Under the pieces are notes generated by a model. That model was not told the origin of the DNA. It saw only the letters and a list, made by a program, of their open reading frames with translations, and did no database searches. A stretch of DNA of 64,000 nucleotides from Arabidopsis thaliana (taxonomy: Eukaryota; Streptophyta; Magnoliopsida; Brassicales; Brassicaceae): contig NC_003075.7 of assembly GCF_000001735.4 (NCBI RefSeq), positions 1,489,001-1,553,000 on the forward strand, in the 5' to 3' direction. Within the stretch, counting starts at the first letter, position 1; every line of letters starts with the position of its first letter. The position numbers were made by a program, and so were the translations under genes. Below are positions 1 through 64,000 of this stretch, one piece after another.

Positions 1-127
1 TTAAAAGTTGAATAAGAACATTTAAAAAAAGAAAGCTTCAGCTGATCGTGACAGAACAGTCATGTGAGAGTAGAAAAAGGGTTCAAAATCTGTCAAGAAT
101 CGTTTTACTTAGGCTTCTGCAGTTGTG

Positions 128-1228
128 CTAGTATGGACCTCTCCCACCACGGTAAGAATATGGTCCAGCGTTAAACAGCTGAGACTGCATTGTGGGCTGC
201 GTTTGGGGATTGAAATCCATCTCCGATCCTAACTGTTGTTGGTTGGGATAGCTCAGATCTACACCAAATGAACCTGACGGTCCACCTTGTCTTACTGTTG
301 ACATCTGGCCACTCAAATACTCATTCAGGTACCCAACCAGATCTGATACTAGCAGAGATTGGTTTGGTGTAACCGCAGCTGGTCTTATGAAATTCTGGTG
401 CTGGTAGTACATTATTGGAGCTTGGTTTTGGACTAGATATGGGATAGTGCCCCTTTGGTTCTGCTGACTACTCTCATGTCTCATGAATTGCTGGTGCCAC
501 ATCATTGGAGCTTGACTTGGGAAAAGATTAATGCCCATTTGGTTCTGCTGGTTGGTCTGAGGTCTCATGAATTGCTGCTCTTGCTCGTACATCATTGGGT
601 GCTCTTGCTCGTACATCATTGGCTGCTCTTGCTCGTACATCATTGGCTGCTCTTGGTGGTTGGTCTCAGGTCTCATGATTAGCTGCTCTTGCTGGTACAT
701 CATTGGTTGATATTCCTGCAAACAAAAAATTCGGCTGGAATTGTCTTGTGCCCCACGGTTTGGTTCATAATGATATGAAGTCCTTCCCAAAACTTCCATT
801 GGGCCGCACTCACCTTCTTCTTCTTCAACCAAGTCATACACTCATATCCAGTTGGATAATGAAATCTTTTGTACAGATCCTCTTCCGTAATATGTTGTGT
901 AAATTCCTCTATGAACGAGAGACCCATACCTTCAGGGATTTGCATCTCTGAATCCTCCACTTTCACAATATAGTCAGGATTCGTTACAGATCCAAAGAAG
1001 TACCCATCCACACGACCTAATGGGACTTTTGTTTCAGTGATCAATAGCATAGTACCTACATTCAAAGGTTTGTGATCTCCCTTGTTCGTAACTACCAAAT
1101 ATTGTACCTGTAATGACAAATTAGGTTTAAACTCAAGCATGCTGAGACAATAATAGTATAAGTTCTTCAGAGAATATTACCATATTCACAACTCCAGCAG
1201 GAACAGTGGGTGGCTTGATGCGCTTCAT
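128..1228 (-). CDS. NAF1-like (H/ACA snoRNP assembly factor) protein, short paralogue
   Basis: Three exons are read: 1181-1228, 814-1107 and 128-715, all phase 0, giving about 309 residues. The introns are 1108-1180 and 716-813; the latter has a consensus GTGAGT donor and a T-rich acceptor, so the apparent frame change near 810 is splicing and not a frameshift. Residues 7 to about 90 resemble the Gar1/Naf1 RNA-binding core (ETKVPLGRVD, SVTNPDYIVKVED, GLSFIEEFTQHI, LYKR). In this family NAF1 helps assemble box H/ACA ribonucleoproteins and is later replaced by GAR1. The C-terminal two thirds is low-complexity, rich in Gln, Met, Tyr and Pro. A TAG lies in frame directly before the chosen ATG, so the long N-terminus of canonical NAF1 is missing unless a further 5' exon exists. 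It may be a truncated paralogue; function is inferred from similarity only. Confidence 0.6.
577..648 (-). repeat. 24-bp coding minisatellite, three units
   Basis: Three head-to-tail 24-bp units (577-600, 601-624, 625-648) differ by only one or two bases and continue into degenerate copies on both sides. On the minus strand they encode the octapeptide PMMYEQEQ or PMMYEQEH in the NAF1-like protein. Unit length is a multiple of three, so copy-number change would keep the frame open. Confidence 0.9.
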
Positions 1229-1911
1229 CTAGTTACGCTTTTTATTGAGCAAGTAGCTGCATATATATATATATATATATATATATCTCTCAGGTACGAA
1301 TATTATTTGTTTTTGTTTAGTATCTCTAGTACTTATCCTCCTAGATATTCTTAGATTATTCTATTGAATCCTGTAACTAACAATGACTGTTCCGTTTAGT
1401 TTGGTTCAGTCCGGGTTTGGTATGGTTTATTGGACCTCCGTTGATTAGTAAGTAGAAGGGTTTTAGACAAATAAATATGTTACAGGCACAAATACACTTA
1501 GTCACACACATACTAAAAGAATACAACACAGAGCAAGTTCTATGAGCTTTTAAAGTTTTAATAAAACAAGTTCAAAGAATCGAGTAACACACCATTTTAC
1601 AGTAGAGGTCTTCAACCAATACATATTACTAACACAGATGATTCAAGATTCACAAAAAGAAACTCTGCACCAATCGAATCATCGCCCATTGGAAGCAAGC
1701 ACATTGATCCTTTCCCCTGAGCCACTTCACAAGGCTGTAGAATCAGCTTAAGCCTCCTTAAGCCTCCTTCTGAGGCTTTGGCTTTTTTTTTTTTTTTTAT
1801 GTGTCTGGTTTAGTTCCCTATGTTGTTGTTGTTGTTTCTGAGAACTGAACATCTCTTGTTTCCACGAATTCACAGAGATGATCCGATAAAAAAATGCTTC
1901 TTTACAATTCA
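1229..1911. other. Spacer between the NAF1-like gene and SRF3
   Basis: No gene is seen. The stretch holds an (AT)13 microsatellite at 1261-1286 just upstream of the NAF1-like start, and a T-run near 1782-1798 within what is probably the SRF3 3' untranslated region. Confidence 0.6.
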
Positions 1912-4900
1912 CTAGTCCGCGGTAGAATCACCCGAACCATGACGCTCTCTTCTGATCATATCTAGTAGATCTTGAACAACTTCTGACATCAGTGGTCTAA
2001 ATTCTGGTTCAGACTAGAAAAGAAATAAAACTCTTTTGGTCACGCAAACACAATCACAAGCATCTAACCACAGTTTCTAATTGTCAGTATGTGTTTTACC
2101 TGAACACACCGGGATATTATATCAGCAAAGTGTGACAATGACTTTGCAGGGTATTGTCCATTAAGAGATGGATCAACCATTTTGCCCAATGCATCGATAT
2201 CATGAAGCTGTGGGATTGCCCACCTCACCAAGAACTGCTCTCCTCTACTCCGGTCCCTATAATCGACTCGTTGATATGAATAAATGCTTAACCGGAAACA
2301 GAAAACTAAGCAAATAAAACAATGTGACATGCATACCTATCGTAGGACATTCTACCCGTCAATAGTTCTAACATAACAACACCAAAACTATATACATCAC
2401 TCTGCCATGTATAGATTCCAGAGTCGAACTCTGGAGCTCCATATCCGTAAGCGGCTAGCAATTGCCCTGATAACTGATTATCATTATAAGAAATAGTTTA
2501 GTCTAACATCTTGAAATCTGTAGAGGGTATATCCATCAGAATCAAGCTCATTGGGTTTAAGTATTTTACCTGACTCACAGAGCCTGATGATATTAGTGGG
2601 GCCAAACCACAATCTGAGACAAGAACACTCAGGTCATCGTCGAGTAGAACATTGGCTGATTTGAAGTTTCTGTGTATGATAGGTGGTTCACACACCTCAT
2701 GCAAGTACCTTGAAAGCATTAACAAAAGTTAGCAATCAGGTAGAAAACACAGTTGGACACTTCCATTTTGAAGTAAATAAAAGAACTTACTCAAGGGCTC
2801 TAGCAGCTCCAAGTGCCATACTGACACGGGTATTCCACGAAAGTTTCTTCTTGAATTCATCGTCTGAATGCAACCCGTCTTGTAACGTACCGTTACTGCA
2901 ATATTCGTAGACCAATAGTCTTTGATCGTGCTCAGCACAGTAACCCACAAGTTCAACGATATTGGAGTGGCGAATCATATCTATATTGTTCACTAGTTCG
3001 ATAAATTCGTGATCCTGTTGTTGTTCAGAAGCCCTCTTGTCCAACTTCTTGACAGCAAACAACTGTGAAAGACAAAAGACTGAGAACCAAAGCAGAATTT
3101 CTGAGACTGAAATGTTTGAATTCAATGCATTATACCTTTCCATTGGGAAGCCGGGCCCTATAAACACTACCGAGCATGCCTGAGCCAATGAGATTTTCCT
3201 GAGCGAAGCTTTCCGTGTATTGTTGAAGAGAAGCAATAGAATAGTGCTTCACAGAAGTTAAGGGTAAGCGTTTAGGGGAAGTTTTCTTAACGGGTCTTTC
3301 GGGTGATATGATTGGCATAACCGTGACCTTCTCATCCAAAGGAGGAGGTGGTGGTGGTGGTGGAGGTGGTGGAGGAGGAGGCATCAACATTGAAAAGTCA
3401 ATATCTTGACTTTCCTGTCTTGATATAGGTGCAGGTCTCCGCAGCCTCTCAAGGTCATGTAAGACCTTTGGTTCCTCTCCAGCTTTCTTGAAGGGTTCTC
3501 TTTGAACTGTTCATAAGCACAAGACCAGCATTACTTAACAATAGACAGTAGGAACCAATAGCCAAACTTGCAAACTTCAATCTCACCTTTTTCAGATCGA
3601 CCAGGTGGTGGCAGTACCGGAGTCCCGTTTTCCAGAGCATTCTCTCTGCTTCCTCTATCAGCACCAACTTGATGCGGTTTGAAAACTCTGTTAGCATGTT
3701 CTCTACGTCTTGCACATTTTGGCAACAGCAAGAGTATTGCCAAAACCAGAATTATGAAGACGAGGACGCCAGCGAATGCAATAAGGATTATCTTTTTAGT
3801 ATGTGAAGAGTTCTTTCCCTTTGAATTCTCAGAGCTCGATCCTTCTGAATCAGAAGGTCCATCAGCAACTTTCCCTCGATTCCTCTCATTTGGAGGAGGT
3901 GGAACTCCAGAAAATGGTCGCGTTGGAGCTGGTTTTGTTGGAGATAGAGACGGAGACAATGATGGTGCAGTCGAGGTGGAATTGATCATTGTGGCATTGA
4001 ACGGGTTTCCTTCATGTCTGCATCACCAATTTATACACAGAGCAATTATAAGAACCTGAAATGCCTCCATAGACCATAGTGTATTAGTAAACAAAAGAGC
4101 ACTTACAGGAATTTCGGAATGCTTAGTAATTTGTCCGGTATGGGTCCAGAGAAGAGGTTATTCTCTATGTTTCTGTTTCAAGAAGACAACAAAAACTAAG
4201 ATTTTGGAAAAGTTACTCACTGCTTAAGTACTTATACGTTGTGAGAGAAAGAAACATACAAGTCTTGAAGAGGAAGGCCTTGAAGAACGTCCAGAGTTCC
4301 TGAGAGCTGATTGTTCTGAACACGTCTGCAAAACTCAGACTATCAGCTTTGTGAAGAAAGAAGCCAAAAGAGATTCAACATTGTAATGATCGAAACTTAC
4401 AATGTTGTAAGAGTTAATAAATTCTCCATAGAAGGAGGCAATGTGCCGCTTATATTGTTAGATGATATATCACTGCACAAAGATATCAAATCACAAAACA
4501 ATCCATAGAAACAATAACTGTTAACAAAACTACAAACAAGAAGAAGCATACAGATTAATCAGCCCGACAAGGTTTTGAAACACGTCGGGTAGCTCTCCAG
4601 AGAGAAGGTTATCGTTCAAAGACCTGAAAACAAATGGTATAATTCTCACCAGTCATCAGCACAAAGCAATGGAAAAAAAAGAATTTGGGAGTTATCTGAA
4701 CTTACATGTCATTCAGAAAACTCAATGTTCCTAGAGATTCCGGGATGCTTCCGGTGAACTGATTAGCTGAAAGAAAACTGCCAAAAGGTAAAAACCATTA
4801 TCATACAAACTGTTCAAAGCAACAAACCCGATCCAAAAAAATATACAGTGTTAGGTGTATACATACAAATGCTGCAATGTAACCGGCAAAGTAGAAGGTA

Positions 4901-5553
4901 TGCTTCCTCCAATGCGATTGTTGCTGAAATCTCTGGAGATATGTAAAGAAAATACAAAAGGTTAGAAGAAATATCCAATTTGACTTGTCAAAAATGTCAC
5001 ATTTTGTGTCCAATGCGTACATTCCCCTGATAGAAGTGAACTTAGCTAAGTTGTCACCAAGCTCTCCTTGCAAATTTGCAGCATTTACAGTTCTGCAACC
5101 ATTCAAGATAGAATTAACAGAGCATTGATACAAAAGATAACTCAAAAGTTGTTGATATCTCTGAAAGACGCCCTTACATGCTTATAATATCTGAAACATT
5201 GCAGATAATGCCTTGCCAAGCTTCACCACATGGGTCTCCACCAGAAGCAATCCAACCAGGAAGAACAGGTGCTCCAAGTGCAGCGAATAATCCGTTAATT
5301 GCAGCAACTGATTCACAATTACAACAATGCTGATTAATTCTCAGAAACTCATGAACAAAATCTAAAACTCCTCAACCAATAAGCACAGATCTCACTCTAA
5401 AATTCAGTGAGACAAAATGTAATTTAGAAGCAAAAATAAGTGCTTACCATCATCAGGGTTAGTAGCAGCTAAGGAGATCGAAGGAATCCAGATCAGTAAA
5501 GACAAGAGCAGAGGAAGAAGAAGAAGACAGTAGATAGATCTCTTAGCAGCCAT
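1912..5553 (-). CDS. SRF3: LRR receptor-like kinase STRUBBELIG-RECEPTOR FAMILY 3
   Basis: A many-exon gene starts at the ATG at 5551-5553 and ends at TAG 1912-1914. Exon 1 (5448-5553) encodes a signal peptide, MAAKRS followed by a Leu-rich core. Exons 2 (5178-5307), 3 (5031-5092) and 4 (4867-4932), plus further short exons, encode an SRF-type N-terminal domain with the DPC(G)EAWQG motif and about six leucine-rich repeats. A Ser/Pro-rich outer segment follows, then one membrane helix ([20 protein letters not shown]) and a juxtamembrane poly-Pro run. The kinase domain keeps the ATP-binding lysine (FAVKKLDK), but the catalytic loop reads HRN instead of HRD and the metal loop reads SDCG instead of DFG. 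This is typical of the STRUBBELIG family, thought to signal with little or no catalysis. The last exon is 1912-2013. It acts at the plasma membrane. Identification as SRF3 rests on family features and gene order. Confidence 0.9.
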
Positions 5554-5613
5554 TGTTCCAAGTCAGAGTAGAGTAAAACGAAACATCAATCGAACAAAAC
5601 GATGTCCACGAAT

Positions 5614-5691
5614 CTGAAAGCGACAAGATCCATAAGGGAGGAATTAAACAAGTAGCAATCTTGAGAAGAGGAAAGATTACAAAAAACTTAC
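5614..5691 (-). other. Probable 5'-UTR intron of SRF3
   Basis: On the minus strand a GTAAGT donor begins at 5691 and a pyrimidine-rich acceptor (CTTTCAG) ends at 5614, about 60 bases upstream of the SRF3 ATG. The 78-bp length is usual for this genome. Inferred from splice-site sequence alone. Confidence 0.55.
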
Positions 5692-8674
5692 TGGAAAAGC
5701 AGAGGAATCGTCATCAACGAGCTTTAATGGGTTGGTGAAATTAAAACGAATAAAAGGGTAAAGTCTTTTCCTTTAAATTCCCAAAAACCCAATCCTGAGA
5801 GATAAAAAAAATGCAAACTTTTCTTTTTTTGTGGGTGAGAATGAGATTTAAGACGCAACGTAAGAGCTAAGGTTCAATGAACTTTCGTCGTTGAAGTAAA
5901 TTTTACCCTCAATAATTTGACACTTGAGAATAAAGCTCGACACTCGAGGAATGAATCATAATAATCAGAGAAGAAAACCCAGAACGAAAAAGGAAACTTT
6001 TTCCTAATTTAAGCGGTGGGACCAAAACCTGCAAATTAAGAAGAAAGAACTGGAGAAATTCAGAAATTATTTGGGTTTAAGACAGAGTTTAAGTTCTTCA
6101 TTACTGAAACTGTGTTTATAGATTTGTTTATTTAGAAACAAAAATTTGACTGATGCTTCTATTTGCTTGAGATCAGTACTAAAAAGTCATAATTAATGAT
6201 AAAGTCTACTTAATTAATCAATGATTTAACTTAATGGATGTGTACAACTGTATCCCTATATTATGTTTGAGGACAAGTTGCGTCAAGATTCTAATCCGAC
6301 CAAAGACTTGTTTCAATAATAGTTGTCAATTTTAAGGACGATAACGAGAATAATTGGATGTTAGTTATACCGGACGATGTCTCAGTTTAATCGGTGTTAA
6401 CCGGGTCTAAACCGCTGGTTAAGATAAAAGGTTGAATGGTACGCGCGTGGAGGAGAGACGGTGAAAAGACGTTGAAATGGTAACGGTAAAAGACAAAATT
6501 AGCCGCAAGGAAAAAGATTAGTTGGAATTGGATTCCCATTACTGTTTTCTTGCTGGCGAGTGTCACGTGTTCTTCACTGTCAGATGACGTCACTCACTTC
6601 CACGTCAGCTCCTCATCCACTTCTCATTAGTCTGACTAACTTTAATCATAGGTTAAGAAAACAATGTATTGTTGATAACATTGCAATCTTTGTATGATTA
6701 TAGTGATCTTCTTATAAGGTTGTTATGTGTTTTAGTTTTTGATCTTTCTCCACATTTTTTTCCTTTTCTAACTCTATTGATGAAAACTTTATAATAATTT
6801 CGCTTACATTGTTGTTACCCACATGGAGAGATGGATGATGGATGGGCCAACAAACAAATCCTCTGATATTTTTTGCTTGGTTGATTATGGACCGTTGGAA
6901 TGTGATGTGTGTGGAAAAAAAATAACCAATCTTGGAGTTTTGCTGGGGAAAAAATTAAAAAGAATATTCAGATACATCGATTAGTGAGATGGTATAGTTC
7001 TGTTCAATCGTTAAAGAAGTTATATGTTAACAAATATCTAGATGTTTCTAATTTGGGGATATTCGACAAACATATTTTTGACCTCTCACCTTTACATGCA
7101 AAATGTGTTCGTTTTTAGACGGTGTGCGGTATTAAACAAGATGATCAAAAATATTCTTGATTGGTCTAATTTTTTTTTTCAGAATTAGACATATTTTTGG
7201 ATCTTGGTTGGTAAATTTTAAAGCATTTACGAATATTACACTTCACACGTTTGAATAATGTTTTGTCGCTTGCATGGGTAGAAAAATACGATCACGAGAT
7301 TCTAACTTTTTTCATGTAAGTTTTTTGGTTGCTAAATGGCTCATGAGTATTAGTGATCATAGTGTGTATGATATTACAAAAAAAAAAATGATTTTTTTGG
7401 TTCGTATACATGCATTTGAGCATTTCAGTATTTGTGTGTATACTTTCTCTATACCTGCCATGCATGTTTGATAAAATTAGCCTCAGATTTTCAAATTAAG
7501 AAACGTGTTTGTTCTGTTTTTAATTTGGTTGGAAATATACTCAACGCTCTGATACCTACTTTTTGCTCTAATAAAGTTTCGGAATTTATAACGAGATTTC
7601 AAAAAAAAAATACTAAGAGAAATCTCACCGAGTTCTAAAGATTGGGTCATTTTTTAGGCCTAGCCTACGTTGGACAGGGTAAAAGCCCAAACGGAGCCTT
7701 TTCTCCAATTAGACGAGTCATAGGTAAATTTACGAGTATGCATGTATGTGCATTTATATATTTAAATGTAATGCATGCACTAATAGTACATGTAAACATG
7801 AATGATACTGTTGACAAGAATTCATCTGGTTAGAATGTAAAAGCAAGAAAAATGTGTGCCACACACTCTTAGTTAACAGTAACAGTATGCGCCATCACTC
7901 CCTCAACATCAATTCAACATTATTCAACATCTAATAAATGTTTTCTTTTCCATTTTGTATTCTATCAATTCAATTTAGCCCACTTGTCTCTCTCTCTGCC
8001 TTTGCCTTTTAATGCTTCTTTGAGACATCTAATAAATGTTTTTATTGTTTGATTTTTATCAAAATTATGCCACTTCTTTTTCCTTTTATCATGCATTCTT
8101 CATTTTTCAATCGTGTTATATGGCCCTTATCAAAATTATGTATAGTTATACTTGTGACATGATCTCTCGACCAACAACTTTATGCCACCCCACACTATTG
8201 AGTATTGACTATTGTATGGTTATTTCACCTTAAGCTTATAGTGGAACAATGCAAAGAAAAGAAAAAAAAAACAATGCGAAGAAAAAATCTAGTTTGTATG
8301 CTAAATCAATGCAATTTTATGAAGTTGTGAATGACTTATGCATGCACTATATAGTAATCTTAAGTTCTTAACTACTTAGTACTTACTAACAAACATTCTT
8401 TTCCACTTACCTTTATAACAACTTGTAAAGACTATCGGGATTTGTATCCTTGGTTTAAGCTGGTGTTGTCGATGTCTCATAATCATATAAACTGAAAAAG
8501 AAACGATTTTCTAATTTTCGAAATACCAAAATTTAGTAACTCCATTGTTTTTAACCAAAAGAGTAACATAATCCTTTTATTCTTCATTGTAAATGGTCAA
8601 AACTGAGTACACTAACACAGCCGCCATGGAATCACAAAGATAAAAACACAAAACTAAATTTAGTAATCAGGTTT
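5692..8674. other. Intergenic region between SRF3 and DFL2
   Basis: About 3 kb of AT-rich DNA. The first few hundred bases are the SRF3 leader and promoter. Short open frames near 6909-7118, 7274-7833 and 8036-8233 have AT-driven composition and no recognisable domains, so I do not call them genes. No tRNA or clear transposon ends were found. Confidence 0.5.
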
Positions 8675-10729
8675 CTAGTCATAAGCTGAACTGCGAAATC
8701 TCTTGATAGTAGAATCATTAAGTATGTCAAGCATAACAGAATTGGTCGTACACCTAGGAGTCTTAAACTGGTTCAAGCCACCGCATTTCCCAACGCACCT
8801 TTCCGCCACTTTCCCAAACGTTCCTCGTTCCACAACTCGTAGCTCAAGCGGTCCGATCGAGTTCATGCGCCTCGACACTACATAACCATAGTCCACAAAA
8901 GCAGTATCCATCTCTCTGCAACATTCTTCAAGAGCCTTATCATCTGCTTCTCCTCTGATTTCCCAGTAGATTACATAGTGACCAGGACGAGCTATAACGT
9001 CTGCGTGGCTTGTAAAGTCAACGACTTCAGCTCGTGTGGATCGGCTCAGAAGCTGAGACGCCTTGTCAACAACTCTCTGAAGATCCTTCTCTGTGTTTTT
9101 GTCAATGTTGATGGTTAAGATGAGTTTTCTTCTGTATATGAAACTTAGCTTCGGTGTGCCTTTGTGAAAACTGGTCACTTCAACTACGTCTCCTAATCTG
9201 TACCTATAAAGACCTGAACAGAGCGATAAAACAGAGTAAGTGGTGAAACAGATGACGCAAAAAGCTCGTTGATTATAACAATTGGTTATGGAAAATGCAG
9301 AGGAGGTTTTTCTTTACCTGTGAAAGTGGTTAGAACAAGTTCATACTCCTGCCCGAGTTTGACTTGAGAGAGCGGCACAGGTTTATCTTCGACAAAGTCA
9401 CCGTCAATGCATATGTCTGATTGATTCTGCCGCCTGTAAAGTGGTATAAACTCGAAGTAACTAAAAGTGGGAATCACAGCAAAGCTCACGTCTTCTGGGG
9501 GAAGATGAGGATCAACGTTCACACCAATCCAGCTCTCGGTTGACCCGTAATCTGCGCTCACCAGGGGCAAACCGCCAGCGTAATGCCTCAGCTTATTCAG
9601 GTACGGCAGCATAGAACCCGTCATGATTGAGGAGATAAATTTTGCATTTGGCCAAAGCTTTGAAATCAAACCGAACCATCCGAGATTTGTTTCCAGCTCT
9701 AAGCAGATCTCCTCGATATGAGAAGCAAGAGACGGGTTTGGTCTGATCAGAGCCAATACAGCTTTTCTCATCTTGGGCAGAGTGATTCTTGAGCTAAGAT
9801 TACCTTCCTTGATGTCAGCACATATCTCTCTCCAGATTTCTTCGAAAAAGGAGAAAGCTTGGACAATGGTGTAAGAAAAAGCAGAGGCGACAAACTCTAC
9901 TTGGCTGGAGTAATGGAGACCAAGTAGGAGATGACAATACGTGCACTGACCGAAATCACCTCCTGAGATGACCTCTTGTGGGCTACAAGTGAAGGATTTT
10001 GTTGTCTCTTGCTTAGTTTTAAACTCTTCGCTCGCATAGTAATGTGTTGTGGCCGTTCCTACTGTCAATCCTCCTAGCGTCTTAAATTCCTTCCCGGCGT
10101 ATATAAACTCAAGAATCCTCCCTCCTTCCCTTATTGGATAAAACCTTTAAAAGAAAGCATAGTAGGAATTTATGAGATAATGAAGAACTTTTTAATGGAA
10201 AAGAATAGACAAGAAATGAAAACAGACCTTGATCTGTAAGCCGCTGATAATCGGAAAATCTGAAGAGTAGTTTGCGCGCTATGGCGAGTAAACGGAACAT
10301 ACTTTTGTCTCCCTTCTGTTGTTCCAGAGCTGCGTCATAAAGGGAGTGAAAAGGGATCAATACAGAACATATATCACATACACATAAACACAGATATCCA
10401 TAGATGCATGTAGAAATATACCTGAGGGACAGAACAGTGATGGGTTCTTGTGTAAGTAATGGAGAAGTCTCTCCATCTGCAATTCTTTGAATATAAGGAT
10501 CTAAATCAGCATGTGAAACAATAGGCACCAAGGAAGTAAAGAGAGTTTCCAAAGTATAATCGTCCATCTTTTCTACATCAACAGTCCCAAGCCATTTCCT
10601 CAGATACTCCACTCCGGAGTTGAGCTCAAGAATCCTTCGTAGCGTCTCGCTTTGGACCTTGCAGGCATTTTCCGACACATGCTCGAACCAACCAATAACA
10701 TCATCATGCCCCGCTTCTACAGTTTCCAT
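8675..10729 (-). CDS. DFL2: GH3-family acyl acid-amido synthetase (DFL2 / GH3.10)
   Basis: Four exons (10422-10729, 10228-10329, 9318-10144, 8675-9213) splice in frame to 591 residues, normal for GH3 proteins. The three nucleotide-binding motifs of this adenylate-forming family are visible: SSGTTEGRQKYVPFTRH near residue 103, YGSTE near 336, and YRYRLGD near 415. GH3 enzymes adenylate a carboxylic acid hormone and join it to an amino acid in the cytosol. From memory, GH3.10 was first described as DFL2, a hypocotyl growth and light-response gene, and later work links it to jasmonoyl-isoleucine synthesis. The sequence itself does not decide the substrate. The 102-bp exon 2 carries all of motif 1 and would be easy to miss. 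It lies in the same direction as SRF3 with a 3.1-kb gap. Confidence 0.93.
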
Positions 10730-12606
10730 CCAATACCAAGTCTTTCAAGGCAGTATAGTATCTCAACGATGCAAAATGAGTAGAAGTCCTAACCCAACAT
10801 ATAGGGGAGTACTGGTCATTGACCACTCCCTTTGTCTTCAGACAAAAGAAATTTCTTTGTGTGTATAGTTGTTCTCACCTTTTTTGGGTCTCCTTATTTG
10901 TCTTTTTAATAGGAAAAACATCACAGATACCTCCATAAATGTCACGGGAATTACCGTCCACAAATTCTATCAACACTTAATACAGCTATTAATGCGTTCT
11001 CACAGAAGAGTATCCCAGTCTCAACATGTGCTCAAGAGACAAACCTTAACCACAATGTATTTTGCAACTATCATCCAGTGTGGTCCCATGAAAGCCTCTT
11101 TGCCTCCTAAAAACCAAAACCCCTACATCATGTTAGCTATCTTTCAACTGCTTTCCCTGTTAATAATTCAGTGAACATAGCCACAAATATGGACATTATT
11201 AAATGAACAGAGCTCTCAAACACCTATTTGAGCAAAATAGCATTAGAAAATTTTAGTTCTTCCTATAATGTGGCTAACCTTTTGATGTTTCTTTCTCTGC
11301 AAATATCTGGATAAGCATGTAGGACCAAAGCTACCAAGCATCACAAGTTGCACAAGATATTTTTTCTTTTGGGCAGGCTGGCTCTTCCCTCAACCTCAAC
11401 CTTCACAGGCCCACCACTAGTTTCAACGGGTCTAACATTTAAAGTCCCTTCACTTTCTATCTCTCTCCTCAATCACTATGTGCACAAAATTCCAACCATG
11501 GTTTTGCAAGTCGAATGAATCTCTTTAGCCTTTTTCTCCCTCATTATCTTCTTGATGGGTAATTAAATCCTAAAACATCTTATCAAAGCTCCGTAAAGCA
11601 AAGGACTAGCTCCACGTTAATCTTAGTATAAGCCAAAAACAGAATTGTCACCAGCTCATCTTACCTCCAAGATAACCAAACAAAAAACGTGGGTAGTACA
11701 TGACCATTCTTTGAGAAACATTCAAACTGCTTTCAAGAAGTGATTATCTCCTAACCAGACGAAAACTGTTAGGGTACACAGTACATCTTTGGAATTTAGG
11801 TACACAGTATCATTCATCCCTGGTTGGTGAACTCGGAATTTGGGTACACAGTACATCTTTGGATGCAACACACAGAAAAATCTAAGCTGTCCCCATACGG
11901 ATGAATCATTAACGTGGTGTATTTGACTACATTTGGCTTGGCCTCCTTAACGAATCATATTGCAGAAAAACCACATAACCTTCATGTAATTTTCCCTTCT
12001 TGCAGAATCTCCAATCACTAAACTACAAGCCTGAAAGTCACTTCTCATCCAAATCTTGATACAAAGCTAGGCAATACTCAAAACCTGCATCATTGTCATA
12101 TCATTTCTCTACCCTACCTTACAATACTCCTTGATCATGCCTGTTGTAAGTAACATGTAGTCTGATCCTGCAACTGCCCACAATCTCAAATACATGCTTT
12201 GTCAAATCAATGAAACATCAAGCTCACCAGAGAATTTGAAGTATGCAAATTGGGTTCAATCCCATTTTCTCTTACCTTACGCCTAAACCCTCCTCTACCA
12301 TTCCAACCATTCCAAAACTCATAATCAGAGAATTGGCCAAAAAAAATCAGAAAAGACCCAATTTTTTTCTAATTTGATCACAACCTAATCCTATCAACAT
12401 CGTTAACCAAACAAAGCCAATACATTTACCAAGGATATACGTATGCATATTGCAAAGATCACCCGATTTTATGAATTTCAGAAAAAACCTTCCGCCTGAT
12501 TCTCTTGAATCGTTTTGATCAGACTGCCGTATCGGCGGAGACCACGATGGTGTAGTCCTTGAACATGTCTAGATCTTAAACCAAAACGGTAGGACTCGAA
12601 GCAACT
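10730..12606. other. Upstream region of DFL2, no gene seen
   Basis: About 1.9 kb with no convincing coding frame. A direct repeat of about 22 bp (gggtacacagtacatctttg) occurs near 11772 and again near 11840. The rest looks like promoter and spacer DNA. A 101-codon frame at 10869-11174 has no recognisable features. Confidence 0.5.
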
Positions 12607-12678
12607 GGTCCTATGGTCTAGTGGTCAGGACATTGGACTCTGAATCCAGTAACCCGAGTTCAAATCTCGGTAGGACCT
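12607..12678 (+). tRNA. tRNA-Gln (anticodon CUG)
   Basis: A 72-base cloverleaf is visible. The acceptor stem GGTCCTA (12607-12613) pairs with TAGGACC (12671-12677), with discriminator T at 12678. The anticodon loop is CTCTGAA with anticodon CTG, and the T arm is CCGAGTTCAAATCTCGG. No intron is present. CTTTTG follows, giving a short T-run for Pol III termination. It lies upstream of the Mpv17-like gene on the same strand. Confidence 0.95.
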
Positions 12679-12906
12679 TTGTTTTCGGCTTCGGTTTTGA
12701 GATTGTGCAAACCGGTTTTTAACCAAATTAAAACCCACCGGTTATTGGTTTTAATTTAACCGAAACTCGGTTCGGCTCAGTTCCTACCGTTTGGTCACCA
12801 AAGTCTGCTGCTTCTTTTTTGTTCTCTAAGTCTAAAAACCTCTCCTTTGGCTGTGAGAGAGCCAACGAGAAGAGAAAAAGTATCTTCCTTTGAGAAGTGC
12901 AAGTCC

Positions 12907-14486
12907 ATGGCAGCTCTCTGTTGTTGTCCCACCACCATCATCGTCTCCGGGAAGGTTTCTTCACGGATTAAAACCGCAGGCCCATTACCCCGAATCAACC
13001 CTTTTAAGAATCAGAAACGATTGATTACAGAGAGAAGAAACTTGATCGTTAAATCGATCATTGAAGACAGAGAAGCAATCGATGTTAAAAATGACAATTT
13101 CAAGGCAGAGGAAGAACTATCAGAAGATAAAGTAGAAGATACAGATCGGCTGATGAGTCGAGGTATCAACGCAGCTATAGTTCTCGCCGCCGGTACCGTT
13201 GCGGTTACTAAGCTTTTAACCATTGATCATGACTATTGGCAAGTAAGCTTAGGGTTTTCTTTATCTCTCTTGTGATTGATTGGTTCTTCTATCTCTGCAA
13301 AGCTTGCTCCTTTATGGGATTATACTGAAATTGATATCACGATTGTTGTTGTTCTTCTTAGGGTTGGACTCTCTACGAGATACTTAGGTATGCACCTGAA
13401 CATAATTGGTTTGCGTATGAACAAATTCTCAAAACAAACCCTGTTTTGGCGAAAATGGCGATTAGTGGAATTGTGTATTCTTTAGGAGATTGGATTGCAC
13501 AAGTAAGAAACTAAAAATACTCTAAAAAGCTTCTTAATTTGAGTTCTCTCTGACCATTTTGGCTGTAACTTTATGCAGTGTTACGAAGGAAAACCGCTGT
13601 TTGAGTTTGATCGAACTCGTGTTCTTAGATCAGGTCTTGTTGGATTCACACTCCATGGTTCACTGTCTCACTATTACTACCAATTCTGTGAGGTAAAAAT
13701 CAATCTTTGCTCTGTCAAGATATGTTGTATTAACAACGGGCTGAAAGCTAAAATCTTTTCTTTGTACAAGGCTCTCTTTCCTTTTCAAGAATGGTGGGTA
13801 GTCCCTGCAAAAGTCGCATTTGATCAAACCGTATGGTCTGCAATTTGGAACAGTATCTACTTTACAGTTTTAGGGCTCTTGCGTTTCCAATCTCCAGCTG
13901 ACATTTTCAGCGAAATCAAGACAACATTTTTGCCAATGCTCACTGTAATTAACTCTCCTTGCCCTGTGTCTTCGTGATCATATATAAAGCTTAAAGTTAG
14001 TCTGTTGATTTTATCTAAAGGTTATGTCATGATTTTGTCTATGCAGGCAGGCTGGAAACTCTGGCCATTGGCACACTTGGTTACATACGGTGTAATCCCT
14101 GTAGACCAAAGGCTTCTTTGGGTAGATTGTATTGAACTCATATGGGTCACTATATTATCAACGTGAGCCTTCTTCAACTTCAATCTTTTTTATCCAATGT
14201 ATTTGAAAGTGTTGCACATATTAGCTTTGTGGCTATCATGAAGAGAAGTTTTGTGTTGCTAATATCGGTTGCCTGATTTTCATTTCGAATTCTGGAAGTT
14301 ACTCGAACGAAAAAGCTGAGGCGCAAGCATCAGAGGAAACGAACTCCAGTTCTCACTCAAGCGAGGTTTGCCAAGTGTTCCTTTTTTCCAAGAATCTCTC
14401 TTCAAAAATTAGTCTTGAGCGTTTGAATGTTTGTTCAGAGTGTTCATCTAAGCTAATTTGTGCCTGCAAATACTTGACAGGATTAG
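12907..14486 (+). CDS. Mpv17/PMP22-family membrane protein
   Basis: Exons 12907-13242, 13362-13502, 13579-13692, 13771-13944, 14047-14162, 14299-14365 and a 6-bp terminal exon 14481-14486 (GAT TAG) give 317 residues. If the last intron (14366-14480) is retained the frame runs to TAG at 14501-14503 and gives 361 residues. The start is the ATG at 12907; earlier in-frame codons contain no ATG. The N-terminal 110 residues look like an organelle-targeting and low-complexity region. The remainder is Mpv17-like, with GWTLYEILRYAPEHNWFAYE, GDWIAQ, HGSLSHYYYQF and the conserved C-terminal W.LWP....Y...P...R.LWV motif. The family sits in peroxisomal, mitochondrial or plastid inner membranes and is linked to small-solute permeability; the substrate is not known. 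From memory this is AT4G03410. It converges with PP2C52. Confidence 0.88.
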
Positions 14487-14788
14487 GTGATATCAGCATG
14501 TAGATTCTAGATTCTATAGACTCTAACAGGAGGTGGATGAAGAACACAAGCACATATATACTTTTTTTTTGTTTAGAGAGATACCTAAAAGCAATGTATA
14601 TACACATTTGATTCATGGATTCCAAGAGAGAATCGATGAGGCAAATCCATTGTGCAATACAGATACATCAAACACGAAACACCAGCAAAACAAATACAGA
14701 TCAAGCTGCGCACAATGCTCAAGCATAACAACGAAAAATGACAACATTCTTCAAGATCAGTCCTCAGAAATAACATTAAAAGCTAATC

Positions 14789-16510
14789 TCAAGTCTTCGA
14801 TTTCTCTTCAGAGAATCTCGGAAGCTGGACAAGTGAGTTCACGCGTGTGACGCCTTGTAGACCCAACCAGTTTTGATCTCCTACCGTTTTCTCATCCTCT
14901 GCATCAGTCTCTGTATTCACGTTACCATAAGTCTCGTTTTCTTGATCTGATGATGATCTAACTGTGAAGTTTCTTTGGAGACATGGTTCTGATCTTTGGC
15001 CATCATCTGATTCTACAGCATTTGTGGCTGAAGAGAAGCCTTGTTCATCATAATCCGACTCAGAATCCATTTTCCCATCCAGAAACAAACATACCACTGC
15101 ACAATCATCCATTTTGGAAGTCGGGTACTTCAGTTTCCATTCACGCGCAGCCGAGTTCACCAAGGTCCTAGCCGCTGATGCCCGGCTTGTAGCTGAAGCT
15201 ACAATGTCAACCACTTCTTCGTTGCTTAACACATCCCATACCTGTTCAATAAAGCTCAAAAATCAGTAAAGCCTTTGTCTTGAGGCTCATAGGCTAATAA
15301 GATCACTCGTTTACTTACTCCGTCAGAGGCAAGAACAATGAATTGATCTCTGTCTGTAAGAACACGGTGAGTGAACTCAGGTACTGAAATGACTCCATAC
15401 TCTTTTAGACAGAAGTCACCAAACGCCCTGGCCATGGCTAATCCAGGTGCATCATCATAAGGTAGCCAGACTCGCGGCACCTCTGGCTCGTCTTCCATCG
15501 CAAATACTCGACCTTTACACCGTTTGATCCTCTCAGCTTCCCCTATCAGACCCACAAAACAGTAACATCCTATTAGATAAATGCATACAAGCCAGGAAAA
15601 AAGATTTCGAAAAAGTGTTAAGCATACTAGGTAAATCCGGCTTCAGATCAACTGTCAGTTGAGTTGCCACCATAGAATCGTTACTGTCTTTTGATCCAAG
15701 GATGGCCCGAGAATCCCCGATGTTTCCCATGAAGAGATTAGACCCCTGAACAATCAAAAGAGATGATTAAAGAAAACATGGTTGAAGCTGAAAGAGAGCT
15801 CTTTGTTCTCTAAGTGTACCTGTTTAAGAATTGTTACGCCAGTGCTGCCACTACAAAAACAGTCCAGATTAGGATGAGACCGCAGTTCCTTATCCATGGC
15901 TTTAAAAGATTTCAAGAAAGCTTCTCCCCATAAGCCTTTAAGTTTATCCTCGTCAGATCCTTCTTTAACAGCTTCTTGGACAGCTGATTTGCTTGAATTT
16001 CTTCTGAATCGAGTTCCTTTAGAACAGTTTTGCTTCGACTGAAGCGTCTGAAAGAAAAACTGTAACTTCACAGGCAATGTATCTCTCACTTTACGAGCAA
16101 CAAGATGGCCATAAGGACCATGACCATCAAATACACCACAAAATGTCACATCTTCAGACATAAAATCCTACAAAGCAACAAAGAAATCCGGCTTTATAGT
16201 TGACCATAGTGTTAGAAATACAATAGAAAGAGTCTGAAGAACTCACTTCCCACACAATCATGGCGTCCTGATTAATACCCTTGCGTCCTTGTTGAGTGAA
16301 AATGCAAGAGCTCCTGCTCTTGCTGCTGCTGGTGATCCGATTTGGTATAGAAGTCAAGTTCTGCAACGAGACAATGTGGTCTGAAAACGTTCTCTTCGCC
16401 CTTTTGCTCACACAACAACCAATCCCGAGATATGGTCGACGCACAGGCTTCTCTCCATTGCTCCAGCTGCTACACGTACTCTTACTACTAGTCGACACAC
16501 AACCCCCCAT
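14789..16510 (-). CDS. PP2C52: Protein phosphatase 2C, membrane-anchored type (PP2C52)
   Basis: Five exons (16247-16510, 15820-16167, 15628-15745, 15319-15542, 14789-15241) join in frame to 468 residues. The N-terminus MGGCVSTSSK has Gly2 for myristoylation and Cys4 for palmitoylation, which suggests plasma-membrane anchoring. PP2C metal-binding motifs are present: DGHG at residues 102-105, GDSRA at 214-218 and ASDG ending at 318. The enzyme is a Mg/Mn-dependent Ser/Thr phosphatase. From memory, PP2C52 interacts with the heterotrimeric G-protein beta subunit AGB1; nothing in the sequence tests this. The C-terminal 60 residues are acidic and Ser-rich. A long 5'-UTR intron precedes the start, and the gene ends about 300 bp from the end of the convergent Mpv17-like gene. 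Confidence 0.93.
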
Positions 16511-16524
16511 TGTTTAATCCCAGC

Positions 16525-17438
16525 CTAGACAATAAGGTTGTTATATAGCCACACACAAAAAAACAGATCTCCACCGTTATGCTTAAGTAGAAAATTTGGT
16601 CAAGCCAGAGCTTTTTATGAGTGTTTTGTTAACTAGTATATACTCTCCGGGAAAGCCTTGGATTCAAATCTTGGTCAACGATGGACTATGACCTAAAAGC
16701 AATAGAGACAAATGATTAAGTAGATAGTTTAACAGCAGTTTCAATAAGATCACAGAGATAAATAAACCTCAAGAAGTAGTAAAGACCAAATTCTAGCATG
16801 TGATCTTAGCAATAGAATAAAGGTATGTATTACCAAAAAGACTGTCTTGAGATTGTTTATCACCATTGGGGATCTTATTAATCTATGTTCTGAGACTTGT
16901 TTACTAATCCCTGTGATTAAATTAATCAAAGTAGGACCTACAAGAATCACAAAACATGAATCCTTATGAAAAGAAAGCACAAAGATCAAGAACAGAGTTT
17001 GCTCATATTTCTATTCACACATGAATCCAGACGGATTCTTGTGAATATCTCTTTGTAACTTGTTCTTTACATCTGCCACATAGACAATATTCAAATTCTA
17101 CTGGCGTAAATCATCAATTCCTTTCAGGAAACGAGAGACGTTAATGCAAATCCTGAAGAACAGAGAGATTCTTAAGCAACAAAGTTGCCGTTTTTAGAGA
17201 AAAGTAAATCACTTTATAGGAATCCAATGTCGTAAAGTGTGAATCGAGTAAGAAGAAACTAAACCAATATTGTCTCAAAAGAATTCGGAAACAAAACTAG
17301 CGCAGAGTGATGAAGAGGAAAAACAACTAAATGTCTGAGCAGATCAGACAGTTTGCCTTAAACATGGTAACAACAAGAAACCCACAAAGAGAAACAAACG
17401 ATTTGAGATATGAGCCATTTCAACGCAAAAGAACGCAC
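16525..17438 (-). other. Probable 914-bp 5'-UTR intron of PP2C52
   Basis: On the minus strand the donor AAAG|gtgcgt lies at 17439/17438, and a pyrimidine-rich acceptor ending gtctag stops at 16525, 14 bases before the ATG. The upstream leader contains a (CT)n tract, seen as (GA)n at about 17499-17514 on the plus strand, common in plant leaders and promoters. Long leader introns often raise expression in plants. This is an inference from splice signals. Confidence 0.6.
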
Positions 17439-17519
17439 CTTTTGTTTGTGTAGAGGTTTCTGGAGATCAAGAACAGTTGATTCACAGACAGTTGAAACAG
17501 AGAGAGAGAGAGAGTGAGA

Positions 17520-19987
17520 AAGAGAGTTACTAATTTCTCACTAATTGAAACACACAAAGAGAGATAAGAGAGAAAAACAAAGATTTTAGTTTCCCCAAAA
17601 AAAATCGTATCTTTTTATTTTTTAAAAATTCATGAAAGAGATATATTAAAGCTGCTTTAGTGCTTTGCAAATTACCTTTCTAAATTCTAAACCACATTTT
17701 GTATGAAATGAAATTTTGAATAATTTTCCCAAACTAATCAAGTCCATACACTCTCCATCACAAATGATTACTTTCTATAATAATAAAAACAAAAAAACTT
17801 AATGTATAGTAGAAGTCTCTTCTAAAGGTTTTTATACCATGTATATATGGTTTAATTCCAAGAGAATTGAGTTTATCGTATCTAATGGTGCAAAACTTAA
17901 CAAAGGTTTAGAATGTCGCAAGCAAATATGTTTGCCGTATATTGCAGAAAAAAACATGTCTACATGTCATGGACTTAATGATCTTAGGCTTTGAATGGTG
18001 ACACATGTCCAAGCGCACAAAACCGTTTATATATCGGACCGCTTTTTATTTATCGTTCACAAACTATACTCACAAAACTATACTCTGTAATAGTGCGAAT
18101 TCAAGAAAATAAAAGAAAAGCGCTGTGTACTAACTGCAGACCATCTTTAAACTAAGTTTGTAGCGGTTTATTGTCCGCCCCAAAAATAATATGAATTGAA
18201 CCGCTGACGGATCAGTCAGCACTAACCACAATATCCATTCAAAACCTTAATATCTTGCGCACAAAGACAAGAGTACTAGATTTGTCTATTTTAAAATTTT
18301 CTTTAATCCCATATTAATTATATAAAAAAAATGTTTACAATATAAAATTAGCATGTAACTAAGTTAGTTGCTTTTAAGTATTTTTTTGTTCATCGGAAAT
18401 GAAAATAAAATAAAAATAAAAAATTGCATTTGAATCTAAAACATGTTTTCTTGATTGTTGCCGCAGGCTATGATGATGAGGATGGGCCTGAATCTAAGCT
18501 TTGATTATATTGCATCACTAACAGTAATACCTGTCTCTCGTCACCTACATGATTCATCCCTTTTTTGTGTCGAACTTTATTTTATTTAATCATTTCACAA
18601 GTTCTGACTTTTCAGATTTTGAGTGTATGTATATGCAAGTGACAGATAATTTCATCCACTTGGATTCATCTTATCTTGTAAACTTTTCTAGTTGTGTTGA
18701 AAAATACATATGTAAATGTGTAAACACTCTTTCATGTGTTCATACTTCGAAATTTCATATGTCGATATCAATCAAATAACCTTTTAGATATATTTTTATA
18801 TCTTCCCTCCCTTGTATTTCCTAATTAAAGCAACACAACGATCAAGATTAGATTTGTATAGCCACTACTACAAAGGCTATGAATGGTAACCGAAACCATA
18901 CCCAAAATCGCATCGCAACAGTGTTGTAACAATATCAAAATCTCTACATATATATATATCTATGTATTTTCGTTACTATTTGAACTGCACCGCACTTTTC
19001 CCGTACCGCAAAACGCAGTCACTATTTGGAAGCAAAACCAATATGTTTTTTTCTTTTTGTTAAAGTACAAAGCCAATATGTTTCTTCCACTTTTTTCTTC
19101 ACATCCAAATCCATTTCTCTTTTTCCTTTCATATGTTTTGTTTTGTTAAACTCTTTTCTGTTGTTTTTTGAATTAAAGCTTACAAATTGTTTAACGATTG
19201 AGATTCAAATGTATCCATATTATTATTTGCAAAAGTCTTGTAAGGTTCTTTTGGCTTTTACAAAACACAAAATCCCATAGAACTAACGTTAAGATTTATT
19301 ATGTACTGCCGACAATAGATTGTAGTACAATAGTATGTACTTTTTTGAATTTATTCATATTGTCAGTGTAATTTAATTTATTTTGGTGATTGTTATATAG
19401 ATTTAAATTCTGATATATTATCCGGATTATTGTAAAATTATTACATACATATATAAATTGAGTTTGATAAATCTAATTTGGGTGTCACACCTCCCAATCA
19501 CAAGAACCATGCAATAATGGAAACTAAAATTAAAGGTTCGAAATATTTATATATTTTCAAAAAATCCATAAAATAAGAAAAGAGAAAGGTGTTGGAAAAT
19601 AAGTAAAAAAGGATGTCTTGTGCTAGAAGAAAAGGAACGGCATCATCATCATCATCCCATGTGTATGATAGCGATTCATGTCATGTGGTGGTGGGTCTAT
19701 TTCACCATTCCTGTGTTATATGGCTCTAAATCGTATCATCAAACTGTATAGCTCACACGATAATCTCTCAACTCTCACTGTTAAGTGCTAAGCTTTGTTT
19801 TCTAGTTCTTAGCGATGGTTTTTGAAACTAGACAATCAATTAGTAGTTTGTTGGAATAATGTAGAATCTTGATGAGATTGATTGATATGATATGGAGTGA
19901 AAATCTAAAAGACAAAATTGTGTTAAACAACTTATTACTCGTTTGTAATTTAATCTCAAGTCTCAACTTCTCTGCATCTACCAATAA
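17520..19987. other. Intergenic AT-rich region
   Basis: Upstream of PP2C52. No coding region with recognisable features is seen. Short frames at 18549-18779, 18883-19149 and 19026-19280 are Phe/Ser/Lys-rich by composition only. Possible old repeat debris lies near 18000-18250 and 18860-19030, without clear ends. Confidence 0.4.
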
Positions 19988-20525
19988 GACTAGTTACAAT
20001 GGTTTGCTGTAAACCATTTTACAACAGTTGAAAAAAAAATAATTCCACTACAATGGTATGTTGTAATCCAAAAGTAGCTGATGCGGCAAATTTAATATTA
20101 ATAAATTTCAACACCCATGAAAGTAGAAGGGAGAAGATAAATGTGACAAGTGTTATAATTTTATTTGTTGCTTTAATTTCTTTTCTTTTTGCTTCGTCTT
20201 AATTATATAACTTCAATTATTTCATAATATTTATACATAAATATATAAAAATTTATATGAAAATTTATAATTTTTCATTCTGACTACTTTCATTTGATTT
20301 AGATACAAGATAAAAAACCATTTTTAGACCCAAAAAAAAAAATAGGTTAAAATATAAAATAAAAATGGTGGAGTAAGATATTGTAATTTTATTAAACAAA
20401 ACTGTTGTAATGTTAAAAATTATGTAGGTGTTGAATAATGATGTGGTAGAAAGAAAAGATGATGTGGAGTGTTAAAAGTGAAAAAGTGGGTGTTGTAAAT
20501 GAGTAACCATTGTAGATAAATAGTC
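19988..20525. mobile_element. Probable PIF/Harbinger-type MITE (about 538 bp)
   Basis: An AT-rich segment is bounded by imperfect inverted ends. The left end reads GACTAGTTACAATGGTT and the right end, read on the minus strand, GACTATTTATCTACAATGG; both share GACTA and TACAATGGTT. The trinucleotide TAA flanks both sides (19985-19987 and 20526-20528), the target duplication typical of Harbinger elements. No transposase frame lies inside, so it would be non-autonomous. The inverted repeat is interrupted, hence moderate confidence. Confidence 0.45.
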
Positions 20526-20528
20526 TAA

Positions 20529-22700
20529 TGATTAATTTTGCCAACAATGATTATCTCAACTTCAGGGATAAACCGGCCTAAATTTTAGATTTGAGTTTGA
20601 TCACTTATGTGTGTTATGTCTGCATGCCTAATAAGAAGTATTATGACCAACAAATATTCAATGTCAGTGTAATCCAAATTTAGCAAAGCAATGTAAATGA
20701 GCTGCATATTATATGTTAAATATTGTGTGTACTCGTGTTCTTGTTTTTACATCATCAGTTACTAATTCTAAATCCGAAATTCCATCTACATACGTAGATC
20801 AATCAAAGTTGTCCTAAGAGGAGGCCTTGTGAGTCTCATTGGGTTTTACAGAAATCGTCGGACCTATTTGGGCTCAAACATATAAAAGATCCAAGATACT
20901 GGATTTAGGCCCAAACTCTTTTCTCAATACGATAGGATCCAAATCTTTTTGTAGCTGTGGAATGTGGTGGATAACAAATAACGTCACTTGGTAAAAATCC
21001 AACATTTTAGATTCAGCCATCGGTCGTACAACGTCACTCTCATCAACTTCTTTTTCAGTTCCCCAAATCACGATGATCGCTTAGTCATCACACCCATCTA
21101 GCATCCCGCCGTCAGATAAACCGGTCATTTACCCTTACCAACATACCGGTTTTCTCAATTTACAAATTCGGTTTGATAAATATCAATAGATTAGGTAAAT
21201 AGAAATTAAGTTAATTCGGCACGTGTCACGAAAACTACCACATGGCGCAAAGGCCAAAACCACAAAATTCAGAAAAGTTGGTATGCTTCCACGTAATTGA
21301 CATTTTTCACGTGATTTGCTTGTGACTACTGATGTTACAATTAGTAGACGTACCGTTCAATAACGTGATATTTATTAGAGATTATTGATTTGCATAATTA
21401 GTTACAAAATCACACGTCACAACCATTTTTCCCCAATATTACGTCCAAAACTGTTGATTCGTTTGATTTTTATTGTCCGTCCAATGACTATTTCGATTTA
21501 TTATAACTTCTTGTGTTAGTAAATAGTAATTCAAGTCTATATATACTCTTATATCATAAATTAGGAAAAGTAAGTACTGTATACGATCATTGTATCTAAT
21601 AAAATATGAAATATGCGAGCAATAACGGCCAAATAGAGCGTAACTTCAGTTTTTTTTGTGATACCTAGTTTTAAATACCCTAAACATCAAGTTACCTCAA
21701 ATTGGCAAAACCTAATTTTGCTGAAATTGAAAGAAAAATAATATATTTTTATTTCTATATTTGACTTCATTTAAATATTATTTTCGAAATAAATATTTAC
21801 CTACGATTGATTTTATCAACCAGTTGAACGAATAATCTTCTTTTTTGTATGTTAAGGTGCACTTATAATATATATTTCTATATATATCACATGAAAGAAA
21901 AATAAAATAATTTAAATAATAACAACTTTCAGAACTAAGTTTTTTTCATATTAATTATAAAAAATTTGTATAGTATACTATAGACTCAATAATAGTAAGT
22001 ACTAAGCAGTAACCATCAATAACAATATTTTCTAGGACTAACATTTTATTTCTCTTCCTACGAACGTACCACATTGTATCATGATAGCCAATCAAAATAC
22101 ACAGTACTGAAACTAGTAATGATAATAAGTTAGGCAGCCTAATTATATACAACTTTTCAAATACGTCATATGAACAAATAACATTTTCCGTAATATGTAC
22201 TGAAAATTTCCACGATAAAAAACAATAAAAATGCTCGATTAATGTTCTTATACACTGGCATTAACAATTCTCACAGCAAAACTACCACACTAATCACAAT
22301 CTTATGCTCATGTAGTATTTTTAGACAACATTGTACATGTAGAAAGTTCTTTAACTCTTAAGTATTATCGACTAGTTTTTTTTCTAGAATGAATTTTTCT
22401 AATCGAATACTTTAAAAATAGAGTCGACGAAAGAGATTAAATATAACAAAACCAAACCACGTGAGGATCATAAGCTATGGACGAGGAAAATCGTCAAACT
22501 TTGAGATAAATTTTTGATTGATTAGGTGTTTGTTGTACTTTTTCTTATTAATATCCAGAATTCAGAACCTTCTCTTCCTCAAATCTGTCTTTATCCTTTT
22601 TAATTCAATTTTAATCTCAACTTTTCTATATTTTATCGTCTAAATTTAAAGAAAAGAAAAAACCCAAAAACAGAGGATTTTGATCAAGTAAAAGAAAGAA
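20529..22700. other. Intergenic AT-rich region
   Basis: About 2.2 kb without a supported gene or element ends. Short frames at 20874-21071 and 21955-22152 show no recognisable features. The DUF789 gene's leader probably begins shortly after the right end. Confidence 0.45.
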
Positions 22701-23225
22701 TATTTTCTAGAGAAAGCAAATCGATTCTCTCACCTTTATATATATAACCTCTCCACCTCTGTTTCGTCTCTCAATATATATCCACTGGTCTTTCCTTTTT
22801 CCGGCAAAATTGTAACAGAACCAAAAATTACTCTGTTTTTTTTTATTTTCTTGACAAGTCTGCATTTTTCTCCTCTGTTTTGGAATTTTCTCGTTTCTGG
22901 TTTTCCGATCATAAAAAACAAACAAAACTACCGTAAAATAGGCTCTCTCCACAGAAAAAAAAGAAGACTTTTCTTTCATTCTTCTGCAAGTAACTGAGCA
23001 GATTTCGGTTTTTTCTTCTTCAAATTGATATTTTTAAAGTTATAAAAATTTCTTGTCCATAATTTCCGTTTTCCTTAAATTCAGCTGTCCTAACGTCAAA
23101 TCTCAGACACTCGCTTGCGTGTCTCCCTCTCTTAAACTCTCTCTTTCTCTTTCTCTTTTGGTTTCTGGGTTATTTCAAAGAAAAGAATCAAGAAACCCCT
23201 CTTTCTCTCTTACAAGAATCCCATC

Positions 23226-24594
23226 ATGGTGTTTGGAAAAGGGTCAAACCTTGACAGATTCCTTCATTGCACAACACCTGTAGTGCCACCCCAATCTCTA
23301 TCCAAGGTTTTGAATCATTCTTTCTTTCTTCTTCTTCTTTCTTCTCTTAATGGTAATATTTAAATTGGTTGTGGATTCTGGCAGGCGGAGATTAGGAGTT
23401 TGAATAGGATTTGGCATCCATGGGAGAGACAAAAGGTTGAGTTTTTCAGATTGAGTGATCTATGGGATTGTTATGATGAATGGAGTGCTTATGGAGCTGG
23501 TGTTCCAATTCGTCTCTCTAATGGAGAATCTCTTGTTCAATATTATGTTCCCTATCTCTCTGCTATTCAGATTTTCACCTCTCGTTCTTCCTTGATCCGC
23601 TTAAGGTACCATTCATTGCTTTTTATATTGCCGCTTTGATACGTTTAGATTTTAAAGTTTGATCCTTTGATGAATCTATTGTGACTGACTCTTTTTTTTG
23701 GGTTGTTCTTGATTAGGGATGATTCTGAAGATGGGGAAAGCAGAGATTCGTTTAGTGATTCATATAGTGATGAGAGTGAAAGTGATAAACTTTCGAGATG
23801 TGCTTCTGATGAAGGACTTGAACATGACGCTCTCTTGCATCCTAATGATCGGTTGGGATATCTTTATCTGCAATACTTTGAGAGATCAGCTCCTTATGCT
23901 CGAGTTCCTCTCATGGATAAGGTAACTCAATGCAGCTTCATAAGATCAGCTTCTTTGATTACTAGGATTAGTCACTTGGTTGATTCCTAATTAGCAATAG
24001 GCGAAAAAGTATGTATGTATAGATTAGAATATATTATTATTCAAGACTTGAAATGAGACATATGATTTTGGTTGATTTCAGATCAATGAATTGGCTCAAA
24101 GGTACCCGGGACTAATGTCGTTGCGAAGCGTAGATCTTTCCCCGGCAAGTTGGATGGCGGTAGCGTGGTACCCTATTTACCATATTCCAATGGGAAGGAC
24201 CATCAAAGATTTGTCCACTTGTTTCCTCACTTATCACACTCTTTCATCTTCTTTCCAAGGTACTAATCTTCTCAATCCTCTCGGATTCAAGTCCTTCGAT
24301 GTGTTATATCCCGCGAATATGTAACCGTTATGGTCTTGATTTTCAGATATGGAGCCAGAAGAAAATGGCGGGGAAAAGGAGAGGATCCGGAAGGAAGGAG
24401 AAGGTGTAACTTTGCTTCCTTTTGGGTTAGCCACTTATAAGATGCAAGGCAATGTTTGGCTCTCGGAAGACGATCAAGGTCAAGATCAAGAGCGAGTTCT
24501 TTCGCTTCTAAGTGTTGCGGATTCTTGGCTAAAACAGCTAAGAGTCCAACACCATGACTTCAACTACTTCTCAAGAATGGCTCACCGTGGCTGA
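23226..24594 (+). CDS. DUF789-family protein
   Basis: Five exons (23226-23306, 23385-23605, 23717-23921, 24082-24259, 24347-24594) join in frame to 310 residues. The start [13 protein letters not shown] is typical of plant DUF789 proteins. Further family features follow: the block [20 protein letters not shown], an acidic Ser-rich stretch around residues 105-130, the [10 protein letters not shown] segment, and the aromatic core [20 protein letters not shown]. The biochemical role of this plant family is unknown. There is no signal peptide or membrane segment. The leader (about 22700-23225) is pyrimidine-rich with CT repeats. From memory this is AT4G03420. Confidence 0.9.
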
Positions 24595-26106
24595 AACAAA
24601 TCCGTTGCTATATACTGATGAGTTCAAATGTAGATTTTGTATCTCTTTTTGTTTTTCTTGTTGGTCTCAAGTGGCAAGGAGATTACTTTTTTCCCTGGTC
24701 GCAATATACCGTGTTTGTCCAGTGGTTGGAGTAGCAGTGGCAGCCGTGAAGAGGACTGAGCGTTTCCTTAACACACAAGTACAGCGGTTTCAACGTTTTG
24801 GGTGTAGAATAGCTTTAAAGTAGCATCAATGGGAGATGTCATATATTATAAGTGCTGATTTGTTGAAAAGAGTGGTTTCTTGTTTCTTGATAAACATTGA
24901 TTGAGAGGGTCTTGTTCTTGTACCTCAGTAATACTTTAAAGGAGTAGCAAGTGTAACAATCTCATCATATTTGTAACTGTTTTTACCCAAATACATAAAT
25001 CAAAGCTGATGATTTTTGTGTGTTTTATTGATCACTGGATCACTATAATGTGGTATTTTTGTGTGTTTTAAAGAATTGTCTATCTTTAAATCTGAATGGT
25101 GACACATTATAAATTCTGATTTATACATCATGATTTGTTCCGTTTTGAAGTAATTTTTGTTTTGAATTTTCAATATAAATATTGACATAAAATACCTAAT
25201 TCAACCTCAAGTTACAAAGAATATATAACAAAACACGAAAAATCAATTAGTTGTTTTTGTAGAGGTATAATAAAATCGATCTCTATAGTGTTTTTTTTTT
25301 ACTTGACACAAGAATTTTAAAAATACACTTATTGCATAACATATATTATGATGTTATTGATAATCACTTTACCAAACGGTAAAAAACGTTACAAAATATA
25401 AAGTTTTGACAGTTACTAATCACAAAAGTGTTATCAAAAATTCTATTTTTAGTTTTTTTCACAGCTTTCTTGTAGTATAATTTTTTTTATATATTGTTGC
25501 AGTATTCTGAAAAAGCTTACAGCTATAGCTAAGAGCTATTAGTTACCAATATTGTAAAAGGTATAAATTGTTGATTTATTCTGAAAATTATAATTTTTTA
25601 TAAGATTTTTGTATATTTGAATATCGATTTAAAATTTAGAAAATTAGAATTAAATAGATTAACAAAATTGAAAAGACTTGTTATAAAATGGAAAAGAAAA
25701 GTGGGACCTCTGAAGACAAAAATGTCAAACATGTGACGGAGAAAAATCAAAGAACGTGGACCTTAGATTAGATTTGTAAATTGACTTGATGGAGTGTTCA
25801 GTGTTTGGTCCCTCCACCGATTTTTCTAGACACCTTCTAACTCTTTTTTGTTTACTTAAATGGAATGAATCATTTCCTAACAAATTATTTAAGTGGTCGG
25901 CACATTTCATTTTCGCGTAATAAATAGTGTACATTAATTTCAGACCAAAAATATATTACTATTATCATTACTTGCAAACAGAAACAATCTAAGAAAGTGA
26001 TGTTTTTGGGTTTCTTCTCGACCTGAATTCACGTTGTCGATGTGCTGAGGACTGGATTTTCCGTTGTTTATTTGACGTCGACCAGTTTTTTTGCTTTATT
26101 TTTACA
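24595..26106. other. Intergenic region downstream of the DUF789 gene
   Basis: The first 400 bp or so is probably the 3' untranslated region. The rest is AT-rich and no supported gene is seen. Confidence 0.45.
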
Positions 26107-26114
26107 CTTCATAT

Positions 26115-26531
26115 TAGGGGGCGGGCATTCGGGTAAAGCGGGTCGGGTTCGGGTAAAATCCGATCGGGTATGCGTCTTTCAAGTAGAGAAGTTTAGGAGT
26201 TAATAGGGTAAATCTAAAATATCGGTTCGGTTTCGGTTCGGATCCAATCGGGTTCGCATGGGTTCATGTATAGATTTTTGGAGCCTCTTTTGGAACCTAT
26301 ACCCGAATTTTCGGGTAAATAGCCAGATTTTTTGGTAAAATTTTGGGTATCGAATAAAATTCAGATTTTCGATTAAAATATTCGGATATTTTCGGGTTCG
26401 GATTCGGTTTTTCGGGTAAAAAAATATAGGATTCAATAGAATAATTCTTCGGGTTTGGGTTCGAATCAGATCAAATTTTTCAGATCGATTTTGGTTCGGT
26501 TCATCGGTTCCGGTTTTTTTGCCCGCCCTTA
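26115..26531. mobile_element. hAT-type MITE with intact 8-bp target duplication (417 bp)
   Basis: The ends form an inverted repeat: TAGGGGCGGGCA at 26115 and, on the minus strand, TAAGGGCGGGCA at 26531. The 8-bp direct repeat CTTCATAT flanks both sides exactly (26107-26114 and 26532-26539), the target-site size of hAT transposons. The interior is built from degenerate GGTTCGG / TCGGGT units and has no transposase, so it is non-autonomous. The 119-codon frame across it on the minus strand is an Arg/Asn-rich by-product of these units and not a gene. Confidence 0.85.
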
Positions 26532-26539
26532 CTTCATAT

Positions 26540-28410
26540 CTAATTAATTTTATATACAATGTAATTAATCTGTTAGCAGTAAAGAGTAAGTACTGACTTA
26601 GAGGAAATGATCACATGTGCATTTTGCACAGATTCCGTAACAAAACTTACCTATATTTTACGACTCAAGAACATTAAACAGAACCAAAACAACATCTTAT
26701 ATTAAAAAAAAAAAACGTTAAACCAACTACACTTGAATTTCTTTTTATTCTTCATCATAAATGAATTGGATTGTTGGGCCAATTAAATACATTATCGTGT
26801 TCGGCTACCGATCACAGTTTTATGTAACACTCACGAGGAGATATGATTTGTTTAAGAAGATGGTTTAGATGATGTCTTATCTAATTAACATCAACTATAA
26901 ACCTCTAACCATACCACAGAAATAACAAGAGCACAAAAGTCTAACATATAAGATATTTTGATAAAGTAATTAAAATGTTCAACAACCAACTAGGCACGGA
27001 CATTTGATGGTACCAAAGTCAAATATGCGGTTCGTATATATCCACTTACTTTATATTTTGCTATTTAGCTCCACATTCGCATTATACATTTAACCAACGA
27101 TAACGTTATCTATTTGTGTTAATCTTTTGGAAAAAATGTTAACGAACATGTTCTTGTCCCCATCATCATATGATGATGATTGCAAACCTAATATTGCATT
27201 TTTATTTTATTTTGCCTTTTGTTATGTTTTTTGGTAGCACTTTTGGGTCCATATTTTGGACACGTTGTCGCCATGTGTTCTCCAAAAGAACAATACATAA
27301 TAAATTTGGATAATGGTATAACTAGTCTTTAGAAACTAGATATAGATGAGGTGATTAGTTGTGATATGCTAATTGCTAAATACAGCCTATTGTGGTCCGC
27401 TTTTGGTAAACCAAACAGATTGTCTTTGATTTGGTCCTCTTTTTTTTTTTTTTTAGTGCGGTCTGTTCTGATCGGAGTTGATCCTGATTATGGCAGTCAC
27501 AATGTTCTGAGGGAACTTCCTCAACGCCAATTATTATACACTTGAAAGCTGACCAAATACTGGAAATGCAGGAGTTTCACAGACGGCCATCACGAGGAAA
27601 CTGGTCTCACTTTCAGTTCTCTCTTATCTTCGGTTGAATCGAAACTAATGGACTGTCCACACAATATATCCTGTTGTTTCTCATGCCTCACCAGAGGTAC
27701 TCGGCAAAAGACTAGAACAAATCAACCTTTGTACTTGCAAACTAGTTTTACCCAACAATAAAACAAATTGCAGTGTTACCACAGGATGAGAGCGACCAAA
27801 AGGTTCTCAAAGTCAAGGGTCTACTGAAGATAGGAAAACAAGTCGCCTTTGTTTGAGAATCAGCTCTCCAAAAGAAGGCAAATAAACTAGTTGGTTGATT
27901 TTAACAGGCAAGAGGTTTATTAGTATTAAGGCTAAAAAGGTTACCAATATCTTCTTCTAAGAATTACTATCACAGCTAGTGTTAATGGACAAAGAACTCT
28001 AAAAACTGTGTCAGGGGTTAGTTTTCTTACACTGTCTAAAGAAGCGTTGGGAGTGTGGGTTTCATGACTTGCCCACGCACCAATCTTAGTCACCAGGCAG
28101 ACAAAAGCTCCCTAAGGATGAAGGCTAAGGCATGAAACGAACAACAAATGATCAGTTATACAAATAACAAAAGAAGTTTAATAGCTGAACACTGCAGCAC
28201 ACAGAGACTCACAAAGAAAACTGAAGCATTTAGTAAACTGAGAATTCTACATGTATCTGGTGAAACACTCCTGTAAATCAATATCAGGTCTCGCTACTGA
28301 AGAAAAACATGAATGGTTAAAAGTTGAGCCTGCAAAGAGAAAACAAGAACTAAGGTGTAATGTGCTATGAGCAGAGCTTGATCATGAAAAACATAAGAAA
28401 ATTGATACTC
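26540..28410. other. Intergenic region and STA1 3' flank
   Basis: No supported gene. The right-hand few hundred bases are probably STA1 3' untranslated sequence. A 64-codon frame at 27351-27545 has no recognisable features. Confidence 0.45.
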
Positions 28411-31400
28411 TCAAGCAGAATTCTCTTCCTTGCTCAACGCATTCACAACTCTCTTCAAGATAACTTCAATAGGCTGGTGAGCATTTTCAACCGCTTTGGA
28501 GATGGCTTGCCATTTCTCGCCATGCTTCGGCTCACAAGCTACACACTTCGCCACAACTTCCTTCCTGTCCTCATCAGAGCCATGTTGAAGTTCAAATTTG
28601 TAGAACAACGCCCAGAAATCGCCAATATCTGGGCCAACGGTAACAGCACGTTCAAACCATGCTCTGGCTTTCTCCACCTTCTTGTCTTGCCAAAAGAGCT
28701 TGGCAACAGCTATGGTGACATGAGGGTCGCGATCACACTTCTTCATAGCATCAATACTCTTTGTTTTCCGTCGAGGACGTGGCGCCATCTCAATGTCCGC
28801 AGCCCAGAGGATACCACTCTTGGGACAGTCTTGCAGAGCCTTTGACATCAAGTGCTCTGCTTCTCTCTTGTTGTCATGCCTCAGTTCAGCGCGAATAGCA
28901 GCTAACCATAGCTCAGCCCCCCCAGGATTCTTCTTCCTGGCCGTGGTGAGAATAGCCCGAGCTTTGTTTAGCCCATTCACTTTCTCTTCAAGATCAGCGA
29001 GTGAGAGCCACAGTGGTATGCAGTGGGGACAGTGCTTCAAACCAGTGTCATAAGCTTTCCTGGCCTGTTCTAGATGCTTGAACCGTTCCTCGAGCTGCCC
29101 AAGCATTAACCAAAGCTTGAAGAATGTTGGGAATTGCTTCAAACCTTCATTAAGCAATCTCCTCTCCTCCTCTACGTTGCCAAGTTCTCTCTCAACAATG
29201 GCTGATTTCATCCAGACCCTTTCAGTCCCTCCTCTTTCCCTTGCTTTTGCAAGCAGCATTCTTGCCCTCTCCGGCTCCTTGTTCTCAAACTCAAGCTTGA
29301 AAGCAGCAAGCCAGATTTCCTCAGAGTTGGGAATTGCAGCATAAGCCTCTTGTAGAATAGCACGGGCTGCTGGAACATCTCCAGCGAGCCACTTCTCTTT
29401 GGCACCCATGAGCCAGAGAACCTCAGCTTGCGGGACATATGTTACAGCCTTACGCAACAAGGCATCAAGGGACTCCCGACTCCCATGGCTCTTCTCAAGC
29501 TGCGCCGCTTTAAGCCAGATACTTTTCTTGGTCAAGAATACACTAAGAGCATGGGCGTATATTGCTCTTGCGGTCTCAATGGAACCCCTCTTCTTGCACT
29601 CATCTGCATCAGCAACCCAAGTTCTCTTTCTATCCTCTTCTTCCACTCCAATACCTATTGTGTTCTTAATAATGGCCTGGCATGTAGCGACAGATCCAAC
29701 TCTCTCACATGCCTCAGCCTCACTCATCCAATTTTCTCGGTCAATAACAACCCCTTCTCTCTGGAGAGTCTTTATACCCCTATCAATAATCTTTCCCACC
29801 ATAGCCGTGTTATCATTAGCTTCATCTAGCTTCCCATTAGCTTCTTCTAACTTAGCAGCGGTGATCCAAATTGCAGGCTCCTTTGGGAGCTTCTCTCTCG
29901 CTTTGTTCAACACCTTCTTTGATTCAGCATATGTTTCGAGCCTCGCAAGTGCCACCCATAGCTCCAGATGCAAAGGGCAGCACTCCACAGCCCTGTGAAG
30001 CAAAATCCTTGCATCCTCCTCATTAGCCAACTCAACAACAGCCTTCCATAGTCTTACAGAGTCTGGAATATGTTCCAGTCCCTTTCTCAACACCCTACTC
30101 TTGTTCTCCACATCATGCTCCAGCTTTGCAGCCTCCAACCATAGCTTCACTGAATTGGGTATCAGCTTAACTCCCTTCGCAATAACCCCCTTGGCATCTT
30201 CTGGATTAGCTAACCTACAAGCTTCAAGCCAAACATCCTCATTTTTCGGGCACTCTTCGCAGCCCCTCTGAATCTGAAACCTAGCTGCTTTAATCTTCCC
30301 ATCCACCTCCTCCACTCTAGCAGCAGCAATCCAGCCATTTGGATTCTTTGGATTCGACTGGGTCAGACTCTTGTATAACAATCTAGCTCTATTGCGATCG
30401 TATATCTCTTCATCAGTGGTTCTTTTCATACTCTTCAGGTCAGTTAAGTAGCCTTTAGGATCCACTACAGTTTGCCCCGAAACTGAATCTGATAGGTTAT
30501 CAAGCTTCAGAGACAACACCGTACCTCTTCCCTCACCGACAGCAGTCAAGTCTGTCACCGGCGTCTGCCCCCATGGTGTCTCCGACCCACCAGCGGCTCT
30601 GCTCTTTGGGTCTAAGGCCATGACAAGCTCCTTTTCTTTCTTCGCCTTCTCCAAAAGCGTATCAGGAATAGGCACAAAGCTCTCAAACTTCTTCTTCTTG
30701 TTCCTCAGCGAGTAATCCCCAATCTCAGGAATACTATCCCACTCATCCGCAGACAAAGTGTGTAATTTCCTCTTCAAATCCGCAAACTGCTCAGTAATCT
30801 TAGGGTTCGAGGCTCGGTATTTCTCGATTTCTTCCTTCAGCTTCGCTTCTCTCCGATCTTTCCTCCTCGAATCCATCCTCTGATCAATAGACTCCCAGAT
30901 GGCATCAGCCTCTTTATCATCCTCATCGTACTCAGCATTAGCGAACAAACCAACATCATTCCCTTCAAACTCATCAAACGTCTGATTCTCATCGTACCTT
31001 TTCTCCTCAGCTTCTTCATCGTCCTCCGCTTCCGCTTCACTTGGCTTCCCTGCTCCACGACCTACTCCTGGAGCAGCCGCTGTAGCCAAAGCAGACCGAT
31101 CAGGAAGATCCGGAGCAGCACGAGCAGGACCAATATCAGATCGAGTAGTAAACCCAGTAGCACCACGACCCAAACCCGCTACATAATTTGACGGAGGCTT
31201 AGAATTGAGGAAATCAAGACGAGGCTTCGGCGGAGCCGCTTGCATACCACCCAAAAGCAGGACATGGATAATCACAGTAGAGAAACGAGAAACACCGAGA
31301 TCGGACAATAAGATCGAATCGGAATCCTTTGAATCTACAAACACGCGGCTAGGGTTTCGCATACGGAGAGAGTAACGAAGGAAAGATTGTGGAACATCAC

Positions 31401-31500
31401 TACGTTGGTGGGCCAATTGTTCGAAGGCGGAGATGGTGGTTGAATTAGGGTTCACGTCGATCGATAAAGTCTTCCCGTTTGGAATCGAGAGAAACACCAT
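28411..31500 (-). CDS. STA1: PRP6-like pre-mRNA splicing factor STABILIZED1, intronless
   Basis: A single open frame of 1029 residues has no introns. Residues 1-85 form a ubiquitin-like domain. The PRP1 N-terminal region follows (roughly 90-300, including GRGATGFTTRSDIGPAR and a Glu/Asp-rich segment). From about residue 350 to the end are many half-a-TPR (HAT/TPR) repeats of the W...A..E pattern, for example NPNGWIAAARVEE, ELWVALARLE and ILWAADIEM. In this family the protein is a U5 / tri-snRNP component that bridges U5 and U4/U6 and acts in the nucleus. From memory, Arabidopsis STA1 is needed for cold and heat tolerance and for splicing of stress transcripts, and null alleles are embryo lethal (EMB2770). 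Length and order fit the intact gene. Confidence 0.96.
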   Translation of the reverse strand: MVFLSIPNGKTLSIDVNPNSTTISAFEQLAHQRSDVPQSFLRYSLRMRNPSRVFVDSKDSDSILLSDLGVSRFSTVIIHVLLLGGMQAAPPKPRLDFLNSKPPSNYVAGLGRGATGFTTRSDIGPARAAPDLPDRSALATAAAPGVGRGAGKPSEAEAEDDEEAEEKRYDENQTFDEFEGNDVGLFANAEYDEDDKEADAIWESIDQRMDSRRKDRREAKLKEEIEKYRASNPKITEQFADLKRKLHTLSADEWDSIPEIGDYSLRNKKKKFESFVPIPDTLLEKAKKEKELVMALDPKSRAAGGSETPWGQTPVTDLTAVGEGRGTVLSLKLDNLSDSVSGQTVVDPKGYLTDLKSMKRTTDEEIYDRNRARLLYKSLTQSNPKNPNGWIAAARVEEVDGKIKAARFQIQRGCEECPKNEDVWLEACRLANPEDAKGVIAKGVKLIPNSVKLWLEAAKLEHDVENKSRVLRKGLEHIPDSVRLWKAVVELANEEDARILLHRAVECCPLHLELWVALARLETYAESKKVLNKAREKLPKEPAIWITAAKLEEANGKLDEANDNTAMVGKIIDRGIKTLQREGVVIDRENWMSEAEACERVGSVATCQAIIKNTIGIGVEEEDRKRTWVADADECKKRGSIETARAIYAHALSVFLTKKSIWLKAAQLEKSHGSRESLDALLRKAVTYVPQAEVLWLMGAKEKWLAGDVPAARAILQEAYAAIPNSEEIWLAAFKLEFENKEPERARMLLAKARERGGTERVWMKSAIVERELGNVEEERRLLNEGLKQFPTFFKLWLMLGQLEERFKHLEQARKAYDTGLKHCPHCIPLWLSLADLEEKVNGLNKARAILTTARKKNPGGAELWLAAIRAELRHDNKREAEHLMSKALQDCPKSGILWAADIEMAPRPRRKTKSIDAMKKCDRDPHVTIAVAKLFWQDKKVEKARAWFERAVTVGPDIGDFWALFYKFELQHGSDEDRKEVVAKCVACEPKHGEKWQAISKAVENAHQPIEVILKRVVNALSKEENSA

Positions 31501-31783
31501 CGTAACCTAATCGAGATTCTCCGGTCAAAGAAACCAAACTATAAAAATCTCTGCTGTTACAACGAATATAAAGGGTGGAAAAAAAATAGTCGGTTCAGAG
31601 GTAAAGGCGGTGGGATATGTAGTGGGCTTTTTAATGGGCTTTTTGAACTTCATATTGTAAAACCACCGTTAGTATAATTCGAGCTTTTCATAAAGCGACA
31701 CCGTATATGACTATCTCTGTGTGTTTTGGTTTTAAACGACGTCGTTTGCATGGCTTTGGGAAAAAAATTAAATGACTAAATAT

Positions 31784-31808
31784 TGCGGTGAGCGTGGATC
31801 GAACACGC

Positions 31809-31851
<43 letters not shown>

Positions 31852-31856
31852 CCCGC
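31784..31856 (-). tRNA. tRNA-Phe (anticodon GAA)
   Basis: On the minus strand the 73-base gene begins GCGGGGATAGCTCAGTTGGG and contains the anticodon loop CTGAAGA with anticodon GAA. It has the T arm GTGTTCGATCCAC, and the acceptor end TCACCGC pairs with GCGGGGA through one G-U pair. The discriminator is A. No intron is seen. Confidence 0.95.
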
Positions 31857-31922
31857 TTCATGTAACACAATCAATGAGTAAAAGATATATAGAAAGAAAA
31901 TAAAAACGAAAAGACAACGTAA

Positions 31923-31940
31923 TGCGGTGAGCGTGGATCG

Positions 31941-31976
<36 letters not shown>

Positions 31977-31981
31977 CCCGC
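31923..31981 (-). pseudogene. Truncated tandem copy of tRNA-Phe
   Basis: This is a 59-base copy of the neighbouring tRNA-Phe, otherwise identical but lacking 14 internal bases that span the variable loop and the 5' side of the T arm. Both ends of the acceptor stem and the anticodon arm are intact, but no T arm can form, so it should not give a working tRNA. The 66-bp gap suggests a recent tandem duplication followed by deletion. Confidence 0.9.
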
Positions 31982-32077
31982 TTACTGACTCTTTCCAAAC
32001 CAACGTAATAAATTACTAGTTATGAAAACAACAACTGAATCAAATAGATAAGAAGACATCCTTTCGTCTTTTTTGTT

Positions 32078-34290
32078 TCAATCACACGGACCAGAGCCAG
32101 AGGTGTGATATGTTTCAGCATCTTCTTCATCAACAAACCATAATAGCATTCGGAGAGGATATCCGTTGCCCAGTGACAACGACCAAAGCCAGGAATATAT
32201 GGGACAGTGTAATAGGCAAGAAGAAAATAGAGCACAAAATAAAATACGCGCTGAATATCTATATATACATTTTTGCAGCAATTTTGTGAAATAAATCTTA
32301 TAGTTGGGACTTATTTACAATAGCTGCCACTGGATTTTAATGTTTGTTTTTGATAATTAGAAAAAAAATCTTCAAATTAAATATTTGACATTTAACAATC
32401 TTCCCTAAATCTCTCCACATTAACTACACGATTAGTTACTAAAATAAAACTTTCAAAATATTTAATATCATTTATTTACTACAAAATTATCATTTTTGAT
32501 ATTGTTTTTCTCCATGACTATAACAATTTAATTATAATCGTCAAATCGCAGAGATATTTGATAGCATTTAATTATTACAAAATTACAAAATATTTAGACA
32601 ATAATTCATAAACATATCATAAATAAGATTAACATTAATAAAATAAATGTTTTTTTTATGGGACGGGTTGGCGGGACGGGTTTGGCAGGACGTTACTTAA
32701 TAACAATTGTAAACTATAAAATAAAAATATTTATAGATAGATACAATTTGCAAACTTTTATGTATACTAACTTTAAAAAATAAATTGTTTCCGCGGTGTA
32801 CCGCGGGTTAAAATCTAGTATTTAGTGAAGAACGAAAAAAAATAACTAGTATATCACTTGTTGTAGCGAGCACGCCAAAATAGAATGCGACCTACATGGA
32901 GTTTAGAGCCAAAGACAGAAATGGAAAGGCAAACTGAAAGGCTTTGTGGCCGAGTTCTGGATCACCCAGCAAAGCCCAAATAAGAACAAGTATTGCTACA
33001 ATAAGTTAACCAACAACCAAGTCCTGAACTGCTTAGCCGCCTCTAAGAACATAGCTCAAGATTAAAAAGAAATGGCAAGCCAAGAACATAGACTACCTCA
33101 AAACCAGGTATGAGCTGGAAACAAACCAAAAGTCTGACAATTTACATGGCACGAGATTTTCCTTAATAAAACAAGAAGCTGGAAATTGACTTAGTGCAGA
33201 TTCTTTTAGTCATTGTTGCTGTTGTGAGTTGTGACCAGCGGCCGAAAGCGAAAGGAAATGGTGGCAGCAAAAGATGTGTTGAAGTGAGGGTTGGGTAAAA
33301 AAAACTTAGGTACTGAAATAATGATCACCAGCAAAACAACAAGAGGTCATTTTGACTATCTGTCAACTACAATCACAGTGATCAAACTGGACCTAGCTAA
33401 TTATGATACAATCTGTATGTGTCTCTTGGGAATCAAACCTCAGTTTGATCGACAAAGCATCAAAATGAAGCACTTTTTTCTTTAAATAGAGAAACAGGAC
33501 AATTCAACCCAAAGTGCGGAAATAAAATGAAACAGAATTGCATATATAACAACAACGGAATCAAACACTTACATTTCCCACTATTTGTTGCAATGCAAAG
33601 AACGTTCTAACCAAGCTTGTTAAGCAGGTGTTTTGAATCTGGACAATGTTTTAGAGTCTCTTTGACAATTCTGATATGGCCATTCGTTGCTGCCAAATGA
33701 GTGGAAAGGGTCCATCATTGTTTCACACGTAAACACTCTTCGTTAATCGTACTAACAGGTTACATACTCCTTTATAAAACCCTATGGATGCTCCAATTGA
33801 AAGAGAATTTATCCCTTCTTCACATCACTCATCCCCAAGACTTGGATCTGTATAAATTAGCCCACATGCAAATATTTAGTCTTCTGTCCCAAACTAGTCA
33901 AACAAACTAAACAGAGCTACTAATTGGTAAGAAGCAAAACAAACTTCTACTCTTGGCCTTCAAAGCCACGTGTACAAAATCAAAGTTCGTCTTTCTTCCT
34001 TCATTGCTTGTAGTTCTCAACTTTGATACCACGAGTGGGACATTGCCAGCTTCCACTGCCAAATACAAGGGAGATATTCCAACTTTACTCGCAAGAAATG
34101 AAGCACATTGGTTCACATTTACCAGACATGCAGCTATCTCCACATGGCGACCTGTCAAGGCCAAATGCATAGCAGTATCTCCGTCCTTCAGATCATATAG
34201 ATTCAGTCTCAACCTCTCTAAAACAGAATAGCTGAAGATATGATATTGATGTTGCAACAAACGCTTCGATAATAGCTAAGTGGCCAGCAA
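32078..34290 (-). pseudogene. Ankyrin/PGG pseudogene P1, composite and split by a Helitron
   Basis: Pieces of the ankyrin-membrane gene family occur in order on the minus strand with many stops. 32078-32250 matches the C-terminal end of the membrane exon (close to the copy at 56700). 32860-33020 is the middle of the membrane exon. 33045-33300 matches the 3' flank and last codons of the gene at 48354. 33580-33760 is an ankyrin exon piece, and 33930-34290 is another (GDTAMHLALTGRHVEIAACLVN, GISPLYLAVEAGNVPLV). The mixture of subtypes shows that it is a composite. A Helitron interrupts the first two pieces. Confidence 0.75.
32258..32818 (+). mobile_element. Non-autonomous Helitron (561 bp)
   Basis: The element starts TCTATATATA and ends CTAG. 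It is flanked by A on the left (32257) and T on the right (32819), the A|T insertion rule of Helitrons. A perfect hairpin, CCGCGG-TGTA-CCGCGG (32791-32806), sits 12 bases before the 3' end, as in Arabidopsis ATREP elements. There is no Rep/helicase frame and no target duplication. The flanks are two parts of one ankyrin-family membrane exon, so the empty site can be inferred. Confidence 0.82.
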
Positions 34291-35060
34291 CATGGTTTGG
34301 AGAGCCATTCTTGATATATAATACTACAATTTCTTCCACAAACCCCCTTCTTATATCGAGTCAACAAAAGATGTCGTCCCCAAATACCGTATCAGAATAC
34401 AAAAATACCAAGCTCGAAGACAATATTAGCGGACACATGCTTTGTTTACTCGACATTGTAAGGGGCTTAATGCATGAAAAAGAAGTATTGTATATTAAGA
34501 ATGTGTTGATAAAATGACGAAGCTGATACCAAGTAGCTGTTCATACAGATAACAGATCTCTAGCCACTCCGAAAACCTTCTAAAGCATCTGAAATTGAAC
34601 AAGAAGTATCTGTACAAACAGAAACGAGTACACAGAAACCACGAAAAAGAGTTATCAAGCTGGTAGGTGTACATCAGCGGTTATACTATGCTAAAAAGAG
34701 GGCTGCAGCTTTTTAAATATAGTCCATCCACTAAGTAAGAAGATATGTTCAAACAAACAACAAGGCATGATTCAAAAGAAGAAAGCATGGAATAGATAAA
34801 CGACTTACTGGTTTCTTGAACTTGATATGTTAGTTTTGAAAGAAGCAGAACATATGTATGTGTGTACCAAATCAGCTCCTGCGTAGTCTAATAACAACCA
34901 TATAGTATCCAATTTTCAACATCTCTCCGTGCTTCACTCAAAAATTCCATTACTCTAAACATACATAAGTCCTCGAATATAGAGGTCGAGACTAGTAGCA
35001 ATTAAAAATCCAGACTTTTCTACATCTTTTTTCGCTTCGATTTCTTTTTTTTTTGTTGCT
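34240..35060 (-). repeat. Segmental duplication S1, copy 1
   Basis: This non-coding block is shared with 39040-39830 and 46330-47150. Recognisable marks in all three are taagtgg..agcaacatgg, tatataatactacaatttct, cttatatcgagtcaacaaaa and gatatgttagtttt. The distal part (tctctcc..gcttcactc, about 34920) also matches 51100. It lies downstream of the ankyrin gene at 35199. Confidence 0.8.
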
Positions 35061-35198
35061 ATTACATTACTAAGTACAATTGTACAAACAACCAAGAAAA
35101 AACATTAACAGTAGCCGCGTTTATTACAAGCAGGAAAGTAAATGCCAAGACTTTAGTGACCCAAATAAGGAAAGCTAATTTGAAACGATGCAATCTCT

Positions 35199-37961
35199 TT
35201 AAAGCACTTTCGACTTTTCCGCTTGGACCCCGCTTGAAGATCCCATGGACTCCCCACTCTTCACACACGTGTGAGATGAGCCGGTGGTGTAATGTTTTTC
35301 ATCATCATCTTCATTAACAAACAGCAATAGAAAATCAAGATATGAACTAGTCAAAACTCCAATAATAGGAAGGCCGTAAACCTGCGGGATCACGTAAGGG
35401 GTAAGGAGGGTTCCGGTCATAATAAATAAGATAATAAATACAAAGCTTATGATGCGTGAAAGCACGATGTTATGCTGTATTGTAGCCAGAACGCCATAAA
35501 AGAATGTGAAACACATGAAGAGTAGAGCAACGAAGAGTGCTGGTAAAGCCAAATGAAACGCTCTGTGCGCGAGTTCTGGATCTCCTAACTGTGCCCAGAT
35601 AAGAGCAACTATTGCTAAAACTGAGGTAAGCATTGCAATAGTGTCATTCATAATAAATGTTGTGAGGTAACGGTCATCGACCAAAATAGCCATGCCAGTG
35701 TTTGGAGCAGAGCTGCTAAAGCCACCGGGCATTGTAAAACCTGCAGCAAACGTCATAGTGGCTACAAGAGCTGCCACCAGTAGAAGAATGTTGACACGGT
35801 CTTTGTATTTTTCACCATCACCTAGTTTTTCTGATCTACTTCTTAGTGTCATCCCGCTAGTCGGTAGCAAAGAAATACCTCTCTGTCTTAGATTGTAAAC
35901 GCCTAGCAAGACCATCAAAGTCATTCTCTATTGTGTCCCCAGAAAGATGTAAAAAAACTATATAAGATCTATGTGGTTTGATATTGGAACAAAAAGAACT
36001 GTATGTATAGGAAGAGATATGTTATACCTCTCGAAAAACGTAGTCAGACTGCAGATTTATCTCTGCGATATCCAGAGGTCTCAAGCCAACGGAGTTATGT
36101 TTATCCAAGAGTTTTTTTCTGATGGAAAGAAATTTAGTAAGCATACGAACAGTTTTAGGGCGCCAATTTATGGTGGCCAGGTGCAAAGGTGTATTCCCAT
36201 CCATATCTTGCTCCTCCATAAGATGATTCTTCGTATCGACTTTATTGATATGTTCCATAAGAAACAATGTGGATTTGCCACTCTTTGCTGATATGTGGAA
36301 AATGTTCTGACCTTCTTTGTTAAGCTGCTCTACTGAATCCGGAAAACGTTTTAGAAGCTCTTTAACAACATTCTCATGACCTTTCTCCACTGCCTTATGG
36401 ATGGGAAATGAACCATCATCGTCGCAATCAAAGATGCTTAGCGTTGATGTGTCTAACAGCTTGCATATGCCTTGATAAAACCCTACAGATGCTCCAACCG
36501 AAAGACAAGTTCGTCCTTTTTCGTCTCGCTCTTTGACAAGACTCGGGTATTTACCGAGAATAACATCAAGAACATCTGCAGAAACAAGTAGGAACTTGGT
36601 TAGGTTCTTCGAGTAAAGAAGTCTGAACGCTTAATTTGGTACGCACCTGTATTCTTTGCCTTTAAAGCTGCATGCACAAGCGATTTTCTCCCTTTCAATT
36701 GTGTGGCTAAGTTAAAGGTTTTGTCTTGAACGTTATTAACATGGCTGTTCAACATTGCATTTACAAGTGATACGTTACCAGCTTCAACTGCCAAATACAA
36801 GGGGGAGATTTCATCTTTATTTGCAAGAAACGAAACATCTTGGTTCGCATTGACTAGACAAGCAGCTGTCTCCATTAGGTGTGTAGATTCATTAGAAAGT
36901 GACTTGGATTTGCTACGTCGTAGCCAATGCATATCCTGTAGAATAGATAGGGAATCAAGGATCCTAAGTTTATGGATTGTTGCTGATACATCAAAAGTTA
37001 GGAAAATAATGATTGGTAAAACTGTTGGAGGTATTAAGAGAATTATAAGACCAACAGAGGTAACCAAGAGTCGAATCCTAATATAACAAGGGATACAAGC
37101 AAAAAAAAAAAAATTACCATCGAGTGAAAATAGTACGAGTTAAGGTCAGGATTAGACATGGATCACTTGAGAGAAAATTGGTGCAATAACATTCGATATA
37201 AATTTTGCTTTGATGTACAGAAGGTTTTGTCGTGATAAATACTATTAACTAAAGAGTCTCTTAGGTCATTTAACTGATATTATGTGCGATACCTTTGTTT
37301 TTTCATGGAGTTCTTTTGTTTTTTCATGGAGGTCTTTCAAGGCTGAGTGGAGAGCAGTATCTCCATTTTTGTCCTTTAGAATATATGGATTCAGCCTCTC
37401 CCTATCTTCTTCAGCCAGTCTATCTGAACAAAATGTTACCGATGCTACAAGAGCTTTAACAACTGTTAAATGACCATCACGAGCAGCCACATGAAGCGGA
37501 AGCTGATCCTTAAAATTTAACTCCAACAGAAGAGATGGGAATTTAGAGACTATGCTCTTTACTAGCTCAAGATGACCAAAAGCAGCAGCAAGGTGAAGAA
37601 TGGAATCTCCTTTGTTGTTCTTGAAGCATGACATTGGTGTTTCGTAGCTTTCCATCTTCTCCAGAAATTCTTTGTTCCCAGCTCGCATTGCGCTGGAGAT
37701 CTCTGAATTCATTGCCACATATTCACCGGGGTGGTTGTAAAGATCCAACAATCTGAGAGTGGTAAGGAACTTTGGCACAGATTCAATGTCTATCGTAGTC
37801 GTAGGTGGTGTGGCTTCATCTCCTCTGCGTCGAAGGAAACTGCGTGAACTGAGTGTGCCTAGATTTTTTATCACATTCACAGGGAAGCATCTTCGTTTAT
37901 GTTGGTCATCTGTTGACCTCTGTGCCTCAATTCTATCTAGATGTGCTTCAGAGTTGTCCAT
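35199..37961 (-). CDS. Ankyrin-repeat/PGG membrane protein A (AT4G03440-like)
   Basis: Four exons (37293-37961, 36647-36935, 36028-36575, 35199-35927) give 744 residues. About nine ankyrin repeats lie between residues 105 and 500 (SILHLAAAFGHLELVK, PLHVAARDGHLTVVK, PLYLAVEAGNVSLV, PIHKAVEKGHENVVK, PLHLATINWRPKTV). The last exon holds the PGG domain (KYKDRVNILLLVAALVATMTF.AGFTMPGG, PGG at 569-571) and four membrane helices. A cytosolic ankyrin region joined to a membrane anchor is the ACD6-like layout; members of that family affect salicylate-linked defence and cell death, but the role of this gene is unknown. The 357-bp intron 36936-37292 interrupts an ankyrin repeat and is shared only with gene E. 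A 5'-UTR intron is likely between about 37970 and 38054. Confidence 0.88.
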
Positions 37962-38479
37962 CCTTAATCCTGAAATCCATCACATAACTTGTTTTAAACC
38001 ACCGATATATAAAAAGTCAACTACACCAAGAAGAGGGAGGCAGACAAAAGACTTACCAAGTGGAAAAAGGAGATGAGAAATGGAAGAGGATTTGCTAAAG
38101 ACATTTATATTTAAACTCGCCTCGTCGTGCCATCATGCCATGTCCATGTGCGTGCCAAGAGCACATTGTTCACCTATAAATTAAGTATTGGTCTTTATTT
38201 ACTCAGAAATATTTAGAGGAAACATTCAAGGTTGAGTATTTGACTTTGTCTTAAACCAGAAAGGTGTCTTGGAAAGCGAGATATTAAAAAAAGACCTAAC
38301 TAACACTCGTTTTAAGTCAAAGACTTTAATGTCGTCTCTTAATAAAGTCTAAAATTGTTGGCAAAACAGTAACAACGTGACCCTGTAACCTTAACTAACC
38401 AAAGAAGCAGCATAATTTCCGGGGAAAATTGAGGCGGGGTTTAAGCGGAGAATGCTCCAAACGTGGCACCGAGAAGATG

Positions 38480-39070
38480 GAAGTGAACTATAAAAAGATT
38501 GTGACTTGTTGTAGCAAGCAAGGCATGATAGAATGTGGCTGACATGAAGACTAGAGCAAAGGCTAGTGACGGCAAAGCCAACTAAAAGGCTCTGTGAACG
38601 AGTCGAGTCTTCGAGATCACCCAACTGAGCCCAGATAAGAGCAACTATTGCTACAAGGAGCTCTGCATTGCCACATTGTCATATACCATAAATAATAAGT
38701 TGATTATTGGAAAAAATGGCCATCATGCCCAAGTTCGGAGCTACTAATGGTAAGATGCAAACAAACCTGTATTCTTGGCCTTCAAAGCCACGTTTCCAAC
38801 CGTCAATCAAAGTTCGTCTTTCTCCCTTATTGCCTGTAGTTCTCAAGATTGCTATCGCAAGTGGGACATTACCAACTTCGCACTGCCAAAGACTAGGGAG
38901 ATATTCCATTTCTATTGGCAAGAAACTGGTTACATTAACCAGACATGCAGCTATCTCCACATGGCGACCTTTCAAGGCCAAATGCATAGCAGTATCTCCA
39001 CTCTGTCCTCCAGATTACATAGATTCAGTCTCAACCTCTCTCAGACAGCCTAGCTGAATCTATGATATCG
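38480..39070 (-). pseudogene. Ankyrin/PGG pseudogene P2
   Basis: Two decayed pieces lie on the minus strand. 38480-38700 resembles the middle of the membrane exon (AQLGD-like and HRAF-like segments with stops and indels). 38760-39070 resembles the ankyrin exon (MHLALKGRHVEIAACLVN and GNVPLAIAIL). Frames shift several times. It abuts duplicated flanking block S1. Confidence 0.7.
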
Positions 39071-39830
39071 ATGCAACAAACGCTTCAATAATAGCTAAGT
39101 GGTCAGCACGAGGAAGAACATGGTTTAGAGAGCCACTCTCGATATATAATACTACAATTTCTTCCATAAAGCCCCTTCTTATATCGAGTCAACAAAACAT
39201 CTCGTCCCCAAATAATGTCTCAAGAATACAAACAATGATCAACTCGAGAACTTGGAGTTGGCTAGAAAAAAACACCAAGCTCGAAGACAATACCAGGGGA
39301 CAGATGCTTCGTTTACTCGACATTGTAAGGGGTTTAATGGATGAAAAAGTAGTATTATATATTAAGAATGTGTTGATATACAATGACGAAGCTGATACCA
39401 AGTAGCTGAAATTGAAGAACTGAAGATACCAGATTCTCTAGCTACTCCGCAAACCTTCTAAAGCATCTGAAATTGAACAGTGAAGTATATATAAAAAAAG
39501 CATCCAATGGCAGGTGAATTGAACAGATCAACTCCGCGATGATAAGCATTCATAGAAAAAGAAGGCTCCAGTTTTTATATATTGTCCATCCTCTTAAGCA
39601 AGAAGAAGTGGTCAAGCAAACAAGACATGATCCAAAAGAAGAAAGCGTTGAATGGATAATAAAATATTCAACGACTTACTGGTTTCTCTGAACTTGATAT
39701 GTTAGTTTTGCAGAAGCAGAACATATGTATGTGTTGTACCAAATCCTATAGTATCCAATTCAACATCTCTCCATGCTTCGCTCGAAAAATCCATAACCCT
39801 AAACATTAAAAGTCTTCGAAAATATAGGAC
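39040..39830 (-). repeat. Segmental duplication S1, copy 2
   Basis: Closest to the copy at 46330-47100: the two share long runs from the ankyrin exon edge (cagacagcctagctgaatct) through the cttatatcgagtcaacaaaa block. It is less similar to 34240-35060. Confidence 0.8.
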
Positions 39831-40290
39831 GCTATTAATAGGCTGATAGCATTAGAGTGATGCATTCAACAGTATCTAATCTGTCCCCAATCCTCCAAAT
39901 CTGCGTTTTTCTCCTCCCTTTTCGCTTCGATTTCTGATTTTGATTATTTGTCCATTCCGTGATTCCATAAAGAGAGCAGTTCCATCGAGGTTTCATCATT
40001 TTACCAAATGTCGAATTTAAACTTTGAGAAAAGGAGAGCAGTGCGACTAATGATGAGCCATGACCATGGATATAATTGTACGGCGGCATCACACGGCCGC
40101 AAATACCCGATTAGCTGTCTCAGCCGAACCGCCCATTTTATTTTATTTTATTTTTTTGTCATAATTTGGACAACTGCCTACTAAAAAAGTCGAACTCAAC
40201 GTGGTGTTCACAATTGGGCCTATAAAGTTTAACACAAATGGGCCCAGTTTTTAGTAATCCCTTTTATCTCAGCGACGCCGTTTATCTAAC
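39770..40290 (-). repeat. Segmental duplication S3, copy 1
   Basis: Shares blocks with 51100-51760, including gtcgaactcaacg, gttcacaattgggcctataa, and gcgacgccgttt near the right end. These appear to be the ancestral upstream regions of ankyrin genes. No coding function is seen. Confidence 0.7.
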
Positions 40291-40611
40291 TATCCCACAT
40301 TTTGCTGCAATGTGAAGAATGTTTTTTTTTTTTTGGTTTTTGGTTTTAATGTGACAATGTGAAGAATGTTCTGAACACATGAATCAACATAGCAACAGAA
40401 GCTCCATTCTCTAGCTCTAGAGAGTCTCCACACAATATATTATGTATTTTGACAAAATAGAGTACATGGAATGATGGAAACCATAAATAAAAACTCATAG
40501 ATAAATCACGAAACACCGAAAAGCCAATAACGTTTAAACAACATCTTAATCAAACAGATGAAATGATATTATTTCTTTAAAGACATTTTTTAGGATATTT
40601 TACCTTTCGAC

Positions 40612-42736
40612 TTAGTTCGCGACATAAAGATGGACGGTCTCCTGCTTCTTCTCGCAGACAATATCAACATCATCTTCATTAACAAACAACAACATAAAGT
40701 CGAGATAACATTTAGTAATTCTTTGAAGAAAAGGAGTGCCCGGAAACTGAGGGATAGCGTAAGGGGCAAGGAGATAAGCTACCACAAAAAGGAAGATGAT
40801 AGAGATAAAGATAATGCTATCAAAAAGCCAAGGATTGTGCTTTGTTGTAGCCACCACGCCGCAGAAGAATGCTGAGGACATTGAAACTAGAGAAACAAAG
40901 AGTGCTGGCAATGCCAAATGAAAGGTTTTATGAACAAGTACTGGATCCCCCAGTTGTGCCCATATTAGAGCAACTATTGCCAGAACAGAGCTTTGCATCG
41001 CCAATGTGTTAAACACCAGAAAAATCGAGAGGAAGTCATCATCGTCCAAAATTGCAATTCCCCTTTTTGGAGTAGAACTACTAAATCCTCCTGGTATGGC
41101 AATACCTGCAGCAAATGCCACAGTAGCTACTAGAGTTGCCACAAGTAGAAGTACATTGATACTGTCTTTGTATTTGTTACCGGCTACTTTTTCTGATCTG
41201 CTTTTTAATGTTATTCCACTTGTGGGTATCATTTTAAACCCTCTTGGCGAACAAGTGCACAATAAGACCATCAACGTCATTCTCTGTTATCCAAAGAAGA
41301 TGAACAAATGGAAATAAGAGAAAAGGCTTTATATTGTATCAAAAACAAAATAACGTACAGACAGATATACCTCTCGAAAGACGTAATTGGACTGCAGATT
41401 CGACTCCGCTATATCCAGAGCACTCAAGCCATCTTTGTTACGTATATGTAGGTGGTTTCCCAAAGTGAACTTATTAAGTATATTAACAGTTCGAGGACGC
41501 CACGTTAAGGTGGCTAAGTGCAGAGGTGTATTCCCATCCACATCTTGCTCCATAATCAGATCATTCTTTATCAAATCATAAGCCTTGATGACTTGTAATA
41601 GGTAAGTTCCAGTTTTCCCACTTTTTGCCGCAATGTGAAGAATGTTCTGACCTTGTTTGTTAAGTAGGTATTGTGAATCGGGACAACACTTGAGAAGCTT
41701 TAGGAAAATTTTGACGCGACCCTTCTCCACTGCCATGTGGATTGGATAGGAACCATCATCATCACACTCAAAGACATTTGATGTTGATCGGTGTAAGAGA
41801 TTGACTACCCCTTTATAGTACCCTACGTATGCTGCAACTGAAAGGCAGGTCCGTCCTTCTTCATCTCGTTCATTGACAAGACTTGGGTCTTCACTGAGAA
41901 TAACATCAAGGATATCTGCTCACACAAATACTTGATTATCTTTTTGAGGAAGCAAATGTGATAGAAAGAAAAACTAGAATTAGTTTTTTCTCGCAAGCAA
42001 AAATGAATAACTGGATGAAACACAAACCTGAGTTTTTGGCCTTTAGAGCCGCGTGTACAAGCGACTTTCTCCCTTCTAACTTTGATGCCAAGTTACATGT
42101 CTGTCCAGGAACGTACATCATTGCTTCCACTAGGGTTAGACTTCCAGCAATTATAGCCGTAAACAAAGGAGATACTCCATGGTTATTTGCAAGAAACGAA
42201 GCAAGGTGGTTGGCCTTTACCAGACATGCAGCTGTCTTCAAATGGCCGCCTTTCAAGGCTAAGTGCAGAGCGGTATTTCCATCTATATCCTTCATAGCAT
42301 ATAGATTCACTCTCTCCCTCTCTTCTTCAGAGAGTCCATCTGAAATTTCATTTACTCTCGCAACAAAAGCCTCAACAACAGCTAAACGGCCAGCAGCGGC
42401 AGCGGCATGAAGCGGAATCTGGTCCTTGGAGTTTGTTTCCAAAAGAAGACATGGGCATTCAGAGACGATTCTCTTCACTAGCTCAAGTCGACCCCAAGCA
42501 GCAGCAAGGTGAAGAGTGAAATCTCCTGTTTCGTTCCTGAAACATGCCAATGGTGTATTGTTGTTAGTCTTCATCTTATCCAAAAACTTTACGTTCCCTG
42601 CTCTCATTGCGCTAAAGATCTCAGGATTCATCGACACATATTCTCCGGGTAAGTCATAAAGATTCGTAACGAGCATTTGAATAGATCCAGTGTCTCCAGT
42701 AATGCAGTCAATGATCAGATGAAACGCCCTCGTCAT
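40612..42736 (-). CDS. Ankyrin-repeat/PGG membrane protein B (AT4G03450-like)
   Basis: Three exons (42028-42736, 41371-41915, 40612-41283) give 641 residues. The N-terminus is short, and residues about 45 to 415 carry ankyrin repeats (TLHLAAAWGRLELVK, PLHAAAAAGRLAVVE, ALHLALKGGHLKTAACLV, PIHMAVEKGRVKIF, ILHIAAKSGK, PLHLATLTWRPRTV). The last exon contains the PGG block (YKDSINVLLLVATLVATVAF, IPGGF) and four hydrophobic helices ending FLLLFVNEDD-like. The third ankyrin repeat is uninterrupted, unlike in genes A and E. A cytosolic and membrane location is inferred. The 641-residue length agrees with my memory of AT4G03450. Confidence 0.9.
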
Positions 42737-43272
42737 TAATCTCTGTGCCTTGTTTGTTTCGTGTAAAGCTGTCGTTGGAATTATAAAATTAAAGAAGCTT
42801 AAGTTTTAAGCTTAAAAAGGCAACCGCATATCTCAACGTAACTATCACCAAGAAGATTAAAAAGGAAGATAGCAGGAGACTCATAGGCGGAGACTTAGAC
42901 CGATAGTAGCTTTGTCCGCCCGCATGAAGACTTGGAAGATTCCTTACAAAAAACAAAATAGAAACCTGGAAGATGTCTGAACAAGACAAAATTCTATCGA
43001 AGATTTCAAGGCCTTTCTTCTCGTAGCCACAAAAATAAAACATCATAAATGCATTACTAAAATAATTATAAAAAACACTAGATTCAATATTAGAGGGACT
43101 CGACGAAATTTACTCATTTCCTGGAAAATCAAAACAAATACAAAAAAAATCAAATATACTTAAAACTAAAATTTAAGAGAAAAATATTCGGTAGAATTAT
43201 TTAGAATAAAATTTGTCTTGTACAGACATCTTCCAAGTTTCAATCTTTATTTAGAGAATATTCGTGCTATTT

Positions 43273-43381
43273 AATACTCTCCACATACTTTACATGCAAG
43301 TAAGTTATAACTTAGTATGTCGTGGATCATGTCGTGGTAAAATACTCTCCACATACTTTACATGCAAGTAAGTTATAACTT
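43273..43381. repeat. 41-bp direct repeat
   Basis: Two copies of a 41-bp sequence beginning aatactctccacatacttta lie at 43273-43313 and 43341-43381, separated by 27 bp that includes a gtcgtg doublet. It is a recent local duplication with no coding role seen. The rest of 42740-44330 holds no supported gene. Confidence 0.85.
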
Positions 43382-43947
43382 TGTGTCGCTGATTGCTGAC
43401 GCAGCGATTACAAAAGAACATGACCGTGATCAGTTTATAAATTTCTATCACAGCCAGGAGAAGGAAGATGAAGAAATTGAGAAACCTCATGAGCTTGTGG
43501 CTCCACTAAGGATAGATGCATATTGTAAATTGATCCCTGTTTTTAAGCTCTCTTTTTTTGGCATGGATCAAACTCTTTAGGTCTTCTACTATTGTAAGTT
43601 TGTGACAACTACATTTTCATATATTGATATTTACTCTCTTAGCAAAAAAAAAAAAAGACATGGCAAGAGAGAAGAAGATCGGGTAATATCACTCTGTACA
43701 CATGGAAGACCTTATAATTAGTTTGACTAGTTGTTAACTGTACAAATGTTACTGTTAACTTATTTTAGACGATTTTACCTTTTACAATTTCTTTTATTTT
43801 TTACAATAAACTAATAACTATGTTAACAAGATAACAAAATAGTTAATTTATATACCTAGAAAACATAAAAACTAAAATTCAAATACATAAAAAGTATAGT
43901 TAACAAAATATCACTGTTAACATAATATATCACATAAATTATAAATT

Positions 43948-44035
43948 TATCGCGATATAATATGATTTAATACGGTATATTTATAATCTTATCGCGATAT
44001 AATATAATTTAACATAATATATTTATAAACTTATT
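43948..44035. repeat. Imperfect AT-rich tandem repeat
   Basis: Two units of about 42 bp start tatcgcgatataatat and end tatttataa-ct. The second differs at several positions. The surrounding 43740-44300 is very AT-rich and may be an old transposon, but no ends could be fixed. Confidence 0.6.
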
Positions 44036-44339
44036 GATCTATATTTTGTTATCATGTTAACATAATAGTTATCAGTTAATTCATAATATACTTTTATTTA
44101 TATATTTGATAAACAATATCATTTGAATCAGATAAAAGACGTCTGTAATAATTTTCTTATGTTGTTAAATAATTTAAGATGAGCGGAAGGGTATTTTTGT
44201 CCAACTTATATAAGTTGAGGAAAGAGAACTAATTATACAAAAATTATAGGTATATTCTTAATTTTTATGTTTTCTGGGTATATAAATTAATATAACCCAA
44301 GAAGATTATAGATGTAATGGAAAAGACTATGACAAGTCC

Positions 44340-45440
44340 TCTACAATTTCCTACTGTAATAACCACCCAAAAATAGAACGCAGGGCATGCAGAATATAGC
44401 AAAAAACAGTAATGGTGACGCCACTTAAAAGGATCTGTGAGCGAGTGTAGGATCCCTCAACTGCACATAAATCCGAGTTAAGTATTGTCATAACAGAGAT
44501 TTGCATTGCAAGGGTGTCAAATACAAGATAAGAAAATAGAAGAGGTTGGGGGCATTGGCTAATGTTGCCATTCCCAAGTTTGGAGAAGAGTTGTCAAAGC
44601 CTCCTGCCATTGTAAAACCTACAGAAAAAGTTACTGTGGCTACAACTACAAGCCTACAAGACATACCACCAGTAGAGGTAAATATTTGGTTTTATCACAG
44701 TTTGTGAAATGATATAGATGTAATTTCCCAGTATTTGCTGCAATGTGAACAACGTTCTGACCATGCATGTTAATCAGGTGTTTTGAGTCTGGAAAACGTT
44801 TTAGAATCTCTTTTGACAACCTTGACGTGGCCACTCTTTGCTGCGATATGGGTTGGAAAACATTTATCATCGTTTACACGTAAACAACCTTTGTTGATCG
44901 ATCTAACAGGTTGCATTACTCCTTTATGAAACGCTATGGATGCTCTAGATGAAAGACAAGTTATTCCTTCTTCATCTCGTTCATTTCCAAGACTTGGATC
45001 TTCTTTAAGAAAAGCATTAAGGTCATCTGTATAAATTAGCCCACATGCAAAGATTTAGTCTTCCGTCTCAATACTAGCTGAATATAGAAATTTGAACAAA
45101 CTAAACATAGCTACTAATGGGTAAGAAGCATCAAAAACAAACCTGTATTCTTCGCCTAAAAATCCATGTATAGAAGAAATTTTCTACCCTTCCAACTGAA
45201 TTAAAGTTAGACTTTCTCCCTCCAAGTCCATCATTGCCTCTAGTTCTCAACATTTCTGTCATAAGTGAAACGTTACAAGCTTCTACTGCCAAATACAAGG
45301 GAGATTTTCCATCTTTATTCGCAAAAAATGAAGACATTGGTTCATATTGACAAGACATCAGCTAGCTCCACATGGCGACCTGTGAAGGTCAAATGCATAG
45401 CAGTATATCCATCTCTTTCCTTTCGATCATATAGATCTTC
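44340..45440 (-). pseudogene. Ankyrin/PGG pseudogene P3
   Basis: Ordered relics of a whole gene lie on the minus strand. 44340-44660 is the membrane exon (NFSVGFTMAGGF-like region, frame broken). 44660-45030 is the second ankyrin exon (KEILKRFPDSKHLINMHGQNVVHIAA). 45130-45440 is the first ankyrin exon (FFANKDGKSPLYLAVEACNVSLM). Stops and indels are many. It is related to the ankyrin part of P1 at 33580-34290. Confidence 0.75.
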
Positions 45441-46260
45441 GTTTATTACTATAATCCCTTTAGTGTTCCAAACTTTCAAGCAATGTGGCAGCACCCGGAG
45501 AAGTAGCTATGAGTGTGAATGCCACCTTTTACATAAAGAATTGGAAAGTCTGGCTCTAAACCCAAATGATTATAGAAAAAAAGTCAACACAGAGACTGAG
45601 GCATGAACAAAAAGGAAAGCGAATTATGTCAAACAACCATTGAATGAACAACATGTCGTATACTAACCAAGTGCCACACCAAGTTAGAGTCTTTCAACAA
45701 AGTTTTTCCACATATCCGTGAGAAACATGTATTGGTTTTACATAACCACAGATCATGTACTGAAATTGTTAGGCATTCTAGGATAAATATAGTTGGGAGC
45801 CTTTTGGCTTTGGGAGAGTTCTTAACCTTGATTCAAATGTAAGAAGACAGTATCAATACTTGATTCTTATCAGAATTGCTAGGAGATCTCTAAAAACAGA
45901 GCTCAAGATTAGAAATCACGGCAAGCCAGAATCATAGAGGCTGCCTCAAAACCAACTATAAGCTAGCGAAAATGCAATCACGTTTATTCAATACATCTGA
46001 CGTAACTTACATGACACATTTTGGTAAAAGAAAAAGCTGAGTAGTGATCTACCTCGGATACTTTCAGTACTTGTTTCTGTTGTCACCAGCAGCCAAAAAC
46101 ATAAGAAAATAGGGAGAGTAAATGATGTGTCTAAGAAAGGGATGGGTAGGAGAATGTGGGGACAACATATGGAATAATGATCAGCAGCAAAATCAAAAGG
46201 AAGATCAAGCCGATCATCACTGACATAAACACTGTCTAGAGCTTTGTCTAACAGATAGCA
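45430..46260 (-). repeat. Segmental duplication S2, copy 1
   Basis: Matches 47806-48500 closely, including caaactttcaagcaatgtg, cagcacccggagaagt, gaattggaaagtct and aggctgcctcaaaaccaact. A third, partial and more diverged copy is at 33045-33300. Confidence 0.85.
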
Positions 46261-46319
46261 AAACCCTTCATAATATCCTAAGGATGCTCCAAAAGAAAGA
46301 CAAGTCCTTTTTTTTTCCA
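45960..46319 (-). pseudogene. Deletion derivative P4 of ankyrin gene C
   Basis: The right part matches the beginning of exon 2 of the gene at 48354 (CLSFGASLGYYEGFCYLLDKALDSVYVSDD). The left part matches that gene's last codons and 3' flank. About 0.95 kb between is missing: sequence equal to 48513 continues directly into sequence equal to 49437, near 46214. At about 46319 it ends abruptly in a T-run and continues as block S1. Confidence 0.85.
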
Positions 46320-46329
46320 GTCTCAACCT

Positions 46330-47400
46330 CTCTCAGACAGCCTAGCTGAATCTATGATATCGATGCAACAAACGCTTTAATAATAGCTAAGTGGTCAGCA
46401 CGAGGAAGAACATGGTTTGGAGAGCCATTCTCAATATATAATACTACAATTTCTTCCATAAAGCCCCTTCTTATATCGAGTCAACAAAACATCTCGTCCC
46501 CAAATAATGTGTCAGAATACAAACAATGATCAACTCGAGAACTTGGGGCTGGCTAGAAAAACACACCAAGCTCGAAGACAATACCAGGGGACAGATGCTT
46601 CGTTTACTCGACATTGTAAGGGGATTAATGGATGAAAAAGTAGTATTGTATATTAAGAATGTGTTGATATAAAGTGACGAAGCTGATACCAAGTAGCAGA
46701 AAGTGAAGATACGAGATTCTCTAGCTACTCTGCAAACCTTCTAACGCACCTGAAATTGAAACAAAGCATCCAATGGCAGGTGAAACTGTTCAGAATTTTC
46801 AAATGTTTACAGAACCAACTCCACGATGATAAGCAGCATTTATAGAAACAAAGAAGGCTCCAGCTTCTATATACATCCTCTAAGTAAGAAGGAATGGTAA
46901 AAGAAACAAGACATGATCAAAAAGAAGAAAGCATTCAATGGATAATAAATATCCAACGACTTGCTGGTTTCTTGAACGTGATATGTTGTTATTGTCAATC
47001 AAGAGTATAGTTTTGCAGAAACACAACATATGTATATGGGTGTACTAAAGAAACATCTCTCCATACTCTAAACACGTGTCTTCGAAAAAAGAGGTCGTTA
47101 TAATAGGCTTGTAGCAATTAAAACCCCAGACTTTGTACCCAAAGCTAAGTTTGGGATTTTTGGGATTTCTTTCCAACTCTCTTCTAATTTAGTTTCATTT
47201 TTAAAAAATTCTTTCAAAACAATTCAAATTAGCTAACATTTGACTGTTAAAACGTTTTTCTCTTTTCTGCTGCAGTAAAATTCTTACATTACAACCAACG
47301 AAAAAAAACCTTAACACTAGCCGCGTTTATTACGAGCAGGAAAGTAAACGCCAAAACTATAGTGATCAAATAAAGACAAGGCAATTTCAAACGATGCAAT
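46330..47400 (-). repeat. Segmental duplication S1, copy 3
   Basis: Equals 39040-39830 and 34240-35198 in order. Its far end joins a partial copy of the last exon of gene A (47404-47697), so it was copied from the gene A side. The junction to P4 at 46320 marks a recombination point. Confidence 0.85.
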
Positions 47401-47403
47401 TCT

Positions 47404-47697
47404 TTAAAGCACTTTCGACTTTTCCGCTTGGACCCCGCTTGAAGATCCCATGGACTCCCCACTCTTCACACACGTGTGAGATGAGCCGGTGGTGTAATTT
47501 TTTTCATCATCATCTTCATTAACAAACAGCAATAGAAAATCAAGATATGAACTAGTCAAAACTCCAACAATAAGAAGCCCGTAAACCTGCGGGATCACAT
47601 AAGGGGTAAGGACTAAGGAGGCTGCGGTTATACAAATGAAAATCAGAAAAACAAAGCTCAAGATGCGTTCCCGATACGAAACTTCAGAAAAATCCAT
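47404..47697 (-). pseudogene. 3' fragment P5 of ankyrin gene A last exon
   Basis: A 97-codon open frame is nearly identical over its last 75 residues to the end of gene A (TPYVIPQVYGL.I.GVLTSSYLDFLLLFVNEDD and SSSGVQAEKSKVL). It lacks the ankyrin region and three membrane helices, and the first 20 or so codons are unrelated. It is not expected to give a working protein. Confidence 0.85.
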
Positions 47698-47805
47698 TTA
47701 AGAACTAAGTCCTCACACAAAGATTATGAAAAGACAGTATCAGTTCCCCAACCATAAGAAAAAACAGAGAACCCATCAACCATATAAAGAAGAGGGAAAT
47801 ATATC

Positions 47806-48500
47806 TTCGTTTATTTCAATAATCCCTTTAGTGCTCCAAACTTTCAAGCAATGTGCCAGCACCCGGAGAAGTTAGGTATGAGTGTGGATGCCACCTTTTA
47901 GATAAAGAATTGGAAAGTCTAGCTCTACTACGATGAAAAAAGTCAATATGGAGACTGAGGCATGAACCAACATGGAAAGCTAATTATGTAAAACAACTAT
48001 TGAATCAACAACATGTCGTATACTAACATAGATTACAAAGCATGGCCAGAATCATAGAGGCTGCCTCAAAACCAACTATAAGTATTAGTTTCTCTCATAT
48101 TGAGATCGAGAGAGAAACAGAATTGTAAAATATCTTCATTCAATCGTAAAAGATGTACAAAGAAAGACTTAAATACTAAGACTCTTAACCAGAGTTGATA
48201 ACCAAGCTAGACATAAAGTACTACACCAACCTAGTGATATCTAATAATAAGCTGGTGAAAAATGCAATCACGTTTACTCGATACATCTGACGTAACTTAC
48301 ATGACACATTTTGGTAAAACAGAAAGCTGCGTAGTGATTTACCGCGGATAGCTTTAGTACTTGTTTCTGTTGTCACCAGCGACCAAAAGCATAAGGAAAT
48401 AGGGGTAGTAAAAGATGTGTCTAAGAAAGGGTTGGGTAGGAGAATGTGGGGACACATATGGAATAATGATCAGCAGCAAAACCAAGAGGAAGATCAAGCC
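47806..48500 (-). repeat. Segmental duplication S2, copy 2
   Basis: This is the counterpart of 45430-46260. It includes the 3' flank of gene C and its last codons, so this is the copy still attached to an intact gene. Confidence 0.8.
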
Positions 48501-50408
48501 GATGCCCAATATGAAATACGCAAGCAAAGGGAGGTGGCTTACTGCAGCATACGTGCCAGCCATAAAAGCTATTGACATGGATGTAAGCGCAAGTCCGAGA
48601 AGTGGCAACGCAAGGTTGAAAGCTTTCATGATAAGAGAAAGATCGCCCAATTGCGCCCAAATGAGAGCAACTATTGTTATGATAGAACAGTACATCGCCA
48701 AGGTGTCGAATACCAGAAACACTTGGAACGCTGTTTTCTTGGCCAATGTTGCCATTCCAAAGTTGGGAACAGAACCATTGTAACCCCCTGGTAGTGTAAA
48801 CCCTGCAGTGAAAGTCATAGTGGCTACAAGAGTGGCCACTAACAGAAGTGTATTAACCCGATCTTTGTACTTTCCACCATCTGAGTTTTGTGTTACTGGA
48901 GTCGATAATATTAGTTTGGGACCTCTTGGTGCACCAGCAGATATCAAAGCCATCCAAGTCAACCTCTGTAGTATCACCAGAATGAAGCAAATTATATAAA
49001 GTACATACATAAGCATTACCGGTTTATAATGATAATTTATACACCATACCTCAAAAAATGTGTAGCTGGAATCCATGTTTTTCTCAGCGATATCTAGAGC
49101 TGTGACACCGTCATGGTTCAGCGTTTTCAGGTCAACTCTGTTGTCCCAAGTGAGCATACTCACAACTTTAGGGTGCCAGTTTTTGGTGGCCAAATGCAAT
49201 GGCGTGTTTCCATTTGCATCTTCTTCATTAATCAACTTTTCCTTGTTCTTATCCTTACAACATCTTAAAATAAATTTGAGGACTTCGATTTTTCCATTCT
49301 TTGCCGCAACATGAAGAACATTTTGATTTTCTCTGTCAAGTAACTCAAGTGCGTCTGGACAACGTTTAAGAATTGCCTTGAGAATTTTGACATAACCATA
49401 CTTCACGGCCATATGAATTGGAAAGGACCCATCATCATCACTGACATAAACACTGTCTAGAGCCTTGTCTAACAGATAGCAAAACCCTTCATAATACCCT
49501 AAGGATGCTCCAAAAGAAAGACAAGTCCTTCCTTCATCTCTAAAGTTAATAAGACTTGCATCTTCACTAAGTATAGCAACAAGAATATCTGCTAAAAAGG
49601 TATTTTTTGGCATTGTAAATAACTTGAACAAGACACATAAAGTGCTAGTTAAGGTTTATCGAAAGAACGAACCTTTTCTCCTAGCCTTCATCGCGCCATG
49701 TACTATGGATCTTCCTCCAATCTTTGAAGCTAAAGTAGATGTGCTACTTGATCCATTATTTGAATGTTGCCACATTGTTTTTGCAAGATCAGCCTGTCCA
49801 GCTTCAACAGCTAAATACAAGGGAGAAACCCCATCGTTGTTTGCTACAAAAGACAAACTTTGCTCTGCACAAACCAAACAGGAAGCCACCTTCAAATGTT
49901 TTCTTTTTAAAGAGACATGTAAAGCATTGTCTTGGTGTCTGTCCTTGGCAAAGTATATCTTTTTGGCAACACCAGGCTTATTACAAGATATATCTTTGAT
50001 AAAACTAACCAGAGCCTCAACAACAGCGAGATGGCCTGCACCTGCTGCAACATGGAGAGCAACTTCCCCCATGGAATTTGACTTCATAAGCAGACCTGGG
50101 TACGCATTGAGTATATAACACACTAAGTCGGTGTGACCCGCGGCTGCAGCAAGATGAAGCATTGTATTCCCATGATCGTTCACTGAGCTTAAAGCAATGT
50201 TAACATCAAATTTCATATCTCTCAGGTAAGTTTCATCACCTGCTCTTACAGCGGCGATGGTCTTTGGACCCATTGGCACAGTTTCACTTGTGTCATTGAA
50301 GAGAGTTGACAAATCGAGAGAGTGCGTACGCCCGGTTTCGTCTGCATAAAACATCCTAGAGCTTGCGTCTTTCTTCTGACGGTCAAAATCCAGATCAGAC
50401 CTTCCCAT
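48354..50408 (-). CDS. Ankyrin-repeat/PGG membrane protein C (AT4G03460-like)
   Basis: Three coding exons (49673-50408, 49050-49588, 48354-48965) give 628 residues. The chosen ATG at 50406-50408 (MGRSDLDFDRQKK) lies 17 bases after a good acceptor at 50425. A 230-bp leader intron (50425-50654) and a leader exon upstream support this start. Ankyrin repeats include MLHLAAAAGHTDLV, ALHVAAGAGHLAVVE, PLYLAVEAGQADLA, PIHMAVKYGYVKILK, VLHVAAKNGKIEVLK and PLHLATKNWHPKVV. The last exon has the PGG block (YKDRVNTLLLVATLVATMTF, LPGGY) and four helices. It belongs, with gene G and the plus-strand relic at 60597, to a subtype distinct from A, B, D and E. Cytosolic and membrane location is inferred. Confidence 0.88.
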
Positions 50409-51099
50409 ATTGATAATTTGGCGCCTAAACAATAAGGAATAAATTTTTTTAAAAAAACTACATACGATGAATTGATGAAGTAGAAACAAATATGCTTAGA
50501 TCATTGAGACTCAAAGGTTTTATATTTAATGATTGAACCGCAAGGTAATTGTATATCATGCACTAACATAGTTGCCTGAATCTTCATATAACAGAAGCTC
50601 AAAGAGAAAGAAAACAATGAAAACAGAGTAAAAAGTAAGCTTGAGGTTTCTCACCTTATTCGTCAGCCGAAGCAACGACTTGATGCTGGAGGGCTCAGGG
50701 AAGGCTTTTCCCAACTTCAATATTTCCAAATGCTTGCAGAACCAACTCCACAATGCTTGAGATATAGATTGGTAAGTGGTATCTACAGAAAAAAGAAGTC
50801 TTAAGATTTTACTATTGTCCATCACGGAAGAAGAAATAGTCAACTATTTAAAAGGAAGCAAACGCGTACCTTCTTTGTTTTTCCTTTCCCATCAGAAAAA
50901 AGGAAGCATCAAATTCAACAGATAAAAAACCCTTATAATTTGTAAGGGGTTTCTCAAGTCTACCTTATTTGTAATATTACAAAGAAAACAAGACATGATC
51001 CAAAAGAAGAAAGCATTTTGTGGGATACTTATACTATTATTTATATAGAAAGTCAACGACTTATGGGTTTATTCAACTTCTAAGGTCAACTATCTCATC

Positions 51100-51760
51100 C
51101 CTTGTCAACATCTCTCCAAGCTACTATCCAAAAATTCCATTACTCTTGAAAGTCTTGAAGAAAAGCGGACGCAATAATAGGCTAATTAGCTAGCTATAAA
51201 AAATTCCTCTCTTTTTTTTTTTTTGGTTTGAGGTCAACGAATTAGAAAAACAATCGGCGACAAGACCGATCTTTTGTCGGTTGATCCACCATATCCAGTT
51301 CACGATGTTGAGAGTAGTGCACCGTCCTCAATTCTCCACATCTGCGTTTCTCTTCGATTTTTGATTGTGATTGTTGCCCTTTACGTGATTACACTCTGTA
51401 AAAGAGCAGTTCCACCATTTTACAGATGATGGTGATGGAGGCCGGAACATCTGGGATTTATGGCTCGGCGATATTCGACGGCCGCATAAATTCTATTAGC
51501 CGTCTCCGCCGATTTAGTTTGAACGACGTAGGAGGAGGCGCATCATGCACTAGTGAAAAAAGTCGCACTCGACAAAGGTGTGTAATATTAGGCCTATAAT
51601 AGGTTACAAATGGCCCATTTTAGTTCAAAGCTTTTTAGTTTTTACAATGAAAAGTCGAACTCAACGTTGTGTTCACAATTGGGCCTATAAAGTTCAACAA
51701 AATTTGGGCGCAGTTTAATATAGTCTTTTCATCTCCGCGACGCCGTTTCGTAAGAGTGAA
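51100..51760 (-). repeat. Segmental duplication S3, copy 2
   Basis: Paired with 39770-40290; it is the upstream region of gene C. It is interrupted on its right by the mariner-type element that starts at 51769. Confidence 0.7.
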
Positions 51761-51768
51761 GAGAGGTA

Positions 51769-52450
51769 CAGTAGAAACTCTATAAATTAATAATGTTGGG
51801 ACCATGAGATTTTATTAATTTATACTGATATTAATTTATTCTATAAATTAATAAATATTAATTTATAGGTTAAAAAATAAATATTAATTTATAGAAATAT
51901 TTACGTAAAATACAATACTAAATTCTTTTAAAAATGTTTTTTAATTTAGTTTTTCTTATGTTTTGTTGTTTTTATATTCAATTATGTTAAAAAAAATATT
52001 TTTCTCTTGACTTTTTAATTTATTTTCCTACAAAATATTGTGTCCGTTTTATTTACGACGTTAACACGAGGGTTAATCCAATTTTTCTTTGTACAAATCT
52101 TAACAATGATTAAAAAATGTTACAAAACCAAATATGACAGATAAATACGCAAACAGTTATGTGAGTACAAAAAAGATCATACCAACTGTACTCTAGAAAG
52201 AGTTGTAATTGTGGTTTGAATAAAATAATCATATAAAATTAGTGTTAGAATATATGCTTAAGATTTATGATTATTAATTTATGATATTATTGGGACCATA
52301 TTTTTACATAGGGATTTCAAAAAAAATATTATCTTATTATCTTATCGATTTTGGTTAATTTTTACATTGACCTGACCTTGGGACCAGCAAAATTTATTAA
52401 TTTATCGTGTTTATTAATTTATCGAATATTAATTTATAGAGTTTCTACTG
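51769..52450. mobile_element. Tc1/mariner (pogo/Emigrant-like) MITE, 682 bp
   Basis: The termini are perfect inverted repeats of at least 24 bp beginning CAGTAGAAACTCTATAAATT, flanked on both sides by TA (51767-51768 and 52451-52452), the target duplication of Tc1/mariner elements. A second block with GGGACCA near both ends extends the inverted similarity. The end sequence is very like my memory of the Arabidopsis Emigrant and pogo termini. No transposase frame remains, so it is non-autonomous. Confidence 0.88.
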
Positions 52451-52452
52451 TA

Positions 52453-53058
52453 GTAGGAAAAAAAAAACGTGTTTTTATTTCCAACCCAAATTAATTTGTG
52501 TATTTTTCTGACAACGAAAAAAATTTAAGGTAATTTTCTGGCAGAATTTAAATAGTTCGGTTTTTTTTAGGAATTTTCACGAAGTTTAATCAAAAAATTC
52601 GTATAACCTTTTAGTCAAAACACAAAACCTTGTACTTAAAAGAATCGTTCATTCTATTTGGCTTGAAAGTAAGACGTCGACACGGAAAGCTCCCAAGTTT
52701 GCCTGACCAATTGATCAGTTTATCAACCGTTTGGTGCAAGCTTGAAGATTGGCTTCGGATTGGTTCGCCTCAAGAAACTAAAACTCTTGTCTGCATTTTT
52801 TATTCTTGGTTTTACTTCCTATTAGATCCTCTCAAAACAACATTTTACATTCGTTCAATTTTTTTTAATAACATTTCGCTCAAAAAATCAAAAATAAATA
52901 ACTGATTTATCTCACGTGGAGGCTAATCAAAAGTTATATATAAAAAATAAAATAAAAAAACAAATTATCCAAGATAAAGAAAAGGTGTACATCAAATAAA
53001 TGAGAAAACCAAAGTACGTAGAAACTAGTGGACGCCCTGCATCAGAAACATTCCCATT
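52453..53058. other. Spacer between the MITE and ankyrin gene D
   Basis: No supported gene is seen. A 91-codon plus-strand frame at 52630-52905 has no recognisable features. Confidence 0.4.
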
Positions 53059-55283
53059 TTAAGTAGTGTCTGACATTTCAACTTGATCATTGTTTGAGAT
53101 CTTCTCAGACTTGTGCGCAGAGAACTGAGGACTTTCGTGTCCGTCATCATCACATGAATTTGCAAAACTAACAAATGGCATCATCAACTTATAACTAGAG
53201 CCACAATAATGTAGTAGAAGATGAGGCATAAACCTTGAGAACGCCAGAGTTAAAATGGAGAAAATTAAACAGAAGATGACATAAACAAGCCATCTAACAT
53301 TCCCAGCTGCAATAACCATGACAAAAAAGAATGCTAAGGTCATGAAATACATAGCGAAATACAGTGATATCATGGCCACCCTTACGGAACTCTGATATAA
53401 TGTCGGATCACCTAATTGCGCCAATATGAGAGAAACTACTGCTAAAAATGAGGTTTCCAGTGCCAAAATGTCAAATATCAGGAAAAGGATGAGACGAGGG
53501 TTAGTTATTAGATTTGCCATGCCCACGTTTGGAGTAGAGTCTTTAAAACCACCTGGTATAGTAAATCCAGACGTAAACGTTACGGTGGTTATAAGAGCTG
53601 CCACTACTAGAAGAGCGTTGATGTAATCTTTGTTTCCGCCTTGAGGCATTATTGGTCTTGTTTGAATCATAGTATGTGCGCATCTAGGATCATTTTGGAA
53701 GTGAAGTTGTACTAAAGCTAGCAGTGTCAACCTCTGTAATCAAAACTCAAGGGTCAAAAGCTGTAAATAATTGATCCGATATTAGAAAGAGGTAAGCTAG
53801 ACATACCTCTCGAAAGATGTAGTGTGGTTGCAGTTTTGACTCAGCAATATCCAGAGCTACCAAGCCGTTATTGTTTTGTATCAACAGGTTTTTCTTCCCT
53901 CCAAGCTCACGAACAGCTCGAGGACGCCAATATATTGTGGCTAGATGCAGTGGTGTATTCCCATCCACATCTTTCTCGTTAGCTAGATGGTTTATTTGTT
54001 CATGTGCTGTCAAGTGGCGTAGAATTCTAAATTTCCCACTTTCAGCTGCGATGTGAAGGAGGTTCTGACCTTTTTTGTTAAGCAAAAGCTTTGAATATGG
54101 ACAACGTTTGCAAATCTCTTTGACAACTTTAATACGACCTTTCTCTACTGCCAGGTGGATTGGATAGGAACCATCATCATCACATACAAAAACACCCTTT
54201 CTTGATCGGTTTAACAGGTTGCATACTCCTTTATGATACCCAATGGATGCTCCAAACGAAAGACAAGTCCTTCCTTCTTCATCTCGCTCATCCACAAGAC
54301 TTGGATATTCATTAAGAATAACATCAAGGATATCTGCTCAAAAAAGTAGGTATATCACTTACCGTACATAAGAAGATTCAGTTAATTCAGGTTTGAACTT
54401 ATGATCCTGCAAATTGGAAAAAACAAAACAAACCTGTGCTCAAGGAATTCAATGCAGCGTGTGCAAGATATTTTCTCCCTTCTAAGTTCAAATTTTTCCT
54501 TTGAGGACCATCATTTCCCAACATTGCTTTTACAAGTGATGCATCCTTGGCTTCTACTGCTAAATACAAGGGAGATATTCCGTCTTTACATGCAAGAAAG
54601 GAAGCTTGTCGGTTTGCATTCACCAAACAGAGAGCAACCTCCGTATAGTGTCCTTTCAAGGCCAAGTTCAGAGCAGTATCTCCATTTATGTCCTTCAGAA
54701 GATATGGATTCAGTATCTCCCTATCTTCTTCAGCCAGTCTAGCTGAGAAAAATGTAACCGACGCAACAAGATCCTCAACAACAGCTAAGTGACCCATTCG
54801 AGCTGCCACATGAAGTGGAAGCTGGTCCTTAGAGTTTGACTCCATTAGAAGGCAAGAACATTCAGAGACAATGTTCTTAACTAGTTCTAGATGACTCCAT
54901 GTAGCAGCAAGATGAAGAACAGAATCTCCTCGATCGTTCTTGAGACATGTTAGTGGTGTTCCATGGCTTCTCAATTTCTCCAGCCATTCTTCGTTCCCAA
55001 GTGTGCTAAGCATCTCCGCATTCATCAGCACATATTCACCAGGGAGATCGAAAAGATCGGAAAATTTGAGATTAACTAAGAACTCCGGCACAGTCTTCTC
55101 GGTATCTTTCATTGGCAGCGGTATGGCTTTTCCTCTGTTTCGAAGGAAACCTCGTGAACTGAGTGAGCGAAGACCGTTGTTTATCTTGTTCATGGAGAAA
55201 TATCCTTGTCTCCTTTGGTCATGAGACGAATCAATTGAACTCTGTGACTCAATTCTACTTAGACGTGCTTCAGAAACATCCAT
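53059..55283 (-). CDS. Ankyrin-repeat/PGG membrane protein D (AT4G03470-like)
   Basis: Three exons (54434-55283, 53807-54333, 53059-53733) give 683 residues. The start MDVSEARLSRIESQ at 55283 was preferred over an ATG at 55469: an acceptor (gactttag) lies just upstream, and gene A has a leader intron in the same position. Residues about 60 to 455 carry ankyrin repeats (VLHLAATWSHLELVK, PLHVAARMGHLAVVE, ALNLALKGHYTEVALCLV, PLYLAVEAKDASLV, PIHLAVEKGRIKVVK, PLHLATIYWRPRAV). The last exon has YINALLVVAALITTVTF, IPGGF and four helices, with an acidic/Ser-rich tail. All frames are open. The 683 residues agree with my memory of AT4G03470. Confidence 0.9.
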
Positions 55284-55479
55284 CTCAAACCTAAAGTCAT
55301 CCCACAAATTGTTTGAAGTAACAGTTTTAGTTCTCCAACAATAAAAGAAAAAAAAGAGTAAACATACCAAGTCAAAAGGGAAGAGACGACTTACCAAGTG
55401 AAGGAAGAAGAAGATAAGAATTGCAGGAGGAGTCGCTAAAGCTTGATGAAAGAGAGACTCCATGTTCATCCATTTTATA

Positions 55480-56290
55480 AAACCAAAGTCAGTGTAGAAA
55501 ACAGAGTGAAGGTCTTTTTTTAATCCGAAGTAAAACCTAACATCTCGATGTGAGTGAGGTCTTGTAGGCTGTAAATGGGTAATTTGTTTCGTATTTTATG
55601 AAAAATCTCTAAATTCCAACTTTAAAAACTTCAACTTAGACTCCTAGAAGGCTAGAACAAGTTGACTGAGTTAACATTTCGAAATAAACATGTTAGTCCG
55701 TTAATGACGGAAGTTTTTTATTCTCCACTGAAAGCTAATGACGACTTTTGACATCTAAATTTATATTTAAACAATAAACGTAATCTGTTAAAAACTGCAG
55801 AACGAAATTACTAAACTAAACTAGTCAATACAGAAACAGAACGTAATCTTTCAAAGCAAAGTGAACCTTATACGGTATAAGTTATACCTCTCGATCAGAG
55901 AGTTTTAGGCTGGTAGGGAAAATGGTAGAGTTTTAAGCCCCAAAGTCCCAAACTCATGAACCTTAAGCAACTTCGATTTATTTCTAGCACAAAATGTATA
56001 TTTTTCGTCTAGGTTTCCTCACATTTAAAAAAACTGAACAATAGCACCAAGGTGGCGACGAGAAATCCTAAAATAAGAAAAGAAACAGAGCCAAACTCTT
56101 AGTCGAACGACCAAGATGACAAACTGATCAAGAAAAAAAGTAATGTTGTGGTGGAAAATTAGACATACCTTTCAAAATAAGTAGTGGGGTTGGGATTTAG
56201 TTCGGCGATACAAAGTTGTCAAGCCGTTAATTATTTTGTATGAAGAGGTTTTATTGCCCTGCAAGGCAATGAGCAGCTCTAGCATGGGAT
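55480..56290 (-). repeat. Segmental duplication S4, copy 1, with ankyrin relic P7
   Basis: Matches 60045-60600 in order (accaaagtcagtgtagaaa, cagagtgaagg, ttaagcaact.cgattt, cagagccaaactcttagtcg). Its end, 56165-56290, is the decayed 3' end of an ankyrin exon (minus strand, FNPNPTTYFERYV-like) with a lost segment in the LDIAE motif. Spacer 56290-56717 holds nothing else recognisable. Confidence 0.75.
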
Positions 56291-56717
56291 TCTTTCTACA
56301 ACCACGAGTATACCAAGAATCTATTTGCCAAAATATACACAGTGATCAAATCAGACTCATACCTCCTGTCAGTATTTTTCTCAAAATCAAACATCATATT
56401 TGATCAAATGCCTCTATACCAAGTACGAATACAACCATTTGAGGAGATTTGACGTTTCAACCTGATCTCCACGAACTCCAACTTGGCCACAAAAGTTATT
56501 GATACAAGAGTTCTGATGTTTTCAATCGACATCATTAACAAACCACAAAAGAAGGGTTGGAGATATAGAATTACACACAAGAAAGTGCTAATAAGATTAT
56601 ATACATGTATTCAGAAAGAGATATATGTTTAAGAAGAATCTACTTTCGACTTTTGCACTTGATCTGCGCCTGAGGATCCCACTGACTCTTCACACAAGTG
56701 TGACCAGAGCCAGAGGT

Positions 56718-57023
56718 CTAATATCTTTCAGCATCGTCTTCATTAACAAAAAACAAAAGAACGACAAGAGAAATACGAGTCCATCTTTGAAGAAAAGGGA
56801 TGCCAGGAACCTGTGGGATAACGTAAGGCGCAAGGAGGACGATCATCACACCATAGAAGATCAGAGATATAATGGATATGAAGTTTATGAGCAAAGTGTT
56901 TTGCTTAACTGTAGCCTGCAAGGCAGAAACGAATGCCCATGACATGGAGAGTAGAGAAACGAAGAGTGATGGCAAAGCCAAATGAAAAGCTCTGTGAACG
57001 ATTGCAGGATCCCCCAACTGTGC
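56718..57023 (-). other. Untranslated tail of ankyrin gene E beyond a premature stop
   Basis: An open stretch of 102 codons continues the frame of gene E after the TAG at 57024-57026: AQLGDPAIVHRAFHLALPSL, then two hydrophobic helices, ending FVNEDDAERY. It equals the end of the membrane domain of genes A and B. It has stayed open, so the stop is probably recent. Confidence 0.85.
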
Positions 57024-59231
57024 CTAAATCAGAGCAACTATTGCTACAATAGAGCTTTGCATCGCCAAGGTGTCTAATACCAGAAAAAAGAAGAGGGTGG
57101 AGTCATCGGCCAAAGTGGCCATACCCATGTTTGGAGCAGAGCTGTTAAAGCCACCAGGTATTGTAAAACCTGCAGCAAATGTAACAGTGGCTACAAGAGT
57201 TGCCACCAGCAGAAGAGCGTTGATATGGTCTTTGTATTTTTTAGCGTCTAGAGGCTCTGATCTGCTTCTTAGTGTCATTCCACTCGTCGGTAGCCAACCA
57301 ACACTTTTCGGTGCGTAAACGCACAGCAGTACCATCAACGTCAATCTCTGTTATCCCAAGTAAGATAGAGACAAAGGCAATGAGCTCTATTTGGTTTGAC
57401 ATTGGAACAAAAAGGAATACATGGAAAAATAAATGTTATACACCTCCCGTAAAACGTAGTCAGGCTGTAGATTTAACTCTGCAATATCCAGAGGTCTCAA
57501 TCCATCTTTGTTCTGTATATTCAGGATTTTTGTTTCGGTAGAAGCAAAGGCAGCAAGTTTATCAACAGTTCGACAGCGCCAATTTATGGTGGCTAGGTGC
57601 AAAGGTGCATTCCCATCCACATCTTGCTCCTCGATCAGATGATTCTCCGTATCAAGTCTCCTTATATAACCCAAAAGAAAAGATCCCACTTTCGCACTCT
57701 TTGCTGCAATGTGAAGCATGTTTTGACCTTGTTTGTTAACCAGCTCTTTCGAATCTGGACAACGTTTTAGAATCTCTTTCACAACTTTCAAATGACCTTT
57801 CTCTACAGCCATATGAATTGGAAAGGAACCATCTTTGTCGCATTCATAAACACTCTTTGTTGATCGATCTAATAGCTTACATATTCCTTTGTAATACCCC
57901 ATGGATGCTCCAACAGAAAGACAAGTTCGCCCTTCTTCATCTCGCTCGTTGACAAGGCTCGGGTCATCATTAAGAATAACATTAAGAACATCTGCCCAAA
58001 CAAGTAGTATTTCAATTAGTTTCTTCTAGCAAAGAACTTTTGAACAACTAAATTTGGAGACAGACCTGTATTTTTGGCCTTGAGGGCTGCGTGTAAAAGC
58101 GATTTTCTCCCTTCCAATTGTGAAGCTAAGGTAGAGGTTTTTCCTTGGATTTTATTACCAGGACGGTTCAACATCGCTCTCACAAGTGATACATTACCAG
58201 CTTCAACTGCCAAATACAAGGGAGATGTTCCATCTTTATTCGCAAGAAATGAGGCATGTTGGTCTGCATTCACTAGACAGGCAGCTGTCTCCATTTGGCG
58301 TGTTGATGCATCAGAAAATGAAATGCATCTGCTACGTCGCCAATGCATAATAAGGTGAGACAAGGATAGTTTTCTGATGCGCTCCTGATATCTCAAAAGC
58401 TAGGACAGAAATTATAGATTCATCAGACACATAGGTAAGCTGTTGGAGATAAGATTAGACGATCAAGATATTTGGTCTAAAACAAAGACGAGTAAGAGGC
58501 GGATCCTAATGCAACAAGGAATTCAACAAAGCATAGAAACATGGAACAAAATTAGTAAAGTCCATTGATATAGAAAATTTTGTAGCAAACTTTACGAGTG
58601 TCTTATTTCTTATACCCTAAACTTAAATTTGACTGATAAAAACAAAAGTCTTCATTCCTCACACAAATATGTTTTATCTTACATGGCTTACCTCTGCTTT
58701 TTCATGGAGGTCTTTCAAGGCCGCATGCAGAGGAGTATCTCCATCTATGTCCTTCAGAACATATATATTCAGTCTATCCCTATCTTCTTCAGGCACTCTA
58801 GGTGAAAAATATAATACAGAAGCAACAAGAGCCTTCACAACTGCTGAACGGCCAGCACGAGCGGCCACATGAAGCGGAATCTGATACTTCGAGTTTGGCT
58901 CCAATAAAAGACAAGGACATTCAGTGATTATGTTCTTCACTAGTTCAAGATGACCCGAAGCAGCAGCAAGGTGAAGAACAGAATCTCCGCCATCGCTCTT
59001 AAGACATGCCATTGGCGTTTCGTAGCTTTTCAACTTTTCCAGAAGCTCTATGTTCCCCGCTCTCATTGCGCTAAAGATCTCAGGATTCATCGGCACATAT
59101 TCACCAGGGAGGTTGAAAAGATCCGAAAATCTGAGACTGGTAAGGAACTCTGGAACAGATTCGGTGTCAAGACACACAACCGTTGACCTATGTACCTGGA
59201 TTGTATCTAGACGTGCTTCACAATAATCCAT
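57024..59231 (-). CDS. Ankyrin-repeat/PGG protein E, truncated by a nonsense codon (AT4G03480-like)
   Basis: Four exons (58692-59231, 58066-58384, 57444-57991, 57024-57347) give 576 residues. Full length would be about 678. Start MDYCEARLDTIQ at 59231 matches the start context of gene D. Ankyrin repeats include VLHLAAASGHLELVK, PLHVAARAGRSAVVK, PLYLAVEAGNVSLV, PIHMAVEKGHLKVVK and PLHLATINWRCRTV; the last exon has KDHINALLLVATLVATVTF and IPGGF. At 57024-57026 the conserved Trp of ALIWAQLGDP is TAG instead of TGG, ending the protein after two of four helices. The 307-bp intron 58385-58691 inside an ankyrin repeat is shared with gene A; its acceptor has moved upstream, adding about 20 residues. 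It may be a pseudogene, or a truncated but expressed variant. Confidence 0.8.
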
Positions 59232-59667
59232 CTCAAACTTTAATCGTGACACAAATTGTTTGAAAAGAGGATTTTACTTTTCAGTTCCCCCACCAAGAGA
59301 AAAGTAAATGATTCCAAGAAGAGTGGCCAAAGAGAGACTTACCAAGTGAAAGAATGGGATAAGACAAGAGGATTTGCTTAAGCTTGTAGGGAGAGAGAGA
59401 TAATATAAATTGATTCATTTATATAAAAACCCTTTGTTTGGAGATCACTGTGAGTGTGATGGTCACCTATAAATTAGTGGAAGGTCTTTCGAATTGTTTA
59501 AGAGGAAATAGTAAACGCAGGAATGGAGGTAAAGTCATTTTCAAAGAAGCCTCAAACCTGAGTACCTGACTTGTCACAACACGGCAATTCAAACAGGGAG
59601 TTTTGATATGACGTTTTGAAAATGTCCTGAAAACATATAAATAAAATAAAAGACCCGAGTTATATAA

Positions 59668-59735
59668 TGTTAGTATATAACTAACGACTTTGAATTGCTG
59701 TTAGTTATAATGTTAGTTATAACTAACGACTTTGA
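59668..59735. repeat. Palindromic tandem repeat
   Basis: Two near-identical units (59668-59693 and 59711-59735) each contain a palindrome; in the second it is a perfect GTTAGTTATAACTAAC. The surrounding 59290-60040 holds the gene E leader and no supported gene. A GTTTAAGCGGAGAA-like block near 59820 recurs near 38440. Confidence 0.7.
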
Positions 59736-60044
59736 CTTTGAAGTCGTCGTCCCTAATAAAATATAATCTAAGTTCAACGGGAGAAAGTGACAACCTGCAG
59801 TTTGACGGAGACGATGCCGGTTTAAGCGGAGAAGCTTCTGGCGTGGCACGGAGAAGATGTGAACGAACCATTCCTTTGGAAGAAAAGATAGGAGCGAGTG
59901 GCATCGTTGGTAGACTATTTGTTGCAAGATGGTGGTTTAGGGTTCACATTCGATCAGCATGGTATTACCATTGAAATCCTTCCCTCCCAGCAAAAGAGTC
60001 GATTCAGATTCATACTTAGGATCTGAGTTAGTATACTCTTTTCG

Positions 60045-60600
60045 TCCATTTTATAAAACCAAAGTCAGTGTAGAAACAGAGTGAAGGTAATTTGTTTATT
60101 ATATTATGAAAAAAATAAAAATTTATTGAAATTGCATTGACTTATGTAAATCAAGCCACCATCTTTTTGTTTTGCCGTCTAATTTTATTTGTATTAAAAC
60201 CAATGTCTGAACTCTGAAAGTCAAGAAACAAAACAGAACAACAAAACCTCAAAAATCAAGCCACCATCTACCGAATCTATATACAAACTCATGAACGTTA
60301 AGCAACTCCGATTTGTTTCTAACACAAAATGTATGTTTCTTTGTTTATGTTTTCTCACATATGAAAAACTGAACAGTAGCACCAAGCTGGCGATAAGAAA
60401 TCCCAAAACAAGAGAAGACACAGAGCCAAACTCTTAGTCGGTTTCTATCAACCAAGATTCAAAGGTCAAACCGACAAACTGATCGAGAAAAGGTAATGTT
60501 GTAGTGGGAAATTAGAAATACCTCTCAAAAGATGTAGTGGGGTTGGGATTTAGTTCGGCGATATCCAGAGCTGTCAAGCCGCTATTATTTTGCTGTCTAG
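60045..60600 (-). repeat. Segmental duplication S4, copy 2, with ankyrin relic
   Basis: Counterpart of 55480-56290. Its right end (about 60520-60596) is a minus-strand ankyrin exon end with the LDIAELNPNPTT-like segment intact. It stops exactly where plus-strand ankyrin sequence begins. Confidence 0.75.
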
Positions 60601-61451
60601 CCACCAAAACTGGCACCCTAAAGTTGTGAGTATGTTTTCTTGGGACCATCATAGAGGTGACCTGAAAAAACCAAACTATAATGGTTCCACAGCTTTAGAT
60701 GTAGTAGAACATTGATTGGAGCTACGTGTTTCAACAGGTAATATGACAAAGATGTTACCCCAATATTACCTTGTATACAGCGATTGACTTGGATGGCTTT
60801 GATCAATGCTGGTGCACCAAGAAGTTCCAGTCCAGTTTCAGAAAGTCTTAGATCATTCAAGCCAGAAGGTGGAAAGTACAAAGATCATGTCAATTCTTCC
60901 GTTTATTGGTTGCAACTCTTGTAACCACCATGACTTTTACTGCAGGATTCACATTACCAGGTGGTCACAAAGGCTCTGTTCCCAACTTGGGAATGGCCAC
61001 TTTGGCTCAGAAAACAGCTTTCCAATTCTTTCTTGTATGTGACATATTGGCGATGTATTCCTCTATCATGACAATAGTATCTTTCTCTCAACTCAAAAGC
61101 CTTCAACATCGCACTTCCAGTTCTTTTCGCTTACATCAATGTCAATAGCGTTTATGGCAATGTATCTTGCAGTAAGCGACCTCCCTTTGCGTGGTTAATG
61201 GTGACATCTTCCTGTTGGTTTTGATGCTGCTCCTTGTTCCCTATTCGTCTCCATATAAGTCATACCCAACTCTTCTGTTGGTGCAGGAACTAGTTGATTT
61301 ACGGAATCAACATCTTCCTTCGACATATTCTGTACTAAAGAATTCAGGCTTCTTGATAGTGCTGCAAAGAGCAACAATTATGTCAATGCAGCAACAGATG
61401 AATGAAGACACATCAGAGCTAGTCATAGAGGCTTCAGACCATAATGGCTAA
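60597..61451 (+). pseudogene. Inverted ankyrin/PGG pseudogene P6 (AT4G03490 region)
   Basis: This is the only family member on the plus strand. 60597-60750 is the end of the second ankyrin exon (NWHPKVVSMFSWDHH, ALDVVEH then stop), followed by an intact-looking intron and a membrane exon from about 60782 (RLTWMALINAGAP, GGKYKDHVN). A frameshift follows near 60893, and the continuation MTFTAGFTLPGG, AQKTAFQFFLVCDILAMYSS is in another frame. The AQLGD region is lost, and C-terminal helix remnants run to 61451. One A is missing in the AAAAA run before NWHP. It is most similar to gene C. The first ankyrin exon and most of the second are absent. Confidence 0.8.
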
Positions 61452-61747
61452 TTAAATATCTTTCTTCGCCGTTAAAGGAAAATTGAGTTCTCTACATAGC
61501 TTCATTGATTACCACAATAGAAAGTAAGAGAATAACACCACTGTAACAAAAAGTTGAAAGTATTTATTAGTCAACATAAGAATACACTTTGCAACTCATG
61601 GGAGACATGTTAGGAAGCAAGATACAATGTGGTTTTTAAGGCAAACTTCCCGAAACCAATTTAACTACTACCAGCACCGCATAATTCAAACTCAAGCTAA
61701 AACATCATGAGACAAGGGAATTCAGGAATTTTCAAGTCTTGATCTTC

Positions 61748-63814
61748 TTAACCAAGAAATGACCAACGAAAAACTCGTGACGAGCATTCCCCATCAGTGC
61801 CATCCCTCCAGTATGCAAAGGAAACCAACATTGAAAAGGGAAACCGCAAAAAGTAGCGAAAAAATAGCGGACTAAAAGTATAAGGCGAAGCGTAAGGGAT
61901 GATGAGCAGAAGTAGAGCCATGAGATAGAAACCGCCTGAGGCCAAGACAAATATGGCAAGCCAATAATGATGTCCCAAGACCAGGTATAAGCCTGCAACA
62001 AAAGCCAAAGACATGGCGATAATAGAAAACCCCAGGAGTGGCACAATAAACTTGAAGGTGGTCAGCATGCATTTTAGGTCAGCCAATTGTGTCCCTATAA
62101 GAGCAACTGTCGATATAACAGCAGTATATACGGCAATGCTATTGCAGATGACAAAAGCATGAAATGCAGATTCTTCGTAAGAATGTTTGACATTTGACTT
62201 GAACTCTGTGCTGTTGTAACCTAGTGGCACACTCAAGCCTGCAGCAAAAGCCATTGTAGCCACTAGTGTTGCCACCACAAGGAGAGTGTTTACTCTATCC
62301 TTGTGAATTTTTAGGATTAAGTCCTCATCTGTTGTCAGACCAGGGATGTCTGCTCTCAGATGAACTCGTGGAGCTCTAGTGGTACCAGCAGCCACCAATG
62401 CCATCCATATCAACCACTGTAAATGGGTATAACATAGAATATGTTCAGTGATGTCAACAGCTTCATATAAATGAGTACAAATATATCCAATGCCGTACAA
62501 AAGCAGGCCAAACCTCTTGGAGTGAAGGAATCGTCGCCATATGATCCTCAGCTGCATCTAAAGCGGTGAACCCTTTGTAATTCAGTATTTTTAAGTCAAC
62601 TCTTCTATCATGTATGAAGAGACTTACAACCTTGGGATGAGAATTACTGCTGGCTAAATGTAACGGTGTGTTTCCTTCTATGTCTTGTTCATTGATTAAC
62701 CTTTTGACGTCAGATTTTCTGAGCAGATAGCCAACAGCTCGTGCATTCCCGCTTTTAGCAGCGACATGAAGAACGTTTTGACCCTGTGAGTTAAGCATTT
62801 CTATTGTGTCTGGGTGGTGTTTTAAGATCACCTTGAGAGCTGAGGTGCACCTAGCACTGCAGGCTGAGTGGATGGGGAAAGAACCATCTTCATTCTTAAT
62901 GTAAGCAACCTGTGTAGAACTTGCAAATCTGGTTAGCATATGCTGCACTCCAATGTCATAACCAATGGATGCTGCAGTGGCAAGTGGAGTTCTTCCATCT
63001 TCATCCCTCGATTCTACCAGATCTGAGTCACTCTCTAATACAGCTGTCAATATATCTGCCTTGACATTAAAAAACAAATGAATACAAAGGATCTTTAACA
63101 TTTTTTCATAGGAGAAAGATGAAATTTACTGGATCAAAATGTACAAAACTGACCAAGATTCTGGCTTTTCACTGCAGCACACAAAACGGATTTCCCAACA
63201 AAGCTTGCATCCAAACCCCGTAACATATGCTCCACAAGTGAAACATATCCAGCTTCAGCTGCCATATACAGTGGAGATACATCCTCCTTGTCCAGAAGAA
63301 AGCAAGTGCTACGATCTTCACGAACAAGTTGCAAAGAAACAGATACATGGTTTCCTTTCAGGGAGAGGTGCAATGCAGTATTCCCATCATTGTTGGAAAC
63401 TCTGAAAATGTTTCCAATTACCATTTGCTCTGATCCAATCACCATAGTTATATCTTGCGGAAGCTGCCTTAGGCAATCAATAAGAAGGCCAACTATCAAC
63501 TTGTGTCCTGCAGCAGCTGCTACATGGAGAGCAAGGTCTCCCTTGTAGTTTCGTCTCACCAAAAGAGTCTGATAATGAGAGAAACTTGGGACGAAGTTGC
63601 AATTTAAGCCACGTTTCCAATTTCTAAGAATGTTTAGCTCATAGGCAAGGATACGCCGCACTAGGTGGTCATGACCATAAATAGCTGCAAGATGCAGAAT
63701 CGTATTCCCCTGAAAAGTGACCTGATCAAGAACAGGAATTTCATTCTCCTCCATAACCTTTTCAAACTCTTGAACCTTACCCATAACCACTGCCCTATAA
63801 GTCTCAGGATCCAT
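61748..63814 (-). CDS. Ankyrin-repeat/PGG membrane protein G (AT4G03500-like)
   Basis: Three exons (63154-63814, 62514-63055, 61748-62416) give 623 residues from the ATG at 63814. Further N-terminal sequence beyond this is possible, as I recall a slightly longer annotated protein. Repeats: ILHLAAIYGHDHLV, ALHVAAAAGHKLIV, ALHLSLKGNHVSVSLQLV, PLYMAAEAGYVSLVE, PLATAASIGYDIGV, PIHSACSARCTSAL, VLHVAAKSGNARAV and PLHLASSNSHPKVV. Between the first two repeats there are about 24 extra residues (ELNILRNWKRGLNC region). In the membrane domain the usual PGG reads PLGY and the usual WAQLGD reads GTQLAD, so two family landmarks are changed. Four hydrophobic helices remain. This is the most diverged copy, nearest gene C in type. 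Confidence 0.87.
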
Positions 63815-64000
63815 AGATGTAATAAAGTGATCTTACTATTCAAACTTGTGTTATAGGTCTTCTTCTCAAGGATGCAGAGAGCTGTATGCTTGTGACTTTG
63901 AAACTCTGGGACTCTTCAAGAAGCACGATGACATTCATATTCATAGTACATAGTTACAGATTATCTTATTCAAATACCAATCTAAATTCTCTGAGAACGT
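63815..64000. other. Upstream region of ankyrin gene G
   Basis: The leader and promoter are presumed. No coding feature is visible before the window ends. Confidence 0.4.

Follow-up and report, generated by a model that had tools for sequence, protein, structure and literature searches.

The available parts of the literature on ACD6 describe it as a calcium-permeable channel that is modulated by the peptides MHA1 and MHA1L (PMC11387256, PMC12273917). Its activity requires the membrane domain, and the protein is reported as, or is consistent with, an oligomer (PMC4091793). Natural disabling alleles are found in this group: ACD6B of strain Bla-1 has a premature stop, and At4g14390 lacks its start codon in some strains (PMC4091793). 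In wheat, seven susceptible Lr14a mutants include one with a premature stop in the transmembrane (TM) domain (PMC7878491). DM10, a TIR-NLR gene of Arabidopsis thaliana, also carries natural premature stops, and one of the truncations is a hybrid-necrosis risk allele (PMC7826191).

Gene E, the subject of this analysis, resembles each of these in part, as far as the available text of the sources allows comparison. It shares with ACD6, At4g14390 and ACD6B its membership of the ANK-PGG clade, in which copies have natural disabling alleles. However, the Bla-1 stop removes most of the ankyrin repeats and the membrane domain, whereas E retains its ankyrin region together with half of the membrane domain; alleles with phenotypes are known for ACD6, and none were found for E. 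The Lr14a EMS mutant also has a stop inside the membrane part of an ankyrin-transmembrane (ANK-TM) immune protein, but that mutation was induced, was found by resistance loss, and lies in a protein with six predicted TM helices. DM10 is an immune gene with natural premature stops, but it belongs to another protein family, and no role as a risk allele is known for E. At4g05040 is ACD6-like, has lost its frame within about one codon of the E stop and remains open downstream; it differs in having a 4-nt insertion instead of a nonsense change and in lying outside the tandem cluster.

The window (the whole stretch analysed, 64,000 nucleotides) and its features are given in Table 1. Among loci elsewhere in the genome, we take L050 to be At4g05040, L051 to be At4g14390, L052 to be ACD6 (At4g14400) and L054 to be At1g03670. 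The positions of L051 and L052 agree with the chr4 8.11-8.40 Mb interval in the available part of PMC4091793. Seven tandem ANK-TM genes, At4g03440 to At4g03500, have been described on chromosome 4 (PMC9353636, available part). By this order, genes A to F are At4g03440, 03450, 03460, 03470, 03480 and 03490, so that E is At4g03480; gene G (locus L053), the next beyond the window, is At4g03500. Five ankyrin-membrane fragments lie between the open genes of the window, and tblastn shows stops in several of them. The cluster is of the birth-and-death type, and one disabled copy there is unremarkable.

Table 1. Positions of the features of gene E, its surroundings and the related insertion in At4g05040 (window coordinates unless a chromosome or locus is given).
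Feature	Position	Strand	Basis or remark
Window	chr4:1489001-1553000		A. thaliana Col-0; gene E on minus strand
Exon 1, ankyrin repeats, ATG at 59231	58692..59231	minus	open; homologous to A and D from their ATG; Ank_2 1.5e-14
Exon 2, ankyrin region	58066..58384	minus	GT/AG flanks; homology to A
Exon 3, ankyrin repeats	57444..57991	minus	Ank_2 6.7e-14
Last exon up to stop, PGG domain with TM1 and TM2	57024..57347	minus	PF13962, hydropathy
TM1	~57215-57159	minus	hydropathy
TM2	~57083-57027	minus	hydropathy; ends at the stop itself
TAG stop at clade TGG (Trp) codon, end of TM2	57024..57026	minus	alignment of clade
101 open codons after stop	56721..57023	minus	TM3 and TM4
TM3	~56981-56919	minus	hydropathy, downstream of stop
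TM4	~56873-56817	minus	hydropathy, downstream of stop
Second in-frame TAG	56718..56720	minus	at TAC (Tyr) of A by DNA alignment; A homology runs on in same frame
A-like C-terminal tail remnant	56629..56717	minus	7-nt gap relative to A between 56689 and 56688
Family fragment	32856-34236	minus	tblastn match outside six open genes
Family fragment	38498-39122	minus	tblastn match outside six open genes
Family fragment	44347-46323	minus	tblastn match outside six open genes
Family fragment	47509-47658	minus	tblastn match outside six open genes
Family fragment	60778-61115	plus	tblastn match outside six open genes
At4g05040 insertion	L050 ~4247-4260 = chr4 ~2,581,746-2,581,759		alignment

AT4G03480 is named among defence genes in a microarray study, so a transcript signal has been reported (PMC10045578, available part). 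The available excerpts of this and the other papers that name At4g03480 make passing mentions of it and say nothing on the TAG stop, and the gene is absent from the titles and abstract openings of the papers listed on premature stops and ACD6. No Rfam family reached its gathering score in 55000-61500.

The homology-based model of gene E comprises four exons, bordered by GT/AG, and its reading frame runs for 576 codons before the TAG. The AG acceptor at the start of the last exon is found in all 11 clade genes. Apart from the TAG, the upstream part of this model is intact, with ankyrin repeats and TM1-TM2. The N-terminal ankyrin repeats of the ANK-PGG family are present, as the exon 1 and exon 3 ORFs pass the cut-off; for the exon 2 ORF, Ank_2 falls under it (23.0 vs 27.3 bits). 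Ahead of the stop, PGG (PF13962) is matched at 5.6e-22 over profile positions 2-75 of 116. The complete four-helix domain is absent from the frame, in that the profile match ends at position 75 and TM3-TM4 follow the stop. Hydropathy places TM1 and TM2 ahead of the stop and TM3 and TM4 behind it, and so bears out the expectation that a truncated protein would keep its ankyrin repeats and two of four helices. The downstream 101-aa piece alone has no Pfam match, and no solved structure matched the membrane-domain profile at E up to 1. Gene E is a truncated ANK-PGG member by descent. The TAIR model of the gene presumably ends at chr4:1546024, which is the TAG described here, and presumably starts at an ATG at 59871 (minus), upstream of 59231. 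The extra 5' exon may be spurious; the starts of A and D correspond by homology to the ATG at 59231. Since the stop is in the last exon, the exon-junction trigger for nonsense-mediated decay would not be expected.

The earlier note described a nonsense change (TGG to TAG) in the membrane domain of an ACD6-like ankyrin gene. This was confirmed: the plus strand reads CTA at the site and the minus strand TAG, in the frame SSIVAIVALI-stop-AQLGDPAIVHR. Seven of the 11 clade members (A, B, C, G, ACD6, At4g14390 and At1g03670) have Trp in frame at this codon. The other four have Leu (D), Gly (F), the stop (E) or, in At4g05040, a position just past a frameshift. If Trp is ancestral, a G>A transition (plus-strand C>T) accounts for the change. 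As claimed, A (35606), B (40971) and C (48668) read ALIWAQLGD here, as does a relic at 38642, but D and F do not have the Trp. When 30 loci were aligned, a partial copy on C1 also had Trp, and the remaining distant ANK-TM loci had other residues or a gap. Both pieces of the interrupted frame match the family far beyond chance; among the best candidates listed, the 108-aa piece before the stop has at least 32 genome matches and the 101-aa piece after it at least 11. The claim of 102 open, family-like codons downstream also holds, the ORF 57023-56718 having 101 codons plus a stop; over the matched stretch it is 60% identical to B and 51% to A.

Two side observations concern this codon. The frames of D (53439-53407, minus) and F (62110-62078, minus) are open with Leu and Gly respectively; an open frame does not require Trp there. 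The C1 copy (L032, C1:911616-911789 plus flank) is a short, partial ACD6-like copy adjoining At1g03670, which keeps the Trp (LIWPQHLGD) and ends early in the region of the last helix.

The description of the site as a single-base change holds for the TAG codon but not for the gene, since E also differs from A downstream by another TAG and a 7-nt gap. Past the second TAG, the same frame is still A-like (TSGSGHTCVKS). The tail peptide of A scores 69 against E in this frame (best of 500 shuffles, 41). After the gap, another frame is A-like up to a TAA, with a score of 51 (best of 500 shuffles, 31). These two lesions are defined relative to A only; A is the one gene from which a long ancestral tail can be drawn, since B lacks 24 nt at the second-TAG site by DNA alignment and the tail of D scores no better against E than shuffled sequences do. 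Lesions that disable the ORF when compared with intact relatives are a criterion for pseudogenes, and E has them in the form of two TAGs and the gap. All three of the ORF-breaking differences from A fall in approximately the last 18.5% of the gene; if positions were uniform, the probability of this would be 0.006, or 0.034 for the other two given the first, but these figures are post hoc, the tail length is approximate and tails are variable in paralogs. As the C-terminal tail varies in paralogs, the second TAG and the gap may be harmless and older.

The stop had also been said to look recent, which is not established. In a neutral simulation (with an assumed kappa of 2 and an assumed 0.1 indels per substitution), 101 codons remained without a stop or frameshift in 0.84 of runs at 0.005 substitutions per site, 0.52 at 0.02, 0.20 at 0.05 and 0.04 at 0.1. 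The mutation rate is near 7e-9 per site per year. At this rate the simulated divergences correspond to millions of years, and an open frame is by itself no sign of a recent stop. Dating the stop by its open downstream frame was dropped as weak, because the simulation permits long ages.

Selection was estimated with our own codon-model script on a fixed topology of 11 genes out of 32 matches, with relics and distant genes left out. In a search with TM1-2 of E, these 11 genes outrank all distant ANK-TM genes among the 32 matches listed. For E, dN/dS covers exon 3, TM1-2 and the post-stop part, and as a branch average it is silent on the time after the stop. On the E branch it is 0.385 for exon 3 plus TM1-2 (2dlnL vs 1 = 9.4) and 1.26 after the stop (2dlnL 0.2 vs 1, 2.2 vs one ratio). 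The retained-part signal is carried by exon 3, which gives 0.35 alone (2dlnL vs 1 = 8.1); TM1-2 alone gives 0.55 and is not significantly below 1 (2dlnL 1.0). A common omega for the retained and post-stop parts of E fits worse (2dlnL 4.3, 0.55 being the best of four grid values). The pattern fits relaxed constraint after the stop in E, but not significantly relative to the family. The contrast was not accepted as proof of decay, as the family itself is looser after the stop position (0.59 vs 0.42 in the retained part). On other branches the post-stop region gives 0.83 (A) and 0.29 (B). In segment trees, the nucleotide branch of E is 0.115 for exon 3, 0.082 for TM1-2 and 0.162 after the stop. 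The fixed topology comes from a joint tree of the 11 clade genes, built with no distant ANK-TM gene, in which E stands beside A with a support of 56; this pairing does not appear when TM1-2 is used by itself. Among near-invariant residues, E departs from the family at 4 of 48 in exon 3, 0 of 26 in TM1-2 and 1 of 14 after the stop, all of which are small numbers.

The best explanation is that gene E is an ordinary disabled tandem copy of an ACD6-like ankyrin-transmembrane gene whose loss is tolerated through its paralogs; the probability of this is roughly 0.66. E belongs to the ACD6-like genes of a tandem birth-and-death cluster, and in the Col-0 reference its frame is broken where the second membrane helix ends. 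A translated product would have 576 aa from the homology-based start, with all of the ankyrin part and a TM1-TM2 hairpin but neither TM3-TM4 nor the tail. Intact family members are believed to act as oligomeric membrane channels, so channel activity would most likely be lost, and E is probably channel-dead in Col-0. The suggestion that the absence of half the membrane domain could abolish or change activity is plausible by analogy with the Lr14a mutant. Loss of activity would then be tolerated through redundancy, as paralogs remain. The disabled-copy reading is supported by the stop and the lesions in the last 18.5% of the gene, by the dN/dS contrast (0.385 vs 1.26), by the nearby family fragments and by the Lr14a analogy. 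It is weakened by a post-stop dN/dS that is not significantly above the family value of 0.59 (2dlnL 2.2), by the 0.55 of TM1-2, by the 13 of 14 near-invariant residues that are kept, and by the variable paralog tails, which mean that the second TAG and the gap may be harmless and older.

An unlikely alternative, although the best placed of those considered, is that the short ankyrin-TM1-TM2 protein is functional, for example by partnering full-length ACD6-like proteins in a regulatory or dominant-negative way. Part of the evidence for it comes from At4g05040, which reaches the same end point by a different mutation. Where ACD6 has ACT CTT ATT TGG GCG, At4g05040 has ACT CTT ATA TAT ATG GGC, with four extra nucleotides in a TA run relative to ACD6 and At4g14390, at the codon adjoining the position of the E stop. 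Its frame ends six residues on (CTLIYMGAVG-stop), just past TM2. Downstream, an ACD6-like frame is still open, with a divergent tail; the other (upstream) exon ORFs, read as separate ORFs, are open. Two clade members, E and At4g05040, therefore end just after TM2 by different mutations. If positions were uniform, two lesions within about one codon would be expected at 0.4% over the gene or 1.4% over the last exon, but the comparison is post hoc and of two events, and TA runs are prone to slippage. This coincidence is the one point that deserves specialist attention. On the branches of both genes, exon 3 plus TM1-2 is under constraint; for At4g05040 dN/dS is 0.447 in the retained part (2dlnL vs 1 = 6.3) and 0.744 after the frameshift (0.4). 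A branch average, however, is silent on the time after the stop, and TM2 of the short protein would end without a polar tail. The available text on ACD6 oligomers and membrane-domain dependence (PMC4091793) and on the truncated DM10 receptor as a risk allele (PMC7826191) is consistent with an active short form. A stronger version, for which the odds are long, is that truncation after TM2 is recurrent and selected, At4g03480 and At4g05040 having independently become two-helix ankyrin proteins, regulatory subunits formed by loss of the second half of the membrane domain, that co-assemble with full-length ACD6-like channels and tune them.

It is also possible, but rather improbable, that the stop is limited to Col-0 or a few accessions and that most of the species has the longer frame. 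Gene E would then be a segregating truncating allele, as at ACD6B, At4g14390 and DM10. One transition suffices for this, the downstream frame is open and family-like, and related immune loci have segregating alleles that disable or truncate the gene, according to the available parts of PMC4091793 and PMC7826191; the two further downstream differences from A count against it. A pattern allowing either base at 57025 had 0 matches in viral_contigs and 0 in genome_contigs, collections which are not plant-oriented and from which entries close to the window's own genome may be missing.

Bypass of the TAG by splicing or readthrough is very improbable. The TAG does create an additional AG that would keep the frame if joined to the native donor at 57443: the last intron is phase 0, as is that donor, and the next candidate, CAG/TTG, is in phase as well as TAG/GCA. 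However, TAG/GCA scores -9.0 as an acceptor, against -1.4 to 19.4 for the 22 native sites (leave-one-out), and comes 17th among the 29 AGs of the exon; CAG/TTG scores 2.2; the matrix is small (22 acceptors and 11 donors from 11 genes) and dominated by CAG acceptors. Joining either AG to the donor at 57443 would also remove TM1-TM2. A splice event that removes codon 57024-57026, which had been named as what would overturn the nonsense reading, thus has poor sequence support. The motif associated with readthrough is CARYYA. It is absent here, and the base following the stop is G. An error in the reference at 57025 is the least credible explanation, as nothing was found in its favour in the one assembly, Col-0 is a finished reference and a heavily resequenced accession, and the TAIR model presumably ends at exactly this codon.

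Disabled copies are ordinary in such clusters; the less ordinary part is that in the related At4g05040 the frame breaks almost exactly at this codon. Arabidopsis serves plant biology as its reference species, and conclusions on the function of the ankyrin-membrane cluster lean on Col-0. If At4g03480, and with it At4g05040, lacks half of its membrane domain in Col-0, then Col-0 knock-outs would be uninformative on the full-length gene, which would have to be sought in other accessions. That two frames were cut independently just past TM2 provides a cheap, testable hypothesis on short ACD6-like forms.
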